A DNA stretch of 64,000 nt from Desulfatibacillum alkenivorans DSM 16219. Lineage in GTDB: Bacteria; Desulfobacterota; Desulfobacteria; Desulfobacterales; Desulfatibacillaceae. The notes beneath the pieces were generated by a model. It worked only from the letters and a program-made list of their open reading frames with translations, made no database searches and was not told where the DNA came from. The stretch lies in assembly GCF_900142135.1 (NCBI RefSeq), contig NZ_FQZU01000023.1, forward strand, positions 1-64,000, given 5' to 3'. This document shows positions 1 to 64,000 of the stretch, one piece after another. The position numbers were made by a program, and so were the translations under genes. The stretch's first letter is position 1. The number at the start of each line of letters is the position of its first letter.

Positions 1-249
1 GTCCACATTTTTGTGTCTGCGCCACCCACAATGGCCCCCAGTGAGATAATGCGAAGGATAAAAGGGCGAAGCGCGACAAAGTTGTTTGAAGAGTTTCCCC
101 ATTTGAAAAAGCGGTATTGGGGTCGGCATTTTTGGGCGCGGGGATATTTTTGCGTAACCGCAGGCCAAGTTACCGATGAAATGATCAAGAATTACCTGGA
201 GCATCATTTTGAACCCAATCCCGATGATAATTTCAAAACAGAAAGTTAG
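1..249 (+). CDS. tnpA: IS200/IS605-type transposase TnpA, C-terminal part (cut by window edge)
   Basis: The frame is open from base 1, so the gene begins outside the window and only about 82 C-terminal residues are present. The peptide starts VHIFVSAPPT, consistent with the end of the HUH metal-binding motif (the first His would lie outside). It continues with IKGRSATKLFEEFPHLKKRY, WGRHFWARGYFC and a VTDEMIKNYLEHH helix, the order found in Y1-transposases of the IS200/IS605 family. These enzymes cut and rejoin single-stranded DNA at subterminal hairpins. The expected catalytic Tyr helix is represented by the region around IKNYLEHH. The reading frame ends normally at a TAG and is followed by hairpins typical of the right end of such elements, so the copy may be intact. 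The GTG at 13 is not the true start. Confidence 0.88.
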   Translation, partial: VHIFVSAPPTMAPSEIMRRIKGRSATKLFEEFPHLKKRYWGRHFWARGYFCVTAGQVTDEMIKNYLEHHFEPNPDDNFKTES

Positions 250-251
250 CG

Positions 252-318
252 ACGGGTCTTTGACCCGTATCCGTGCTTTCAGCACTTAAAGAAAACCCTC
301 CGACTTTAGTCGGTGGTT
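252..318 (+). repeat. Subterminal hairpins of the IS200-type right end
   Basis: Three short hairpins follow the transposase stop: ACGGGTC/GACCCGT (252-258 with 262-268), GTGCT/AGCAC (273-277 with 281-285), and a longer imperfect stem CCTCCGAC/GTCGGTGG around loop TTTA (297-318, with one T-T mismatch). In this family the transposase recognises a subterminal imperfect hairpin and cleaves at a fixed distance from it. The third hairpin is the best candidate for that site. Confidence 0.6.
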
Positions 319-449
319 GTTTAGTTGGTTTTTAAAAAGCACCTTGTCTTTTTGATATTCATTTGATTTCAGACAGTTCGGTATGCATTCCCACGCGAAG
401 CATGGGAACGAGCGGAAAACATCGCCTTTAACCTGCGAGGCATACAAGG

Positions 450-915
450 GCAATGTAGCTTCAGGGCTTGCCCTGCTCGGAATGCGACCTGGACTCCGGG
501 CGTAAACAATGCCTGCGGCGATGAGTTCATCCAGGCAGGGCGGCCCGGGCATGCAATGCCTGGGGCCGTGAGGCCAAAAGGCGCGGCCTGTGAAGATTTT
601 TGGAATTGGGGATGGCCGGCGGGCGAATGGAATCCGTTGAATGCATGCTTTTGCTTTGTATTTGGGGATGTCCATGCGGCGAAAGTTCTTTTGTTGGGTT
701 TCGTTTGGCTCTTTCCCGCCTTCGGGCATTCTTAAAAAACGGATTTCACCCAAACGCCCCCTTTAACGCTGTGAAAACGCTACCAAACCTACGGCTCTGC
801 TTGCCGCGGCGTAGGTTGGGTAGAGCGTTGGAACTGTATATTGAAGGCCCAAAACCTGCGCCCTGACGGAGCGCTATTAACTGGTTTTTCCTTCCCGCGA
901 AACCCAACAAAAGGC
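450..915. repeat. Intergenic repeat, copy A
   Basis: The stretch from 319 to 1043 holds no convincing gene. It carries blocks that recur in the same order at 28740-29180: a GC-rich imperfect hairpin with GGGCGGCCC...GGCA and TGCCTGGGGCCG...AGGCC (537-580), TTGGAATTGGGGATGG (600-615), TTCTTTTGTTGGGTTTCG (687-704), an inverted pair ACCAAACCTACG / CGTAGGTTGGGT (782-793 with 810-821), and GCGAAACCCAACAAAA (897-912). The block AGCTTCAGGGCTTGCCCTGCT (458-478) recurs at 56114-56134. Short reading frames across it are not conserved between copies. Confidence 0.7.
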
Positions 916-1043
916 AGCCCAATCCGCTTCATCAAATCCCGCCTTGCCCGGGCTCAAAGGACAAACATGGGCTGGACCTTAATTTGAGAAATACGCATAG
1001 AATTTATCTATGTTCCACCTTGAATTTATCCGATATTTTCAAT

Positions 1044-1072
1044 TTGACACAGGGCCGGGATTCGGCGTTAAT
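1044..1072 (+). promoter_or_regulatory. Candidate sigma-70-type promoter of yedF
   Basis: TTGACA (1044-1049), a 17-base spacer, then GTTAAT (1067-1072). The -35 box is a perfect consensus and the -10 box matches 4 of 6. It lies about 40 bases before the yedF start codon. Confidence 0.4.
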
Positions 1073-1110
1073 CTCCCAGGATTATAACCACGAGGTTTTA
1101 GGAGGTTTTC

Positions 1111-1722
1111 ATGACCATAGAAATAGACGCCAAAGGATTGGCCTGTCCCGCGCCCGTTTTGCAAACGAAAAAAGCCGTTGAAGACGGCCGTCCGGAGACC
1201 ATCAAGGTTTTGGTGGATAACGGCGCCGCCAAGGAGAATGTCACCCGCTTTCTGAAAAGCCAGGGGTACGAGTCCGCCGTGACGGAAAACGGCGGGGTTT
1301 TCACCATCAGCGCCTCCTCCACGGGTGAGCCTCCGGAGCCGGGTCCCGAGCCCGATTATCTGGCCTGCGACATTCCGGGCGCCCAAAGGAAGATCATGGT
1401 GCTTGCCGCGTCCAATTGCATGGGCCGGGGCGACGACGTTTTGGGTGAGAAGCTCATGATGAACTACATCGCCACCTTAAAGGAAATGGGGCCGGAGTTG
1501 TGGCGTCTTGTGCTGGTGAACAGCGGGGTGAAGATGGCTATTGAAGGCTCCCAGGTTCTACCCCACATTCTGGACCTGGAAAAAGCCGGCGTGAGCGTGC
1601 TGGTTTGCGGCACCTGCCTGGATCATTTCGGGATTTTGGAGCAAAAACAGGTGGGCGAAACCACCAATATGCTGGACATCGTCACGTCCATGCAGTTGGC
1701 GGACAAGGTGATCAAAGTCTGA
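1111..1722 (+). CDS. yedF: Sulfurtransferase-like selenium metabolism protein YedF
   Basis: 203 residues with two domains. Residues 1-70 form a TusA/SirA-like domain with the CPAP signature (Cys12). The remainder is a DsrE-like domain with VCGTC (Cys166, Cys169) followed by LDHFGI, as in YedF. TusA-family proteins carry sulfur as a cysteine persulfide. YedF proteins are commonly found in selenium-using genomes, but their exact reaction is not settled. The start is set by AGGAGG (1100-1105) five bases upstream of the ATG. The gene stands alone, with a candidate promoter upstream and a strong terminator downstream. The family call is firm; the role in selenium use is by association only. Confidence 0.92.
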   Translation: MTIEIDAKGLACPAPVLQTKKAVEDGRPETIKVLVDNGAAKENVTRFLKSQGYESAVTENGGVFTISASSTGEPPEPGPEPDYLACDIPGAQRKIMVLAASNCMGRGDDVLGEKLMMNYIATLKEMGPELWRLVLVNSGVKMAIEGSQVLPHILDLEKAGVSVLVCGTCLDHFGILEQKQVGETTNMLDIVTSMQLADKVIKV

Positions 1723-1754
1723 TTCCTTTACCCCTCATTCCCATCAATCATAAT

Positions 1755-1800
1755 AACGCCTTGCGAAACGCGCCCTGTTTCCCAAGGCGTTTTTTTGTTT
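1755..1800 (+). terminator. Intrinsic terminator after yedF
   Basis: The perfect stem ACGCCTTG (1756-1763) / CAAGGCGT (1783-1790) is followed directly by a run of T residues (1790-1796). It lies about 30 bases after the yedF stop. Confidence 0.8.
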
Positions 1801-1973
1801 TTTCGCCTCGTTTCATGCATAAATCATCAAAATCATCTTAAAAATAAAGCCCTTATCTCCTTAGTGAAAAAAATTGCCAAGAAGGAAACACTGTGTTAAT
1901 CTCTCCTGGTTAACGGCCTAAATGGGGAGGAGGGAAAGTTTCAGGACTTTCTTGGGTGTTAGGGTTCGCAAGA

Positions 1974-2034
1974 GCGCAACGCCGGAAGAGCGTCGGGAGA
2001 ACGCGATTCTCCCCGTCCCGTGTTGCGTTTTTTT
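1974..2034 (+). promoter_or_regulatory. Structured leader with terminator-like hairpin upstream of the chemotaxis gene
   Basis: The inner stem GGGAGAA (1995-2001) / TTCTCCC (2007-2013) lies inside a possible outer pairing CGCAAC (1975-1980) / GTTGCG (2022-2027), followed by T residues at 2028-2034. The run ends about 40 bases before the chemoreceptor ATG, so it could act as an attenuator. The conserved core of the c-di-GMP riboswitch (GEMM) was not seen. Function is inferred from structure only. Confidence 0.45.
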
Positions 2035-2072
2035 AATTTTCATAAACAATCCTGAAAGGGAAAATAATAACA

Positions 2073-3611
2073 ATGCGTTGGACTATTCGCGCCAAAATCA
2101 GCCTGGTTTTTCTTATCGTCATCACCGTGGTCATGCTGCTCTATGCTCGTGTCACCTATATATTCGTCGACAGCCAGGTCAGAAGCTACCTGACGGAATT
2201 GGGGGAAAGCACCAAACTGCGTCTGGCCGAAAGCCTTTCCACCGCCGCGGCGACCAAAAACAAGGCATTGGTCCTGGAAATTACGGGCGCCGAAACCGTA
2301 GACAAACGCATCCATGCCGTGGTCGTCGAACTGGGGGAAAAGGACGGTAAGTTCCGGACATTGTACACAGGCGTCAGGACTTTGGGAAACGGCGAGTACG
2401 AGGAGATTTCGTCCATCGATGTGATCACCCAGGAATGCTACGAAAGAGAAGCTGAAATCAAGAAAGACGGCAAGGTCGTCGGCAGGGTCCGGGCCTACAT
2501 CACTCAGGAGTACATCAAGGGCCGGGTCCGCAGCACCATGGCTGGCATGATCGGAATGCTTCTGGGGCTTGCTCTGACTTTTTTTGTGGCTCTCAATTTT
2601 TCCATAGGCCGGGTGGTGGGAAAGCCTCTCAGGAAAGTGGCCTCTGTCCTGAAAAATATTGCTGAGGGAGAAGGAGACCTTACGGCCCGGTTAGAAGTCA
2701 AGGGCCAGGACGAAATCGCCCAGCTTGCCGCCAGCTACAATGTCTTTGTGGAGAAAATTCAGTTTTTGGTGAGCAAAATCAAGGAAAACGCCGACATCCT
2801 GGCGACCTCCACCAGCCAGATTTCCGCCACGGCGTCCGAGCTTTCGGCCAGCGCCACGGAAAACTCCTCCACCATGAGCCAGGTTTCCACCACGGCCGAA
2901 GAAGTCAAGCAAACCAGCATGCTGGCCCATGAAAAAGCCGAACTGGTCGCCCGGCAGGCCGAGGACTCCGCCCAGATTTCCGAAGAAGGGGAAGAAGCCA
3001 CCAGAGAAGCCGTGGAAGGCATGCAGCGCATCAAGGACGAAATGGAGTACATCGCCGAAAGCATTGTCAAGCTGAGCGAGCATTCTCAAAATATCGGAGA
3101 GATCATCGAAGCGGTCAACGAAATCGCCAACGAGTCCAACCTGCTCTCCGTCAACGCCTCCATCGAGGCCTCCAAGGCCGGGGAATACGGCAAAGGTTTC
3201 GGCGTTGTGGCCCAGGAAGTCAAATCCCTGTCCGACCAGTCCAGGCAGGCCACCTCCCAGGTCAAGGCCATCCTCAACGATATCCAGACCTCCACCAGCG
3301 CTGCGGTCATGGCCATGGAGCGCGGCTCCAAGGCCGTGGAAACCGGCGTCAAGCTGGCCAGCCGTTCCGGCGAGGCCATTTCCGTGCTTGCCCAAAGCGT
3401 GGAAAACTCGGCCAAGTCCGCCGCCCAGATCGCGGCCTCCAACCAGCAGCAGATTGTGGGCTTTGACCAGTTGACCCAGGCCATGGAAAGCATTAGAATC
3501 GCCAGCGAGCAAAATACGGAAGGCGCGGTTCAACTGGAAAGCGCCACCGCCCAGTTGCAGTCGCTTGGGCAAAGCCTCAAGGATCTTGCAGGAAGATTCA
3601 AGGTGGACTAA
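2073..3611 (+). CDS. Methyl-accepting chemotaxis protein
   Basis: 512 residues. A first membrane helix (about 8-28) is followed by a small periplasmic sensing region (about 30-153), a second helix (about 155-176), a HAMP linker (about 178-230, GKPLRKV...[19 protein letters not shown]) and a long methyl-accepting coiled coil to the C-terminus. The signalling tip is recognisable in [20 protein letters not shown] and [15 protein letters not shown], which contacts CheA/CheW in this family. The periplasmic part is only about 125 residues, and its ligand cannot be told. No che genes are nearby, so it presumably works with a chemotaxis core encoded elsewhere. Transcription may be controlled by the hairpin-rich leader just upstream. 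Confidence 0.95.
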
Positions 3612-3671
3612 ACGCATTCCAGCGCGCAGAACAATTCGAACGCGCAAAAATATAAATGGATTTGATTTGTC

Positions 3672-4409
3672 ATGCCGAGTAATCCCCAATACGCCTCCAT
3701 GAACTTCGGTCCGGGACTCACTTCCCTGGGTAAGAAAATGCTCATCGCCTACGCGGTCATCTACGTCCTTGAACTGGCGGCAACCCACTGGCTCAATCTG
3801 GGCATAGTCAGCCGCCTGGCCGTCTACCCGATAGGGAGCGGGCTTTTCGATTGGTGGCAGATCTTCACGCATCCCTTTGTGCACAACCCATACAGCCCCA
3901 TCGGCTTTTTGCTCATCTGCCTGGTGTTCTTCTTTTTTTCCAACCATGTGGAGCAATACTTCGGCCCGCAAAGATTTCTGGCTTTCTTTTACATCTCCGC
4001 CGCAGGGGGCCTGGTTTGCGGCCTGCTTTTAGCCAATGTTCAGGCTTTTTCCCCTCCCTTTATGGGCATGTCGCCCAGCATCCTGGCCATGATTGTGGCT
4101 TTCGGGTTTTTAAACCCCGAAGCGACTATTTTGCTCATGTTCGTCCTGCCCATCAAGGCCAAGTACATGAGCTACGCGACCATTGTCGTCACCGCCGTGC
4201 TTTTTCTGGCCAAATCCAATCCCGCCGGCGCCTACCACCTGGGAGGTATGGCCGCCGGTTACTTGTACTTTAAATTCGGCCAGGGGGTCTCCCCCATCCT
4301 GTGGATCAAGTCCCAATACTTCGCCTGGAAAATGAAACGCTTGAAAAAACGCTTCACCGTCCTGGAGGGCGGCAAGGGCAAGGACGATGACAAACCGACC
4401 TATCACTAA
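3672..4409 (+). CDS. Rhomboid-family intramembrane protein (probable serine protease)
   Basis: 245 residues with about six hydrophobic segments. Rhomboid landmarks are WWQIFTHPFVH (61-71), the Ser-containing loop GMSPS (132-136, candidate nucleophile Ser134), and HLGGMAAGYLYF (189-200, candidate catalytic His189). Active rhomboids normally have GxSG, and here the second Gly is replaced by Pro135, so activity is uncertain. The C-terminus is a basic and then acidic cytoplasmic tail (KKRFTVLEGGKGKDDDK). The start is the ATG at 3672; no strong ribosome-binding site is obvious. It sits alone between the chemoreceptor and the decayed region, so context gives no substrate. Alternative: an inactive rhomboid-like (DERLIN/iRhom-type) protein. 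Confidence 0.8.
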   Translation: MPSNPQYASMNFGPGLTSLGKKMLIAYAVIYVLELAATHWLNLGIVSRLAVYPIGSGLFDWWQIFTHPFVHNPYSPIGFLLICLVFFFFSNHVEQYFGPQRFLAFFYISAAGGLVCGLLLANVQAFSPPFMGMSPSILAMIVAFGFLNPEATILLMFVLPIKAKYMSYATIVVTAVLFLAKSNPAGAYHLGGMAAGYLYFKFGQGVSPILWIKSQYFAWKMKRLKKRFTVLEGGKGKDDDKPTYH

Positions 4410-4478
4410 CTCAACTTTTTTCAAATAAATCGGAGGCTTTTTTAAAGATTCGCCCCAAAGCCCGCTTGATTTTTTCCC

Positions 4479-4531
4479 TTGACTTCCAGGCCGTGATGTG
4501 AGCAGTCTTCCTGTGTTCAAAAAATGAACAC
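4479..4531 (+). promoter_or_regulatory. Duplicated leader with palindromic operator-like site, copy 1
   Basis: TTGACT (4479-4484) is followed by the perfect inverted repeat GTGTTCA-N5-TGAACAC (4513-4531). The block from about 4410 to 4660 is similar to the leader and 5' end of the ABC-transporter gene at 12165-12420, including both of these features. Conservation while the coding part decayed suggests it may still act as a promoter or binding site for the cluster that begins at 5137. Confidence 0.45.
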
Positions 4532-4557
4532 TGGGCAGGGGCCATACCCAAAAGCCT

Positions 4558-4890
4558 ATGAAAAAAAACGAAAAATACATTGACGGTCATCAGAGATCTG
4601 ACCACCGGATGCCGCAAAATGGGCTTTTTCGCCATCGCCGGACAAATAATGTTCAGCTGCGCTTCCTTGCCGATCTGCTTTTGGGGCTTTATCATCCCAC
4701 AAAGGGCGGGATAACGGTTGACGGTAAGAGCTTCACGGACTATTCCTTGAAGTCATGGCGGGAAAAAGCGGAGTATGTGGGGCGGAAGCCGGTGATATTC
4801 AACGCCGGCGTCCGTGGGAACATTTTGGCGGGCAGGCCCGATGCCGCCGAGGATGAAATGATCCAGGCCGCCCGCACAGCCGGGATTTAA
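4558..4890 (+). pseudogene. Remnant of an ABC transporter ATPase/permease gene
   Basis: This is a decayed paralogue of the intact gene at 12319-14025. The first bases match that gene's 5' end but in a shifted frame (around MKKNEKYIDGHQRSDHRM). The DNA then jumps to a short piece of its membrane domain (4617-4665, like 13206-13254) and then to the nucleotide-binding domain starting at ADLLLGL. In that last part ITVDG, DYSLKSW, YVG, PVIFN, NILAGRP and EDEMIQAAR match the intact protein. Walker A, the ABC signature and Walker B are all missing, and a stop follows at 4888. At least two internal deletions and a frameshift explain the structure, so no functional product is expected. Confidence 0.8.
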
Positions 4891-4940
4891 GATTGTATCA
4901 CCGCCACGCCCAATGGTACGGCCTGTCCCAGGGGCCTCTG

Positions 4941-5168
4941 ATGCAGGACATCAAGGACCGTCCGGCGGCCGGCAATCTGACGCCTTCCATATCGCCCGCT
5001 TCCGCAGTGAAAGCCGTCAGCCTGGTGCACGCCATTTACCACAGCGTGGAAACCAACGGTTGGGCCAGTCCCGGCGGCGCCGTTTCGGAACGCCTGGGCA
5101 AAGAAAAAAAAATCGCATCAAGGGGGAAGAACCAATATGGCGCAGGTTACGGACTTGATCGAAAATAA
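4941..5168 (+). pseudogene. Probable 3' remnant of a Gfo/Idh/MocA-type oxidoreductase gene
   Basis: A 75-residue frame reads DRPAAGNLTPSISPASAVKA, then VSLVHAIYHSVETNGWA and SERLGKE. This arrangement (a helix with VxLVHAxYxSxE...GW, then SxRLG) resembles the C-terminus of Gfo/Idh/MocA oxidoreductases common in surface-polysaccharide loci. No N-terminal nucleotide-binding part is present upstream, so it would be a broken gene tail. It overlaps the start of the next gene by about 30 bases, in a stretch that no longer looks homologous. The family call rests on memory of the motif pattern and is tentative. Confidence 0.35.
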
Positions 5169-6174
5169 GGGATTGGATCTGGATGCGACGGAGATGTACG
5201 CGGCTATTCTAGGCGAGTCTCCCTCCAAGGGGGCTAAATCGCCTTCGTTGTGGAACGCAGCCTTTGACGGTCTGAATATTTCCGGGTTCATGCACCCCAT
5301 GGACGTGATCCCCGAAAAGCTGGAGCAGGTCGCCGCCGCGCTGAAAGCGGACAAAAGATACATGGGCGGCGCCGTGACCATGCCCTATAAAATCACCCTG
5401 ATTCCGTTTCTGGACAGGCTGGAGCCCGAAGCCGAGGTCATTGGCGCGGTCAATGGTATTTATCGCGAAGGAGACGATCTGGTGGGGACCAACACGGACG
5501 GCGCAGGCGCCATCCATTGCCTGAAGGCGGATTACGGCGAGGACCTTGCCGGAAAAGCCGTCCTTTTGATCGGAACCGGAGGCGCGGGCTACGCCGTGGC
5601 AGCCTATGTTGCAAGGGCCATCGGCGCGGGAGGCAGCCTGTACCTTGCCAATCGCAGCCCGGAACCCGCCGAAAAGCTGGCCGGCAAACTTTCCGTGCAA
5701 TGCAAGACCAAAGCCGTACCCTTTCCTCTGGAAGCGGGCAGCTTTGGAGACGTGGACATCGTGATCAATTGTTCCAGTCTGGGCTTTGAAAGCTCCAAGC
5801 GGGACCGCCGGGGCGCATACTCCCATTTGCATTTCACGCCTCTGGGGCCGGTTGAGGACTCCTTGCGCGTGCCCCTGGGGGAAAACGTCCAGGCCCGATT
5901 CCTGGAAGCCGCCAAGGAAGCCGTCTCCGTCAATTTTGCGGCCTCCGCATCCTGTCTGGCGGACATGGGGAAAGCCTACGTCATGGACATCATCTATCAG
6001 CCCCGCGAAACCCTCATGCTCTGGCTGGCCAAAAGCCTGGGCTTGAGGACTCAGAACGGCGCAGCCATGAACCTGGAGCAGGCGGTCATCGCCTTCGATA
6101 AAGCCACGGCTGCGGCAGGCCTTCGGGAGGCCGACGCAGCCCCGGTTCGGGAACTCATGGGAAAAGTCTGGTAA
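5137..6174 (+). CDS. Shikimate dehydrogenase-like protein in the glycan locus
   Basis: 345 residues, longer than typical AroE (about 270-290). AroE-like features in order: SPSLWNAAFDGL (35-46), AVTMPYK with the conserved catalytic Lys85, GAVNGIY (104-110), GTNTDGAG with Asp121, and a Rossmann loop GTGGAG (146-151). Near the C-terminus QPRETLML resembles the NPLxTPLL element. The AroE family reduces 3-dehydroshikimate with NADPH, but the Asn that usually precedes VT in the NVTxPxK motif is Ala here and there is a longer tail, so the substrate may differ. GGGGG (5122-5126) lies upstream of the ATG. It overlaps the next gene by one base (TAATG), placing it at the head of the polysaccharide operon, which is unusual for an aromatic-pathway enzyme. 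It may act on a cyclitol or modified sugar. Confidence 0.72.
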   Translation: MAQVTDLIENKGLDLDATEMYAAILGESPSKGAKSPSLWNAAFDGLNISGFMHPMDVIPEKLEQVAAALKADKRYMGGAVTMPYKITLIPFLDRLEPEAEVIGAVNGIYREGDDLVGTNTDGAGAIHCLKADYGEDLAGKAVLLIGTGGAGYAVAAYVARAIGAGGSLYLANRSPEPAEKLAGKLSVQCKTKAVPFPLEAGSFGDVDIVINCSSLGFESSKRDRRGAYSHLHFTPLGPVEDSLRVPLGENVQARFLEAAKEAVSVNFAASASCLADMGKAYVMDIIYQPRETLMLWLAKSLGLRTQNGAAMNLEQAVIAFDKATAAAGLREADAAPVRELMGKVW

Positions 6175-6983
6175 TGGCATTGGTGACAATATTGGGAAGC
6201 AGCGGGTTTATCGGCGGCCATCTGGCGGGGAAAGCCAGGGCCATGGGGCATGAGTGCTTTTGCCCGGCCCGGGACGAAGACCTGGCCGGCAAGGACCTGG
6301 GCCATGTGGTATACTCCATCGGCCTGACCGCGGACTTTCGCCAACGCCCCTTTGACACGGTCCAGGCCCATGTCTGCCGATTGGCGGAGATTTTGGCCCA
6401 GGCCCGGTTCGAGTCCTTTGTGTACTTGTCGTCCACCCGGCTTTACGGCTCGGGCGCCGGAGAGGCCAAAGAGGAAGACGCGCTGACGGCCCGTCCTTCG
6501 GACCCGTCGGATTTGTACAATTTGTCCAAGGCAATGGGCGAGTCCCTGTGCCTGCGAGCGTCCGAAAAAACCAAGGTCGCCCGGTTGTCCAACGTGTACG
6601 GCCCTGATTTCGGCTCCCGGAACTTTCTGACGGACATCATCGCTTCCGCCGTGGACAACAACGAAATAGTCCTGCGCAGCGCCCTGGACTCGGCCAAGGA
6701 TTACATCAGCATCGATGATGCCACGGATTTGCTGCTTGCCATGCTTTTTAACGGCAAGGAAAGAATATACAACGCGGCCAGCGGAAAGAACGTCTCCCAC
6801 GGAGAAATCGTCCGGGCCATTGCAGACGCCGCGGGATGCCGGGTGGAAGTTGCGCCCGATTCTCCCGTGATCCGATTTCCCAGGATTTCCACCGAAAGGG
6901 CGGATCAGGAGTTCGGCGGCGCACGCAAAAGCCTGTTGGAAGATATTCCGGCATTGGTCAAGGCTTATCAAACCGCGAAATGA
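6174..6983 (+). CDS. NAD-dependent epimerase/dehydratase (extended SDR), sugar reductase candidate
   Basis: 269 residues. The N-terminal dinucleotide motif is GSSGFIG (8-14), the catalytic motif is Y115-N-L-S-K119 and the preceding serines are LSSTRLYG (85-92). SDRs with this layout reduce, epimerise or dehydrate nucleotide sugars. It is shorter than a typical 4,6-dehydratase (about 320-350), which fits a 4-ketoreductase better. Overlap of one base with the upstream gene and seven bases to the next show it is co-transcribed. Given the CDP-sugar genes downstream, a role as the final 4-keto reductase of that pathway is a reasonable inference, not shown by the sequence. Confidence 0.82.
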   Translation: MALVTILGSSGFIGGHLAGKARAMGHECFCPARDEDLAGKDLGHVVYSIGLTADFRQRPFDTVQAHVCRLAEILAQARFESFVYLSSTRLYGSGAGEAKEEDALTARPSDPSDLYNLSKAMGESLCLRASEKTKVARLSNVYGPDFGSRNFLTDIIASAVDNNEIVLRSALDSAKDYISIDDATDLLLAMLFNGKERIYNAASGKNVSHGEIVRAIADAAGCRVEVAPDSPVIRFPRISTERADQEFGGARKSLLEDIPALVKAYQTAK

Positions 6984-6990
6984 GGATTGT

Positions 6991-7752
6991 ATGAAACTTG
7001 TTGTGGAAGGGGATATCGTCAAGGTGATTGAAGGCGGCGAGGTCCGGGAAATGGGCGTCGGGTCCGCCGAAGCCTTTGAGATCATCAGCAAACTTTGGCT
7101 GAGGTCCGGCTGGGACGCCAAATACGTGTACGGCTTTTCCTGGTTGGGCAGGCCCGTCATTCAACTGCCCGACGACATGATTCGCATCCAGGAAGTGGTG
7201 TATGCGGTCAAGCCGGACGTGATTGTGGAAACCGGCGTTGCCCACGGCGGCTCCCTGGTGTTTTACGCCTCTTTGCTCAAGGCCATGGAAAAGGGCAGGG
7301 TGATCGGCGTGGACGTGGAAATCCGGCCTCATAACCGCCAGGCTATCGAAGCGCACGAAATGTTTCCCCTGATTTCCCTTGTAGAGGGGGACTCGGTCGC
7401 TCCCGAAATTTTGGGTCAGGTGCAGGATCAAATCGCCCCGGGTGAAACCGTCCTGGTGCTGCTGGACTCCTGCCATACCAAGGAGCACGTCCTCAAGGAA
7501 CTGGACGCCTATTCTCCTCTGGTCACTCCCGGCTCTTACATCGTGGCCATGGACGGCATCATGAAGGATCTCGTGGGCGCGCCCCGCTCCAATACGGATT
7601 GGGACTGGAACAATCCGTCCGACGCCGCTTTGGAATGGGTCGAGGCGCACGACGATTTCATCATAGAGGAGCCGGCCTTCCCCTTTAACGAAGGGGACGT
7701 AAAAAGCCGCGTAACCTACTGGCCCAACGCCTTTATCAAACGAGTAAAGTGA
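6991..7752 (+). CDS. CmcI-type (cephalosporin hydroxylase family) SAM-dependent methyltransferase
   Basis: 253 residues. Motif I reads DVIVETGVAHGGSLVFYASL (76-95), followed by GVDVEIRPHN (106-115) and VLVLLDSCHT, the pattern of the CmcI/RhmAL-like family. Members are named after cephalosporin hydroxylase, but many sit in polysaccharide loci and are thought to O-methylate sugars. GAGGA about 5-10 bases upstream supports the ATG. It lies between the SDR and the CDP-glucose genes, so a methylated sugar in the final glycan is a fair prediction. The exact acceptor is unknown. Confidence 0.82.
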   Translation: MKLVVEGDIVKVIEGGEVREMGVGSAEAFEIISKLWLRSGWDAKYVYGFSWLGRPVIQLPDDMIRIQEVVYAVKPDVIVETGVAHGGSLVFYASLLKAMEKGRVIGVDVEIRPHNRQAIEAHEMFPLISLVEGDSVAPEILGQVQDQIAPGETVLVLLDSCHTKEHVLKELDAYSPLVTPGSYIVAMDGIMKDLVGAPRSNTDWDWNNPSDAALEWVEAHDDFIIEEPAFPFNEGDVKSRVTYWPNAFIKRVK

Positions 7753-7759
7753 GGACTGC

Positions 7760-8545
7760 ATGCAAGTTGTCATCCTGTGCGGCGGACTTGGAACCCGGTT
7801 GAGGGAGGAAACGGAATTCCGCCCCAAACCCATGGTGAACATCGGCGCCCGTCCCATCCTGTGGCATATCATGAAGATATACTCCCATTACGGCCTGAAC
7901 GATTTCGTCCTGGCTTTGGGGTATAAGGGCGAGATGATCAAGGAATACTTCTGCCACTACGAATGGGTGAACAACGACGTCACCCTGGAGTTGGGCAAGC
8001 CCGAAAACATGCTCATCCACGATTGCCACGAAGAGGCCGGCTGGCGCATTACCCTGAGCAACACGGGCCCCAAGACCCTCAAGGGCGGCCGGATCAAGAA
8101 GATCGAAAAATACATCCAGGGAGATACCTTCATGCTCACCTACGGCGACGGCGTAAGCGACGTGAACATCAAGGGTCTCCTGGATTTTCATAAAAGCCAC
8201 GGCAAGGCCGTCACCCTGACCGGCGTGAGCCCGGCGAAACGCTTCGGCGAGTTGAAGCTGGACGGAAACCAGGTGGTTTCGTTCCAGGAAAAGCCCGACG
8301 CTTCCGAAGGCCTGATTAACGGCGGCTTTTTTGTCTGCAACCGCAAGATTTTCGACTACCTGACCACCGAAGACGACTGCGACTTTGAATACGGACCCCT
8401 GGAGCGCCTGGCTGAAGAAGGCGAGCTCATGGTCTATCGCCATCCTGGATTCTGGGCCTGCATGGATACCCTGCGGGACATGGATTATCTGAATGGGCTT
8501 TGGGATCGCAACGAATCCCCTTGGAAGGTTTGGGACTGCGACTAA
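7760..8545 (+). CDS. rfbF: Glucose-1-phosphate cytidylyltransferase
   Basis: 261 residues, the usual length of RfbF/DdhA. The nucleotidyltransferase signature GGLGTRLREET lies at residues 8-18 with a conserved FRPKPMV lysine after it. The protein also shows YKGEMIKEYF, LTYGDGVSDVNI with the metal-binding Asp, and a C-terminal EYGPLERLAEEGEL...WACMDTLRDMDYLNGLW typical of the family. It makes CDP-glucose from CTP and glucose 1-phosphate. The gap to the preceding gene is seven bases, and rfbG follows 14 bases later, matching the standard rfbFG pair. This commits the branch to a CDP-linked 6-deoxysugar. Confidence 0.95.
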   Translation: MQVVILCGGLGTRLREETEFRPKPMVNIGARPILWHIMKIYSHYGLNDFVLALGYKGEMIKEYFCHYEWVNNDVTLELGKPENMLIHDCHEEAGWRITLSNTGPKTLKGGRIKKIEKYIQGDTFMLTYGDGVSDVNIKGLLDFHKSHGKAVTLTGVSPAKRFGELKLDGNQVVSFQEKPDASEGLINGGFFVCNRKIFDYLTTEDDCDFEYGPLERLAEEGELMVYRHPGFWACMDTLRDMDYLNGLWDRNESPWKVWDCD

Positions 8546-8559
8546 GCTGAGGAAAAACC

Positions 8560-9624
8560 ATGACGGACCGGTTTTATAAAAACAAACGCATATTCCTCAC
8601 CGGGCACACGGGCTTTAAAGGCGCGTGGCTAAGCCTCTGGCTGTTGGAGGCCGGGGCCGAAGTCATGGGCTACGCCCTGGCGCCTCCGACGCAGCCCAGC
8701 CTGTTTTCCCTGGCCGGGCTGGAAGACCGCATGCAAAGCGTGACCGGCGACATACGGGATCCGGACGCTCTTACAAACAGCATGAAGCAATTCCAGCCGG
8801 ACGTCGTCATTCACATGGCCGCTCAAAGCCTTGTGCGGGAGGGCTATTCCGATCCTGTGGGAACCTTTTCCACCAACGTCATGGGCACGGTCAACCTGCT
8901 GGAGGCCGTCAGAAGCGCGGACTCAGTCCGGGCCGTGGTCAACGTGACCACGGACAAGTGCTACGAAAACAAGGAATGGCATTGGGGATATCGCGAAAAC
9001 GACCGCCTGGGCGGCCACGATCCCTACGCCGGGTCCAAGGCCTGCGCTGAACTGGTCAGCCAATCCTACGCCAAATCCTATTTTGACGCCCCGGGCGCCG
9101 CGGCTCTGGCCACGGTGCGGGCGGGCAACGTCATAGGCGGGGGCGACTTCGCCAAGGACCGGCTCATCCCCGACGCCGTGCGTGCGGCCCAGGCAGGAGC
9201 GCCCGTGGAAGTGCGCAGCCCGGGCGCCGTCAGGCCGTGGCAGCATGTTCTGGAACCCTTGCGCGGCTATTTGATGCTGGCCCGGAATCTTTACGAGCAG
9301 GGCGCCCAATGCGCCGGCGCCTGGAACTTCGGCCCCAGCCTGGAAGACTGCCAGCCCGTGGCCTGGATTCTGGACCGCTTTTTGGACGCCATGGGGCATG
9401 AGCCCGGCTGGACCGGCAGCGAAGGAGACCATCCCAAGGAAAGCATTTTCCTGAGGCTGGATTCCTCCAAAGCCAAACTGGACCTTGGGTGGACGCCCAG
9501 ATTGGACATCAGCCAGTCCTTGAGGCTGACCGCTGAGTGGTATGCAAATTTTCTGGCCGGGGATCAATCCCCGCTGGATTATACAATCAAGCAGATCAGG
9601 GAGTATGTTCAGGGCGAATTATGA
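8560..9624 (+). CDS. rfbG: CDP-glucose 4,6-dehydratase
   Basis: 354 residues. The dinucleotide loop is GHTGFKGAW (15-23), the substrate loop TTDKCYEN (130-137) and the catalytic pair Y156-A-G-S-K160 in DPYAGSKACAE. RPWQHVLEPLRGYL and a C-terminal LDLGWTPRLDI segment are typical of RfbG/DdhB. It converts CDP-glucose to CDP-4-keto-6-deoxyglucose. The stop overlaps the next start by four bases (ATGA at 9621-9624), indicating translational coupling with the epimerase gene. Confidence 0.95.
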   Translation: MTDRFYKNKRIFLTGHTGFKGAWLSLWLLEAGAEVMGYALAPPTQPSLFSLAGLEDRMQSVTGDIRDPDALTNSMKQFQPDVVIHMAAQSLVREGYSDPVGTFSTNVMGTVNLLEAVRSADSVRAVVNVTTDKCYENKEWHWGYRENDRLGGHDPYAGSKACAELVSQSYAKSYFDAPGAAALATVRAGNVIGGGDFAKDRLIPDAVRAAQAGAPVEVRSPGAVRPWQHVLEPLRGYLMLARNLYEQGAQCAGAWNFGPSLEDCQPVAWILDRFLDAMGHEPGWTGSEGDHPKESIFLRLDSSKAKLDLGWTPRLDISQSLRLTAEWYANFLAGDQSPLDYTIKQIREYVQGEL

Positions 9625-10166
9625 AGTTTCACGCAACCCCTATAAAAGGCCTTTGGGTCATTGAGCTGGAGCCCTTTGCGGACCATCGGGGCCGCTTTTC
9701 GCGTTTGTTCTGCAAAAAGGAGCTGGCCGAAATCGGCCTGCAGGCCGAAATCGTGCAGGTGAATCATTCGGTCACGGTCAACAAAGGGGCGCTCCGGGGA
9801 CTGCATTTTCAAAACCCGCCTTACGGAGAGGATAAAATCATCCGCTGCCTGCGGGGCGAGGTTTTCGACGTGGCCGTAGACTTGAGGCAAGGATCGGAAA
9901 CCTTTTTGCAGTGGTTCGGTCAAAGGCTCAGCCCGGAAAACAACCGGGCCATGTTTCTGCCCAAGGGCTTCGCCCACGGCTTTCAAACCCTGCAACCGGA
10001 GAGCGAGTTGATCTACTTTCACACCCAGTTTTACGCGCCCGAATACGAAGGCGGCTTTCGTTACAATGACGAATCCATCGGCGTAAACTGGCCCGAGGCG
10101 GTCACGGAGATTTCGGACAAGGACCTGGCCTTGCCAACCGTATCAAGCGATTTTAAGGGGATTTAA
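9621..10166 (+). CDS. RmlC-like 3,5-epimerase (cupin), probably acting on a CDP-keto sugar
   Basis: 181 residues. Family marks are FADHRGRFSRLF (19-30), RGLHFQ with the expected catalytic His62, GEVFDVAVDLR (79-89), LPKGFAHGF (113-121) and the Tyr in ELIYFHT. RmlC epimerises C3 and C5 of dTDP-4-keto-6-deoxyglucose. Here no dTDP-glucose genes are present, and the gene is coupled to rfbG through the ATGA overlap, so the substrate is likely CDP-4-keto-6-deoxyglucose. Some relatives epimerise only C3. A longer upstream frame exists, but the ATG at 9621 gives the full domain and the coupling. Confidence 0.88.
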   Translation: MKFHATPIKGLWVIELEPFADHRGRFSRLFCKKELAEIGLQAEIVQVNHSVTVNKGALRGLHFQNPPYGEDKIIRCLRGEVFDVAVDLRQGSETFLQWFGQRLSPENNRAMFLPKGFAHGFQTLQPESELIYFHTQFYAPEYEGGFRYNDESIGVNWPEAVTEISDKDLALPTVSSDFKGI

Positions 10167-10179
10167 GGATACTGATTTT

Positions 10180-11403
10180 ATGAAATGCCGTTTTTGTCAA
10201 ACCCCTTTGGAGCACGAATTCATTGACCTGGGAAACGCCCCTCCGTCCAATGCCTTTTTGACGGAAGAGCAGCTTAACATGCCCGAGACGTTTTTCCCGC
10301 TTAAGCTCTTTGTCTGCCACAAATGCTTTTTGGTCCAGATCGACGAGTACAAGGCCAGCGAAGAAATTTTCGATAACGACTACGTGTATTTTTCGTCCTT
10401 TTCATCCACCTGGCTGGCCCACGCCCGGAATTACGCGGACATGATAACCAAGCGCCTGGGCCTGAACGCCGATAGCCACGTGGTGGAGGTCGCCTCCAAC
10501 GATGGTTATCTGCTCCAGTATTTTGTGGAAAAACAGATCCCCTGTTTGGGCGTAGAGCCCACGGAAGGCACGGCCGCCGCAGCCAGGGAAAAAGGCGTCC
10601 CTGTTTTGTGCGAGTTTTTCGGCGAAAGCCTGGCCAGGGACCTGAAGGATCAGGGCAAGCAGGCCGACCTCTTGCTTGGCAATAATGTTCTGGCCCATGT
10701 GCCGGACATCAACGATTTTGTGGAAGGCCTCAGGATCGCCCTCAAGGATTCGGGGACGATCACCATGGAATTTCCGCACCTTATGCAGCTTGTGGCCCAA
10801 AATCAGTTCGACACCATTTATCACGAGCATTTTTCCTACCTGTCCTTTTACACGGTTCGGGAAATCTTCAAGGCCCACGGCCTGGTCCTGTACGACGTGG
10901 AGGAATTGCCCACCCACGGCGGCTCCCTCAGAATTTATGCAGGCCATGAAGGGGCCGGACATTCGATTTCCGAAAATGTGGAAAAGCTGCTGGCCAGGGA
11001 AGAGGCCGAGGGCATGCGGACCCTGAAGTATTACACCCGGTTGCCAAAGGCGGCGGAAAACATCAAGCTCGATTTGCTGGAGTTCCTCGTCCAGGCTAAA
11101 AAACAAGGCAAAAAGGTGGCCGCCTATGGCGCGGCGGCCAAGGGCAACACCTTGCTGAACTTTTGCGGCGTCAAAAGCGACCTCATCGCCTTTGCGGCGG
11201 ACGCCTCTCCCTACAAGCAGGGGAAGTTCCTGCCCGCCAGCCATATTCCGGTTGCAGCCCCCTCGTTCATCCGGGAGGAAAAACCGGATTATCTGATTGT
11301 ATTGCCCTGGAACCTGGCTGCGGAAATCATGGAGCAGGAAAAGGGCATCCAGGCGTGGGGCGGGCGGTTTGTCCTGCCCATACCTCAGGTCAAGGTGGTG
11401 TAA
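10180..11403 (+). CDS. TylC3/TcaB9-type sugar C-methyltransferase
   Basis: 407 residues in three parts. A zinc-binding N-terminal domain has Cys3, Cys6, Cys46 and Cys49. The SAM-binding core has VVEVASNDGYLL (101-112). A C-terminal Rossmann-like domain includes KVAAYGAAAKGNTLLNF. The signature YHEHFSYLSF (214-223) matches the catalytic segment of the deoxysugar C-3 methyltransferases of the TylC3/TcaB9 family, which methylate C3 of a 4-keto-6-deoxysugar. Placed directly after rfbF, rfbG and the epimerase, it predicts a branched 3-C-methyl-6-deoxyhexose carried on CDP. No 3-dehydrase (DdhC/E1) gene is present, so C3 would keep its hydroxyl group. Confidence 0.9.
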   Translation: MKCRFCQTPLEHEFIDLGNAPPSNAFLTEEQLNMPETFFPLKLFVCHKCFLVQIDEYKASEEIFDNDYVYFSSFSSTWLAHARNYADMITKRLGLNADSHVVEVASNDGYLLQYFVEKQIPCLGVEPTEGTAAAAREKGVPVLCEFFGESLARDLKDQGKQADLLLGNNVLAHVPDINDFVEGLRIALKDSGTITMEFPHLMQLVAQNQFDTIYHEHFSYLSFYTVREIFKAHGLVLYDVEELPTHGGSLRIYAGHEGAGHSISENVEKLLAREEAEGMRTLKYYTRLPKAAENIKLDLLEFLVQAKKQGKKVAAYGAAAKGNTLLNFCGVKSDLIAFAADASPYKQGKFLPASHIPVAAPSFIREEKPDYLIVLPWNLAAEIMEQEKGIQAWGGRFVLPIPQVKVV

Positions 11404-11417
11404 GGAGTAAGCGGCTT

Positions 11418-11906
11418 ATGAAGATCATTCATGAAAGCGCAAAAATTTCCAGTCTGGCGGACATCGAGGATTCGGTCCGGGGAAGCCGCGTGGTCATCGG
11501 CGAAAGAACCATGATCGACTCCTTTGTGAAGATCAAATTCGCAGGCGGCCTGGGAGACGTGGTCATAGGCGAGGATTCCTATATCAACTCCGGCGTGGTC
11601 GTGTATTCGGGCAATGGGGTTTCCATAGGAAGCCGCGTGCTGATCGCCGCCAACTGCACCCTGGCGGCCGCCAACCATGAATACAAAGATCCGGAAAGAT
11701 GCATCGTAGACCAGGGATTCATGGAGTCCCGAGGAGGCATTGTCATCGAAGACGACGTCTGGATCGGGGCCGGGTGCGTTATTCTGGACGGCGCCAAAAT
11801 AGGCAAAGGCGCAGTGATAGGCGCCATGTCCCTGGTCCGGGGCGAAATCGAGCCTTACGGCATTTACGCCGGAAATCCCATCCAACGGATCGGGTTCAGG
11901 AAGTAA
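11418..11906 (+). CDS. Left-handed beta-helix acyltransferase
   Basis: 162 residues made largely of hexapeptide repeats such as VVIGED, VSIGSRVLIAANC, IVIEDDVWIGAGCVILDGA and AKIGKGAVIGAMSLV. The putative catalytic His lies in AAANHEY, as in sugar O-acetyltransferases. These enzymes form trimers and usually transfer acetyl from acetyl-CoA. AGGAG lies 10 bases upstream of the ATG at 11418. It ends the CDP-sugar block. It could O-acetylate the branched sugar or a later sugar; N-acetylation is less likely because no aminotransferase is nearby. Confidence 0.85.
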   Translation: MKIIHESAKISSLADIEDSVRGSRVVIGERTMIDSFVKIKFAGGLGDVVIGEDSYINSGVVVYSGNGVSIGSRVLIAANCTLAAANHEYKDPERCIVDQGFMESRGGIVIEDDVWIGAGCVILDGAKIGKGAVIGAMSLVRGEIEPYGIYAGNPIQRIGFRK

Positions 11907-11984
11907 ATGATGCGCCGCTTATGACAAAACATGGGAAAAAATTCCGGCAGGGTTAGGCGATCTCTTGAAAGTAAAAGGGCGGGT

Positions 11985-12188
11985 ATGAGTTTTTTCGCAG
12001 TGTTGCCTATGTTTAACCGTTGCAGGATTTTGGGCGCCGCCCTTCAATCCGCGCTTAACCATACCTCATACTTCTGCGAGTACAGCATGCCCCTGAGTTT
12101 GCTCCATACCTGGCGGGCCTCCTTGCTTCGGCCGCAGGCGAGTTGTCCGACAACCCCACCTGTCATTAACCAATCGTTTTTCATATAA
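11985..12188 (+). pseudogene. Possible 5' fragment of a family 2 glycosyltransferase
   Basis: After the ATG the peptide MSFFAVLPMFNRCRILGAAL continues QSALNHT, which resembles the nucleotide-binding start of GT2 enzymes (PxYNxxxxLxxALxSxLxQT). Homology stops at about 12065 and the rest looks random. No downstream GT2 body follows; the ABC-transporter leader begins near 12165. It is best read as a truncated gene left by rearrangement. The 411-base gap between the acyltransferase and the ABC transporter holds only this fragment and that leader. Confidence 0.4.
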
Positions 12189-12240
12189 ATCTGAGGCTTT
12201 TTTTTAAACAGGCGCTCCGGCCCCGTTTCACGTTTTTCCC

Positions 12241-12293
12241 TTGACTTCTCGCATGCGATGTGAACAATCTTCTTGTGTTCAAAAAATGAACAC
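12241..12293 (+). promoter_or_regulatory. Duplicated leader with palindromic operator-like site, copy 2
   Basis: TTGACT (12241-12246) is followed at 16-17 bases by a weak -10-like AACAAT (12263-12268), then the perfect inverted repeat GTGTTCA-N5-TGAACAC (12275-12293), ending 25 bases before the ABC-transporter ATG. The same arrangement is seen at 4479-4531. The palindrome position just downstream of a promoter suits a repressor site. The factor is unknown. Confidence 0.45.
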
Positions 12294-12318
12294 TAAGCAA
12301 GGGCGCACCCGAAAGCAC

Positions 12319-14025
12319 ATGAAAAAAAAGAAAAGTACATTGGCGGTCATCAGTGATTTGACCGCCGGACACCGGAAAATGGGATTGTTCATTCTGTTGG
12401 TGATGGTTCTGGCCGCCTTTTTTGAGGCCTTGGGCCTGGGAATGATCCTGCCGGTGCTATCCCATCTCATGAGCCCCGAGTCCGCCCAGAGCGGGGCCAT
12501 GGGCGCGTTTGACAAAGTCCTGGCGGTTTTCCCCCAGGAACATAAGATGATCATCCTCCTGGGGGCTTTGCTGGCTGCCTTTTGGTTCAAGAACATTCTT
12601 GCCGCAGCTCTTCGGGGATTGAACGCCCATTTTACGTTCAAGCTGCGGGAAATATGGTCCACCAAGCTGCTTTATCAATATCTTCGTATGCATTACTCCC
12701 AGGTCCTGGAATCCAAACAGGGGGTTATGCTGCATAACGCCATTGTCGAGCCTAGGCAGGTGGCTTTTTCATTTCTAATTTTATTGCAGCTTGTGACAAA
12801 ACTGATTTTGTTCCTGGCTATCGCTTTGGTGCTGGTGGCGACCGATTGGAAGGTCACCCTGTGGCTGGCTGTTATTGTGGCGACCATTTTTGTCTCCATC
12901 AACAAGTTGATCACAACCTATTCCATCCGTTTCGGCAAGAAGCGATTGAAGATAGACCAGGAAACCAATTCCATCGGCGTGGAAAGTCTTGGCGCCGTCA
13001 AGGAGGTTAAGGCCCTTGGCATGGAAGGGCGGTATAAAGCCCTGTTAAAGGAAAGGATGGAACGGTACCGCCGCATTAATACGGCGTTCGCCATCGTGAA
13101 TCACCTGCCTGAAAACCTGATTGAAATATTGGCGGTCACCGGAGTGGTTTCCGTGTTCGGATACATTCATCTAACCGGTGCGACTCAGACCACGGACGTG
13201 CTGGCGAAGATGGGCTTTTTTGTCATTGCCGGGCAAAAAATGTTCAGTTGCGTTTCCTTTGTACTGGCTCAAAGAATGAAGTTCGCCTCCATGGAGCCCG
13301 GCATGTTTCTCATCTATGAAGCCATCCATCATCCGGAGGAAATGGAGGCGTTGGCCCAGGGGGAATCCTTCCGGAGCCTGGAGCAGGGAATTAAGCTGGA
13401 GCGTGTGGGCTTTTCCTATAGGACCGGAAGTCCGGTTTTAAAGGATTTTTCCATGGAAATTCCGGTGAATAAAATGACCGCCGTTATCGGGCCGTCCGGC
13501 GCTGGAAAATCCACCATCGCGGATTTGCTTTTGGGCCTCCATCACCCCCAGGAGGGACGGATTACGGTTGACGGTAGGGACTTGTCGGATTATTCCTTGA
13601 GGTCATGGCGGGCAAAAGTGGGCTACGTAGGGCAGGAGCCGGTGATCTTCAATGTGAGCATTCGGGAGAACATCCTGGCCGGCCGCCCTGGCGCCTCGGA
13701 GGATGAGGTGATTCAAGCCGCCCGGATCGCCCGAATCCATGATTTTGTTGGCACTTTGCCGCAAGGTTACGACACAATAGTGGGCGACCGCGGCGCAAAA
13801 TTGTCCGGCGGACAGAAGCAGCGCGTGGTTATTGCACGGGTGATCATCCGCAATCCGTATTTGTTCATCTTTGACGAAGCCACCAGCGCCCTGGACAGAG
13901 AAACCGAGGCGGAAATCACCGCCGCCATGGAGGACCTTGCAGGGCATAGAACGTTGTTGGTCATCGCCCACAGGTTGTCTACAATCAAAAAAGCGGATCA
14001 TGTGTACGACCTCTCAAAGGTATAA
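12319..14025 (+). CDS. ABC transporter, fused permease and ATPase (lipid-linked glycan flippase type)
   Basis: 568 residues. The N-terminal half has about six membrane helices (starting near MGLFILLVMVLAAFFEALGL). The C-terminal half is a complete ATPase: Walker A GPSGAGKST (391-399), Q-loop VGQEPVIFN, signature LSGGQKQR (495-502), Walker B LFIFDEATSALD (515-526) and switch VIAHRLST. The layout is that of MsbA/PglK half-transporters, which dimerise and flip lipid-linked saccharides. The ATG at 12319 gives MKKKKSTLAV; earlier in-frame starts (TTG 12241, ATG 12289) lie in the conserved leader. Its place in the locus suggests it exports the glycan made here. A decayed partial copy lies 7.7 kb upstream. 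Confidence 0.9.
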   Translation: MKKKKSTLAVISDLTAGHRKMGLFILLVMVLAAFFEALGLGMILPVLSHLMSPESAQSGAMGAFDKVLAVFPQEHKMIILLGALLAAFWFKNILAAALRGLNAHFTFKLREIWSTKLLYQYLRMHYSQVLESKQGVMLHNAIVEPRQVAFSFLILLQLVTKLILFLAIALVLVATDWKVTLWLAVIVATIFVSINKLITTYSIRFGKKRLKIDQETNSIGVESLGAVKEVKALGMEGRYKALLKERMERYRRINTAFAIVNHLPENLIEILAVTGVVSVFGYIHLTGATQTTDVLAKMGFFVIAGQKMFSCVSFVLAQRMKFASMEPGMFLIYEAIHHPEEMEALAQGESFRSLEQGIKLERVGFSYRTGSPVLKDFSMEIPVNKMTAVIGPSGAGKSTIADLLLGLHHPQEGRITVDGRDLSDYSLRSWRAKVGYVGQEPVIFNVSIRENILAGRPGASEDEVIQAARIARIHDFVGTLPQGYDTIVGDRGAKLSGGQKQRVVIARVIIRNPYLFIFDEATSALDRETEAEITAAMEDLAGHRTLLVIAHRLSTIKKADHVYDLSKV

Positions 14026-14087
14026 AAGATGTGGAAAAATACTGGCCAATGCATTTTTGAAGAGAGCGGCCTGAGGAGGGCAATGTC

Positions 14088-15011
14088 TTGAGTAGTGTAC
14101 CCAGTTCAAGGAATGAGGCGCAACCCTTGGTTTCCGTGGGCGTGCCCGTTTATAACGCCGTCAAAACCATCGGCAGGACCCTTGATTCCTTGATTAATCA
14201 GGATTATGACAATCTGGAAATCATTGTTTCCGACAATTGCTCCGACGATGGAACCTATGAACTGTGCCAGGAGTACGCCAGGGAAGATGACCGTATAGTC
14301 GTCTCCCGCAATAATGAGAATATTGGCGCAGGAGATAATTTTTTGCTGGTCTGCAGGAAGTCGTCAGGAAAGTATTTTTTTTGGGCTGCAGGAGACGATC
14401 GATATCAGCCCGAATTCGTGGGCGCGTTGGTGCAGGATTTGGAAAACAGACCGGATGCAGTGGTTTCCCTGCCGCAAGTTACTTTAGAAAAGTCTACGGG
14501 AATCCCTGACTGCGTGGTGGACTTTGATGGCGATAAAGACCCCTACACCATGCCTGAAAGAGAACTTGTTCGCAACCTGATTTCATTCCAGACGGACATG
14601 AAATACTTGAGATACAATATGTTCATTCATGGTTTATGGCGTCACGAGCGCATCAAGGATTTGCATTTGTGGTATTCGTTTACAAGAAATATGGAAAGAC
14701 CGTTATTGGCGAATATGGCCATGAAATATAAGTTTTCGTATGTTGCTAATAACCTCATGACCAAAAGAATACATGAAAGATCGTTTAAGTCGCGGAATCC
14801 GGATGATCCTATTTCTACAGCAAAACGAAGGACGGGACTTTGGGGCCGTTACTTTTTTATTTTTAGCCTGATGTTCAAAGATCCGTTAATCAGGTCTTCT
14901 AAACAATACGCCATTCTGGCGAGTTTGATTTTTGAGATGCTGTTGAAGGTTTCGGTCCACAGGCTGCGATTCCGGGCCGGGTCTATCCGTAGGTTTGGAC
15001 GGGCTAGCTGA
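14088..15011 (+). CDS. Family 2 glycosyltransferase
   Basis: 307 residues with the GT-A start VSVGVPVYNAVKTIGRTLDS, LINQDYDNLEIIVSDNCSDD and the metal-binding region AAGDDRY. The C-terminal third has hydrophobic or basic stretches (FFIFSLMF, LRFRAGSIRRFG) suggesting membrane association. GAGGAGG (14073-14079) sits eight bases before a TTG start; the nearer ATG at 14082 is followed at once by a stop, so TTG is the likely start. It follows the ABC transporter by 62 bases. It would add one sugar to the growing glycan from a nucleotide donor; which one cannot be told. Confidence 0.88.
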   Translation: MSSVPSSRNEAQPLVSVGVPVYNAVKTIGRTLDSLINQDYDNLEIIVSDNCSDDGTYELCQEYAREDDRIVVSRNNENIGAGDNFLLVCRKSSGKYFFWAAGDDRYQPEFVGALVQDLENRPDAVVSLPQVTLEKSTGIPDCVVDFDGDKDPYTMPERELVRNLISFQTDMKYLRYNMFIHGLWRHERIKDLHLWYSFTRNMERPLLANMAMKYKFSYVANNLMTKRIHERSFKSRNPDDPISTAKRRTGLWGRYFFIFSLMFKDPLIRSSKQYAILASLIFEMLLKVSVHRLRFRAGSIRRFGRAS

Positions 15012-15066
15012 TTTTGGGCAATAATCCAAAATATTGGCGATCTCTTAAAGAAAACAGGTTACTTAT

Positions 15067-16425
15067 ATGAATTACGCGGCTGTCAGATACCGAGCCATCG
15101 AAAAAATTTCCAGCCCCATCCTCACGGCAATGGCCCGCATGAACATGGCCCGGGCCGCGGCGGTGTTTATCGGCGCTCACATGAGGACGGAGCAAAGCGC
15201 CGAAGGCGCCCATCCGGTCAACATCGTGTACCTTCCCAAGCCGGGCCATACCGAAGACATCATGGCCTGCTTCAAGGGGCGGGAGCGCTACGGCATCCTT
15301 ACCCTGGACCGCAAACTGGTCAAGGCGGTGTTTGCGGCTTTTCTGCCCAAAACCATGGACGACAACAACTACAAAACCGCCGACGCCCAGGCCAACGCAG
15401 CCAAGCTAAGGCTCCGGGCCTTTTGGGTGCGGGTGCTCAAATACCTGCAGCCCTCCCTGAATTTTCATGCGCTGTTTACAGGCAATTTTTCCTACGCTTC
15501 CGAACAGGAACTGGCCGCCGCCTGTACGGAATTGGGCGTCCCTTTCATCGCCCTGCACAAGGAGTGCATGAAAACCCCGGGCCTGCGCCCCTTTTATGTG
15601 GACGTGTACAAAACCCGCAAGATTCCTTTTCAGGGAACGGCCATCTGCAATTACAACGAGATGGAAACGGGCATCCAGGCCGAAGCCGGGGTGTTCGACC
15701 CGGACAGGATAAAAATCGTGGGCATGCCCCGCTTGAGCCGGGTGCACTGGCGCAGGGAGGACCTTGTCCGTTCCGGCAATAAGGCCGACGCGCCTACGAT
15801 CCTGTTTTTTTCCTTCAATTCCAAGGCGGGGCTTCCGGTTTTGGGACGTAAAATCCCCGGCTCCTATGAAACCCTGCAGGCCGGGCTGGAAAAACTGAAT
15901 GTGGAAAGAGCCTCTGACGCCTGCCATCATGCGTTGGTGAATCTGGCCAGGGAAAACCCCGGAATCAAGGTCATCATCAAAACCAAGGGCGACCAGAAAG
16001 CCAGGCGCTTTATGACGCGTTTGTTCGGCGAAAATCCGGACTTTCCGTCCAATCTGCATTTGGCCGAGGGCGGAGACCTTCTGGATATGCTGAGCCAGGC
16101 GACCGTCGCGGCCAGCTTCAACTCCACCACCCTGTTCGAGGCCATAGCCCTGGATAAGCCTGTGGTGGTTCCCTGGTTTTACGAAATCACCGACCCCGCT
16201 CTCAAGCCCTATATCCTGGATATGGACGACGCGGTGCTTTACGCCCATTCCGAGGAGGAATTTTGCTCCATGTTGAAGGATCTGGCCCTGAAGCCCCATG
16301 AGGGAGGGAGGGAGCTTTCCCAAACCTCGCAGCGTCTTTTGGAAAAATGGTGCGGCAACCCGGACGGCAAGACAGGGGACAGGGTCCGGCAAGTTCTGGA
16401 CTCCCTGCTGTCAAAATCCGATTAA
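15067..16425 (+). CDS. Putative GT-B type surface carbohydrate transferase
   Basis: 452 residues, not assigned to a precise family. The C-terminal half contains LLDMLSQATVAASFNSTTLFEAIALDKPVVVPWF, a pattern seen in CDP-glycerol-transferase-like and capsule proteins, where the conserved SxTxxEA loop binds the nucleotide-phosphate donor. IKVIIKTKGDQKARRFM precedes it, similar to the VIKxHP region of the same fold. The N-terminal half (LNFHALFTGNFSYASEQELA, FIALHKECMKTPGLRPFY) would be the acceptor domain. No signal peptide or clear transmembrane helix is seen. Its role as a transferase of the glycan locus is inferred from fold pattern and neighbours. Confidence 0.6.
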   Translation: MNYAAVRYRAIEKISSPILTAMARMNMARAAAVFIGAHMRTEQSAEGAHPVNIVYLPKPGHTEDIMACFKGRERYGILTLDRKLVKAVFAAFLPKTMDDNNYKTADAQANAAKLRLRAFWVRVLKYLQPSLNFHALFTGNFSYASEQELAAACTELGVPFIALHKECMKTPGLRPFYVDVYKTRKIPFQGTAICNYNEMETGIQAEAGVFDPDRIKIVGMPRLSRVHWRREDLVRSGNKADAPTILFFSFNSKAGLPVLGRKIPGSYETLQAGLEKLNVERASDACHHALVNLARENPGIKVIIKTKGDQKARRFMTRLFGENPDFPSNLHLAEGGDLLDMLSQATVAASFNSTTLFEAIALDKPVVVPWFYEITDPALKPYILDMDDAVLYAHSEEEFCSMLKDLALKPHEGGRELSQTSQRLLEKWCGNPDGKTGDRVRQVLDSLLSKSD

Positions 16426-16452
16426 CGATCAATTTACGGATAGATAAAATTT

Positions 16453-17433
16453 ATGAGCCTGGATAACAACAAACCGGTTTTGGTCTACTACACCATGTTG
16501 AACTACGCCCCGGCGGCGGAAAAACTCATGACCGATAATTTTCGGGTGATCATCCTGGAAAACCCGGACGAACTCAAGCCCGTGGTCATGGATCGCGCCG
16601 AAGTGCTTCTGGCGCCCCTGGGCTATTACCTGGGCAGGGAGATCATGGACGCCTGCCCCAAGCTCAGGGCCATCGGCTCCAACACCACGGGCCATCCCCA
16701 CATTGACGTGGATTACGCCCGGGAAAAAGGCGTCAAGGTGGTGACCCTCAAGGACCATCAGGACTTTCTGGACACCATCACCCCCACGGCCGAGCTCACC
16801 TGGGGCCTGATCATCGCCCTGACCCGCAACATCGTCCCCGGCTTCAAATCCGTGCTGGACGGCCAATGGGCCCGATGGCCCTTCGGCGGCAAGGCCATGC
16901 TCTCCCGCATGAGCCTGGGCGTGGCCGGTCTTGGCAGGCTGGGCAAGCTGGTGGCTTCCTACGGCGTTGCATTCGGCATGGACGTCAAGTATTACGATCC
17001 TTTCGTGGAAAAATCCCCGGTGGAGGGCGTGACAAGACTTTCCTCCATGGAATCGCTGGTGGAGAGCAGCGACATCGTGACGATTCACATCCCCCACGAG
17101 CCGGAAACCGAAAACCTGTTCTCCTCCGAAATGTTCGATAAATTCAAGGACGGCGCCTTTTTCGTCAACACCTCCCGGGGCGAGTTGGTGGATCACGACG
17201 CCTTGCTGAAAGCCCTGGAGTCCGGCAAGCTGGCCGGCGCGGCCGTGGACGTCCTGGACGGCGAGTTCGACCCGGATTTTGTGAACAAAGTCCTGGATCA
17301 ACCTCTGGTGAAATACGCCCAAGAGCACGACAACCTGATCATCACTCCCCATATCGGCGGGTCCACCCTGGACGCATGGAGCCTGACCCAGGAATACACC
17401 ATTGCCAAGATCATCGAGGGGCTGGGGCTGTAA
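16453..17433 (+). CDS. D-2-hydroxyacid dehydrogenase (SerA-like)
   Basis: 326 residues. The NAD motif is GLGRLG (159-164). Catalytic residues are Arg242 in NTSRGELVD, Glu271 in GAAVDVLDGE and His300 in TPHIGGST, all in the expected order. It lacks the C-terminal ACT regulatory domain of standard phosphoglycerate dehydrogenases. The family oxidises or reduces 2-hydroxy acids with NAD(H). It sits directly before a CMP-nonulosonate synthetase gene, so it may supply a 2-keto acid or a modified side chain for the surface glycan. A housekeeping serine role is possible but less likely here. Confidence 0.88.
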   Translation: MSLDNNKPVLVYYTMLNYAPAAEKLMTDNFRVIILENPDELKPVVMDRAEVLLAPLGYYLGREIMDACPKLRAIGSNTTGHPHIDVDYAREKGVKVVTLKDHQDFLDTITPTAELTWGLIIALTRNIVPGFKSVLDGQWARWPFGGKAMLSRMSLGVAGLGRLGKLVASYGVAFGMDVKYYDPFVEKSPVEGVTRLSSMESLVESSDIVTIHIPHEPETENLFSSEMFDKFKDGAFFVNTSRGELVDHDALLKALESGKLAGAAVDVLDGEFDPDFVNKVLDQPLVKYAQEHDNLIITPHIGGSTLDAWSLTQEYTIAKIIEGLGL

Positions 17434-17486
17434 ATCGCCCCTAATGAAATTAATGGATGGATGGAAAGCGGCGAGGATATTTAAAT

Positions 17487-18215
17487 ATGAGTGAAGATTA
17501 CGAAATTCTCGGACTCATCCCGGCGCGGGGCGGCTCCAAGTCCTTGCATAAAAAGAATATTGCATTGTTGGGCGGCCATCCCCTTTTAACCTGGGTGGCC
17601 CGGGCCGGAAAGCAATCCCAAAGCCTGTCGCGCATCCTGTGCTCCACGGACGACGAGGATATTGCCTCGGTTTGCCGTGAGCACGACATAGAAGTCGCCG
17701 AGCGTCCCCCTGAATTGGGCCAGGACGACACCCACATCGTAGACGTGATGGTGGACCTGGTCAAAACCCTGGAGGAAAGGGAGGGCTATCGCCCCAAGGC
17801 CGTGGCCCTGCTGCAGCCCACCTCGCCCTTTTTGCTGGCAGAGCATGTTGACGATTGCTGCCGGGCGCTCATGGCCGATCCCAAGGCCCATTCGGCCCAG
17901 ACCATCAGCCGCTTTCCCTCCATTTTTCACGCCTTCAACCAAAGGATTATTGAGGACGAAGGCTACGTGCGCTTTCGCTACATGGAGGAGCGCAAGGTCT
18001 GCTACAACAAGCAGCGTAAGCCCGAGCATTTCATCCTGGGCAATTTCATCGTCACAACCACCGAGGCTTTGATTAACGAACGGGAAGTCTTCGCCCTGCC
18101 TTCCATACCCGTGGAGGTCCCCTATTCCTATGCCCTGGACGTGGACGGCCCCGAGGATTTTGAAACCGCTGAATGGTATTTGAAAAGCGGCAAGGTAAAG
18201 GGTTTTGATCTATAA
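17487..18215 (+). CDS. neuA: CMP-nonulosonate (acylneuraminate) cytidylyltransferase
   Basis: 242 residues from the ATG at 17487, which has GAGGA about 10 bases upstream; a longer frame with ATG at 17457 is possible. The signature PARGGSKSLHKKNI lies at residues 12-25, and LLQPTSPFLLAEHVDDCCRA gives the substrate-binding region. The family activates sialic-acid-like sugars with CTP. neuB and neuC homologues follow 1.1 and 2.1 kb downstream on the same strand. Which nonulosonate is used (Neu5Ac or another) cannot be set from this protein. Confidence 0.9.
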   Translation: MSEDYEILGLIPARGGSKSLHKKNIALLGGHPLLTWVARAGKQSQSLSRILCSTDDEDIASVCREHDIEVAERPPELGQDDTHIVDVMVDLVKTLEEREGYRPKAVALLQPTSPFLLAEHVDDCCRALMADPKAHSAQTISRFPSIFHAFNQRIIEDEGYVRFRYMEERKVCYNKQRKPEHFILGNFIVTTTEALINEREVFALPSIPVEVPYSYALDVDGPEDFETAEWYLKSGKVKGFDL

Positions 18216-18264
18216 ATTATAAGGCGGATCGCGTCTTAACCCCTATGAAAGAATGAGGCGTTTC

Positions 18265-19329
18265 ATGAAAGAAACGGATAAACAAAGCGCAAGCACTTAC
18301 GATTTTGTGCAGCAAACCGGCCGGGACAAGTATTTCGCCGCCAGGGACAGGGAGATCGCCCTGCTTTCCGACGGCGCCGGCGGCATCAAGCCCGAGTTCG
18401 CTGAGCCCGTGGAAAAATGCCCGGTCTGCGGCTGCGGCCAAAGCGAGCTATGGTTCAAAAAGCAGGGCTTTGAATTCCGGCGCTGCAAAAACACGTCTGT
18501 ATGCGGCCATATTTTCGGCAATCCCCAGATCAACGAAGACGCCCTGAACGACTGCTATCGCGGCGCGGGCGAAGGCGGCGAGTGCGCCGAGGTTTCCGCC
18601 AACGACCTGTGGATCGAGGTTCTGCTCTCCCAGGCCAACGCGTCATACGACAAAGGCAAGTACCAGCGCGGCATCGACGCCATGCAGACGGCTCTGGGAA
18701 CGGACAAGCCGGGCCGGGTTCTGGATATCGGCTGCTCCATCGGCCATTTTCTGGCCCTGGCCAAGGAAGCCGGCTGGGACGCCGTGGGCCTGGAACTGAA
18801 CGAAAAGGCCGTGGCTTATGCCACCAAGGAGCTTGGCCTGGACGTGCGCCCTCAGTTGCTGGACGAGGCCGGCTTCCCGCCCGAATCCTTTGATGTGGTC
18901 ACCCTCTGGGGCGTTATCGAGCACTTGAAACGGCCTGTTGAGGTAATCAGCCAGATCGCCGAAATCCTCAAACCCGGCGGCATCCTCCTGACCTTTTGCC
19001 CCAACGGCGCCAGCATGGTCTGCCGGGTCCTGCGGGAGCACGCAGCCACGTTCGACGGCCGGAACCATCCCTCCTACTTCACGCCCCAAAGCATCAAGTA
19101 CGTCATGGAGCAATCCGGGCTGGAAAATATAGCCATTTCCTTTCATCAGCCGGACCTGGACGCGGTGTTGAATTACCTGGAAGGCAGGGATCCTTACTTG
19201 CGGGATGAGCAGGAAAAAGGCCCTCTGCACGCATTCTTTTCCGGCGAAAACAGGCCCAAGGCCGAGGATTTCATCCGGGAAAACGGATACGGCTACAAGA
19301 TGATGACCTTAAACAGAAAGCCGGTATAA
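18265..19329 (+). CDS. SAM-dependent methyltransferase with zinc-ribbon-like N-terminus
   Basis: 354 residues. The cysteine-rich N-terminus KCPVCGCG (Cys52, 55, 57) with Cys74 and Cys80 looks like a zinc site. The SAM motif is RVLDIGCSIGHFLALAKEAG (151-170), followed by FDVVTLWGVIEHLKRP and LKPGGILLTFCPN, characteristic of class I methyltransferases (Methyltransf_23-like). GAGG lies six bases before the ATG at 18265, preferred over the ATG at 18253. It stands between neuA and neuB, so it may methylate the nonulosonate or a partner sugar. The acceptor is unknown. Confidence 0.82.
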   Translation: MKETDKQSASTYDFVQQTGRDKYFAARDREIALLSDGAGGIKPEFAEPVEKCPVCGCGQSELWFKKQGFEFRRCKNTSVCGHIFGNPQINEDALNDCYRGAGEGGECAEVSANDLWIEVLLSQANASYDKGKYQRGIDAMQTALGTDKPGRVLDIGCSIGHFLALAKEAGWDAVGLELNEKAVAYATKELGLDVRPQLLDEAGFPPESFDVVTLWGVIEHLKRPVEVISQIAEILKPGGILLTFCPNGASMVCRVLREHAATFDGRNHPSYFTPQSIKYVMEQSGLENIAISFHQPDLDAVLNYLEGRDPYLRDEQEKGPLHAFFSGENRPKAEDFIRENGYGYKMMTLNRKPV

Positions 19330-19338
19330 GAGGGCGCC

Positions 19339-20364
19339 ATGGCCTTTGAATTTGCCAATCAGTTTGAGATTGACGGACGCCCCGTGGGCGCCGGATGCCC
19401 GGTGTACATCATCGCCGAGGCGGGCGTGGCCCATTTCGGCAGTTTGAAAAAAGCCTATGACCTGGTGGATCTTGCCGTGGAAGCCGGAGCGGACGCCGTC
19501 AAGTTCCAGGTGTTTCAGGCGCGCAAACTCATCTCCAGCGCCTCCCGGGAATGGATCGACCGTTTGTCCTCCAGGGAGCTGCCTTACGATTCCTTTGTGA
19601 AAATCGCCCAATACTGCCGGGAAAAATGCATCACATTTTTCGCCACGGCCCACGACGAGCCCAGCCTGGACTTTTTGGATTCCCTGGAAACGCCTGTGTA
19701 TAAAATCGGATCGGGCGAAGTGGAAAACTGGCCCTTTATCCGCAAGGTCGCCCAAAAGGGCAAGCCGGTGATTTTATCCACGGGCATGTACACGGAAGAG
19801 CAAATGCAAGAGGCCGTGGACATCTTCGCCAAGGCGGGCAACCCCCAACTGGCCGTGCTTCATTGCGTCACGGCCTATCCCACGGCGCCCCGGCTGATCA
19901 ATCTCCGCGCTATCAAAGCCATTCAAGACATGGGCGTGATCGCCGGGTATTCGGACCACACCATGGGGTATCACATCCCTCTGGCCGCCGTGGCCATGGG
20001 CGCAGCCGTCATTGAAAAGCACATCACCCTGGATTACGACGTGCCCAACGCCCAGGACTGGAAAGTCTCCTGCGGGCCGGACGACCTGCATCTTTTTGTG
20101 GAGCAGGTCCGGGAGGTGGAGGAAAGCCTGGGCAGCGGGGCTAAAAGCCCCAATAAGGCCGAAAAGCAAAGCCTGGCCTGGGCCCGCAAAAGCATCGTCT
20201 CGGCCTGCGCCATCAGCGCCGGCCAGTGCATCACCGAAGACATGCTGGTGTGCAAAAGGCCCGGAACCGGCATTTCCCCCGCCGAATTTGAAAAGGTTCT
20301 GGGCAGGGAGGCGGCCGTTGACATCCGGGAAGACGAATTGATTACATGGGAGCAATTGCGTTGA
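19339..20364 (+). CDS. neuB: N-acetylneuraminate synthase family protein
   Basis: 341 residues, the usual NeuB length. The TIM-barrel part holds YIIAEAGVAHFGSLKKAYDL, VKFQVFQARKL, YKIGSGEVENWPF, ILSTGMYT, GYSDHTMGY and EKHITLD, all diagnostic of the family. The C-terminal part (about 285-341) is an SAF/antifreeze-like domain (VSACAISAGQCITEDMLVCK). The enzyme condenses phosphoenolpyruvate with an N-acylmannosamine-type sugar to give a nonulosonic acid. neuC follows at once, supplying the ManNAc-like precursor. Confidence 0.93.
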   Translation: MAFEFANQFEIDGRPVGAGCPVYIIAEAGVAHFGSLKKAYDLVDLAVEAGADAVKFQVFQARKLISSASREWIDRLSSRELPYDSFVKIAQYCREKCITFFATAHDEPSLDFLDSLETPVYKIGSGEVENWPFIRKVAQKGKPVILSTGMYTEEQMQEAVDIFAKAGNPQLAVLHCVTAYPTAPRLINLRAIKAIQDMGVIAGYSDHTMGYHIPLAAVAMGAAVIEKHITLDYDVPNAQDWKVSCGPDDLHLFVEQVREVEESLGSGAKSPNKAEKQSLAWARKSIVSACAISAGQCITEDMLVCKRPGTGISPAEFEKVLGREAAVDIREDELITWEQLR

Positions 20365-20366
20365 AA

Positions 20367-21515
20367 ATGAAACTATGCCTGGTCATCACTACGAGAGGCA
20401 ATTACGCCAAGGTCAAGTCCATCATACAGGCCGCGGAAAACGACCCGGACGTGGAACTGCAGATCATCGTGGGGGGCGGCGCCATTCTGGCCAAGTACGG
20501 CAACATCGCCGATTCCCTCACAACCATGGGCGTGAACGTGGATCGGCGCATCCATTTTCTGGTGGAAGGCGAAACCCCGGTCACCATGGCCAAAAGCGCC
20601 GGCTTGGCCGTCAGCGAGTTCACTACGGCTTTTGAAAACCTCCAGCCGGACGTGGTCATGGTCATCGCAGACCGCTTCGAATGCCTGTCCATCGCCATGA
20701 CCGCCTCGTACATGAATATCCCCGTGGCGCACATGGAAGGCGGCGAGGTTTCCGGCTCCATTGACGAAAGCATCCGCCACGCCATCACAAAACTCTCCCA
20801 TGTGCATTTCCCCGCCACCCGGGAAGCCGCGGACCGCATCATCAGAATGGGCGAAGCGCCCGAAACCGTGTTCCCCGTGGGCGCCACCAGTCTGGACGTC
20901 ATCGCCGGCCTGGATCTGGACAACCTGCAGCCGATTATGGAAAAGCAGGTTTCCGCAGGCGTGGGCGCCCGGGTGGACCTTGCCCAGCCTTATTTGACGG
21001 TCATCCAGCATCCGGTCACCACCGAGTACGCCGAAAATCTGGAGCACGTCAACCAGACCCTGAACGCCATCCACGAGCTGGGCATGGGAACTATATGGAT
21101 CTGGCCCAATATGGACGCGGGATCGGACGGCATATCCAAAGGCATCCGGATTTTTCGCGAGAAGCACGTGGACGCGCCCATGCACTTTTTCAAAAGCCTG
21201 CCCATCGAACATTACGCGCCCCTGCTTAAAAACGCCAAGGCCATTGTGGGCAATTCCTCCAGCGGCATTCGCGAGGCCGCCTTTCTGGGAACCCCCTGCG
21301 TGAACATCGGCTCCCGCCAGTCAGGCCGGGACCGGAGCAGCAACATTATCGACGTAGGCTACGACAAAGCCGAGATCAAAGCCGCCATCCAAAAACAGCT
21401 GGACCACGGCCGGTACGAAGAAAATCACATGTGGGGAGACGGCAAGGCCGGCCCGAAGATTTTGGAGATTTTAAAAACCTTTGATTTTACTATCCAAAAA
21501 CGGATTTGCTATTAG
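20367..21515 (+). CDS. neuC: UDP-N-acetylglucosamine 2-epimerase (hydrolysing) family protein
   Basis: 382 residues from the ATG at 20367; a TTG at 20361 with GGAG eight bases before it is an equally good start and would overlap the neuB stop. Family signs are HMEGGEVSGSIDESIRHAI in the active-site region, FPVGATSLDV, HPVTTEYA, and GNSSSGIREAAFLGTPCVNI near the C-terminus. The NeuC type hydrolyses UDP-GlcNAc while epimerising C2 to give ManNAc, the NeuB substrate. LegG/NnaA-type relatives act on diacetamido sugars, but no aminotransferase for that pathway is present here. Confidence 0.9.
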   Translation: MKLCLVITTRGNYAKVKSIIQAAENDPDVELQIIVGGGAILAKYGNIADSLTTMGVNVDRRIHFLVEGETPVTMAKSAGLAVSEFTTAFENLQPDVVMVIADRFECLSIAMTASYMNIPVAHMEGGEVSGSIDESIRHAITKLSHVHFPATREAADRIIRMGEAPETVFPVGATSLDVIAGLDLDNLQPIMEKQVSAGVGARVDLAQPYLTVIQHPVTTEYAENLEHVNQTLNAIHELGMGTIWIWPNMDAGSDGISKGIRIFREKHVDAPMHFFKSLPIEHYAPLLKNAKAIVGNSSSGIREAAFLGTPCVNIGSRQSGRDRSSNIIDVGYDKAEIKAAIQKQLDHGRYEENHMWGDGKAGPKILEILKTFDFTIQKRICY

Positions 21516-21531
21516 GAGCGCCGCCTTTTTT

Positions 21532-22914
21532 ATGCAAGACAAGCCGTACATATTCTTACCCGTTGAAACCAAAGTGCGGGAACTGCATTCCAAAACCTTG
21601 CTTGCCTGTTATGCGGCGGAAGCCGGGTTCTCCGTTGTATTGGGCCAGCAGGCGGAGCTTTTACGCCGCATTAAATTTCTTCCCGCCGGCATCTATGTGG
21701 AAAAGGGCGTGGCCCCCATGAAAGCGCCGGGAGTTCGCCTTCTAAAGGATCTTGGCCATAAGGTCGCCGCCTGGTGTGAAGAGGGGCTGGTCATTGTGGA
21801 TCAGGAAACCTACGCCAGGGACCGGGTTTCGGAGGAAGTGTTCTCCATGCTGGATGCTTTTTACGCCTGGGGCGAGGTCCAAGCGGGCGCCATTGCCCTG
21901 AAAATGGGGGATCAGACTGAAAAGACCGTAATCGCCGGCAATCCCCGGTTTGATCTGTTGCGGGAGCCGTATCGGATTATTTTTGAAAAGGACGCTCAAG
22001 ATATCCGATCCCGGCATGGCGAATTTTTGCTTGTGAACACCAACTTCGGCCTGTTCAATAATTTTTTTGGGCGGGATTATTTTGTGGAAAATCTCATGCG
22101 CCGCTATGGGCGCATTCAAGGCCCGGAGCACGAAGCCTTTCTGAAAGAATGGGTGGCCCATGTAGGCAGGGTTTTCGAGGCGTACAAGGCCTTTTTGCCG
22201 GCTCTCAGCAAAGCGTTTCCGAACCTGAAAATCGTCCTGCGGCCCCATCCGTCGGAAAATCACGAAGAATGGAAAGAGGCCGCCCGCGGCTTGTCCAATG
22301 TAGAGGTCATCCACCAAGGCAATGTCATCCCCTGGATATTGGCTTCCAGGGTCCTGGTGCATAATTCATGCACCACAGGAGTGGAATCCTATATACTCGG
22401 CAAACCCGTAGTCGCATATCGGCCGGTGCTTTCTCCCGTCTATGAGTATGAGTTGCCCAAAGCCGTCAGCATCTCCGCTTTTTCCCAAGAAGAAACAATT
22501 CAGGTGATCCAAGATTGTCTGGATGACAAACTCAAGACGGCGCCTGAGATCGCCGTGGGCCGAAAATACGCGAGAAACATTGACGGGCCGTACTCCTGCG
22601 AGACCATCGTCGAGTCATTAAAAGCTCTTGCCCAAGAAAGGCGTCCGGAATCTTATGGGGCCTTAAAAGCCGCCAGGGCGCGTTTGTCCTGGATAGCCAA
22701 AGACGGTTTGTATGGCGCAAAGGTAATGGTCAATAATCTGATCGGCCGCAAGGGAGAGTATCAGGAGTACGAAAAACAAAAAACCGGAGTCATCAAACAC
22801 AAGGAAGTGGAGGATATTATTCGCGCGTTCGCTCAATCTTCCGGGCTGTTTTCCTCCGTTCATGCAAAAACGCTCAATGGCGCTAAGATGTGTCTGAAGA
22901 TTACAAAAGACTAA
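21532..22914 (+). CDS. Surface carbohydrate biosynthesis protein (GT-B like)
   Basis: 460 residues from the ATG at 21532 (MQDKPYIFLPVETKVRELHS). The opening is typical of proteins annotated as surface carbohydrate biosynthesis proteins. NLKIVLRPHPSENHEEWKEA and a later VLVHNSCTTGVESYILGKPV match the nucleotide-sugar-binding loops of GT-B transferases. The last 130 residues are charged and may form a separate domain. It follows neuC with 16 bases between them and is similar in type to the gene at 15067. It may transfer the CMP-nonulosonate; this is inference. Confidence 0.72.
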   Translation: MQDKPYIFLPVETKVRELHSKTLLACYAAEAGFSVVLGQQAELLRRIKFLPAGIYVEKGVAPMKAPGVRLLKDLGHKVAAWCEEGLVIVDQETYARDRVSEEVFSMLDAFYAWGEVQAGAIALKMGDQTEKTVIAGNPRFDLLREPYRIIFEKDAQDIRSRHGEFLLVNTNFGLFNNFFGRDYFVENLMRRYGRIQGPEHEAFLKEWVAHVGRVFEAYKAFLPALSKAFPNLKIVLRPHPSENHEEWKEAARGLSNVEVIHQGNVIPWILASRVLVHNSCTTGVESYILGKPVVAYRPVLSPVYEYELPKAVSISAFSQEETIQVIQDCLDDKLKTAPEIAVGRKYARNIDGPYSCETIVESLKALAQERRPESYGALKAARARLSWIAKDGLYGAKVMVNNLIGRKGEYQEYEKQKTGVIKHKEVEDIIRAFAQSSGLFSSVHAKTLNGAKMCLKITKD

Positions 22915-22939
22915 CCGGCTGCGGAGGGCCTGCAGGAAA

Positions 22940-23686
22940 ATGGATATGAGAGAAGTTAATAATAAAACGGGTCTTTTTCTGGAAACTATGGTCCGGCAGG
23001 GATTGTATGCGCATCCGAAAAGGCTGCAGTTCAAGATGAACAGGCTATTCCGGGATATTGATTTTCACGGCAAGCGAGTTTTGGACATAGGGGCCGGGGC
23101 GGGGCTATATACCTTTTATGCAGCCTGTCAGGGCGCGAAAGAAGTGGTCTCCATCGAACCGGAAGCAGACGGAAGCACCACCGGAGTGACGGAAAAGTTT
23201 TATTTTCTGCAACGGCAATTAGGCCTGGAAAACGTCACGCACAAGGCCGCGACTCTCCAGGATTTTGAAGCGGACGGCCGCGTCTTTGACGTCATCATGC
23301 TGTACGACTCTATCAACCACTTGGACGAAAACGCCTGCATTCATTTGCTGGAAGACCAGGAATCCTGGAATATTTATAAGAACTTATGTTCTAAGATTTT
23401 CCATATGGCCGGGCCGGGCGCAAAAATTATTGCCTGTGATTGCGGCAGAAACAATTTTTTCGATAAGATAAATATCACCAATCCTTTTGCGCCCTCCATA
23501 GAATGGCATAAGCACCAGAATCCTGAAACCTGGGTCAGGCTTCTAGCGGGCGCGGGTTTTACAAACCCAATTGTGCGTTGGCATCCCCCAAACATTTTGG
23601 GCGCCTTGGGCGACTCCCTGCTGGGAAATTCTGCGGCGGCCTATTTTTTTACTAGTCATTTTCAATTGAATATGGAAGCGTCCTGA
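22940..23686 (+). CDS. Class I SAM-dependent methyltransferase
   Basis: 248 residues. The SAM motif is RVLDIGAGAGLYTFYAACQG with the acidic VVSIEPEADGS after it, then FDVIMLYDSINHLDE as motif IV. AT-rich codons and Lys/Asn-rich stretches set it slightly apart from its neighbours, suggesting recent arrival in the locus. It lies between a surface carbohydrate protein and a GT4 enzyme. The acceptor is not known; a sugar O-methyl transfer is the simplest idea. Confidence 0.8.
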   Translation: MDMREVNNKTGLFLETMVRQGLYAHPKRLQFKMNRLFRDIDFHGKRVLDIGAGAGLYTFYAACQGAKEVVSIEPEADGSTTGVTEKFYFLQRQLGLENVTHKAATLQDFEADGRVFDVIMLYDSINHLDENACIHLLEDQESWNIYKNLCSKIFHMAGPGAKIIACDCGRNNFFDKINITNPFAPSIEWHKHQNPETWVRLLAGAGFTNPIVRWHPPNILGALGDSLLGNSAAAYFFTSHFQLNMEAS

Positions 23687-23692
23687 GGCAGA

Positions 23693-24868
23693 GTGGGAAA
23701 CTCCATAAGACATAAAACGGATAAAATTCGTTTGCTATTATTGGCCAGCGCCCTGGACGCCGGAGGCGCCGAACGGCAACTGGTCGCTTTGGCCAAAGCC
23801 CTGGACAAAGACGCCTTTGAGGTGACTGTCTGCCTTTTTTACGAACGCGGCCCTTTGCTCAAGGACCTGGAAAACCAGCCGGGAATCGATATTTTTCTGT
23901 TGAATAAAAAAGGCCGGTGGGATCTGTTTTCCGCCTGCGCCCGACTCATCAAGGAGTTTCGCCGCCGCCGCATCCAGGCGGTGTACTCTTTTTTGCCCGG
24001 CCCCAATATCTATGCAATCCCCTGCGCCAGGCTGGCCGGCGGAGTCAAAGTGATCTGGGGCGTCCGGGCCTCGGACAAGGACTTGAACAGTGCGGGCTGG
24101 TTCGCCCGCATGTTTTATTTTGTGGAAAAAAGCCTGTCCGGCTTTCCCCATCTGATCGTCTCCAACTCCCAGGCCGGAGCGGCCGACGTCATAGCCCGGG
24201 GATTTCCCCAGGCCAAGGTGGAGGTGATCCACAACGGTATCGACGCAGCCAGGTTCGTAAAAAACGCGCAAAAGGGCAGGGTGCTGCGGGAAAAATGGGG
24301 CGCGCCCGAGGGCTGCACCGTGTTCGGCGTGGTCGCTTCCTTAAGGCCCATGAAAGGCCATCGATATTTCCTGGAGGCGGCACAACTCGTTTCAAAACAA
24401 GAAGATGACGTGCGCTTTGTGTGCGTGGGCCCCAAGCCCGGCCCGGCCCGGCGGGAGTTTGAAGACCTGGCCGTCCGGCTGGACGTGGCCGGCAAAGTGA
24501 TCTGGGCCGGCCCTCACTCGGACATGCCGGCCGTCTACGGCGCTTTGGACGTCCTGGTGTCCTCCTCGGTGGAGCACGAAGGCTTTTCCAATTCCATCGG
24601 CGAGGCCATGAGCTGCTCGCTTCCCTGCGTGGTCACGGACGTGGGAGACTCCGCCCTTATTGTGGGGGATTGCGGGATTGCCGTTCCGCCCCGAGACTCG
24701 GAAAAACTGGCCCGGGGCATGCTGGAAATCAGGAAGCGCATTGCAATTGAACCTGATTTATGTCAAAAAAACAGGTCAAGAATTCAGGATAATTTCGATG
24801 TGAGCTTACTGGCCGACAGGACCGCCCAGGCCGTTCGCAAAGTCCTGGGCAAGGACGAAAGCCGGTAA
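23693..24868 (+). CDS. Family 4 glycosyltransferase
   Basis: 391 residues in the GT-B fold. The N-terminal glycine loop is SALDAGGAERQLVALAKALD, the acceptor domain carries SFLPGPNIYA, and the C-terminal donor domain has VVASLRPMKGHRYFLEAAQL, VCVGPKPG, and VLVSSSVEHEGFSNSIGEAM with the family E(x7)E motif. A GTG start at 23693 is likely. It transfers a sugar from a nucleotide donor with retention of the anomeric configuration. It is the last transferase before the CapD and sulfoquinovose-synthase-like genes, so it may use one of their products. Confidence 0.9.
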   Translation: MGNSIRHKTDKIRLLLLASALDAGGAERQLVALAKALDKDAFEVTVCLFYERGPLLKDLENQPGIDIFLLNKKGRWDLFSACARLIKEFRRRRIQAVYSFLPGPNIYAIPCARLAGGVKVIWGVRASDKDLNSAGWFARMFYFVEKSLSGFPHLIVSNSQAGAADVIARGFPQAKVEVIHNGIDAARFVKNAQKGRVLREKWGAPEGCTVFGVVASLRPMKGHRYFLEAAQLVSKQEDDVRFVCVGPKPGPARREFEDLAVRLDVAGKVIWAGPHSDMPAVYGALDVLVSSSVEHEGFSNSIGEAMSCSLPCVVTDVGDSALIVGDCGIAVPPRDSEKLARGMLEIRKRIAIEPDLCQKNRSRIQDNFDVSLLADRTAQAVRKVLGKDESR

Positions 24869-24882
24869 GAAAGGGTAGTTGC

Positions 24883-25962
24883 ATGGAGTCATTCCTTAAA
24901 GGAAAGAGGGTGTTGGTCACCGGAGCCTGCGGCACGGTGGGTTCGGAACTGGTGCGCCAGTTGTTGGAAGAGCATCAGGTGGAGGAGCTGATCGGCCTGG
25001 ACAACAACGAAAGCGAGTTGTTTTTCCTGGAGCAGCGTTTTCAGAAGAACGCCAACGGCCGTTTTTTTCTGGCCGACGTCCGGGACGAACACAAGCTGGC
25101 CCGCAAGATGCGCGGCGTCCACGTTGTTTTTCATTCCGCAGCCTTCAAGCACGTGATCCTCTGCGAAAAATCCCCCTTTGAAGCGGTCCGCACCAATATC
25201 ATGGGCGTGCAGAACATCATCACGGCCGCGGCCGACAACAAGGTGGAGCGGGTCATCTTCACCAGTTCGGATAAAGCCGTAAACCCCACCAACGTCATGG
25301 GCACTTCCAAGCTCATGGGCGAACGCCTCATGACCGCTGCCGACTCCAACTCCCGGGACGGCGGCCCCATTTATGCCTCCACCCGTTTCGGCAATGTGCT
25401 CGGCTCCCGGGGATCGGTCATCCCCATATTCCGGGAGCAAATCCGCAAGGGCGGCCCCGTCACCCTGACCGATCCCGGCATGACCCGCTTTATCATGAGC
25501 CTGCCCCAGGCCGTGCAGCTGGTGATCGACTCCGCCTCCCTGGCTTGCGGCGGCGAGGTCTTTGTCACAAAAATGCCCTCCATCAAAATCAGCGATCTGG
25601 CCCAGGTGATGATCGACGAACTGGCCGCAGAATTCGGCCGCGATCCCCAGTCCATCGAGATAGCAAACATAGGCATCAAGCCCGGCGAGAAAATGTACGA
25701 GGAATTGATGAGCCACGAGGAAACCCGCAGAGTGTGGGAGCTTCCCAAGTACTTTGCGGTGCTGCCGGCGTTCACCTCCTTGTATCGCGAGGTTTCCTAC
25801 GATTACCCCCAGGTGGCGGGTAAAACAGTGGACAACCCTTATAACTCAGGCATCGAGGAAAACATGAGCCGGGAAGCCCTGGCCGCCTTTTTAAAGGAAA
25901 ACAACCTGCTATTTGAAGGCGATAAGGGGAAAGAGCACCCGAGTCAGCGTTATTTTCCCTAA
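24883..25962 (+). CDS. CapD/FlaA1-like nucleotide-sugar 4,6-dehydratase (soluble form)
   Basis: 359 residues with the dinucleotide motif TGACGTVGSELV, SAAFKHV, and TSSDKAVNPTNVMGTSK, where Met replaces the usual catalytic Tyr as is normal in the long CapD/FlaA1 group. IGIKPGEKMYEELMSHEETR is diagnostic of the family. It lacks the four N-terminal membrane helices of long CapD proteins, so it is a soluble variant. Known members dehydrate UDP-GlcNAc to 4-keto-6-deoxy sugars, sometimes with C5 inversion. No aminotransferase follows, so the keto product may be reduced or epimerised instead. Confidence 0.87.
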   Translation: MESFLKGKRVLVTGACGTVGSELVRQLLEEHQVEELIGLDNNESELFFLEQRFQKNANGRFFLADVRDEHKLARKMRGVHVVFHSAAFKHVILCEKSPFEAVRTNIMGVQNIITAAADNKVERVIFTSSDKAVNPTNVMGTSKLMGERLMTAADSNSRDGGPIYASTRFGNVLGSRGSVIPIFREQIRKGGPVTLTDPGMTRFIMSLPQAVQLVIDSASLACGGEVFVTKMPSIKISDLAQVMIDELAAEFGRDPQSIEIANIGIKPGEKMYEELMSHEETRRVWELPKYFAVLPAFTSLYREVSYDYPQVAGKTVDNPYNSGIEENMSREALAAFLKENNLLFEGDKGKEHPSQRYFP

Positions 25963-26000
25963 AAAGCATCTACATACAGATTGAATATACGGAGCGACTC

Positions 26001-27149
26001 ATGCGCGTTTTGATTTTAGGAGGAGACGGATATCTTGGATGGCCCACGGCCATGCAGCTTTCGGCCCTGGGCCACGAAGTGGCCGTGGTGGACAACTACC
26101 TGCGCCGGAACATCTGCCGCGAGATGGACGTCCGCCCCTTGTTTGAAGTCCCCTCCCTGGACGAACGGGCCGCAATCTGGAAGGAAAAATCCGGCAGGGA
26201 CGTAAAAGTCTTCATAGGCGACCTTATGGATTGGAGCTTTACCGCCGAGGTGTTTGAAAAAATCAAGCCCGAAACGGTCATCCATTACGCCGAGCAGCCT
26301 TCCGCGCCCTATTCCATGGCTAGCCGCCGGGCCGCAACCCTGACCCTGAAAAACAACCTGGAGGCCACGGCCAACACGATTTTTGCGGTGCGCGAGTTCG
26401 CCCGGGACGCCCATATCGTCAAAATCGGCACCATGGGCGAGTACGGCACTCCCAATATCGACATTGAAGAAGGCTGGATCGACATCGAGCACAAAGGCCG
26501 GTCCCAGAAGTTTTTGTACCCCCGCCAGGCCAGCAGCCTGTACCACACCACCAAGATCATGGACACGGACATGCTCTGGTTTTACGTGCGCATGTGGGGC
26601 CTCAGGGTGACGGACCTCATGCAAGGGCCGGTCTACGGCCTGATAACGGATGAGAGTCAGGACGACGAGCGGCTGTTTCCGTTTTTCAACTACGACGAGT
26701 TGTTCGGCACGGTCCTCAACCGGTTCATCGTCCAGGCCGTGGTGGGCTACCCTTTGACCGTGTATGGCTCCGGCGGCCAGACAAGGGGCTATTTGAACAT
26801 CAAGGACACCCTGAACTGCGTCCGGCTGTCTTTGGAAAATCCGCCAGAAAGACCGGACCTGCGCATCTTCAATCAGTTCACGGAGACTTTTTCGGTGAAT
26901 GAACTGGCGGAAAAAGTGCAGCGGGTCGGCAAGTCTCTGGGGCTGGACGTGGAGGTCAAATCCGTGCCCAATCCGCGCAAGGAGGCGGAGGAGCATTATT
27001 ATAATCCGTCGCACACGGGGCTTTTGGATTTGGGCCTTGAGCCAAATTTTTTAACAGATGATGTCATGGCGCAAATGATGGAAGTTGTCATGAAGCATAA
27101 GCACAATATTTACCGCGATTCCATTTTCCGGGGCGTCAAATGGGATTAA
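26001..27149 (+). CDS. UDP-sulfoquinovose synthase-like (SQD1/Agl3 family) SDR
   Basis: 382 residues, close to SQD1 length. The N-terminus MRVLILGGDGYLGWPTAMQL, the region VIHYAEQPSAPYSM, the block TMGEYGTPNIDIEEGWI (144-160) and the catalytic Y181-H-T-T-K185 follow SQD1/Agl3 closely, as do VYGLITDE, FGTVLNRFIVQAVVGYPLTV and GQTRGYLNIKDT. SQD1 builds UDP-sulfoquinovose from UDP-glucose and sulfite. GGAG is eight bases before the ATG. It closes the glycan operon. Sulfite is available in a sulfate reducer, so a sulfonated sugar in the surface glycan or lipid is plausible. The family call is strong; the precise substrate is inferred. Confidence 0.85.
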   Translation: MRVLILGGDGYLGWPTAMQLSALGHEVAVVDNYLRRNICREMDVRPLFEVPSLDERAAIWKEKSGRDVKVFIGDLMDWSFTAEVFEKIKPETVIHYAEQPSAPYSMASRRAATLTLKNNLEATANTIFAVREFARDAHIVKIGTMGEYGTPNIDIEEGWIDIEHKGRSQKFLYPRQASSLYHTTKIMDTDMLWFYVRMWGLRVTDLMQGPVYGLITDESQDDERLFPFFNYDELFGTVLNRFIVQAVVGYPLTVYGSGGQTRGYLNIKDTLNCVRLSLENPPERPDLRIFNQFTETFSVNELAEKVQRVGKSLGLDVEVKSVPNPRKEAEEHYYNPSHTGLLDLGLEPNFLTDDVMAQMMEVVMKHKHNIYRDSIFRGVKWD

Positions 27150-27177
27150 TTTCAGGCCCCTGGATGTGCAAATCTTC

Positions 27178-27206
27178 TTGACAAGATGATTTTTCAACGG
27201 TATCGT
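27178..27206 (+). promoter_or_regulatory. Candidate promoter of the IHF-like gene
   Basis: TTGACA (27178-27183), a 17-base spacer, and TATCGT (27201-27206), about 75 bases before the ATG. The -35 box is a perfect consensus and the -10 box matches 4 of 6. Confidence 0.5.
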
Positions 27207-27280
27207 TGATCCATCGTTGGACAAATGCTTGATAATTTTTGATAAACCAAGAGTATTGCGTTAACGGGAGCACCTTGCCA

Positions 27281-27574
27281 ATGGCACTTACCAAAGCTCA
27301 GATAGTGGAGGAAATCCACAACCAGTTAGGTCTTCCAGCAAAACAATGCGCCACCATGGTAGAGGACCTCCTTGAAATCATCAAGTCTTCCCTGGAAAAC
27401 GGTGACGATGTGTTGATTTCCGGTTTCGGAAAATTTCGCGTGCGCGACAAATCGCAACGCCGGGGAAGGAATCCTGCCACTGGCGACAGCATCATCCTTG
27501 ACGCCAGGAAGGTGGTTACCTTCACCTGTTCCGGGGTCCTTCGGGATCGCATTAATTCCAACGAAAAGGGGTAG
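27281..27574 (+). CDS. HU/IHF-family DNA-binding protein (IHF alpha-like)
   Basis: 97 residues, typical for the family. MALTKAQIVEEIHNQLGL gives the first helices, and ISGFGKFRVRDKSQRRGRNP, followed by ATGD, is the beta-arm signature that bends DNA. GGGAG lies about 11 bases before the ATG. The GFGxFxxRxKxxRxGRNPxTGE form is nearer IHF alpha than HU. It has its own promoter and separates the glycan locus from the next sugar gene. It may bend promoter DNA of local operons; this is inference. Confidence 0.9.
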   Translation: MALTKAQIVEEIHNQLGLPAKQCATMVEDLLEIIKSSLENGDDVLISGFGKFRVRDKSQRRGRNPATGDSIILDARKVVTFTCSGVLRDRINSNEKG

Positions 27575-27628
27575 TCTGCCCCGGGCAGGGCCTGTCATTT
27601 AGTCTCCGCTCGTTTTTTGTACGCAATT

Positions 27629-28579
27629 ATGAATCTGCCCAAGAAAGTTTTGGTCACTGGCGGAGCCGGGTTTTTAGGATCCCACCTGTGCGAGCGCTTG
27701 CTGAATGACTCCTGTGAAGTCCTGTGCGTGGACAATTTTTTCACGGGCTCCCGGCAAAACGTCCTGCATTTGATGGATAACCCCCGTTTCGAGCTCCTTC
27801 GTCACGATATCACCTTTCCCTTATACGTGCATGTGGATGAAATTTACAACCTGGCCTGTCCGGCCTCGCCCATCCATTATCAAAACGACCCGGTCATGAC
27901 CACCCGGGTGAACGTGCACGGCGCCATCAACATGCTGGGGTTGGCCAAAAGAGTGTCTGCGAAGATATTCCAGGCGTCCACCTCCGAGGTGTACGGCGAT
28001 CCTGAAATCCATCCCCAGCCTGAATCCTATTGGGGCCACGTGAATTGCGTGGGGCCCCGTTCGTGCTATGACGAAGGAAAACGCTGCGCCGAAACCCTGT
28101 TTTTCGACTATTACAGAGAACACGGCCTGAAGATCAAGGTGGCCCGCATCTTCAATACCTACGGCCCCCATATGCATCCCCAGGACGGCAGGGTGGTTTC
28201 CAATTTCATCATGCAAGCCTTGCGGAACGAGCCTATCACCGTGTACGGCGACGGCTCCCAAACCCGTTCGTTCTGCTATGTGGACGACCTGGTGGAAGGC
28301 TTTATCCGCCTCATGAATTCCTCCGACGAAGTGACCGGCCCCATGAACCTGGGCAACCCCGGGGAATTCACCATTCTGGAACTGGCGGAAAAGGTCATAT
28401 CAATCATTGGCTCCTCCTCCAAAATTTCCTTTTTGGACCTGCCTGCGGACGACCCGAAACAGCGCAAGCCGGACATCACCCTTGCGAAAGAGGTTCTGGA
28501 CTGGGAGCCCAAAATCCGCTTGGAGCAGGGCTTGCTAAAGACCATCGCCTATTTTGACAATCTGCTTTCCAGCTCCTGA
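27629..28579 (+). CDS. UDP-glucuronate decarboxylase (UDP-xylose synthase)
   Basis: 316 residues from the ATG at 27629. The dinucleotide motif is [10 protein letters not shown] and the catalytic motif is [11 protein letters not shown] (Y-D-E-G-K). [19 protein letters not shown] and [18 protein letters not shown] are diagnostic of the UXS group, as is the C-terminal [10 protein letters not shown]. The enzyme oxidises and decarboxylates UDP-glucuronate to UDP-xylose. A strong terminator follows. It may feed the glycan locus or the general sugar pool; a UDP-glucose dehydrogenase gene is not in the window. Confidence 0.93.
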
Positions 28580-28602
28580 TTCTTTTTTTAAAAAATGAGA
28601 AT

Positions 28603-28640
28603 AAAAAAAGCCGGCCCTGTTTTTCAAGGCCGGCTTTTGC
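28603..28640 (+). terminator. Intrinsic terminator after the UDP-xylose synthase gene
   Basis: The stem AAAAGCCGGCC (28606-28616) / GGCCGGCTTTT (28628-28638) is preceded by an A-rich stretch and ends in TTTT, so it could work in both directions. Confidence 0.82.
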
Positions 28641-28739
28641 TTTCGTTATTATTGTACACATTGAGCGATTTCTGTTGGGTTTGAAGTCCGCGCAGGTTTT
28701 CGCCGTGGGATGCTCAACGCAGGACTTCTTAACCCATGC

Positions 28740-29180
28740 GGCAAGGTTGGGTAGAGCCCCGCGAAACCCAACAAATAGCGGCGCCAGAATGTTCCAAGCG
28801 CTTCTTTCCGCACCGGCGCGCTCCCCCGTCCCGGCCGCCTCAGGAGCATTAGCGCGGCCGGGGACGGCTCCAACGCGAATGGGCTGGCGGAAACCGAGTT
28901 TGATTTTGGAAAGGGCGGCCCAGGCACGGTTTTTATTTGCCTGGGGCCGGAGGCCAAAAGGTGCGGCCGGGAATGATTATTGGAATTGGGATGGATGGGC
29001 GGTCTGACGGTCTTGGTCGAGTTCCTTTTGTTGGGTTTCGTTTGAATCCCTCCAGGCTTCGAGCTTCCCTAATAGCAGATTCAACCGAAGGGCCTTTTTA
29101 ATGCCGTACATACTCTACCCAACCTACGGTCTTTATGGATAAAACGTAGGTTAGGCAGAGCATGCGAAACCCAACAAGAT
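28740..29180. repeat. Intergenic repeat, copy B
   Basis: The 735-base gap between 28580 and 29314 carries no believable gene besides the terminator. It shares with copy A, in the same order, the GC-rich imperfect hairpin ending in GGCCAAAAGG (28913-28960), TTGGAATTGGGATGG (28980-28994), CCTTTTGTTGGGTTTCGTTTG (29024-29044), and the inverted pair ACCCAACCTACG / CGTAGGTTAGGC (29117-29128 with 29146-29157). GCGAAACCCAACAA occurs at 29164-29177, and a further GGTTGGGTAGAGC...GCGAAACCCAACAAA unit lies at 28745-28774. Confidence 0.7.
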
Positions 29181-29314
29181 CTTGAGGTTACGCTGGTTAG
29201 TCTTTATCTGCATCCCTGCAAAGGCTCCACTTGATATGACCGTTCGGAAGCGGAGCCCCAGCATCCTTTGGTTCATGCAGCGCCCGTGAGGATGGGCCTG
29301 CTTGCTTAATTCCG

Positions 29315-31777
29315 CTATGCGCCGGCCCTTTTTCTGCGTCTGGTCATCAGCGCCAGGCATCCGGCAAGAAAAAGAGAGGCCGCGCCCAGGACGGCCCGGG
29401 TCTTTGCAGGCTGTTTTTCAAGGGATTCCACAAAGCATCCCCATAATTCATAGCGCTCAAATTCAGCCCACTTGTATGATCCCGCTCCCTTATACGTGGT
29501 TCCCTCCGACCCGCCGATTCCGTAGTAAGAAAAGCTGTCGGCCCTAAAGGTGACCCATCCGGTCTCTCCGTCGCCCAGGTAGTCGATGGCCAGGATGTCC
29601 GAGAGGGGCAGGTCATGGGCGTATGCCGTGGCCAGGTCAGCTCGGCTTACGCCTCTGCGCACATAATAGATGCCCGATTCAAAATCCCCAATATCCACGG
29701 TCAGCAGGTCAAAGGGGAGCGTCATGATGGCGCCGTAATCCCCTACGAGTTCGGCATTGCCATTGCCGTTGATGTCCGAACTCGTGCTGACGGTGGCCTC
29801 AAGCAGCCTCAAAGACCCGTTTGCGTAATTGCCGTAGCCATCCAAATAGTTGGCATCCTCCTTGCTCAAGGGCGTTTTTTCGGAGGTCATGGATATCTTC
29901 ACGGTGCTTGTGCCGGTCAGCACAGAGGTGTCCGTGAACCCTGGACGCATGTCCGCCTGAAAACGCAGCTCATCGTCCGAGTTTCTGATTTCAAAAGCCA
30001 CGCCGCCCAAGTACGTGGGGGCGGCCAGCACTTGGGGCGCTGGGCCTGAGGTCTGGACGATGGGCGCCAATTCCGCCTCTGCCACTTTATATTCCAACGG
30101 GGTTGCGGTTCCGTCCACGGTGGCTGTAGGCGGCAGATACTCCTGCATGTCCATGTCCATCTGGAAGGGAAGCTGGAGGCCGTCGGCCGGAAGCTCGGCG
30201 ATGCGGAAGATCTGGGCGGCCGAGTAATTTTGCGTATAGGCAATTAGCGAATAGCTTTGGCCAAGCGGCGCCTCGCCGGGAATGTCCAGGCGATAGGGTT
30301 GCGTGGTCAGCGTATTGGCGTAAACCACCTTGGTTTCGGCGATCACCTCTGCAGGGCTTTGGCCGTAATCCACCAGCGAAACGGTCACAATAGCTCCGTC
30401 CTCCAGGTTGCCGGTTCCCGGCGTGTAATCCAGGTTTCCGTAAATGTAGTTTTGCGCGTCCGCCGCTTCCAGGGTTATGCTTCCCCCCTCGTTGTCAAAG
30501 GATGCGGAGGTGAACAGCTTGGAGGCGAATCCGGGCGCATCGGCCTGAAAGTAGTATTTTTGCCCTTTAAGAAGGCTGAAGTTGAAGGCTCCGTCCGCTC
30601 CGGTGACATATTGGGCCTGGTATTGCTCGGGCGCAATCAGCAGGATTTCCGCGCCGTTTACGGGGTTCTTGCTTTCGTCCACTATCACCCCTTCTATGGC
30701 CGATCTGAGACGGATGGTGATGGGCCCGAGCCACACGTCGTAGATGTTGGTTTCGTAATTTCCGACGCTGTAGATCAGTTCCTCGCTGGCGTTGCCCCGA
30801 ATCCAGAAGCTGTTGGCCGAAGTGGGAGCCGTGGGCGGATGGTAGGTGATGACCAGGGAGCCGGATATGGGGGCGTTTCCGTTATCCAGGGTGATGCGTC
30901 CATATTCCGCGGGCAATCCTGTATACTCCGTGGAGCTTTCCGTGTTTTCAGCCATGATCTTGAAGGAATAGGTCATGGTGATGGGGTCGCCCGTGTCCGG
31001 GTCGCGGATGTAGTCCCCCGTCTCCGGATCGATGGGATGGGTGGGGGCGCCGGTTAGGGTGTAGGTGACCGGCGGGCTGTTTTCCTCCAGAAAAAAGTGT
31101 TCGCCGTCCAGCCACGCGAATTCGTAAAGCTCCACATTGTCCCGGCCTTCCGCCTCTTCCAGGGCCGCGCCGGTCAGGGAGTCGTCGATCACGCGTTTAA
31201 GCTGGTCGGAAACCCAGGCAGTATGGATGCCCGCAAATTCTCCGGTGGAAGGCGCCACAAATTCAAAGGGATCTGCAGCGGCAACGCCGGTGATGACCGA
31301 CTCAACCTGCAGGTTTGGGCCGATCACCGTCCATGTGTAGGGGGCCAAGCCGCTGGAAGCGGTCATTTCTTCGGTCAGGCCCGGGTAGTAGATAAGCCCG
31401 ATTTCTTCCTTGTCCTCCAGCACCACATGGGGGTAGACGTTTACAAACTCCATACTTTGAGCGCCGGAGCCGTCCGCCGCCGTCCAGACAATGATGTATT
31501 GGTCGTACGCCGAGGAAATGGATTTAGGCAAACGCCAGTACACGGTGGAGGCTGTCTCATCCGCACCCAGGACCGCGGTTCCGTCTTCGTCGGAGTAGAT
31601 TCTTGTGGTGGCCGGGCCTTCGCTGTACCAGGTTCCCGGCGCGTCCGCGATCACGGTGATGAGCTGTCCAACGCGGGCTTCACTTGGGCTGTATATAATG
31701 CCCGCCCAGGCTTGGGACGAAAAGAGGGTAAGGCAAAGGACAAACAAAACGCCGGTGAGTTTCGCCTTTTTTTTCAT
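29315..31777 (-). CDS. Large exported protein with carboxypeptidase-regulatory-like domain and C-terminal membrane anchor
   Basis: 820 residues from the ATG at 31777 (GAAGAG upstream; a GTG two codons earlier is less likely). It has a clear signal peptide (MKKKAKLTGVLFVLCLTLFS, cleaved after about SSQAWA). The middle (about 355-430) contains IEGVIVDESKNPVNGAEILL and GADGAFNFSLLKGQKYYFQA, a CarboxypepD_reg-like beta-sandwich. The rest is Thr/Ser/Gly/Asp-rich and probably beta structure. The C-terminus is one hydrophobic helix (VLGAASLFLAGCLALM) followed by RRRKR, like envelope sorting tails, though no known sorting motif is recognised. Function is unknown. It is likely a surface or periplasmic adhesin-like protein. 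Confidence 0.78.
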   Translation of the reverse strand: MKKKAKLTGVLFVLCLTLFSSQAWAGIIYSPSEARVGQLITVIADAPGTWYSEGPATTRIYSDEDGTAVLGADETASTVYWRLPKSISSAYDQYIIVWTAADGSGAQSMEFVNVYPHVVLEDKEEIGLIYYPGLTEEMTASSGLAPYTWTVIGPNLQVESVITGVAAADPFEFVAPSTGEFAGIHTAWVSDQLKRVIDDSLTGAALEEAEGRDNVELYEFAWLDGEHFFLEENSPPVTYTLTGAPTHPIDPETGDYIRDPDTGDPITMTYSFKIMAENTESSTEYTGLPAEYGRITLDNGNAPISGSLVITYHPPTAPTSANSFWIRGNASEELIYSVGNYETNIYDVWLGPITIRLRSAIEGVIVDESKNPVNGAEILLIAPEQYQAQYVTGADGAFNFSLLKGQKYYFQADAPGFASKLFTSASFDNEGGSITLEAADAQNYIYGNLDYTPGTGNLEDGAIVTVSLVDYGQSPAEVIAETKVVYANTLTTQPYRLDIPGEAPLGQSYSLIAYTQNYSAAQIFRIAELPADGLQLPFQMDMDMQEYLPPTATVDGTATPLEYKVAEAELAPIVQTSGPAPQVLAAPTYLGGVAFEIRNSDDELRFQADMRPGFTDTSVLTGTSTVKISMTSEKTPLSKEDANYLDGYGNYANGSLRLLEATVSTSSDINGNGNAELVGDYGAIMTLPFDLLTVDIGDFESGIYYVRRGVSRADLATAYAHDLPLSDILAIDYLGDGETGWVTFRADSFSYYGIGGSEGTTYKGAGSYKWAEFERYELWGCFVESLEKQPAKTRAVLGAASLFLAGCLALMTRRRKRAGA

Positions 31778-31970
31778 GTGCACTCTTCTTTTTTTACAGG
31801 TTGATTATGGTCCGGAATCGCGGCATCCACCCTGATAACCGCTATCGCCGCCGCCCAAGGCAAGGCCTATATAACCAGGAGCGGAGGTTTTTATAATGAT
31901 TCCAATTTTATATGACAGGCATCCATGTTTTGCAAGGATTTTTTGTATTTTTCGGCAATAGCCAAAAAGG

Positions 31971-31999
31971 TTGTGCACCCAACTGGGGGGTGGTATTAT
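31971..31999 (+). promoter_or_regulatory. Candidate promoter of the DHH-CBS gene
   Basis: TTGTGC (31971-31976), a 17-base spacer, TATTAT (31994-31999), 39 bases before the ATG. The -35 is weak (3 of 6) and the -10 is good (5 of 6). Confidence 0.33.
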
Positions 32000-32038
32000 T
32001 CGTCAGTGTAAGCAGTTCCCACCCTGCAAAAGGAGAGT

Positions 32039-33340
32039 ATGTTGGATATCGCCACCACGCACAATTCTTCCGACTTTGACGCATTGGCCTCCCTGGTCGC
32101 CGCCGGAATTTTGTATCCGGGAGCCGATCTGGTCCTGCCCACCCGGGTGAATCCGAACATCCAGGCTTTTCTGTCCATCCACAAAGATCTTTTTGAAATC
32201 AAAAGTTTCAAGGACGTGGATGTGAACGCCGTTACCCGATTGATCGTGGTGGACGTGAATCAGTGGAAGCGGCTGGAGCGCTTGAGTACGTTGTCCTCCA
32301 GGGAGGATTTGGAAGTGCACATCTGGGACCATCACATGGTTCCTTCGGACATGAAGGCTTCCAAGGTGGTTCAGGAGCCCCTGGGCGCGTGCACCACGCT
32401 TTTGATTGAGGAAATCAAAAGGCAAAACCTGGAAATTTCGCCCATGCAGGCCACCCTGTTTTTGGCCGGAATTTATGAAGATACCGGCAACCTTGCCTTT
32501 CCGTCCACCACCGCGCGGGACGCCATGGCCGTGGCCTATCTGCTCTCCCATCAGGCGGATTTGAACGTGCTGGAGAACTTCCTCAGGCCGGCTTACGGCG
32601 TCAAACAAAAGGACGTGCTCTTTGAAATGCTCCAAAAGGCCGAACGCATTAAGGTGGGCGGCCATCGGGTGAGCATTTGCGAAATGGAAATCACCGGCCA
32701 CACCCACGGCCTGTCCCTGGTGGTCCATATGTATCGGGACATCCTGAACGTGGACGCGGCTTTCGGCATATTTAACGACGCGGAAAAGGGCCGCTGCATT
32801 GTCATCGCCCGAAGCGGCGTAGACAGCATGGACGTGGGCCAGATCATGCGCATCATGGGCGGCGGCGGACATCCGGCGGCGGCTTCCGCCATGCTTCGGG
32901 ACGTCAATCCCATCGGCGTGAAAGAATGGATTCTGGAGTTGATCCGCGAAAATCAGCGCTCCACGATATTAATCGGAGATCTCATGTCCTTTCCCGTGGA
33001 AACCATCGACGCCAAAACCAGCATGAAGGATACGGCCGAAATCCTGAAAAAAAGAGCCATCTCCGGCATGCCGGTCACCGAAGAAGGCAAGCTGGTGGGC
33101 GTGATTTCCAGGCGGGACGTAAACAAAATCAAAAAGCAGTCCCAATGGCGCGCTCCGGTCAAAGCCTTTATGTCCACGGACATGATCACCGCGCCCCCCC
33201 ATATGAGTGTGCCCAAGGCCGCCAGAATCATGGTCAAGCACGACGTGGGCAGGCTGCCCGTGGTGGACGACGGCGAGTTGATCGGCATATTCACCCGGTC
33301 CGACGCCATGCTGTATTATTACGACCTGCTGCCGGAATAG
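32039..33340 (+). CDS. DHH-family phosphoesterase with two CBS domains
   Basis: 433 residues. The DHH domain has THNSSDFDA (7-15), VVDVN (70-74) and the D97-H98-H99 triad. DHHA1 follows with IMGGGGHPAAASAM (around 275-290). Two CBS domains fill about 310-430 (SFPVETIDAKTSMKDTAEIL and TDMITAPPHMSVPKAARIMV). This matches the N-terminal half of the delta-proteobacterial DHH-CBS-poly(A) polymerase fusions, but the nucleotidyltransferase half is absent. The DHH part would cleave a phosphodiester, the CBS pair likely binds a nucleotide. AGGAGAG precedes the ATG closely. A second CBS gene follows 124 bases later. Confidence 0.87.
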   Translation: MLDIATTHNSSDFDALASLVAAGILYPGADLVLPTRVNPNIQAFLSIHKDLFEIKSFKDVDVNAVTRLIVVDVNQWKRLERLSTLSSREDLEVHIWDHHMVPSDMKASKVVQEPLGACTTLLIEEIKRQNLEISPMQATLFLAGIYEDTGNLAFPSTTARDAMAVAYLLSHQADLNVLENFLRPAYGVKQKDVLFEMLQKAERIKVGGHRVSICEMEITGHTHGLSLVVHMYRDILNVDAAFGIFNDAEKGRCIVIARSGVDSMDVGQIMRIMGGGGHPAAASAMLRDVNPIGVKEWILELIRENQRSTILIGDLMSFPVETIDAKTSMKDTAEILKKRAISGMPVTEEGKLVGVISRRDVNKIKKQSQWRAPVKAFMSTDMITAPPHMSVPKAARIMVKHDVGRLPVVDDGELIGIFTRSDAMLYYYDLLPE

Positions 33341-33345
33341 AATAT

Positions 33346-33373
33346 GGGGTCAAATCTACGTTTGACGTTTGAG
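33346..33373 (+). repeat. Short dispersed repeat, copy 1
   Basis: 28 bases beginning GGGGTCAAATCTACG. The reverse complement recurs at 36784-36811 with one mismatch and a weaker relative lies at 36205-36230. The form resembles REP-like units linked to Y1-type transposases in other bacteria. The rest of the 124-base gap shows nothing recognisable besides the ribosome-binding site of the next gene. Confidence 0.65.
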
Positions 33374-33464
33374 TTCAATCCCCTTATTCCACCGGAAGCT
33401 AATTTGGGTTCAAAGGGCTTAGATTAACCGCCTCGATATTTAATTTAATGCAAAGGAGTCCTCT

Positions 33465-33914
33465 GTGCAAAAAGTCAGCGACATCATGACCACTGAAGTT
33501 ATTTCCTTTAAGCCGGATACGGACATCTCGGAAGCGGCGAAGCAATTGCTGGAAAACAGGATCAACGGCGCCCCCGTCGTGGACGAGGACGGCAAAGTAG
33601 TGGGCATCCTCTGCCAGAGCGACCTCATCGTTCAGCAAAAGCGTTTTCCCGTGCCTTCCTTTTTCACGCTCCTGGACAGCGTCATCCCCCTGGTTTCCCA
33701 AAAGCATTTTGAAAAGGAAATGGAAAAAATGGCCGCCTTCAAGGTCTCCCAGGCCATGACCGAAAAACCGGTGGTTGTCTCGCCGGACACCTCCCTGGAA
33801 GACGTAGCCGCCCTCATGGTGGATAAAAAACTCCACACCCTGCCGGTGGTGGATAGCGGCAAGCTGGTCGGCGTCGTGGGCAAGGAGGACATTCTGCGCA
33901 CGCTCATGCCGTAA
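33465..33914 (+). CDS. CBS domain pair protein
   Basis: 149 residues made of two CBS domains: VSDIMTTEVISFKPDTDISE at the start and VSQAMTEKPVVVSPDTSLED in the second half, each ending in GxxVGIL/VxxxDxL (GKVVGILCQSDL, GKLVGVVGKEDIL). A 40-residue insert (FPVPSFFTLLDSVIPLVSQK) lies between them. The GTG start is supported by AGGAG upstream. CBS pairs bind adenine nucleotides and regulate partners; here the neighbouring DHH-CBS protein may share the ligand. The gene has no other clear link. Confidence 0.9.
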   Translation: MQKVSDIMTTEVISFKPDTDISEAAKQLLENRINGAPVVDEDGKVVGILCQSDLIVQQKRFPVPSFFTLLDSVIPLVSQKHFEKEMEKMAAFKVSQAMTEKPVVVSPDTSLEDVAALMVDKKLHTLPVVDSGKLVGVVGKEDILRTLMP

Positions 33915-34001
33915 TACCCCCTCATATTTTGAAGATGTACGGCGCACGGCCGCAACCGCCCGCGCAGTCAAGGGCAAACCGGACATGAGGTTTTATCGAC
34001 T

Positions 34002-34478
34002 ATGAAAAAAAGCAATCTCATAGCGCTCCTTGTCGTATCGGCCGCAGTGGGGGCAACAGCCTTGTTCGGGGGGCTTTTCACCGGCCCCAATGTGGCGCCC
34101 ATGTTTCAGGATGTCCGAAAGCCTGCCTGGGCGCCTCCGGGCTGGCTTTTTGGGCCGGTTTGGACCTTGCTATACATCCTGATGATCGTTGCAGGGCGGC
34201 AGGTTTGGGTGGCAATGTCCTCCCAAAACGTCCGGACGCCTTTGACGCTGTTTTTTGTGCAGCTTGTTTTCAACGGGCTCTGGACCCTGATATATTTTGA
34301 ACTCCGGATGCCCTGGCTGGCCTTTTTTGAAATCATGGTTCTTTTGGGTCTTATTTTGGCTTGTATCAGGACCTTTTGGAGCGTCTCCCGCGCAGCCTCT
34401 TTATGCATGGCGCCCTACGCATTGTGGGTGGGCTTCGCCGCAGCGCTGAACTTCAGCATAGCGATAATGAATCCATAG
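34002..34478 (+). CDS. tspO: TspO/MBR family membrane protein
   Basis: 158 residues with five predicted helices, the TspO fold. Landmarks are KPAWAPPGWLFGPVWTLLYI (46-65), the Asn-Gly-Leu-Trp-Thr element in FNGLWTLIYF, and PYALWVGFAAALNF near the C-terminus. TspO proteins bind porphyrins and sterol-like ligands and are linked to tetrapyrrole or stress control. The location between a CBS protein and a flavin protein offers no pathway. Family assignment is secure. Confidence 0.92.
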   Translation: MKKSNLIALLVVSAAVGATALFGGLFTGPNVAPMFQDVRKPAWAPPGWLFGPVWTLLYILMIVAGRQVWVAMSSQNVRTPLTLFFVQLVFNGLWTLIYFELRMPWLAFFEIMVLLGLILACIRTFWSVSRAASLCMAPYALWVGFAAALNFSIAIMNP

Positions 34479-34528
34479 AGCGCCGGCCGCTCCGGATAAC
34501 ATGAACCTCAAAACCTAGGAGTGATACT

Positions 34529-34903
34529 ATGGAAGACATGAAAGCATATTTTACGGAAAACAAAGGCGTTGGCGTTCTATCCACCTCCGGAAAAAGCGGC
34601 GAGGTCAACGGCGCCGTCTTTTCCCGGCCCCATTGCATGGAGGACGGGACCATCGCTTTAATTATGCCGGAGAGGCTGACCTACGCCAACCTGTCGGAGA
34701 ACCCGAACGCCCATTATTTGTTTTTGCAGGAAGGTCCGGGGTACAAGGGGAAAAGGCTGGTTCTGACAAAGGTCGCCGAGGAGCAGGATACGGAAAGGCT
34801 GTATGAACTCAGAAGGCGGGAGGGGGAAAAAGACCCGGAAAATCCTCGCCATCTGGTCTTTTTCCGGGTGGAAAAGGAACTGCCCCTGGTGGGCGCCAAA
34901 TAG
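34529..34903 (+). CDS. Pyridoxamine-5'-phosphate oxidase-like FMN-binding split-barrel protein
   Basis: 124 residues. The N-terminal GVGVLSTSGKSGEVNGAVFS is the first strands of a split-barrel flavin fold, followed by ALIMPERLTYANLSENPNAH, which resembles the FMN-contacting region. AGGAG sits 10 bases before the ATG. Such small proteins act as FMN or F420/haem-binding reductases. The next gene, a flavoprotein dehydrogenase, starts 17 bases later, suggesting a two-gene redox unit. Confidence 0.78.
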   Translation: MEDMKAYFTENKGVGVLSTSGKSGEVNGAVFSRPHCMEDGTIALIMPERLTYANLSENPNAHYLFLQEGPGYKGKRLVLTKVAEEQDTERLYELRRREGEKDPENPRHLVFFRVEKELPLVGAK

Positions 34904-34920
34904 CGGGAAAGGCGACGGCC

Positions 34921-36156
34921 ATGGAAATATTACGGCGCAAAAAGCGGCCCCGCGTCTTGATCGTGGGGGCCAATTTTGGAGGCTTGTCTGCTGCAAAATC
35001 CCTGCCCGGGAGCTTTCGCGCCACGGTTCTGGATCCATGGCCGTACTTTGAGTTTTCGCCCAATATCCATGAACTGGTCAGCAGGATCAAGTCGCCCCGG
35101 GACCTCAGGCTTTCCAAACGGAAAATCGTCGAAGCCGCAGGGCATCGATTTGTGCAGGACAGGGCCGCAACCTGGCGGCCTGAAGAAAACTGCGTCAGGA
35201 CGGAGAGCGGCTTGGAAATTCCTTACGATTATGCTGTTTGCGCTGTCGGAGGCGTTTCCAACTTTTTTAACACGCCCGGCGCCCGGGAAATCGCATTCGA
35301 CTTCAAAAGCGTGGAAAACTGCCATGCCATCGGGAAAACCCTGGCTGCGAATATGAGGTCAGGAAAACCATGCTCCATAGTCATTGCGGGAGGGGGCATT
35401 GAAGGCGTTGAAGCTCTGGGCGAGGTGCTTCGCCGATACGGCGATAAGCCGGGGACAGCCGTTCATCTGGTGGAAGGGAGGGACAGGGTTCTGTCGTTCG
35501 GGCCTCCGGGGCTTCATGACGCAGTGGTTGGCGGATGCCGGACCATGCCGGTGTTATTTCATATGGGAACATCCGTTAAAAGGGTCGCAAAAAATGCCGT
35601 TGAACTCTCCAACGGCGAAACCATTCCGGCTGATATGACCATATGGACAGGCGGGGTCAAGCCCCTCAAGGACCTGGCGCCTTGGGGGCTGGCCAATGAA
35701 TCCGGCCAATGGGCGCCCGTGAATGAATTCCTTCAAAGCCCGATGCACCCTGAAATTTTTGTCGCGGGCGATTCCGCAGGCCTGATAACCCCCCTGGGCA
35801 AGCAGGCGTACCATGCCATGGACATGGGCGTATGCGCCGCGCAAAATATCATCAGGCTTTCAAAGGGCGGAAGTCCAAGAAAATTTAAACCCTCGCCAAA
35901 ACCAACCCTTGTCGCCTTCGGCGCCCTGGACGCGTTTTTGGTCGCGGAGTCCATTACGCTCGCAGGCCCGGCCTTGTCATTCGCCAAAGAGGCCGTGTAC
36001 CAAAACGCCATGCACCGGTTCGATCCGGCCTGGAAACCGGCCCGGGCCGCCCATACGGCGGCGCGCCTGACCAGGGCGGGATTAAACAAAGCCCTGTCTT
36101 ATGCCTTGTCTCCCAAGGACTTGATTCAATTGGGAAATTTTCGGGTTATCCGGTAG
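34921..36156 (+). CDS. NDH-2-like FAD-dependent pyridine nucleotide-disulfide oxidoreductase
   Basis: 411 residues. The FAD loop is VLIVGANFGGLSAAKSL (12-28), the NAD loop VIAGGGIEGVEALGEVL (about 158-174), and the second FAD contact EIFVAGDSAGLI (about 278-289). TIWTGGVKP and AYHAMDMGVCAAQNI fit the NDH-2/SQR group. The family passes electrons from NAD(P)H or sulfide to quinone. The Cys pair of sulfide:quinone reductases was not seen, so an NADH-type role is more likely. The C-terminal tail (LNKALSYALSPKDLIQLGNF) may be membrane-associated. Confidence 0.82.
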   Translation: MEILRRKKRPRVLIVGANFGGLSAAKSLPGSFRATVLDPWPYFEFSPNIHELVSRIKSPRDLRLSKRKIVEAAGHRFVQDRAATWRPEENCVRTESGLEIPYDYAVCAVGGVSNFFNTPGAREIAFDFKSVENCHAIGKTLAANMRSGKPCSIVIAGGGIEGVEALGEVLRRYGDKPGTAVHLVEGRDRVLSFGPPGLHDAVVGGCRTMPVLFHMGTSVKRVAKNAVELSNGETIPADMTIWTGGVKPLKDLAPWGLANESGQWAPVNEFLQSPMHPEIFVAGDSAGLITPLGKQAYHAMDMGVCAAQNIIRLSKGGSPRKFKPSPKPTLVAFGALDAFLVAESITLAGPALSFAKEAVYQNAMHRFDPAWKPARAAHTAARLTRAGLNKALSYALSPKDLIQLGNFRVIR

Positions 36157-36204
36157 TTTTCCAAGCAAGGCCCGCGTTGGAAGCCTGAACCGGGCGCCAG
36201 GCCC

Positions 36205-36230
36205 CAAACGTAAAACCTAGATTCGACCCC
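36205..36230 (-). repeat. Short dispersed repeat, copy 2 (degenerate)
   Basis: 26 bases ending ATTCGACCCC, about 22 of 26 identical to the corresponding part of 36784-36811. It lies in the 135-base gap before the GNAT gene. Confidence 0.5.
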
Positions 36231-36291
36231 ATGGCTTTTCGGCGTACGGGCATGGGCCGGTTCTATGCTCAGTCATCCATAGGGATAAACC

Positions 36292-36714
36292 ATGATCAGA
36301 CCCATGAAATCATCCGACATGGACGCGGTGCTGACAATCTGGCTGGAGGCGTCCATAGAATCGCATGACTTTGCGGGCCGCGATTTTTGGGAGTCCAGGC
36401 TGGAGGATATGCGGAATATTTATCTTCCGGCTTCCAAGACCTATGTTTTTGTGGAAGACGTCGGCGTCAAAGGATTCGTCTCTCTCCATCAGGACGTTTT
36501 GGCGGCCCTGTTCGTCTCTCCAAAGGAGCAGGGCAGGGGGATCGGCGGCCTTTTAATGGACAAGGCCAAATCCCTCAGAAACAGGCTGCGCCTTTCCGTG
36601 TATAAAGAGAACCAAAAAAGCGTCCGGTTTTACGAAAAACGCGGCTTTATCGCCGTCCGGGAGCAAAAGGACCAACACACAGGGCGCCCGGAAATTGTGA
36701 TGACCTTCCATTGA
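36292..36714 (+). CDS. GNAT family N-acetyltransferase
   Basis: 140 residues with the acetyl-CoA motif LFVSPKEQGRGIGGLLMDKA (Q-G-R-G-I-G) and the C-terminal YKENQKSVRFYEKRGFIAVR strand-helix typical of the fold. The length and the opening IRPMKSSDMDAVLTIWLEAS resemble YjaB/YiaC-type enzymes. The substrate is unknown. It is flanked on both sides by copies of the short dispersed repeat. Confidence 0.87.
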   Translation: MIRPMKSSDMDAVLTIWLEASIESHDFAGRDFWESRLEDMRNIYLPASKTYVFVEDVGVKGFVSLHQDVLAALFVSPKEQGRGIGGLLMDKAKSLRNRLRLSVYKENQKSVRFYEKRGFIAVREQKDQHTGRPEIVMTFH

Positions 36715-36755
36715 CGAGTCCCCAGGCGCCGCTGTGGAGCGGTGGGCCAGCCTGC

Positions 36756-36811
36756 GTTTGACGCTTGACGGGCTTAAACGCGTCTCAAACGTCAAACGTA
36801 GACTTGACCCC
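36756..36811 (-). repeat. Short dispersed repeat, copy 3, with hairpin
   Basis: The unit at 36784-36811 is the reverse complement of 33346-33373 with one mismatch. With GTTTGACG (36756-36763) it forms a stem against CGTCAAAC (36790-36797). It lies between the convergent GNAT and ferredoxin genes, a usual site for REP-like elements. Confidence 0.65.
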
Positions 36812-36820
36812 ATTGTTGGG

Positions 36821-37906
36821 TCAGGCGCCTGCAAGGCTTGCTTTATAGGCCTCCTTCATGGCCTTGGCGTTTTCCGGCGGGGGCGCAAATCCCGGTTTGC
36901 TGACCATGGAGATCGCCTCCACAGGGCAGCCCGTTGCGCAGGCCGCGCAGCCGAAGCAGAGGTCCAAATCCGCCTCCGGAAGGTCCTCATCGCCCATGGA
37001 AAGGGCTTGAGGAGGACACCGGTCAATGCAGGTTTCGCACGCCGTGCATAAATCCGGATCGAACTTGGGCTCAAAGCCCGAGTTGAAAAACACGCCCGGC
37101 TTGGGCTTGGCCATGGCGGACTTCACCGCCACGCAGTGCCAACGGTCGCAGTTGCACAAAAAGTCTATCCCGTCCGCCATGTTCTGGCTCATGTGGATGA
37201 GTCCGGCTTCCTCGGCGCGTTTCAGCACCTCCATGGCCTCTTCCCTGTTGACCTTGCGGGCGTTCATGCGCTGGATGGCAAACTGGGCGTTCACGCCGAA
37301 CTGCATGCACACGTCCATGGGCATGCCGTGTGTGTCCTCCCCCCGGAGCATGGCGGCGTGGCGGCAATAGCATGTGCTGACTGCGATGTCTTCGTTCTGC
37401 TCAATGACGGTCTTTACCTGATCGTAGGTGTGAACCGTATTTCCTCCTTCGATGGCCTGGTCCACGGTGATAACCCGAAACACGGGGAATTCATTGTCAG
37501 GCGGCTGGGTCCGGGCGTCGCAAGCGGTTTCATAGTCGTGGATGAGCCTGGCGATGCGCTTGTCCCGGTCCGACACCCTGCCGGACATGAACTGGAACTC
37601 CAGGATGCCGGGCATGAACCGGGCGCTCTGATAAAACTGGACGCCTCCCATTTTGACGGCCACGCAGGTTCCCTTGTCCGCCATGGACTCCAAAAGGGCC
37701 TCCACCTCAGAGGCCTCCCTTCCCATGGATTCGGCCAGGCCGGCGGCCTGGAAGGGGCCGCGGGGCATGGCGTTGTTCACGGCCGCCTCTTCCGGGGTGA
37801 AAAGCTCCTCCACCAGGGCGAAGAACTCCGGGATGTCCATCCCTGCGTATTTGCCGCCGCGTTTTTTCATCACTTCCAGCAGTTCATGATAAACAGGATC
37901 GCTCAT
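36821..37906 (-). CDS. 4Fe-4S dicluster ferredoxin-type protein
   Basis: 361 residues from the ATG at 37906, which has GGAG eight bases upstream; the frame extends upstream but without a ribosome site. Two canonical clusters lie at the C-terminus: Cys287/290/293/297 and Cys317/320/323/327. Additional cysteines occur in STCYCRH (179, 181), DVC (200) and CNCDRWHC (251, 253, 258), which may hold another metal or cluster. The N-terminal 100 residues look helical and include a GPFQAAGLAESMG segment. Its electron partners are unknown. It is 121 bases downstream of a MarR gene on the same strand, which probably controls it. Confidence 0.85.
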   Translation of the reverse strand: MSDPVYHELLEVMKKRGGKYAGMDIPEFFALVEELFTPEEAAVNNAMPRGPFQAAGLAESMGREASEVEALLESMADKGTCVAVKMGGVQFYQSARFMPGILEFQFMSGRVSDRDKRIARLIHDYETACDARTQPPDNEFPVFRVITVDQAIEGGNTVHTYDQVKTVIEQNEDIAVSTCYCRHAAMLRGEDTHGMPMDVCMQFGVNAQFAIQRMNARKVNREEAMEVLKRAEEAGLIHMSQNMADGIDFLCNCDRWHCVAVKSAMAKPKPGVFFNSGFEPKFDPDLCTACETCIDRCPPQALSMGDEDLPEADLDLCFGCAACATGCPVEAISMVSKPGFAPPPENAKAMKEAYKASLAGA

Positions 37907-38027
37907 TTTCAGGCTCCTTCCGTGGTTTGAAAGTTTTGGGTGGTCTGCCAGTCTTGGGCTATGCTTCCGGTCCGGCTTGCCTTGGTCCGGGGGATATCTC
38001 GCATACGAAGTAATCGCGCAAAAAAAA

Positions 38028-38438
38028 TCACTGCGCAAGATCCTCCAGCATCCTCCGGAGCAGCATTTTCTCCTCCACACGGAATGAGGCAAGCACTTTT
38101 TCGTTAAGGCTTTCCACCATGCCGTCCAGCGCCGTCTTTTGCTCCATGGCTTGCTCCGTGGGGTGGATCTCCAGGACGCGCCGGTCCTTGGCGGATGTAT
38201 TTTTGACGACCCAGCCCCGCTCGATCAGGCGTTCCAGAATCCCGGACAAGGTGGCGCTGTCAATGTGCAGGCGCTGTCCGATTTCGCCTGACGAAAGCCC
38301 CGGCTCTTCGAACACGGCCTGCAGGACGAGGCATTGGATGGGCGTAAGCCCCAATTCCGCGGCGCCGCTTTTGAACTCCGCGTGAACCCTTTGGTATGCC
38401 TTGGCCATTTGAAACATGATGCAGTCTTTATAATGCAT
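38028..38438 (-). CDS. MarR family transcriptional regulator
   Basis: 136 residues. The winged-helix core reads GLTPIQCLVLQAVFEEPGLS, SGEIGQRLHIDSATLSGILE and RLIERGWVVKNTSAKDRRVL, the standard MarR DNA-binding unit with its wing. AGAGGAAG precedes the ATG. MarR proteins repress operons until they bind small phenolic or oxidative ligands. A perfect palindrome 42 bases upstream of the start may be its own operator, and the ferredoxin gene downstream its target. Confidence 0.9.
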   Translation of the reverse strand: MHYKDCIMFQMAKAYQRVHAEFKSGAAELGLTPIQCLVLQAVFEEPGLSSGEIGQRLHIDSATLSGILERLIERGWVVKNTSAKDRRVLEIHPTEQAMEQKTALDGMVESLNEKVLASFRVEEKMLLRRMLEDLAQ

Positions 38439-38479
38439 AGCTTCCTCTGCGTCTCCCTTGCATCAGGGGGCGTAATACT

Positions 38480-38489
38480 TTGTATACAA
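38480..38489. promoter_or_regulatory. Palindromic candidate operator of the MarR gene
   Basis: Perfect 10-base palindrome TTGTATACAA. On the minus strand it lies downstream of a TTGACC box (38503-38508) at about the -10 position of the marR promoter, where a repressor would block transcription. Confidence 0.45.
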
Positions 38490-38569
38490 GATTATTGGGG
38501 CCTTAGGTCAAGAAATTTTTTACAGGCAGGGAATCCCGCCTTTCGCGTATAGAGCCATTTTTAAAAAGC

Positions 38570-38640
38570 GGCCCGCCGGAGGCGTAACGTTAATCCGTTT
38601 TCCCTTCGCCGGAGGAGCGCTTTTCAGCTGTTTTCCGGCG
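38570..38640. repeat. GCCGGAGG-box element, copy 1
   Basis: Two GCCGGAGG boxes 30-35 bases apart, separated by a CCGTTTTCC core. A similar arrangement occurs at 42335-42390. It lies after the kinase gene in a 222-base gap that otherwise holds the marR promoter region. Confidence 0.4.
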
Positions 38641-38660
38641 CATTCCGCCGCTGTACGAGA

Positions 38661-41600
38661 TCAGTCCAGCATGGTGCGGATTTTTTGGGACAGGCTTTGT
38701 AATGAAAAGGGCTTTTGGATGAAACTGACGCCCTTTTTCATGCCCCCCTGGTGGACTATAGCGTTGGTCGTATACCCGGACATGTACAGTATTTTAATTC
38801 CCGGACGGATTTTGTCAATGGCGTCGGCCAGCGACGGTCCGCCCATATCAGGCATGATGACGTCGGTGAGAAACAGATGGATTTCCTCTTCACGGGTTTC
38901 GGCCATGCGCAGAGCCTCGGACGGGGAGCCGGCTGCAATAACCTTATAGCCCAGATGAAGGAGCATGTTCGTGGTCATTTTCAACAAAATGGCGTCGTCT
39001 TCCACCAGCAGGATGGTTTCTCCCCGGCTTTGGGATATTGCCTTCTCTTCCTTATTGACTTGATTTTTCTCTCTGGTATAGCGCGGAAAGTAGACCTTGA
39101 ATGTCGCGCCTTGTCCCGGTTCGCTGTATACCTTGACAAACCCGCTGTTCTGCCTGGCGATGCCGTAAACCGTAGCCAGGCCCAGCCCCGTCCCCCGTCC
39201 CTGGGGTTTTGTGGTGAAGAAAGGCTCGAAAATATGGGCGACGGTTTCTTCATCAATGCCGCATCCGGTGTCGCTTACGGCTATCATCACATATTCCCCG
39301 GGCAGGCAATCAGGATGGATAAGGCTGGTTTGTTCGTCAAAGACCTGCAGTTCCGTTTTTATGGTAATATCGCCGATGTCTGCGATTGCGTCTCTGGCGT
39401 TCACGCAGAGATTGGCGAGAACCTGGTCAAGCTGAGAGGGGTCGAGTTTGACTATCAACGGGCCGGGGCCCGGCGTCCAGTGCAGCTTGATGTTTTCGCT
39501 GATCAGCCTTTGCAGCATTTTGAGGAGTTCCCCGATAGCCGTGTTGATATCCAGAATCATCGGCTCCACGATTTCCTTCCTGGCGAAGGCCAAAAGCTGC
39601 CGGGTCAGGCTGGCGGAGCGAAAGGAGCAATCAAGAATCTGGCTGAAGGTTTCGTGCAAGGGGTGACTTTGATCCATTTTGTTCATGGCAAGCTGGGCGA
39701 ATCCAATGATGGCGCCGATCATGTTGTTAAAGTCATGAGCCACGCCGCCGGCCAGGGTGCCCACCGCCTCCATTTTCTGGGCTTGCAGCAGTTGACTTTG
39801 AAGCCGTTGCTGCTCCTTCTCCAGTTTCTTATGCTCCGTGATATCCTGCATGACAAACAAAAAGGCCCATCCCTCCGAAAGCTGGATAGCTCGCGCCGAG
39901 TAAAGCCCGGAACGGATTTCTCCGTCCTTGCAGCAAAACTCCATTTCCTTGTTCAGAACATCCCGGCCCTGCATTATTTCGTGAATCATTTCCTCGCGGG
40001 CGGCAGAGTCGGCCCAGAAATTTATGCCGGAGGCGTTTTGCCCGACGATTTCCTGACGTTTCCAACCGGTGACTTCAGCAAAGCTGTTATTGACATCCAG
40101 GATCGTTTCATCATCCAGCCGGCTTATGGCGATGAGAAAGGGCGCCATGGAAAAGATTTTTGAAAATTTCTCTTCGGATTGGCGCAACTGCAAATCGGCT
40201 TGTTTTCGATCGGTTATGTCCATTACCATGGAAAGGACCTGTTTTTCGCCGGCGACCTCCATGACAACCGAGGAGAACACAATATGCCTGTGGGAGCCGT
40301 CAACGTTAACTATTTCCGTTTCGTAACCGTCAAGTTTTCCGGTTTCCGCCAATTTTTTCATTATCGCCTGGGCTTCCTCCCGGTTCATGGTGGAAAACCC
40401 GTTTTGGGGAATATCGGCGAAGTCCTCCGGACCGCTCAGTCCCCGGCTGACAAAAAAGGCTTTGTTGGCGTCAACCAGTTTACCGTCTTCAAAATTGTTT
40501 ATGACAATGGCGTAGGGGGCGTTATCAAAAATCGCCCGGAATTTCGCCTCGCTTTGTTTTACTTCCTCCTGGACGTCCTTGACTGTCTGAATATTGACGT
40601 TTAGTCCAATAATGCGAGTGGGGCGCCCGCGCTCGTCCCGCTCCACGGTTCTTCCCTTGGACAACACCCATCGCCAACTTCCGTCGGCTTGTTTAAACCT
40701 CGCTTCATACTCCAACAAGGAGCGGCCTCCGCCTTCTATGTAGTCACGGAAATGGTTTGTAAGTCCAGGCAGGTCTTCAGGATGGATAAAGTCCTGAAAA
40801 TCCTCGAAAGAGATTTCTTCCGCGTTGCGAGAGTAACCCAGCATGCTGAACCATTGCGTGCTGAGGAAACTCAGCCTTTCCTGAACGTGGAAGTCCCACA
40901 TGCCCGCCTGCGCCGCTTCCGCCGCAATTCGTAACATTTTCGCCTGCTCGGAAATTTTTTTATGGGCTTCATCCAGGCTGGTTATTTTCTCCTGAAGACG
41001 CATTTTAAGAACATACGCAATGACAAACAAACCGGCGGCCAGCAACACGGCGAATCCCGAGAGTATGGCGAAGAGGCGCAGGGTTTCGCCCGACCACTTT
41101 GGATCAATGTCCAGGAAAATCCATCTTCTGCGCACGGATTCCAATTCCTTGGGGGGAATTGACGCCATAGCCTTTTTCACAGCGCTTGCCAGCAAGGGAT
41201 ATTTGCCGCTTATCCCGATGCTCCAGTCAAACTTATAGGGCGTGGCGCCGGCGACATGCAAATTCGGTATGCCTTCTTTTTCTATGTAGTATCCCGCGAC
41301 AGCGATGTTTTCCAGGTAGGCGTCCACCTGCCCGAAAGAGGTTGCGCGCAAGGCGTGGACAACATCGGGCATGGGGACAATCTCCGCATGGAGGTTGGTT
41401 TGACGCCGCAAATACCCCTCGGAGGCGTATCCCGACACCACGGCTATCCGCTTGCCGTCCAGATTCGGCAATTCCAGGGACTCCTCTATCTGATTGCCGG
41501 TTATGATGACCACCGGCGCCGATGCATAGGGCGTTGTGAACTGGGCGTAGCCCTTCCTTTCCTCGGTCGCAACAATAGTCGGCGCTACGGCGCAGGCCCC

Positions 41601-41975
41601 GCTTTTCAAGGCGGCAAGATGTTCGTTCCAGTCCTCGGAAGGCTGTTTGATAAATTCAACTCCAAGCTCTTGCTCTATCAGGGCGATGACGTCCGCGCCC
41701 ATGCCGGTGAACTTTCCGTTTTCGGAAATGAACTCAATGGGAGGAAATTCGGTGTTGAACCACAAGACCAGCTTGTCGGGATTGCTGTTCAGCCAGGATC
41801 GCTCCTCCGCCGTCAAATTCAGCGCGGCGTTCGCCCCGGCGGGAAGATGAAGACAAACCGCCGCAGTCAGAATCAGGCAGAGCCAAAAGCCTTTTCCGAA
41901 TAACCGAAAATTAAGTGAATTTGGGCAGTTGCTATAAACTGCATCGCCTGGGCCTGACAGGCTGAAATATCGCAT
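38661..41975 (-). CDS. BvgS-like hybrid sensor histidine kinase
   Basis: 1104 residues from the ATG at 41975 (AGAGGAG nine bases upstream). Order: signal peptide (about 1-50), one periplasmic amino-acid-binding-type (SBP_bac_3) domain (about 50-285, VLWFNTEFPPIEFISENGKF), a membrane helix (about 297-320), three PAS/PAC domains (about 350-470, 475-600, 600-725), a HisKA domain with GGVAHDFNNMIGAIIGF, an HATPase domain (VSDTGCGIDEE, GRGTGLGLATVYGI), and a C-terminal receiver with FLTDVIMPDMGG. No separate response regulator is next to it, so the phosphate may pass on elsewhere. The ligand is likely a small molecule caught in the periplasm. Confidence 0.93.
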   Translation of the reverse strand: MRYFSLSGPGDAVYSNCPNSLNFRLFGKGFWLCLILTAAVCLHLPAGANAALNLTAEERSWLNSNPDKLVLWFNTEFPPIEFISENGKFTGMGADVIALIEQELGVEFIKQPSEDWNEHLAALKSGACAVAPTIVATEERKGYAQFTTPYASAPVVIITGNQIEESLELPNLDGKRIAVVSGYASEGYLRRQTNLHAEIVPMPDVVHALRATSFGQVDAYLENIAVAGYYIEKEGIPNLHVAGATPYKFDWSIGISGKYPLLASAVKKAMASIPPKELESVRRRWIFLDIDPKWSGETLRLFAILSGFAVLLAAGLFVIAYVLKMRLQEKITSLDEAHKKISEQAKMLRIAAEAAQAGMWDFHVQERLSFLSTQWFSMLGYSRNAEEISFEDFQDFIHPEDLPGLTNHFRDYIEGGGRSLLEYEARFKQADGSWRWVLSKGRTVERDERGRPTRIIGLNVNIQTVKDVQEEVKQSEAKFRAIFDNAPYAIVINNFEDGKLVDANKAFFVSRGLSGPEDFADIPQNGFSTMNREEAQAIMKKLAETGKLDGYETEIVNVDGSHRHIVFSSVVMEVAGEKQVLSMVMDITDRKQADLQLRQSEEKFSKIFSMAPFLIAISRLDDETILDVNNSFAEVTGWKRQEIVGQNASGINFWADSAAREEMIHEIMQGRDVLNKEMEFCCKDGEIRSGLYSARAIQLSEGWAFLFVMQDITEHKKLEKEQQRLQSQLLQAQKMEAVGTLAGGVAHDFNNMIGAIIGFAQLAMNKMDQSHPLHETFSQILDCSFRSASLTRQLLAFARKEIVEPMILDINTAIGELLKMLQRLISENIKLHWTPGPGPLIVKLDPSQLDQVLANLCVNARDAIADIGDITIKTELQVFDEQTSLIHPDCLPGEYVMIAVSDTGCGIDEETVAHIFEPFFTTKPQGRGTGLGLATVYGIARQNSGFVKVYSEPGQGATFKVYFPRYTREKNQVNKEEKAISQSRGETILLVEDDAILLKMTTNMLLHLGYKVIAAGSPSEALRMAETREEEIHLFLTDVIMPDMGGPSLADAIDKIRPGIKILYMSGYTTNAIVHQGGMKKGVSFIQKPFSLQSLSQKIRTMLD

Positions 41976-42204
41976 TCTCCGCCGTCTCCTCTTTCCGACT
42001 TGCCCGATGGGATGAACCCATTCCGATCTCAAAGAGGGATATGCAAGTTTCGTCCCAACATCGCATATAAAACCAAAACCTCACTTAAAAATAGTTCCCG
42101 AGTACTTTTTTGTGGGCGGAGCAGAAGCGCTTGCAATGTCGCTAAAGAAGGGGCAATCGCAGAAATTTTTTGTGAATGGCATGCGGCTTTTGGCGATGGG
42201 CGCA

Positions 42205-42259
42205 GCAAGCAGCGCCCCTACCGGAGAACCCCCCGGCAAGCAGCGTCCCTACCGGAGAA
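42205..42259. repeat. Two-unit tandem repeat and GCCGGAGG boxes in a non-coding gap
   Basis: Two units of 24 bases (42205-42228 and 42236-42259) starting GCAAGCAGCG, with one difference and a 31-base period. The gap 41976-42393 otherwise holds the kinase ribosome site and, at 42335-42390, two GCCGGAGG boxes. The second box forms a hairpin (42368-42384) followed by six T residues on the plus strand. No gene is seen. Confidence 0.55.
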
Positions 42260-42393
42260 ACGCCGCGGCACGCAGCGCATTTGAAATCTTTTTGATCAAA
42301 CTTTTTTGCCGCTTTGCGGCCTGTAGAAAAAGAGTCGGCGCCGGAGGCACGCTATTCTGCCGTTTTTCCTCTGCCGGAGGCAGGTTTTTTAAA

Positions 42394-43338
42394 TCAGTGT
42401 GTATATTCCACGCGGAAGACGCGGCGGCGTTCGTCCAGGCGGGATATGCCGGCTTTGAGGGCTTCGGCCACGGCCTGTTCGTATTCCCGGTAGGGGAGGG
42501 CGCTTTCCAGGCCCGGAACCTCGTTGGCCCGGCCCACGGGGCGGTATTGGGGCATGATGTTCACGTAGGTGTTGGGGGATATGTGCTGGGCGATGAACTC
42601 CATGATCTGCTTGGTTCCGGCGGTCTTGCCGGGCAGCACCAGATGCCTGACCAGCAAGCCCCGTTCGGCCAGGCCTTGCTCGTTGATTTGCAGGTCCCCG
42701 ACCTGGCGGTGCATTTCTCGTAAGGCCGCGCAGGCGATTTGCCTGTAGTCCCTGGCCTTGCATGTTTTTTCCGCGATTTCCGGGTGCCAGAACTTGAAGT
42801 CCGGCATGTAGATGTCCACCACGCCGTCCAGCAGGCGGAGGCTTTCCACGGAATCGTACCCGCCGGAGTTATAGACCAAGGGGATGTGCAGCCCCTTGTC
42901 CGCGGCCATGTCCACGGCCTGGAGAATCTGGGGGATGACATGGGACGGGGTGACGAAGTTGATGTTGGGGCATCCCGCGTCCTGAAGCTGGATCATGACC
43001 TGGGCGATGGAATCGGGGCCGACTTCCTCGCCTTCTCCCAGATGGCTGATGCCGTAATTCTGGCAAAACAGGCAAAGCAGGTTGCAGTTGGCGAAAAAGA
43101 TGGTACCTGACCCGCCTTTGCCCACCAGGGGCTTTTCCTCGCCGAAATGGGGGCCGAAGCTGGAAACCACGGCGTTGGGGCCGGTTTTGCACACACCGGT
43201 TTGATGGTTCAGGCGGTTGACCTTGCATTCCCGGGGGCAGAGCGTGCATTCCTTCATGGCCTCGCGGGCCTGGGCGATTTTTTGCTCCAAAAGCCCTTGG
43301 GCCTTGGTTTTGATATACGCGGGTTCAAATGCGCTCAT
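42394..43338 (-). CDS. Radical SAM protein, PflA/PflX-like activating enzyme
   Basis: 314 residues. An N-terminal cysteine set CTLCPREC...GVC (31, 34, 38, 50) precedes the radical SAM triad C85-x3-C89-x2-C92 in FANCNLLCLFCQNYGISH, then VTPSHVIPQIL, YNSGGYDSVESL and DIYMPDFKFW. This is the PflX-like group of glycyl-radical-enzyme-activating relatives, whose true targets are mostly unknown. AAGGCGG lies upstream of the ATG. It follows feoB by 131 bases on the same strand; no glycyl radical enzyme gene is in the window. Confidence 0.9.
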   Translation of the reverse strand: MSAFEPAYIKTKAQGLLEQKIAQAREAMKECTLCPRECKVNRLNHQTGVCKTGPNAVVSSFGPHFGEEKPLVGKGGSGTIFFANCNLLCLFCQNYGISHLGEGEEVGPDSIAQVMIQLQDAGCPNINFVTPSHVIPQILQAVDMAADKGLHIPLVYNSGGYDSVESLRLLDGVVDIYMPDFKFWHPEIAEKTCKARDYRQIACAALREMHRQVGDLQINEQGLAERGLLVRHLVLPGKTAGTKQIMEFIAQHISPNTYVNIMPQYRPVGRANEVPGLESALPYREYEQAVAEALKAGISRLDERRRVFRVEYTH

Positions 43339-43469
43339 ATGCCGCCTTTGTGTTTGTGTTCCGATTCAAGGGGGAAAGGGATGACGACGGGAAAAGCCGT
43401 CGCCCCAGGCCCTGTTTTGCTTCACTTAATGGTAAGACTGGAGCGGCGGCCTGTCAAAAAAATTAGCGA

Positions 43470-45653
43470 TCACGCAAAGCCCAATAATTGTCCGCCCTGG
43501 TAGATGATGAAAGCGACCACCCAGGCCAGGGTCGTGCTGTAGCCTATGGAAAAAGCGGTCCATTTCCATGAGTTGGTTTCCTGCTTGATGGCCGAAACCG
43601 TGGCGATGCACGGCACGTAAAGGAGGATGAAGGCCATCATGGAAAATGCGGACAGGGGCGTCATGCCGGATTTTTTCATGGCGTCGGCCAGGCCTTGATC
43701 CGTGTCGTCCTTGGTCGCATGAAGCACGCCCAGGGTGGAAATGACGATTTCCTTGGCCACAAAGCCCGTAAACAGGGCCACCCCGCCTTTCCAGTCAATG
43801 CCCACAGGCGCGAAGACCGGCCCGAAGAACCTGCCGATCCGGCCCAGGTAGGAGTTTTCCTTGGCGGCGGCCGTGTACTCGATTTCCAGGGCGGCCAGGG
43901 CTTTGTCCTTTTCCATCTCCCGGACTTTTACAGCCTGCCTGGAGGCGTCCGGCTTGCGTACGGCAAAGGTTTTTTCCATCTGCTGCCTTTTGATTTCGTA
44001 TTGCCTGGCAAGTTGGGGATCGTTGGGGAAGGTGGACAGGGCCCATACGATGATGGAGCCCACCAGAATCACCCCGCCCATTTTTTTCAAAAACATCTTG
44101 CTCCGGTCCCACATGTGGATCATGAGGCTTTTGATCATGGGCGCGCGATAGGGCGGAAGCTCCATAACAAAGGGCGCTACGCTGCCTTTGAGCAAGGTGT
44201 TGCGGAAAATCCTGCCCATGACGATGGCCAGCACAATGCCCAAAAGATAAATGCTGAAAATGACGGTGCCGGCTTTCTCGGCGAAAAAAGCGCCTGCCAG
44301 CAGCACGTACACGGGCAATCGAGCCGAACACGACATGAACGGGTTGATTAAAATGGTCAGAATCCGGTCTTTTTCGTTTTCCAGGGTGCGGGCCGCCATA
44401 ATGGCGGGCACGTTGCATCCAAAGCCCATGAGCATGGGAATGAAGGACTTGCCGTGGAGCCCCACCAGGTGCATGACCTTGTCCATCAAAAACGCGGCCC
44501 GGGCCATATAGCCCGTGTCTTCGAACAAGGCTATGCAGAAAAACAGAATCAGGATGTTGGGCAGAAACACCAGCACGGAGCCCACCCCGGCTATAATGCC
44601 GTTGACCACCAGGTCCTGGATCATGCCGGAGGGTAAAATGCGGGTCATGCCCAGGGAAAGCAATTCCACGCCGTGCTCGATCCACGCCTGGGGATAAGCG
44701 CCCAGGGTGAAGGTAAGCTGGAACATGGCCCAGATGAAAAAGAAAAAGATGGGAAAGCCCAAAATCCGGTTGGTGAGAAGCAGGTCGATGTTCCGGGACA
44801 CGTCCACCCGTTTGATGGACGACCTCTTGACCACCTCCCGCACGATGCCGGCGATAAACCCGTACCGCTGCTCGGTCATGAGGATTTCCGGCTCGTCGTC
44901 GAACAGGTTGGAAATCCGCTCGCGCTGACGGGCGGTTTCCTCCAGGATCGGGCCCGCCTTGTCGCCCAGAGCCTTGACCGCCATGTCCCTCACCACTTCG
45001 TCGTCTTCGATGAGCTTGATGGCGGTCCACCGGGGATTGTACGGAAAATCCTTGTCCTCCACGGCCTGGAGCAGGTCGCGCACCACGGCCACGCCGTCCT
45101 CGATGTCCCGGCTGTACCTGACCCGACGCTCCGCACGCGGGCCCTGGCCGGTTTCCGCCACCTGGATGATATTTTTCAGCAGCTCGGCCGTTCCCTCGTT
45201 CCGGTTGCCCACCGTGGAGATGACCGGCACTTCCAGCAGGGAGGAGAGCTTTTCCTCGTCAATGACAATGCCCTTGTCCTTGGCCAGATCCGCCATGTTC
45301 AGGACGAAAAGGACCTTGGCGTCCAGCTCGCGCAACTGGGTGGCAAGATACAGGCTGCGGTCCAGGTTGGAAGAGTCGATGATGTCCACCACCACGTCCG
45401 GGCGGTTTTCCAGGATGAAGTTTCTGGCCACGATTTCCTCGATGGAAAAGGTGGTCAGACTGTAGGTCCCGGGCAGGTCCACCACGGTCAGGTCGTAATC
45501 GCCGAAGCGCACATGGCCTTCTTTTTTCTCCACGGTCACGCCGGGCCAGTTGCCGACTTTCTGGCGCGTGCCCGTAATATTGTTGAAGGTGGTGGTCTTG
45601 CCCGAATTGGGGTTGCCCGCCAGGGCTATAGTCAGTTTTTTTCGCGCGGCCAT
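43470..45653 (-). CDS. feoB: Ferrous iron transport protein B
   Basis: 727 residues from the ATG at 45653, coupled to feoA by TAATG. The N-terminal G domain has GNPNSGKTT (G1), DLPGTYSLTTFS (G3) and NMADLAKDKG (G4). The membrane part has the Gate motifs around FLMDKVMHLVGLHGKSFIPM and GFGCNVPAIMAARTLENEKD, and CSARLPVYVLLAGAFF. About 80 extra residues (REMEKDKALAALEIEYTAAA) form a loop before the last helices. FeoB moves ferrous iron across the inner membrane with GTP binding. Together with feoA and the Fur-FeoA gene it forms an iron-uptake operon. Confidence 0.96.
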   Translation of the reverse strand: MAARKKLTIALAGNPNSGKTTTFNNITGTRQKVGNWPGVTVEKKEGHVRFGDYDLTVVDLPGTYSLTTFSIEEIVARNFILENRPDVVVDIIDSSNLDRSLYLATQLRELDAKVLFVLNMADLAKDKGIVIDEEKLSSLLEVPVISTVGNRNEGTAELLKNIIQVAETGQGPRAERRVRYSRDIEDGVAVVRDLLQAVEDKDFPYNPRWTAIKLIEDDEVVRDMAVKALGDKAGPILEETARQRERISNLFDDEPEILMTEQRYGFIAGIVREVVKRSSIKRVDVSRNIDLLLTNRILGFPIFFFFIWAMFQLTFTLGAYPQAWIEHGVELLSLGMTRILPSGMIQDLVVNGIIAGVGSVLVFLPNILILFFCIALFEDTGYMARAAFLMDKVMHLVGLHGKSFIPMLMGFGCNVPAIMAARTLENEKDRILTILINPFMSCSARLPVYVLLAGAFFAEKAGTVIFSIYLLGIVLAIVMGRIFRNTLLKGSVAPFVMELPPYRAPMIKSLMIHMWDRSKMFLKKMGGVILVGSIIVWALSTFPNDPQLARQYEIKRQQMEKTFAVRKPDASRQAVKVREMEKDKALAALEIEYTAAAKENSYLGRIGRFFGPVFAPVGIDWKGGVALFTGFVAKEIVISTLGVLHATKDDTDQGLADAMKKSGMTPLSAFSMMAFILLYVPCIATVSAIKQETNSWKWTAFSIGYSTTLAWVVAFIIYQGGQLLGFA

Positions 45654-45877
45654 TATGCGTCTTCCATGACTATGTGGGCCGCTTCCTCTACCCGCAGGGA
45701 GACGTGGCACCCGTTCAAGGTGACTTCCAGGGGATCTTTCAAGGGGGCGTATTTTTCAACAAACAGGCTGGCGCCTTTTAAAAAACCCATTTCAAGAAGA
45801 CGCCTGCGAAAAGCGCCCGCGCCGCCAACCTTGGCGATGACGCCTTCTTGGCCTTCTTTCATTTCGCTCAATAACAT
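45653..45877 (-). CDS. feoA: Ferrous iron transport protein A
   Basis: 74 residues, a single SH3-like FeoA domain: MKEGQEGVIAKVGGAGAFRR, LLEMGFLKGASLFVEKYAPL and DPLEVTLNGCHVSLRVEEAA. FeoA is a small cytoplasmic partner needed by FeoB in many bacteria. It starts three bases after the Fur-FeoA stop and overlaps feoB by one base, so all three are translated from one mRNA. Confidence 0.93.
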   Translation of the reverse strand: MLLSEMKEGQEGVIAKVGGAGAFRRRLLEMGFLKGASLFVEKYAPLKDPLEVTLNGCHVSLRVEEAAHIVMEDA

Positions 45878-45880
45878 GGA

Positions 45881-46606
45881 TCACCTATTGCCGTTTACGG
45901 GTTCCACCAAAATCTTCTGGGCTAGCCCCCTGCCCAGGGCCATGCGCCGCCCTTCCACGGAGACCACCACCTGGCCGCGGCCGTCGGAGGTGATCACCTC
46001 CAGGGCGTCTCCGGTGCGCAATCCCATGGTCAACAGGCGATGCCGGAACTTGGCGCAGCCGGTCGTGTCCCGGATGACGGCTTTTTCCCCCACCTTGGCC
46101 ATGGCCAGGGGGAGGAGCTTGACCCTCTCCGTATAGCACTTGGAGCACAACCCGTAGATTTCCAGCCTGTGCTGGAGCATATGGAACCCGTAAGAAGCGG
46201 CCGCCTGTTTCTGGACCGCTTCCAGCTGGTCGTGTACGAATTCGGTAATGGATCCGCACTTGGTGCAGATCATGTGGTCGTGATGCTGGCCCAGATGCAG
46301 ATGCTCGTAGGTGCTGTTCCGGCCCTCGAAATCATGCTTGCAGGCGAAACCGTACCGGCACATGAGCCGAAGCGTCTCCCGCACAAAATCAGGGTCGAAG
46401 TTGTACCCCGCCTTTTCCAGAAGGTCCATCAACTGAACCGAGGTGATGTGATCCTCGGTTTGCAGAAAAACCCGCAAAATGGCCAGACGGTCTTCCACGT
46501 CCTCTATGCCTTCGTCGGAGAACAGCCTTGCAAACTGCTTCTCCTCCAGGCTATGGACGCTCTGGCAAGTGTCGGGCATGGCCGTGGGAGCGAATCTAAA
46601 TTTCAT
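45881..46606 (-). CDS. Fur-family regulator fused to a FeoA domain
   Basis: 241 residues. Residues 1-160 form a Fur repressor: winged helix (EDRLAILRVFLQTEDHITSV, LMDLLEKAGYNFDPDFVRET), the His-rich metal site GQHHDHMICTKCGSI (107-121) and the structural Cys pairs C114/C117 and C154/C157. Residues 165-241 form a FeoA-like SH3 domain (CAKFRHRLLTMGLRTGDALE, VVVSVEGRRMALGRGLAQKI). Fur normally ends near 150. The fusion could let the regulator sense or contact FeoB directly, besides repressing the feo operon that it heads. This is inference; both domains are clearly recognisable. Confidence 0.9.
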   Translation of the reverse strand: MKFRFAPTAMPDTCQSVHSLEEKQFARLFSDEGIEDVEDRLAILRVFLQTEDHITSVQLMDLLEKAGYNFDPDFVRETLRLMCRYGFACKHDFEGRNSTYEHLHLGQHHDHMICTKCGSITEFVHDQLEAVQKQAAASYGFHMLQHRLEIYGLCSKCYTERVKLLPLAMAKVGEKAVIRDTTGCAKFRHRLLTMGLRTGDALEVITSDGRGQVVVSVEGRRMALGRGLAQKILVEPVNGNR

Positions 46607-46661
46607 CAGGCGCCTTATATCGATCAGCAGCCGGCGCGCAGGAGCGCCGGGCCGGAAATTA

Positions 46662-46904
46662 TCAGTCCACTCCGGGAACGTTGTAAGTGGTGCAGGAACC
46701 CGAAGAGCAATTGCGGGTTTCCGAGCTCATGCTGCTTTTGGGGCCGCCGCCGCTTCCCATGGCGAAATTGGTGGAGGACATGATTCTTTCAATATTGGGG
46801 GATTGGCACTTTTTGCATTCCATGGCGACGGTGTCGTCGGAATTGACGCAAAGGACCTCAAAAACCTCGTTGCACTCCATGCACTTGAACTCGTAAATCG
46901 GCAT
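46662..46904 (-). CDS. FmdB-type zinc ribbon protein
   Basis: 80 residues from the ATG at 46904 (GGAG eight bases upstream), starting MPIYEFKCMECNEVFEVLCV. A zinc ribbon with Cys8, Cys11, Cys30 and Cys33 is followed by a low-complexity Ser/Gly-rich tail. The FmdB family has no firm function; the name comes from a formamidase operon. It sits 55 bases upstream of the Fur-FeoA gene and may be co-transcribed. A second member is at 62595-62789. Confidence 0.85.
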   Translation of the reverse strand: MPIYEFKCMECNEVFEVLCVNSDDTVAMECKKCQSPNIERIMSSTNFAMGSGGGPKSSMSSETRNCSSGSCTTYNVPGVD

Positions 46905-47064
46905 GACAAATCTCCGAATCAGGCCCAAACCCCCTTCCTGCACTAGCCAAAGGGGCGGCCTATGTTATATACTTTTCTCGAAAAACGGCCTAAGGCCGCA
47001 TAAAAAGGGCGAATAATCTCCCAATGTTTGGCGAGCCTAGCACGGCCCGCCAAAACAAGCTAAC

Positions 47065-47094
47065 AGTATATAATCATTTCATGCGATTTGTCAA
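47065..47094 (-). promoter_or_regulatory. Candidate promoter of the fmdB-fur-feo operon
   Basis: On the minus strand TTGACA (47094-47089), an 18-base spacer and TATACT (47070-47065). Both boxes are near consensus. It overlaps nothing but lies just after the methyltransferase stop, about 160 bases before fmdB. A small GCGGCC...GGCCG hairpin with T residues at about 46984-47000 lies between and may end the upstream transcript. Confidence 0.45.
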
Positions 47095-47099
47095 AATCT

Positions 47100-48005
47100 T
47101 CAAGTTTTTGGAGAGGTGACCGCTTTGACCAGATTCAGGTAGGCGTGCTGCCTGCCCAACAGGCGGCCTTTTTCGTCGCAAAGGTAGGCGCGGGCCGCGT
47201 CCTTGGGCGCCATGTGGCGGATTAACTGAAGGCCCCGCTTTCCTAAAAATCGTTCAATCTCGTTTTCTTCAATCCCGTAAATAAAGGGTTCCCCCCGTTC
47301 CGGCCCCCGTTTTAAAACCTTTTGGGCGCCGTAGGGCTTGGTGCGGCCTTCCAAAGCCGCTTTCTGAAAATAATCGAAAACCAGGGAACTGCCCGCGGGA
47401 GAGGCCTCACGGACAAAAGCCAGCACCTTGTCCACGGAGTCGGCGTCCAGATAATAACAGACGCCTTCCCAGAAAAACAAAGTTTTTGCTTCGGGATCGT
47501 AGGACGCGCCGTTCTGCAGCAGGGCTTCTTCCAGGGTGGTTTTGTTAAAATCGATGGGGACGTAGCTCACGTGCCCGGGCAGTCCGCCCCAATGCTCCTC
47601 AACCTTGGCGGTCTTCCACGCCTGGCTTTCCGGTGTGTCCAGTTCGATGATCCGGGCGTTAGCCTTAAGAATTTCACGCTCGAACCGGAACGCCCGGGTG
47701 TCGTTGCCCGCGCCCATGATCAGCACCTGGCTGACGCCGTCCTCCAAGGCTTGGAGCAGGGCTTCGTCCCCAAACTGAATCCGGGAAATCTGATAAAAAT
47801 AAGCCCCGGGGCTGACCTTTCTCAAGACCGCCTTGGCCCACCAGGGCCGGGCCGCCAACATCAGTTTTTGATGCGCCGGGCTGAGGAACTTGGGCGCCAG
47901 ATAGTCCGGGTTGCGAAGCTGGGGATGGCGTTCATACTGGGACAAAGCCCGCAAAAAGGTGCACCCCTGGGAACTGGAACTGGGACGTAAATCGCTGCTT
48001 GCCAT
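47100..48005 (-). CDS. Class I SAM-dependent methyltransferase, LCMT/PPM-like
   Basis: 301 residues from the ATG at 48005, with GGAAGGAAG upstream. The order QLRNPDYLAPKFLSPAHQKL, VLIMGAGNDTRAFRFE (SAM loop), RIIELDTPESQAWKTAKVEE and TLFFWEGVCYYLDADSVDKV matches the family annotated as putative S-adenosyl-L-methionine-dependent methyltransferases (leucine carboxyl methyltransferase-like). The substrate is unknown; relatives are linked to polyketide and lipid pathways in other organisms. It stands apart from its neighbours by its own promoter region. Confidence 0.82.
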   Translation of the reverse strand: MASSDLRPSSSSQGCTFLRALSQYERHPQLRNPDYLAPKFLSPAHQKLMLAARPWWAKAVLRKVSPGAYFYQISRIQFGDEALLQALEDGVSQVLIMGAGNDTRAFRFEREILKANARIIELDTPESQAWKTAKVEEHWGGLPGHVSYVPIDFNKTTLEEALLQNGASYDPEAKTLFFWEGVCYYLDADSVDKVLAFVREASPAGSSLVFDYFQKAALEGRTKPYGAQKVLKRGPERGEPFIYGIEENEIERFLGKRGLQLIRHMAPKDAARAYLCDEKGRLLGRQHAYLNLVKAVTSPKT

Positions 48006-48111
48006 AGCTTCCTTCCACAAAAAAGCTAAAAATACCAACCAAAAAAGAACATAACTATGGCGTCAATCATGACATAAGTGGAATAAAATGTAAAGCAGGC
48101 GCCTGCGCCGT

Positions 48112-49068
48112 CTAAGGAATAATCCCTTTCGACCTCAGCATGATTTCAATGGTCTCCCGGGTGGAGTAGGTGTACTTGAATCCCAGGTCCATGAGCTTGG
48201 TCGTATCCAGCACCCACGGGTATTGGACGAAATCCAGGAAGGATTCCGGCGCCTTCAGAATGGGCAGGCCCAAAGCCCAGGTGGTCCTGAAAATCGCTCC
48301 CATCAAGGACGGCGTCAAGGGCGCGGCCGGCTTCCCGGACAAGGCGTTGACCTCGGACAACGTCATGGTGTCGGGCGGGGCCAGGTTGTAAGGCCCGCGG
48401 GCTTCCTTTTTCAACAGAAACATCAGGGCTGCAACCACGTCGTCCTCGTGCACGAACTGAAGCTGCGGAGACGGGCAGCCTTTCAGGTCCATGGCGATGG
48501 GCAGGGTGAAAAGCTGGCTGATGTAATTGTCCACGTTGGGGCCGTAGATGATGCAGGGCCGCACCCAGGACGTGACGATATCCGGGTTTTCCTCCACGAA
48601 TTCGGCCAGGATGGCCTCCACGTCCGCTTTGTCCCGGGCGTATTGGAAGCCGGGATGCCGGCGGATGGGATCGTCCTCCGTAATGGGGATGGGATTGTCC
48701 GGCCACGCGCCGTAGGCCGTGCCGCTGCTGGTGACCAGCACCTGCTTGACGCCGGCGTTCTTGGCGGCTTCCAGCACGTTTTTCGTTCCGTCCACATTGA
48801 TTTTGCGCATGCCCACGCTGTCGTGGGAGGGCTGCAGCACATAAGCCAGGTGCACGATCACGTCCGGCTGGATTTCGTCAATCCACTCGGCAAGGGCCGG
48901 ATCGTTCACGTCCATTTTGCGGAATTCGCCCTTGGCGAACTTGTACAAGGGCTCCTTCACGTCCATGCCGTAAAATTTGCCGCAATAAGTTCCCCGGTCC
49001 AGCTCCCTGCATAAACACTGGCCCACGTATCCGCTCATGCCGGTCACAAAAACCTTTTTCCGTTTCAT
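48112..49068 (-). CDS. NAD-dependent epimerase/dehydratase (extended SDR)
   Basis: 318 residues. The dinucleotide loop is FVTGMSGYVGQCLC, the serine segment VTSSGTAYGAWPDNPIPITE, and the catalytic pair YARDKADVEAI (Y-A-R-D-K). PTTWALGLP-type C-terminal residues (RTTWALGLPILKAPESFLDF) suggest a small-molecule rather than nucleotide-sugar substrate, but this is uncertain. GGGGGGAAG lies before the ATG. It is divergent from no gene and is flanked by the methyltransferase and the kinase, without tight spacing. Confidence 0.82.
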   Translation of the reverse strand: MKRKKVFVTGMSGYVGQCLCRELDRGTYCGKFYGMDVKEPLYKFAKGEFRKMDVNDPALAEWIDEIQPDVIVHLAYVLQPSHDSVGMRKINVDGTKNVLEAAKNAGVKQVLVTSSGTAYGAWPDNPIPITEDDPIRRHPGFQYARDKADVEAILAEFVEENPDIVTSWVRPCIIYGPNVDNYISQLFTLPIAMDLKGCPSPQLQFVHEDDVVAALMFLLKKEARGPYNLAPPDTMTLSEVNALSGKPAAPLTPSLMGAIFRTTWALGLPILKAPESFLDFVQYPWVLDTTKLMDLGFKYTYSTRETIEIMLRSKGIIP

Positions 49069-49344
49069 GGCTTCCCCCCTTGTTTGCAGAATTGTATGGG
49101 TGATTTTTCAACAGACGGAGCATTATACTAACAGCTTTCAATCAGATCGTCCATAAGCATGTGGAGGTTGCTGCAGGGCGTAAGGCAAAAAGGAAAATAT
49201 GGCGGCGGCCGTGCTGACGAAGGAATTCGGGGAGATGACCTGATCTCTGCTAAAGTTTTCCAAATGGAACGGCCCCAAATGAGATCAGGATCGCGTCCCC
49301 TGAAATCCAATCCGGGAAGTTGAATGAATAAGAATAATGGCGGC
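49069..49344. other. Intergenic stretch without a recognisable feature
   Basis: 276 bases between the SDR start and the kinase stop. Reading frames crossing it are not convincing. The AT-rich part at 49100-49135 may hold the SDR promoter on the minus strand, but no clear boxes were found. Confidence 0.4.
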
Positions 49345-51846
49345 TTATATGGGAATCGCGGGCGGGCCTTCCACGGGCAGGGAAATATGGAACAAGGCGC
49401 CCTGGCCGGGTTCGGATTCCACCCAAATGCTTCCGTTATGCAGCTCCCTAATGATGTGGGTGCATAAATACAGGCCCAGACCGGTGCCTTCCCCTTTCCT
49501 TTTGGTGGTGTAAAAGGGATCGAAAATATGCTCCAGGACATGGGAGGGGATGCCCGGGCCGTTGTCCTGGATTTCCACCACAACCCGGTCGTCTTTGGGA
49601 AAAATGCGGATGTCAAAGCGCGGTTTTTGCGCCGGATCCGTGGTTGCGGCAGCCATGGCCTGGGCGCCGTTTTTCAGGATGTTCAGGAAAACCTGCTGGA
49701 TTTGGCCCGGCTCGCAATAGACTTCCGCAGCCTCGGGCGAAAAGTGTTCCCGCACCTCCATGTTGCGGAAGTTAAAACGCTTTTTCAGGTCGTAGTCGCT
49801 TCTGGCCATGTCCACGGTCTCACGCATGAGCGTCCGCAGGTCGTACACATCGGCCTCGCTTCCGCTTTGCCGGGAGAAGGACAGCATGTTGCGCACGGTT
49901 TTGGCCACCCGCATGCCTTCCTCCCTGATGGAATTCAGAATGCGGGGAATCTCCCTGGCTTCCATGTAGGCGAACAAGCTATCCAGGCTAAAGCCGATTT
50001 TCTTGGCGGCCTTTTCATTGGCGGCCATGGGTTTGGTCAGCCGCTGAATCAAAACCTGGGCGTTTTGCACCACCCCGGCAAGAGGGCTGTTGATCTCGTG
50101 GGCCATGCCCGCCGCCAGGGCGCCCAGGCTGACCATTTTTTCCGACTGGATCAGGATTTCTTCCGATCGCCTGTCTTTGGTGACGTCTTCATGCATGATC
50201 ACCACGTTGCTTAACTTGCCCGTAGCCGTGCAAATGGGGTAAATCCGCGACCGGTAGTATCTTTCCCCGTCCTCCGGTCCATCCTCGCCGCCGCGCAGGG
50301 ACCATTCCTCCAGAAATCCGCCTTCCCCCTTAAAGACTTTTTGGATGGAGGGGAAAATGGGCAGCTTTCGCATGGCCGGAGAGGCGAGGATGTTAAATTC
50401 GGCGCCCGCCACCGGGCCGTAGGTCCCCCAGGTGTCCTTGTGCACCTTGTTGGTCTGTACAAGATTGCCTTTGGGATCGTACAACTCGATCACCATGGGC
50501 GACTGTTCGATCATGCTTCTGAAACGATGCTCGCTGACCTCCAGCTCCTCGTGCAGGACCGTCAGTTCCGTGTTCCGGTCCTCAATGGTTTTATTGACGG
50601 AATGCAGGGCTTCATTGGCTTCCACCAATTCCACGTTTTTACGGCGGATTTTGGTTTCCGACAATTCCAGGCGCTGTTTCATGACATTGACTTTGTCGGC
50701 CAGGCCTATGGAAAAGGTCAGCATAAGCCACGCGGAGCTTACGGGCAAAACCCATTTGGAAACCGCGCCGGGAGGCAGAAATCCCAAAAAAGTCAGTATG
50801 GACAGAAATCCCGAAACCAGGATAAAACAATATCCGGCGGTCAGGAACACAGCCTGTCTGTCCATTTTTAGGCTCAGATAAATCAGGAGGGCGAAAAGCA
50901 GCACGCACGCCGCCATGCCGTGTAGGATCAAAATCTGGATGATGTTTGCAAAGCCCGCCCACGGTCCGGCGACCATATACACAAGGCCGGGAACCATCAT
51001 GGTCCAGAAGATTATCCGGTGGATTGCCGGATGCCTCTTTTTCGTCCCGAGAAAGGACGTGGTGAACAGAGCCGATAAAAAGAGGTTCAGCGCCAAAGAA
51101 AGGACTAAGACGAGGTCCGTCAGTCGACCCGTCTCGCTGCAAAAAAATTGGGATATAAAGCCTTTGTGCGCCAACCCGATCAAAAGGAATGACAACCCGT
51201 AAAACACGAGATAAAGAAAGTTTTTATCCCGGGTGATTGAAAACACGCTCAGGTTATAAAGCCCGGCCATTATGATGCATCCGTAAATAAGCCAGATAAG
51301 GGAGTTCTCTCTGACGGAGGCGGAGGTCAAACCCGGGCCGCTGAAAAGATTGGCTTGGAATTCAATGGCGCCTTTTGATTGAATTCTCAAATAGCATGTT
51401 TGTTCTCCCTGCGGGAGGTCCATGGAAAACACATGATTTCTGTGCTTGACGTTTCGCTGGCTGAAAGGAACGCTGTCTCCGCCTTTCAGAAAGTGGAATC
51501 CTCCTTTTTCATCCGGGACGTACAAGTCCACATGGTCCAAAGTGGGAAAGTCTATTTCCAAAAACATTCTGGCGCTCTTGGGGCCGGGGTTTTTGAAAAC
51601 CATACGGAACCAGTAAGCCGATTTTGAATAGCCTATATTGAAGTACGAAGCCTTGTTTTGCTTCCAATCCAGCCCGCTTTTGGACGCTTGGTCGATCGTC
51701 ATGGCGCCGCTTGGATCTTCCAGCACGTCAAGCATGGACGTGAGGGGCGCTCGCCCGACGCCGTCGCCGACGCGCACAGGCGCCGCGCTCCAGCCTAAGC
51801 TGGACAAGATGGGAAAAAACAGAATTATGACTATGATACGTTGCAT
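49345..51846 (-). CDS. 7TMR-DISM sensor histidine kinase
   Basis: 833 residues. A signal peptide (about 1-21) is followed by a periplasmic 7TMR-DISMED2 domain (about 25-170, YWFRMVFKNPGPKSARMFLE and QTCYLRIQSKGAIEFQANLF), seven membrane helices (about 180-380), a coiled coil (about 385-440), a PAS domain (about 445-570), a HisKA domain with GALAAGMAHEINSPLAGVVQ, and an HATPase domain (EIQDNGPGIPSH, GEGTGLGLYLC). It lacks a receiver domain. DISMED2 often binds carbohydrates, so a surface-sugar or cell-wall signal is possible. No response regulator gene is adjacent. Confidence 0.93.
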   Translation of the reverse strand: MQRIIVIILFFPILSSLGWSAAPVRVGDGVGRAPLTSMLDVLEDPSGAMTIDQASKSGLDWKQNKASYFNIGYSKSAYWFRMVFKNPGPKSARMFLEIDFPTLDHVDLYVPDEKGGFHFLKGGDSVPFSQRNVKHRNHVFSMDLPQGEQTCYLRIQSKGAIEFQANLFSGPGLTSASVRENSLIWLIYGCIIMAGLYNLSVFSITRDKNFLYLVFYGLSFLLIGLAHKGFISQFFCSETGRLTDLVLVLSLALNLFLSALFTTSFLGTKKRHPAIHRIIFWTMMVPGLVYMVAGPWAGFANIIQILILHGMAACVLLFALLIYLSLKMDRQAVFLTAGYCFILVSGFLSILTFLGFLPPGAVSKWVLPVSSAWLMLTFSIGLADKVNVMKQRLELSETKIRRKNVELVEANEALHSVNKTIEDRNTELTVLHEELEVSEHRFRSMIEQSPMVIELYDPKGNLVQTNKVHKDTWGTYGPVAGAEFNILASPAMRKLPIFPSIQKVFKGEGGFLEEWSLRGGEDGPEDGERYYRSRIYPICTATGKLSNVVIMHEDVTKDRRSEEILIQSEKMVSLGALAAGMAHEINSPLAGVVQNAQVLIQRLTKPMAANEKAAKKIGFSLDSLFAYMEAREIPRILNSIREEGMRVAKTVRNMLSFSRQSGSEADVYDLRTLMRETVDMARSDYDLKKRFNFRNMEVREHFSPEAAEVYCEPGQIQQVFLNILKNGAQAMAAATTDPAQKPRFDIRIFPKDDRVVVEIQDNGPGIPSHVLEHIFDPFYTTKRKGEGTGLGLYLCTHIIRELHNGSIWVESEPGQGALFHISLPVEGPPAIPI

Positions 51847-51949
51847 GGCGGCAAATCCCGGAAAAACCTAAAGCCAGTATAAGGCTGCAGAAGTGATGAA
51901 AGCAAGTTTTAAGCCAGGGATTGAAAAAGCCTGAAAAAAGAACCAAGTC

Positions 51950-51978
51950 TTTTCAAGCAATGATCCCAATGATACAAT
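51950..51978 (+). promoter_or_regulatory. Candidate promoter of the DUF169-TPR-DUF169-HD operon
   Basis: TTTTCA (51950-51955), a 17-base spacer and TACAAT (51973-51978), 47 bases before the first ATG. Matches are 4 of 6 and 5 of 6. Confidence 0.4.
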
Positions 51979-52025
51979 GAACATAGAAACTATTCAATAC
52001 CATTAAGGAATGGGAGGGGGAGGTC

Positions 52026-52832
52026 ATGAAGGATTTGAACGAGTGCCACGAGGCGGGACGCAGGTTTGAACAATATCTGCGCGTTTCCACCTTTCCCCTG
52101 GCTGTGCGCCTTATGCGCTCCGAAGAGGAAATCCAGCCCGGTTTCAAAAGGCCTTCCAAGGACCTGGGCCTCCAAAATTTTGTGTGCCAGAATTTTAAAA
52201 TGGTCCGCACCTACGGATGGACCATGGCGGTCACGCCGGAGGATACAAACTGCCATCTGGCCAGGCTGGTTTACGGCTGGGACGAGCAGGACGAGGATTA
52301 CATGGAAACCGGCCATAAGTTCAACATCGGCCTCTACGCCAAGGACATGGAAACCTCTCTCAAGCTGGAGGAAAACATCTTTCGGCTGGAAGGAAAATAC
52401 CCCGGCCTGATCATCTCCCCCCTGGCGCGGACCAAGGTCGCTCCGGACGTGGTGCTGATTTATTGCCTGCCGGCTCAGGCCACTCGGTTGATTCAAAGCT
52501 ACTTGTATATGAAGGGCGGCGCCCTGGAGTTTTCGTCCACAGGCCGCATCGGCTCCTGCCACGAGGGCGTGGCCAAAACCATGCTGACCCAAAAGCCTCA
52601 GTTTGTGGTCCTTGGCAACGGAGACAGGGTGTGGGGCGGCGCCCAGGACTCGGAAGTCATGTTTACTTGCCCGGCGGACCAACTGGACATTATGCTGGAA
52701 GGCCTGGAAGCCACCCACGCCGCGGGCTTGCGCTATCCCATACCGTCTTATATGAATTACGCCCCGGGTTTTCAGGCGGATTTCAAGGAAAAGGCCCTGG
52801 AACGGGCCGGAGGAACCATCATCAAGGAATGA
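52026..52832 (+). CDS. DUF169 domain protein (first of two)
   Basis: 268 residues. The layout (FPLAVRLMRSEEEIQPGFKR, then CQNFKMVRTYGWTMAVTPED with NCHLARLVYG, then ARTKVAPDVVLIYCLPAQAT and SCHEGVAKTMLTQKPQFVVL) is that of the DUF169/COG2043 family. Conserved Cys residues (in VCQNF, TNCHLA and SCHEG) could bind a metal or cluster; this is inferred. No signal peptide is seen. A very strong ribosome site (GGGAGGGGGAGG) precedes the ATG. It is the first gene of a four-gene operon; the next gene overlaps it by four bases. No reaction is established for the family. Confidence 0.82.
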   Translation: MKDLNECHEAGRRFEQYLRVSTFPLAVRLMRSEEEIQPGFKRPSKDLGLQNFVCQNFKMVRTYGWTMAVTPEDTNCHLARLVYGWDEQDEDYMETGHKFNIGLYAKDMETSLKLEENIFRLEGKYPGLIISPLARTKVAPDVVLIYCLPAQATRLIQSYLYMKGGALEFSSTGRIGSCHEGVAKTMLTQKPQFVVLGNGDRVWGGAQDSEVMFTCPADQLDIMLEGLEATHAAGLRYPIPSYMNYAPGFQADFKEKALERAGGTIIKE

Positions 52833-54238
52833 ATAAAAACCGGCTGACATTAATCGTAATCATTGTGCTGACGGCTTTGGCCGGCCTGGCTGTCTGGAGC
52901 GGATTGTCCACGCATAAATCCTCCATCCGAGAGGCTGGGAAAAGCGCCGAAACCACGCCTCAGAATGGAAATGAGGCGGCTGACGGCAGCCTGGAGGCCC
53001 TTGCCGGCCGCCTGGAGCTTTCTCCGCCGGTTTTGGACGCTATCATCCGTTCGATCCGGGACCACGGGATTCCCCCCCTGCGCGTTCACCAATTGCTGTT
53101 GCAGAAAAAAACGGAATTCAACGACTTAATAGGCCAGATGCAGCCTTCCAAAGACGGCGGGGAATCATTCACGCCGCACGCCCGGGAGGTCCTCTCCGCC
53201 CTTAACGCCGGAGATTTTGACAAAGCCCGGAGCCTGCTCCAAAAAGTCCTTTCCGAACTGGAAGCCGGAACGGTTTCTCCGGACAAGGACCCGGACCTGA
53301 AAGCCCTCACCCTGGCCCGTCTGGGCAGGCTGGAAAACCTGCAACTGGAATATAAAAAAGCAGCCGATTATTTCGGACAAGCCGCCCAAGCCGCGCAAAA
53401 GGACTCTTTGGCTCTCAAGTCCGACTTGTACGGCTGGCAGGGGACGGCCCTGTTTTTGGCCGAGGACTTCGAGCAGGCTGAAAAGGCGTACAAAGAGTCT
53501 TTGACTCTGGCTGAAAAGGCATTCTCTCCGGTTCATCCCGCGCAGGTCAACGCCTTGAACAACCTGGCCGGACTCTACCGCTCAACCGGCAGGCCCAAGT
53601 TGGCTGAACCCCTGTACCTCAAGGCCATGGACATCCGCCAAAAAGCCCTGGGCCCCCGCCATCCCTCCCTGGCCGCCCCCTTAAGCAATCTGGCGTCTCT
53701 CTATCTTGAGATGGGGGATTATAAGCAGGCCGTTATTTTGCTGGAAAACGCCCTGGCCATCCGGGAGGAGGCTTTGGGGCCGGACGATCCTTCCGTGGCC
53801 GCCTCCCTGAACAACCTGGCCAATGTATACCAGGCCGTAGGCAATCCGGACAAAGCCAAGGAACTGCTGCTGCAGTCCCTGGACATCACGCGAAAAGCAC
53901 TGGGGCCGGATCACCTGCGAGTCGCCATGACCCTGAACAACCTGGCTAAACTGAGCCAGCGTCAGGGGGATGACGAAGGCGCGCGCGCACGCTATCTGGA
54001 AGCCCTCGCCATCAGCGAAAAGGTCCTGGGGCCGGTCCATCCGGACGTGGCTGCCATTCTTATCAATCTGGCGGAACTGGACATGAAGGCCGATCAATTG
54101 GACAAGGCGGAAATTCTTTGGCGAAAGGCCATGACCATCCTGGAGGCCACAGTGGGCCCCGAGCACCCCGACGTGCAAAAGATCAAGGAGCAGCTTGCCC
54201 AAATCCGAATCGCCAACGCAAAAAAGTCCATTCAATAA
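52829..54238 (+). CDS. Membrane-anchored TPR protein (kinesin-light-chain-like repeats)
   Basis: 469 residues. The ATG at 52829 overlaps the DUF169 stop (ATGA) and gives an N-terminal membrane anchor (LTLIVIIVLTALAGLAVW, about 6-23); a longer frame from 52463 lies inside the DUF169 gene and is rejected. After a linker, at least six TPR units of about 42 residues occur, of the type HPSLAAPLSNLASLYLEMGD, DPSVAASLNNLANVYQAVGN and HPDVAAILINLAELDMKADQ. The repeats probably bind a partner protein on the periplasmic side. Its place between two DUF169 genes suggests it works with them or their substrate. Confidence 0.88.
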   Translation: MNKNRLTLIVIIVLTALAGLAVWSGLSTHKSSIREAGKSAETTPQNGNEAADGSLEALAGRLELSPPVLDAIIRSIRDHGIPPLRVHQLLLQKKTEFNDLIGQMQPSKDGGESFTPHAREVLSALNAGDFDKARSLLQKVLSELEAGTVSPDKDPDLKALTLARLGRLENLQLEYKKAADYFGQAAQAAQKDSLALKSDLYGWQGTALFLAEDFEQAEKAYKESLTLAEKAFSPVHPAQVNALNNLAGLYRSTGRPKLAEPLYLKAMDIRQKALGPRHPSLAAPLSNLASLYLEMGDYKQAVILLENALAIREEALGPDDPSVAASLNNLANVYQAVGNPDKAKELLLQSLDITRKALGPDHLRVAMTLNNLAKLSQRQGDDEGARARYLEALAISEKVLGPVHPDVAAILINLAELDMKADQLDKAEILWRKAMTILEATVGPEHPDVQKIKEQLAQIRIANAKKSIQ

Positions 54239-54257
54239 ATTATTTGGAAAGAACGAC

Positions 54258-55145
54258 ATGCAGCCTAATGAATTGTACGACCGCCTGGTGCGGAGTCTGG
54301 AAATCCCGGGGATGAACATCCCCACCGCCTTTGTCAGGTTCTATAAGCATGCGGATAGCGTTCCCGGTCAGGTGCTGGAATATAACGTGGAGGAGGAAAC
54401 CCTCACAAGCTGCCAGGCCATCCGCCACGCGGCTCACGGCCACCCCGTATATCTGACCCAGGAAAATTCCGGCTGCATTGCCGCGGCCATCAGCCTTGGC
54501 CTGGTGGACAGAAATCAGACCGAGCCTCTTCCGCGGCCCCGGCTGTACACCGAACTCATGAAAGCGCAAAGCAACCTGGGCAATGGATTTAAAGCGCCGT
54601 CCCCGGCCCAGTTTTCCTCCGGCGAGGTATACGCCTGCAAAGAACAGGGCAAGCCCTCTTTTTGCCTTTTCGGCGCCGAAGATTCAGGCCGGTTCAAAAA
54701 CATAGAAACCGCCCGCAAGGCCATCAACTCCATGGCCGCCATTCAGCCGCCGGAAATGCAGGGCGTGTTCTTTTTCGGGCCGGATTATTCCAAGGACCCG
54801 GTCGTCCCTCATGTGGTGGTCATGGCGGTCCGGCCCGTGGAGTTGACCCGGATTATCCAGGGCTACCAGTTTTTAACCGGGGATCCTATCAACGCCGTCC
54901 TAAGCCCTCTGCGCGCCATGGATTCCGATCTCATCGCCAGGCCTTATCTCACCGGGAAAATCAACGTGTCCTCCCTGTGCCTGGGCGCGCGCCTTGTGGC
55001 CGGCTTTGAAGGAGACCGTATGGGGCTGGGCGTTCCGTGGAAAAGTTTCGAAAAGCTGGTCAAGGGCATGGAAGCATCGCGCACCGGGTTTCCCTTTTCC
55101 CGATATCCCGGCGCCAAGCCTTTTAATAATACCCCAAAAAAATAA
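54258..55145 (+). CDS. DUF169 domain protein (second of two)
   Basis: 295 residues from the ATG at 54258, 19 bases after the TPR stop. AFVRFYKHADSVPGQVLEYN, SCQAIRHAAHGHPVYLTQEN with SGCIAAAISLGL, and VVVMAVRPVELTRIIQGYQF match DUF169 in the same order as the first copy. The two copies are clearly diverged and may be ancient duplicates or subunits of one complex. Cys residues at SCQA, GCIAA, YACKEQ and SSLCLGARL may bind a cofactor. The stop overlaps the next start (TAATG). Confidence 0.8.
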   Translation: MQPNELYDRLVRSLEIPGMNIPTAFVRFYKHADSVPGQVLEYNVEEETLTSCQAIRHAAHGHPVYLTQENSGCIAAAISLGLVDRNQTEPLPRPRLYTELMKAQSNLGNGFKAPSPAQFSSGEVYACKEQGKPSFCLFGAEDSGRFKNIETARKAINSMAAIQPPEMQGVFFFGPDYSKDPVVPHVVVMAVRPVELTRIIQGYQFLTGDPINAVLSPLRAMDSDLIARPYLTGKINVSSLCLGARLVAGFEGDRMGLGVPWKSFEKLVKGMEASRTGFPFSRYPGAKPFNNTPKK

Positions 55146-55570
55146 TGAGCGACCTGGATAGAGCACTGGAAATCGCCGTGCAGGCCCACAAAGGCCAGAA
55201 GGACAAGGCCGGGGCGCCGTACGTCCTCCATCCCTTGCGCTTGATGATGCGCATGCAATCCCCGGAAGCCCGCATGGCCGCCGTGCTCCACGACGTGGTG
55301 GAGGATACGGACTGGACCCTGGACGATTTAAAAAGGGAGGGGTTTTCCGAAGAAGTTTTGGAGGCCTTGGATCATCTCACCTGGAGACAGGATGAAAAAT
55401 ATTGGGAATACATCGAACGATTGAAAAGCAACCCCCTGGCGAGGGTCATAAAACTGGCGGATTTGGAGGATAACATGGATCTGACCCGCATCGCCCAGCC
55501 TTCGGCCAAGGATTTTGAACGGGTCCGCAAATATCACAAAGCCTGGACAAGACTATCCTCCCAGGCTTGA
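55145..55570 (+). CDS. HD-domain hydrolase, small (p)ppGpp hydrolase-like
   Basis: 141 residues. The HD motifs are H29-P30, H49-D50, E53-D54 in VLHDVVEDTDW, and VIKLADLEDN (101-110), the order seen in the hydrolase domain of RelA/SpoT and in stand-alone SAH/MESH1 proteins. No synthetase, TGS or ACT domain is present. Family members cleave (p)ppGpp to GDP or GTP plus pyrophosphate, though small relatives may use other nucleotides. The one-base overlap with the second DUF169 gene makes it part of the same operon, an unexpected partner. Confidence 0.82.
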   Translation: MSDLDRALEIAVQAHKGQKDKAGAPYVLHPLRLMMRMQSPEARMAAVLHDVVEDTDWTLDDLKREGFSEEVLEALDHLTWRQDEKYWEYIERLKSNPLARVIKLADLEDNMDLTRIAQPSAKDFERVRKYHKAWTRLSSQA

Positions 55571-55616
55571 CGGCCCTATATAAATCCTGAGCGTCCGCCG
55601 TTGTAAAGCTCGCCGC

Positions 55617-55787
55617 CTATTTCGGCAAAGGGGCGTCCGTAAAGACTTCAATCTTTCCCTCTCCGTAAATCTGATTCAACACGTCGTCGTTCCAGGCGCG
55701 TTTCGCCGGCCTGTTGATGTACAACCCGATCAAGCCCGCTACGATGCACAGAATAAAGACTATGTCGGCCGCTCCAACTGTTTGCAT
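55617..55787 (-). CDS. Small single-pass membrane protein of unknown function
   Basis: 56 residues from the ATG at 55787, with GGGGAGG upstream. One hydrophobic helix (AADIVFILCIVAGLIGLYIN, about 6-25) is followed by a soluble tail (RPAKRAWNDDVLNQIYGEGK). The strong ribosome site and helix pattern support a real gene. No family is recognised. It is convergent with the HD operon. Confidence 0.6.
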   Translation of the reverse strand: MQTVGAADIVFILCIVAGLIGLYINRPAKRAWNDDVLNQIYGEGKIEVFTDAPLPK

Positions 55788-56099
55788 GGTTTCCTCCCCG
55801 GTTGGTTTTTTCAGATTTTTCAACTTGAATAGTCTATCGGCTTTTGGTCTCGATTTCTTGAGCTCAAAATTCGCCGGGGAGAGATAAATTCAATCGGCGG
55901 CGGCATGCCTTCGCGCCTGTTCCGTCAGTTTTTTAAAGACGCCCGCTGGCGGGGCGTTGCGCCGATATTGTCATGCATGCCGTAGAGAGCCAATTCGATA
56001 TGCAGCGGCAGGCCCCCGCGCCTGCCAGGGAACGCGCATTGCGCGGTCCTTAATGTACGGCGCCTCATTTGCTTTCACTGAAGACCATCGCCGCAGGAT

Positions 56100-56460
56100 T
56101 TGAAGTGGAAAGGCAGCTTCAGGGCTTGCCCTGCTTTCTTTTTCACGCGCCCGGGAAGGATTGTCGCAGTCAGGAAAGACTGGCCAGCGAAAAGCGCGGT
56201 TTTTAACCAGGGCGGCCCAGGCAGCGCTGTTTGCCGCCTGGGTTTGGAAGAAACACAAGGCGCGGCCGGAAAAGATCCTCGAAGCCAGGAAAGGGAGGCG
56301 GGCGGAAGGAGTTGGTTGACTTCCTGCTTTTTGTTTGGTGATAGACAGGGTATCCGTCCGTTGGACATGCCAGGATTCTATTCCCGATAAAGGTCGCGCC
56401 TTGTGCGCTATCGCGCCCAGGCACGGATCTGCTGTGCCTGGGGCGCCCAACTTCGGCGGC
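56100..56460. repeat. Intergenic repeat, copy C (partial)
   Basis: The gap 55788-56599 has no convincing gene. The block AGCTTCAGGGCTTGCCCTGCT (56114-56134) is identical to copy A (458-478), and GGGCGGCCCAGGCA...GCCTGGG...AAGGCGCGGCCGG (56209-56270) repeats the GC-rich imperfect hairpin. A second hairpin (CGCCCAGGCA / TGCCTGGGGCG, 56414-56446) resembles it. The AACCCAACAAA unit seen in copies A and B was not found here. Confidence 0.55.
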
Positions 56461-56599
56461 GGCTTTCAGTTGCCCGGGCGGCGCTGGCTGCGCCGTACGC
56501 CGCTCTTGCTTTCAAGCAAGAGTATTTTTGCTTTTATTTAAGATACTTATAAATAGATTTTCGCCGCCATAGGACAAAAAACATGGATGACTCCAATCC

Positions 56600-57742
56600 T
56601 CATGGATTGGCTTTGCAGTGGTTCTCGTATTCCTGCACCAGTTTTTGGACGGCCTGGGTGGGGGAGAGGCTTCCTTCCACCACGTCGGATTCAATGCCGG
56701 GAATCATGGCTTTCACCGTGGGATTGCCGTAAAAGGCCGTCCGCAGATAATCGTCCACCATGGAGTGGACCCACCGGACCGTCTGGGCGTTGCGGCGGCG
56801 TTGAAACACGCCGGAGGCCATGGTGTTGGCCTTGAACTTCTCCACGGTCCGCCACACGTCGGGAATTCTATCTCCGGTCAGGGAGGACGCGGTCAACGCT
56901 TGTGTGGTCCAGCCCTCGGTGGCCGGCAGCAGATAGTGGATGATGCGTTCAAATTCGGACCGGGCCGTTTCGGCGCGCTGCTTGTTATCGCCGTCGGCCT
57001 TGTTGATGAGAATGGCGTCGGCGAGCTCCATGATGCCTTTTTTCATGCCCTGGAGTTCGTCGCCCGCTCCTGCTATCAGGACCAGCAAGAAGAAATCCAC
57101 CATGGACCGGACTTCGGTTTCGCTCTGGCCTACGCCCACGGTTTCCACCAAAATCACGTCGAACCCGGCGGCCTCGCAGACCAGCATGGTTTCGCGGCTT
57201 TTTCGGGTGACGCCGCCCAGGACTCCGCTGGATGGGCTGGGGCGGATGAAGGCGTTTTTATTGCGGGAGAGATTTTGCATGCGGGTTTTGTCGCCCAGGA
57301 TGCTGCCCCGGGTGAGGGAGGACGAGGGGTCCACGGCCAGGACCGCCACTTTATGGCCCTGATCGCATAAAAGGGAGCCCAGGGCTTCGATAAAGGTGCT
57401 TTTGCCCGCGCCCGGCACGCCCGTAATGCCCACCCGGACGGAGTTTCCGGTGTGGGGGATGAGTTCCTTGAGCATGCGTTGAGCCCGCTCCATGTGGGCG
57501 GGAACGTTGCTTTCCACCAGGGTGATGGCCCGGCCCAGGACGGTCCTGTCCTGGGCCAGGACGCCTTGGACGAAATCCTGCACCCGCAGGTTTTTGCGCC
57601 GAACCACGGGCGGCGCGGCGGGTTTGGAGGCGCCGCCGGGCATGCCGTCGTGCCCGCCTTCCACGCCGTCAACAACCAGGGAAGCAAAGCCTTTGCCGTC
57701 ACAATCTTGGGGCGCCCATTCGGGGCGTTTGCCTGAACTCAT
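56600..57742 (-). CDS. meaB: Methylmalonyl-CoA mutase-associated GTPase (MeaB/ArgK)
   Basis: 380 residues from the ATG at 57742 (a GTG two codons earlier is possible). P-loop GVPGAGKST (108-116), LAVDPSSSLTRGSILGDKTR, VETVGVGQSETEVRSMVDFF and the NKADGDN base-binding motif are the MeaB/ArgK signature. A 45-residue N-terminal extension is low in complexity. MeaB loads and protects adenosylcobalamin in methylmalonyl-CoA mutase using GTP. It lies 76 bases after the large subunit gene on the same strand, as expected for a mutase operon. Confidence 0.93.
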   Translation of the reverse strand: MSSGKRPEWAPQDCDGKGFASLVVDGVEGGHDGMPGGASKPAAPPVVRRKNLRVQDFVQGVLAQDRTVLGRAITLVESNVPAHMERAQRMLKELIPHTGNSVRVGITGVPGAGKSTFIEALGSLLCDQGHKVAVLAVDPSSSLTRGSILGDKTRMQNLSRNKNAFIRPSPSSGVLGGVTRKSRETMLVCEAAGFDVILVETVGVGQSETEVRSMVDFFLLVLIAGAGDELQGMKKGIMELADAILINKADGDNKQRAETARSEFERIIHYLLPATEGWTTQALTASSLTGDRIPDVWRTVEKFKANTMASGVFQRRRNAQTVRWVHSMVDDYLRTAFYGNPTVKAMIPGIESDVVEGSLSPTQAVQKLVQEYENHCKANP

Positions 57743-57763
57743 GCGCACTCTCTATGCAATGCA

Positions 57764-57798
57764 AAGGGGCGCAACCGGGTAAAACGGCTGCGCCCCTT
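57764..57798 (-). repeat. Hairpin between the mutase large-subunit and meaB genes
   Basis: Perfect stem AAGGGGCGCA (57764-57773) / TGCGCCCCTT (57789-57798). No T-run follows in the minus direction, so it is more likely an mRNA stability or partial attenuation element than a terminator. Confidence 0.5.
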
Positions 57799-57818
57799 CC
57801 GGTTATCGTTGGACTGGA

Positions 57819-59996
57819 TTATTCAGCCAGCCGTTTGTTCAGCTCCACCATGACCTTTTGGGCCGCCACGGGGATGACCGTGCCGGGGCCGAAGATCAGG
57901 GATGCGCCGTGTTCTCTGAGGAACTCGTAATCCTGGGCCGGGATAACCCCGCCCACGATGACCATAATATCCTCACGGCCGTGTTTTTTCAACTCTTCCA
58001 CCAATTTGGGCAGAAGGGTTTTATGCCCGGCGGCCAGGCTGCTCATGCCGATGATGTGGACGTCGTTTTCCACAGCCTGGAGGGCTGCTTCCTCGGGCGT
58101 CTGGAACAAGGGTCCGATGTCCACGTCGAATCCCAGGTCGGCGAAGGCCGTGGAGATGACCTTGGCGCCCCGGTCGTGCCCGTCCTGGCCCATTTTGGCG
58201 ACCATGATGCGGGGACGGCGGCCTTCGGTCTCCTCGAATTCGTCCGTCATCTTGCGGACGGCTGCCACTTCTTCCTCTTCGCCGAATTCCGTGCTGTATA
58301 CGCCGGATACGCTGCGCGTCACTGCTTTATGCCTCCCGGTGACCTTTTCGATTGCATAGGAAATTTCGCCCAGGCTGGCCCGGACCCGCGCGGCCTTGAC
58401 GGCCAGGTCCAGCAGGTTGCCGTTTCCGGTTTCCGCAGCCTTTGTAATGGCTTCCAGCGCCTGGGACACGGCGGCCTCGTCCCGGCCGTCCTTCAACTGG
58501 GCCAGACGCCGGATCTGGGCGTCGCGCACGGCCGTGTTGTCCACTTCCAGGACTTCCATGGGATCTTCCGTTTCGGGGCGATATTTGTTGACGCCCACGA
58601 TGACTTCCTTTTTGGAGTCGATGCGCGCCTGCCTGCGGGCCGCCGCTTCTTCAATTCGCATTTTGGGAAGCCCGGTGTCAATGGCTTTCGCCATGCCGCC
58701 CAGGGATTCGATCTCGCAAATATGGCCCCAGGCGCGATCCACGATCTGGGAAGTGAGGCTTTCCAGATAGTAGGACCCGGCCCAGGGATCCACCACCTTG
58801 CAGATTTTGGTTTCGTCCTGGAGGAACAACTGGGTGTTCCTGGCGATCCGGGCCGAAAAATCCGTGGGCAGGGCGATGGCTTCGTCCAGGGAGTTGGTGT
58901 GCAGGCTCTGGGTATGGCCCAAAGCGGCGGACATGGCCTCGATGCAGGTCCTGCAAACGTTGTTGTAAGGATCCTGCTCGGTGAGGCTCCAGCCCGAGGT
59001 CTGGGTGTGGGTGCGCAAGGCCAGGCTCTTGGGATTTTTGGGATCGAAGCCCTTGATGAGCTTGGCCCAAATCAAGCGGCCCGCCCGGAGCTTGGCCACT
59101 TCCATGAAGTGGTTCATGCCCGTGCCCCAGAAAAAGGACAGGCGGGGCGCAAAAGTGTCCACGCTCATGCCTGCGGCCACGCCGGTTTTGACGTACTGAT
59201 AGCCGTCGGCCAGGGTGTAGCCCAGTTCGATGTCGGCCGTGGCGCCGGCTTCCTGCATATGGTAGCCCGAGATGCTGATGCTGTTGAACTTGGGCATGTT
59301 CTGGCTGGTGAATTCAAAGATGTCCGCGATGATCTTCATGGAGGGCGTGGGCGGATAAATGTAGGTGTTCCGCACCATGTATTCCTTGAGGATGTCGTTC
59401 TGGATCGTGCCCGTAAGCTGCTCGTGGGATACGCCCTGCTCTTCGGCGGCCACGATATAATAGGCCAGGATGGGCAAGACCGCGCCGTTCATGGTCATGG
59501 ACACGGACATCTGGTCCAATGGAATGCCGTCAAACAGGATTTTCATGTCCAGGATGGAGTCCACGGCCACGCCGGCCTTGCCTACGTCGCCCACCACGCG
59601 TTCGTGGTCCGAGTCGTAGCCGCGATGGGTGGCCAAGTCGAAGGCAATGGACAGGCCCTTCTGGCCCATGGCCAGGTTGCGGCGGTAGAATGCGTTGGAT
59701 TCCTCAGCCGTGGAAAAGCCCGCGTACTGGCGGACCGTCCAGGGCCTGGTGACGAACATGGTGGGGTAAGGCCCGCGAAGATAAGGCGGGATGCCGGACA
59801 CAAATCCGGTGTGCTCCAGATCGGCGACGTCTTCCCCCGTGTACAGGGCCTTGACCGGAATCTGCTCGTTGGTCATCCATTCAAAATCTATAGCGTCGGC
59901 GGCAGCCTGATCCAGGGCTGCCTTCCATTCGGCCAGTCCCGCCTTGGATTTGGGCGGGTTATAAGCCATGGCAGTAAAATCAGGTGTCTTATTCAT
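57819..59996 (-). CDS. mutB: Methylmalonyl-CoA mutase large subunit
   Basis: 725 residues, full length. The TIM-barrel domain carries [20 protein letters not shown] with [30 protein letters not shown] and [11 protein letters not shown]. The C-terminal cobalamin domain has the base-off signature DGHDRGAK (Asp605-x-His607-x-x-Gly610), then [12 protein letters not shown] and [18 protein letters not shown]. It catalyses the reversible rearrangement of methylmalonyl-CoA and succinyl-CoA with adenosylcobalamin. It starts inside the small-subunit stop with an eight-base overlap, GGAGCGG upstream. In an anaerobe it would serve propionate or fatty-acid-derived carbon flow. Confidence 0.97.
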
Positions 59997-62163
59997 GAGT
60001 CAGTCCGCTCCGTTTTTGAAGGTTTAACAGCAGGGTGTAGCAATCAGCCCCCATAAAGATGTAATCGTCCATCCCTGCGTCCCTGTAGGATTGCTCCAGG
60101 TCCTTGGCAGGCTTGCCGGCAAGGAGCACGAAGGCGCCGGAGACTTTTTCCTTGAGCAGTTTGGCCAGGGGCGGAACCACTTCGGGATAGGCTTTATCCG
60201 TGGAGCAGATGATGGCGATCTTCGCGCCGGAATCGGCGAAGGCCTGGGCGCAGTCTTCAGGCGTCTGGAACCCGGTGTTTTCCACCATTTCAAATCCGCC
60301 GGGCTGGAAAAATCCGCCGGAGAAGTCGGCCCGGGCCTTATGCTGCGGAATGGGGCCCATGTTAGCCAGGAAAATCTTAACCCGCTGGCCGGTTTCCTTT
60401 ATATGCTTGTCCATGGCGAAACGGAGGCTTTCAAAAGGCTCCGAGCCCCGGTGGACGGCCAAGGGCGTCACGCTTCCGGAACCGGCTTCCAGGGTTCCAA
60501 AGATGGCGCTCAGGCTGGCGCCGGCCTGGGCTGCGGCCACGGCTTTGTCCATGGTTTCGGGCGCCGCCGGGCTGTTTTTCATGGCCTCTTCCAGGGCTTT
60601 CAGCATGTCGCCGCCGTTTCCGGCCGCCTTGCAGAATTCCTCCACCTGGGCCGCCCGTTGGGATTGCAGCGCGGCGTGATCCACCGCCGGGACTTCCAGG
60701 GGCGTTTCCGCCAGGTTGGCGTACATGTTGGTTCCCACAAAGACGTCTTTGCGCTTTTTGATGTTCTTGGCCTTTTGAGCGGCCACGTCCGCGCACAGGC
60801 TTTGAGGCAGGCCTTGCTCCAGGGCCTTGGCCATGCCGCCGGCCTTTTCGATTTCCTGAAAAATGCCCCAGGCTTTTTCGGCCACCGTGTCCGTGAGGGT
60901 TTCCACAAACCAGGAACCGCCCGAAGGATCCACGGGTTGGGTGAACCGGCTTTCCTCCTGCAAGACGATCTGCAGATTGCGGGACACCCTGCGGGAGAAC
61001 TCGTTGGGCTGACGGGCGACTTCGTCAAAAGGCGCCACGTAAACCATGTCCGCGCCGCCCATGGCGGCTGCAAAGCACTCGGTGGTGTTTCTCAGCATAT
61101 TCACGTAAGGATCGCACAGAGTCTTGGTCCAGGCCGAGGTGCGGGCGAACATGAACAGTTTCTGCGATTCTTCATTGCCGCCGAAAGCGTCGGCGATCTG
61201 GGTCCAAAGAATGCGCGCCGCCCTGAGCTTGGCGATCTCCATAAAAAAATGGCCGCCCACGGAAAAGGAGAAGCAAACCTTGGGAGCGATCACATCGAAT
61301 TCCACCCCGCGCTCCTGCATGGCCCTGACGTATTCCACGGCCGTGGCCATGGCGAAAGCCAGTTCCTGAGTGGCGCTGGCGCCCGCGTCATGATAGGGCG
61401 AGCCGCTGGCGATGATGGTCCGCACATGGCGGGCGTTGGACTTGGCCCACATGAGCAAGGCGGTCATGGAGTCGTAAGCCGCATTCAACGAAATGGGGAT
61501 GGCGCCCTTGGCGGCCAATTCCCCCAGAGGATCGGCGCCGACGCATCCGGCCAGGCTGGCGGCGAACTTGCCGCTCACCAACTGTCCGGCGGCCATAAGG
61601 CTGGCTATGGGAAGGGCCGTGGCCCCTGCATTGACGAACATGGGAATGTTGGCGGTGTCCACCCCGGCCAGCGCCTTGGCGAAATCGCCTGCGCAAGCTG
61701 CGGAAAGCCCCATGGCCCCCACGTCTTCCGCCTTGGCCCGCCCCGGATCCTGACCCAGCTTGACTGCAGGGTCCAAAACCACCTGCAGGCCGGTCTGGCC
61801 CCTTTCCAGATCATGCACCGCCGCCTTGTTGAACTCCTCGGGCGTGGAGCACGAAATAGCCTGACAAATGTTCCAGGGATTGATCAGGAAGCCGTCCGCC
61901 TTGGTTCCGCGCACAAAGGGGGCGCTTCCCGGCATGGTGTCTATGTGCGGTAAATCCTTGATTTCATGCTGCCAGTACATGGGCTGAAGATCAATGTCCT
62001 CATAGGTTTTGGTGATGACCTTCTTTTCAAAGGGCGCGCCTTTGAGGCTGGCCACCGCCGCATCGTACCATTCCTGATAGCTGGGGAAGGAAAACTCGGA
62101 AAAGAGCTTCTCTCCTTCACCCCTCGGGGTTAGGGTCGGTGCATTGTTTGACATGGTAGACAT
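59989..62163 (-). CDS. mutA: Methylmalonyl-CoA mutase small subunit
   Basis: 724 residues, full length for the non-catalytic subunit. It shares the barrel fold with the large subunit ([40 protein letters not shown]), but its C-terminal domain lacks the DxHxxG cobalamin motif ([18 protein letters not shown] instead), as is normal for this subunit. GGAG stands about four bases before the ATG at 62163; a second ATG nine bases on is also possible. It is the first gene of the mutase operon. No methylmalonyl-CoA epimerase gene is in the window. Confidence 0.95.
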
Positions 62164-62594
62164 CCGCTCCGTTGGTTATGGGTAAAAATGAAAAAAGGGC
62201 GGCCCCTGAACAAAATTTATTCCACTCGATCAATTTTATGGCCGAACGGGTTGGATTCAGAAGCGCGTCTCGCATCGCCAGGCAAAAAAAACAGGCCGCG
62301 TCCAAGCCATGAAAGTAAAAGAGAAACAAGCAGCTTTCTATTATTTTCAATAACTTGCAATTTCGCGCCGCATAGCGCGCCGGTTTTTTCCATCATGTTG
62401 TTCCAGCGCTTGATGTAAATTTATCATAGCCCGAATAAATATGCCATATTTTTTTGTAAAAGGAAAAGGGGGAATCGCCTGAAAATGGGCATTTTTTGAA
62501 GGGGGGAATGGCTTAGGGACTCCCTCCGGCCCAAGAGCCGGGCCGGAGGGACTTGAATGTAAAGCGCGGCGGACCGCCGCACGAATTAGGGGCC
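62164..62594. other. Upstream region of the mutase operon, with an inverted repeat
   Basis: 431 bases with no believable gene. A perfect 12-base inverted repeat TCCCTCCGGCCC / GGGCCGGAGGGA lies at 62521-62532 and 62540-62551, just downstream of fmdB; no T-run follows, so it is not a canonical terminator. The AT-rich part at 62400-62460 probably holds the mutase promoter, but no clear boxes could be fixed. Confidence 0.5.
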
Positions 62595-62789
62595 TCAGGA
62601 AAAGCCGCCGGGAGGGCCGCATGAGGACTTAGCAAAGGAACCGCCCCGCCGGCTGGAAAAGCAGGACATAAGGCGTTCGGTTTCCTTGGCGCCGCATTTG
62701 GGGCATGGGGGCGTTTCCTTGTCGGACATTCCCACAATTTCCTCAAAGTCCCGGCCGCATTTTTTGCAGTTGAATTCGTAAATGGGCAT
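62595..62789 (-). CDS. FmdB-type zinc ribbon protein (second copy)
   Basis: 64 residues, MPIYEFNCKKCGRDFEEIVG with the ribbon Cys8, Cys11, Cys29 and Cys32, and a Ser/Gly-rich C-terminus. It is similar in size and start to the protein at 46662 but clearly diverged (KCGAKETERLMSCF). GGAGG lies upstream of the ATG. It stands between the mutase operon and a molybdopterin oxidoreductase; its function is unknown. Confidence 0.85.
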   Translation of the reverse strand: MPIYEFNCKKCGRDFEEIVGMSDKETPPCPKCGAKETERLMSCFSSRRGGSFAKSSCGPPGGFS

Positions 62790-62944
62790 GATTTCCTCCG
62801 TTTGGTGAATTGTCGCTAACTATCAAAATAAGACAAGGAATAGAGGGCGTCAATATATAGCCAGGAAGGAATTGGCGGCGTTGGGATTCACTCTTCCTGT
62901 ATTGCGTGAAGGAATCAGCATATGTATGCCTCGCCGCCCGCAAC

Positions 62945-62980
62945 AAAAAAAGGGGCGGCCCGTGCTTTCCGGGCCGCCCT
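62945..62980 (-). terminator. Intrinsic terminator after the molybdopterin oxidoreductase gene
   Basis: On the minus strand the stem GGGCGGCCCG / CGGGCCGCCC (62979-62970 with 62962-62953) is followed by seven T residues (62951-62945). It lies about 40 bases after the stop codon of the oxidoreductase gene. Confidence 0.82.
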
Positions 62981-63021
62981 ATTGGAATCATTGCTTGTTG
63001 ATTTTTGATGGTGGAAGGATC

Positions 63022-64000
63022 TTACCCCACGCACCCCAGGGTGGGGTCGGGAACTTCGATCTTATGGCGCTTGTCCCGTTTGCGTTTTATCTGGCAAAGC
63101 AGGGTTTTGTACACGGGAAAGCCGGAAATGGGATCGAACTGCTCCAGGTCGGTGAGCATGTTCACGTTCGCCGCCTGCCATTCCTCGGTTCCCAAGGGGC
63201 CGCCGCCGCCCACCGGAGCGTAGACGAATCCCTCCATGATTTTATCCGTGACGAAAACCCGCATGACCACCGAACCCCGGGCGGTTTTGAGCGTGGCCAG
63301 ATCGCCGGTTTCCAGCCTGCGTTCGGCCGCGTCCGCCGGGCTTATTTGAATGGCCGGGGAGGGGAATTTTTTCATGAACCTCGGGATGGCCCGGAAGCAG
63401 GACTTCATGTCCGGCTTGAAGGGGCCGGTGCCCAGGATCAGGGGGAATTTCTTGAAACGGTCGGGATCGCTCACCGGAGTTTCAAAGGATTCCTCGTACT
63501 TGGGCAGGCCGTCGTAACCGTGCTTTTCCAGGACGGTGGACTTGATTTCAAATTTTCCGGACGGGGTTTCAAACCCGGGCTTGCCGTCTTTCCGGAGCAG
63601 GCCTTTTTCCCATTTTTTGTATTCCATGGGCTTGCCGGGCTTTTTGATCACGAATTTTTCCGCGCTCAGTAGATCGTCCAGGCTGTAGCCCGAGCCTTCC
63701 AGGACGGAGCCCAAAAGGGTCTTGGGATCTTTGGCGTATAAACTTCCGTAGCCCAGGCGTTCGGCCAGTTCCGCCAGGATCTGGTGATTGGGCTTGGCCT
63801 CGCCCACGGGTTCGATCATTTTTTCCCGGTAGCGGATAGCGTTGCCGTAATAGCAATAGGATTCCTGCTCAAAAGCCGTGGATGCAGGCAGCACAATGTC
63901 TGCAAAGGCGGCGTCCCTGGTCATTTGCAGGTCGATGCAGACCAAAAAGTCCAGCTCCTCCATGGCTTTTTGCCAGACCTTGGGGTCGGGCCACGCCGTG
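63022..64000 (-). CDS. Molybdopterin oxidoreductase, C-terminal part (cut by window edge)
   Basis: About 326 residues are visible and the frame stays open to base 64000, so the N-terminal part is outside. The first visible residues TAWPDPKVWQKAMEELDFLV, then CIDLQMTRDAAFADIVLPAS with TAFEQES, are the typical region III of Mo/W-bis-MGD enzymes. The molybdopterin dinucleotide-binding C-terminal domain follows (PLILGTGPFKPDMKSCFRAI, AIQISPADAAERRLETGDLA, VVMRVFVTDKIMEGFVYAPV). Enzymes of this DMSO reductase superfamily include formate dehydrogenases and polysulfide or thiosulfate reductases; which one this is cannot be told from this part. The internal ATG at 63963 is not the true start. Confidence 0.88.
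   Translation of the reverse strand, partial: TAWPDPKVWQKAMEELDFLVCIDLQMTRDAAFADIVLPASTAFEQESYCYYGNAIRYREKMIEPVGEAKPNHQILAELAERLGYGSLYAKDPKTLLGSVLEGSGYSLDDLLSAEKFVIKKPGKPMEYKKWEKGLLRKDGKPGFETPSGKFEIKSTVLEKHGYDGLPKYEESFETPVSDPDRFKKFPLILGTGPFKPDMKSCFRAIPRFMKKFPSPAIQISPADAAERRLETGDLATLKTARGSVVMRVFVTDKIMEGFVYAPVGGGGPLGTEEWQAANVNMLTDLEQFDPISGFPVYKTLLCQIKRKRDKRHKIEVPDPTLGCVG

Follow-up and report, generated by a model that had tools for sequence, protein, structure and literature searches.

The window analysed here, 64,000 nucleotides of Desulfatibacillum alkenivorans DSM 16219 (contig NZ_FQZU01000023.1, positions 1 to 64,000), carries a gene, termed S, whose predicted product is an SQD1-type enzyme of a distinct, partnered branch that was not described in the literature searched. 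The partner is a short dehydratase gene, termed D, and it is a near-obligate neighbour of the S subclade. The initial annotation had called S UDP-sulfoquinovose-synthase-like. A UDP-sulfoquinovose synthase is a possible reading; S was not filed under that name, since one catalytic residue and one placement speak against it. Tentatively, D and then S would form a two-enzyme route to one special UDP-sugar for surface polysaccharide, with sulfite addition as the likeliest chemistry.

The SQD1-type gene and its glycan locus

S starts with ATG, preceded by GGAG about 8 nt upstream, and its product was 50% identical to Arabidopsis SQD1 (AtSQD1) over the full length, a match which ruled out a chance ORF. 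The best solved relative was SQD1 (E 1.4e-132, residues 2-381), which led the next solved family (5e-11) by about 120 orders of magnitude. An AlphaFold2 model (17-sequence, pLDDT 85) was compared by Foldseek, and the predicted fold matched 1qrr and 1i24, both SQD1, with a TM of 0.96, while the next folds, other SDRs, reached about 0.7. The motifs TMGEYGTPNIDI, YHTTK and GQTRGY, quoted earlier as marks of an SQD1/Agl3-like enzyme, were all found in the protein, and this part of the initial annotation is well founded. With SQD1, SqdB and Agl3, S shares the predicted fold, the length, the NAD motif GGDGYLGW, the TMGEYGTPNIDIEE loop, the YHxxK dyad and most active-site residues. The NCBIfam model for UDP-sulfoquinovose synthase (NF041015) has a cut-off of 575 bits, and S (449), AtSQD1 (483) and Sinorhizobium meliloti SqdB (332) all scored below it; because proven enzymes also miss the cut-off, the score alone cannot decide whether S is an SQD1 orthologue. 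At 575 bits the model would name just a narrow set of proteins, probably archaeal.

S is the sole close copy of such a gene in the 6.47-Mb genome, and relatives with 90% identity were present in a Desulfatibacillum MAG (L032) and in a genome of the same genus (G001). For the host dsrA the score was 615 bits (cut-off 393), in agreement with the probable sulfate reducer proposed from the sequence. A defence-system role was considered and dropped, with no PADLOC match.

Table 1. Genes of the glycan locus around S, and the Pro100 codon, in the window
Feature	Position	Strand	Basis or remark
ABC exporter	12241..14025	+	same-strand glycan-gene run ending with S
CMP-sugar (PseF/NeuA-like) cytidylyltransferase	17457..18215	+	
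SAM methyltransferase	18253..19329	+	
NeuB-family nonulosonate synthase	19339..20364	+	under equivalog cut-offs
NeuC/NnaA-type UDP-GlcNAc 2-epimerase	20346..21515	+	418 bits, cut-off 236
TIGR04396 surface carbohydrate biosynthesis protein	21481..22914	+	426 bits, cut-off 125
SAM methyltransferase-like protein	22940..23686	+	
GT4 glycosyltransferase	23693..24868	+	best NCBIfam relative TIGR03088, under cut-off
D, short soluble PF02719 dehydratase (359 aa)	24883..25962	+	stops 38 nt before S
S, SQD1-type extended SDR, Pro-type (382 aa)	26001..27149	+	ORF, homology, residues, model
Pro100 codon (CCT), SQD1 Arg101 position	26298..26300	+	sequence and alignment
UXS/dehydratase-like SDR	27617..28579	+	downstream of S, beyond HU gene

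S is the final gene of a same-strand glycan run (Table 1) that includes GT2 and GT4 glycosyltransferases. With NeuC, a NeuB-family protein, the CTP transferase, TIGR04396, methyltransferases and the ABC exporter also present, the locus is rightly called a surface-glycan locus. No SQDG-type gene was recognised beside S, as had been remarked for a plant-like SQDG synthase, and in this the surroundings of S differ from those of SQD1, SqdB and Agl3. NeuB, NeuC and NeuA were considered as parts of a module with D and S and were dropped, being found in 4 to 7 of 62 D-S neighbourhoods only.

Some further features were observed around the locus and in similar loci. S and the UXS-like SDR are separated by a gene for an HU-type DNA-binding protein (27239-27574), which has a promoter-like sequence of its own, TTGACA-17-TATCGT, at 27178. 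Downstream of this locus, an 822-aa protein with a carboxypeptidase-regulatory-like domain is encoded on the minus strand (29315-31783); it is probably exported, and at its C-terminal end a hydrophobic stretch precedes RRRKRAGA. In another genome, locus L263 (G064:C1:67406-82938) held in one run NeuB, NeuC, an unknown protein, a CMP transferase, a second Pro-type SQD1-like gene, a B12/radical-SAM-like protein of about 700 aa, D and S. The order NeuB, NeuC, CMP transferase, SQD1-like gene and radical SAM recurred without D and S in L262 and L261, the latter alphaproteobacterial, and these three loci hint at another use of SQD1-like enzymes in nonulosonic-acid loci.

The Arg/Pro position and the family tree

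Residues were numbered by an alignment to AtSQD1 which placed T145, Y182 and K186 on their published numbers. The catalytic Thr145, Tyr182 and Lys186 of SQD1 were conserved in S, and nine of the residues with published tests in SQD1 or Agl3 were kept (H95, T144, M145, E147, Y148, S179, Y181, T184 and K185 in window numbering), as they were in nearly all clade members. At the position of Arg101 S has Pro100, so that EQRSAPYSM of SQD1 reads EQPSAPYSM. In Agl3, whose Arg101 and nearby residues are known here just from the primers in PMC4388408, the R101A mutant was inactive, and the same paper gives mutational data for other active-site residues. S also differs from SQD1, SqdB and Agl3 at the DLNQG motif, where Met replaces Asn. 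Among the aligned relatives, position 101 was Arg in 53/53 sequences of one group and Pro in 128/128 of the other (95/95 and 33/33), and it was the sole position fixed differently between both groups; outside them, L209 had His and one fragment had a gap.

In a maximum-likelihood tree of 118 rows the Arg/Pro change fell on a single branch (0/500 shuffles gave as few changes; SH-aLRT 94), and the split persisted with SH-aLRT 88 when long branches were removed and the Arg column was masked. L112, an SqdB-type gene of S. meliloti that adjoins a glycosyltransferase gene, was on the Arg side together with Arabidopsis SQD1. S was on the Pro side, in a clade of 36 rows linked to D, with a support of 99, or 100 in the masked tree without long branches. 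The phylogeny called for by the initial annotation thus placed S outside the clade that AtSQD1 shares with S. meliloti SqdB, in quick trees which carry SH-aLRT support only and whose rows do not include Agl3.

The S-type clade was spread over Desulfobacterota, Alpha-, Gamma- and Betaproteobacteria, Nitrospirae, Chloroflexi, Planctomycetes and Actinomycetota, with D directly adjacent there. It also occurs in aerobes, so the special tie to sulfite-rich anaerobes that had been suggested for S is not upheld.

Other branches of the family were observed as well. Six Pro/Met-type genes (L028, L130, L133, L135, L210 and L217) from several Desulfobacterota and other genomes formed a separate branch without D, with a support of 97 and 43-46% identity to S. 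Eleven contigs of the viral collection IMG/VR (L004-L014) carried SQD1-like genes, putative phage genes of 45-51% identity and of both Pro/Asn and Arg/Asn types, and D adjoined none of them. Some Arg-type genes (L268, L271 and L272) had a lipid-type GT4 immediately after them; glycolipid synthases are among its best NCBIfam relatives (weak scores), and we take it to resemble SqdX.

The dehydratase partner

D matched PF02719 with 330 bits (cut-off 20), and its nearest solved relative was 6bwc (E 3e-82), which is Pen, a UDP-GlcNAc 5,6-dehydratase (PMC8987622). The motif SSDKAVNPTNVMGTSK of D is of the WbpM/PglF type, with Met where the catalytic Tyr would be. All D partners (85/85) had S[S/T]DK...MG followed by Lys four residues past Met, and [S/T]DK...Mx3K without the catalytic Tyr is the WbpM/PglF signature among the motif classes of PMC8987622. 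D differs from WbpM and PglF in being short and soluble, without a membrane domain, and in being tied to S. An assignment to the inverting dehydratase PseB was rejected, as TIGR03589 gave 281 bits against a cut-off of 408 and Met replaces the catalytic Tyr. D is thus predicted to be a WbpM/PglF/Pen-like dehydratase of the UDP-GlcNAc type, with UDP-GlcNAc as the predicted substrate.

When the neighbours of S relatives were clustered, one gene recurred directly upstream of S, and it was the D homologue. By tblastn, 83/98 S-clade members had a same-strand D no more than 2.6 kb away (the partner table has 99 rows and includes L189, which the tree puts outside the clade). Under the same search D was near 0/53 Arg-type and 0/29 other Pro-type relatives, of which 47 and 26 respectively had enough upstream DNA. 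Relative to the S start, most D genes (70/84) lay between -900 and -1300 nt. Fifteen clade members had no D nearby: three lacked upstream DNA, two were on short contigs, eight (L050, L059, L063, L069, L136, L215, L216 and L218) had D elsewhere on the same contig, farther away or on the opposite strand, and in G176 and G306 the whole genome assembly yielded none at E <= 1e-60. A fixed set of 247 Desulfobacterota genomes was sampled as well: D, called at 375 bits or more (the next best match had 289), was found in 11, all with S, which itself was in 12 (Fisher p 3e-18). No D match of any kind was found in 27 genomes picked for an Arg-type gene, and 19 genomes with other Pro-types had just distant D paralogues of about 211-219 bits.

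That D and S were joined by descent only, as passengers of mobile glycan cassettes with unrelated functions, seems very improbable. Glycan loci are often shuffled and transferred, and the distances of D and S were just moderately correlated (r 0.40), yet 0/2000 permutations were as high; against it, D was never found without S in the 247 genomes, it was directly beside S from Desulfobacterota to Actinomycetota, and where the order was broken it was usually still on the same contig. D and S probably share one pathway.

A separate clade tied to a dehydratase gene sets S apart from SQD1 and SqdB, and this bears on whether S is a true UDP-sulfoquinovose synthase, which would use UDP-glucose and sulfite to supply sulfoquinovose for a surface glycan, with D making a second sugar as a precursor of QuiNAc or FucNAc. 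The full-length identity to SQD1, the close match of the predicted fold, the other catalytic residues and an NF041015 score near that of AtSQD1 are consistent with such an enzyme, and the host dsrA would make sulfite available. The reading is weakened because no Pro-side sequence has Arg101, though R101A inactivates Agl3, and because the clade is bound to a UDP-GlcNAc-type dehydratase; S also falls outside the clade with AtSQD1 and S. meliloti SqdB, an exclusive partner across phyla is hard to square with two independent sugars, and several hosts already have an Arg-type enzyme. Four genomes (Rubrobacter marinus, Mesorhizobium albiziae, Pararhizobium mangrovi and Histidinibacterium aquaticum) contained both an Arg-type and a D-linked Pro-type gene, which suggests that the two types differ in their job. 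A true synthase was therefore regarded as unlikely, and S probably makes a surface sugar other than the ordinary plant-type one.

A third SDR gene, E2, followed S in about 20 of 80 fetched loci, or about a quarter, usually less than 120 nt past S and often overlapping its stop codon, and the E2 products were 47-65% identical to the L109 copy. E2 was nearest to 4-epimerases, matching WbpP and GalE (UDP-GlcNAc/UDP-glucose) best. Unlike these loci, the window has the HU gene and the UXS-like gene after S, and the latter is not E2, having about 30% identity to the 4-epimerase of the relatives. No sulfite-supplying gene conserved beside the D-S pair was found by neighbour clustering, and no description of the pair was found in the literature searched.

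A candidate route from D to S

Agl3 works in two steps, converting UDP-glucose into UDP-glucose-5,6-ene and then adding sulfite (PMC4388408), so that an SQD1-type enzyme could plausibly use a 5,6-ene made by a dehydratase. As D lies beside such an enzyme, D may make the dehydrated sugar and S may complete the reaction. D would oxidise a UDP-GlcNAc-type sugar at C4 and eliminate its O6, and the resulting intermediate would be a 4-keto-6-deoxy sugar or a 5,6-ene. With its SQD1 fold and catalytic centre and Pro for Arg101, S would act on this intermediate at C4-C6, and the likeliest chemistry would be the addition of sulfite onto C6, yielding UDP-6-sulfo-6-deoxy-HexNAc, a relative of UDP-sulfoquinovose; where E2 is present, the 4-epimerase-like SDR would come next. 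D is favoured as the first of the two enzymes, since a sugar already sulfonated at C6 would have no O6 left for D to remove. The parts of this scheme are held with different strength: a sulfonated product may be expected at slightly less than even chances, much the same holds for an amino sugar as the substrate of the pair, and an undescribed, widely transferred route to a sulfonated amino sugar, with S adding sulfite to give UDP-6-sulfo-6-deoxy-HexNAc, is doubtful when all its parts are taken together.

A known parallel is the Pen/Pal pair of Bacillus thuringiensis, in which a dehydratase and then a second SDR also serve one nucleotide-sugar pathway; it differs in that D has Met in place of the catalytic Tyr of Pen and in that the second enzyme here is SQD1-like and not Pal-like. 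S could likewise follow D as Pal follows Pen, as a non-sulfonating reductase, epimerase or isomerase which acts on the 4-keto-6-deoxy-HexNAc of D to give UDP-QuiNAc, UDP-FucNAc or a 5-epimer. Enzymes of the class of D feed 4-keto-6-deoxy sugars to a second enzyme, Arg101 is lost, the pair occurs in many hosts without a sulfite-rich lifestyle, and QuiNAc and FucNAc are common sugars in bacteria. S nevertheless keeps the other SQD1/Agl3 residues, the TMGEY loop among them, for which a plain reductase would have no need, and it is far from Pal (E 0.0027, one local stretch), so a non-sulfonating S was considered rather unlikely.

The main counterpoints to sulfite addition by S after D are the Pro-types without D and the WbpM-like Met of D. 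As other Pro-types have no D nearby, Pro100 alone does not mean that the dehydration step was lost, and for the same reason a takeover of dehydration by D was rejected as the sole explanation for the loss of Arg. D has SDK...Mx3K and not the Tyr of Pen, and enzymes of the WbpM/PglF type proceed to the 4-keto-6-deoxy sugar, without a 5,6-ene for sulfite. S, with the other SQD1/Agl3 residues intact, could also do the whole reaction alone on UDP-glucose.

Bacterial SQD1-like genes are annotated as UDP-sulfoquinovose synthase by similarity, and Arg or Pro at position 101 together with the D gene gives a simple key for sorting this family. If the Pro-types do something else, genome counts of sulfoquinovose producers would be wrong. 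If they sulfonate, sulfonated sugars beyond the sulfolipids would be far wider than the few known archaeal N-glycans, and if sulfonation by the D-S pair is true, sulfonated sugars would be common in the surface glycans of many bacterial phyla.
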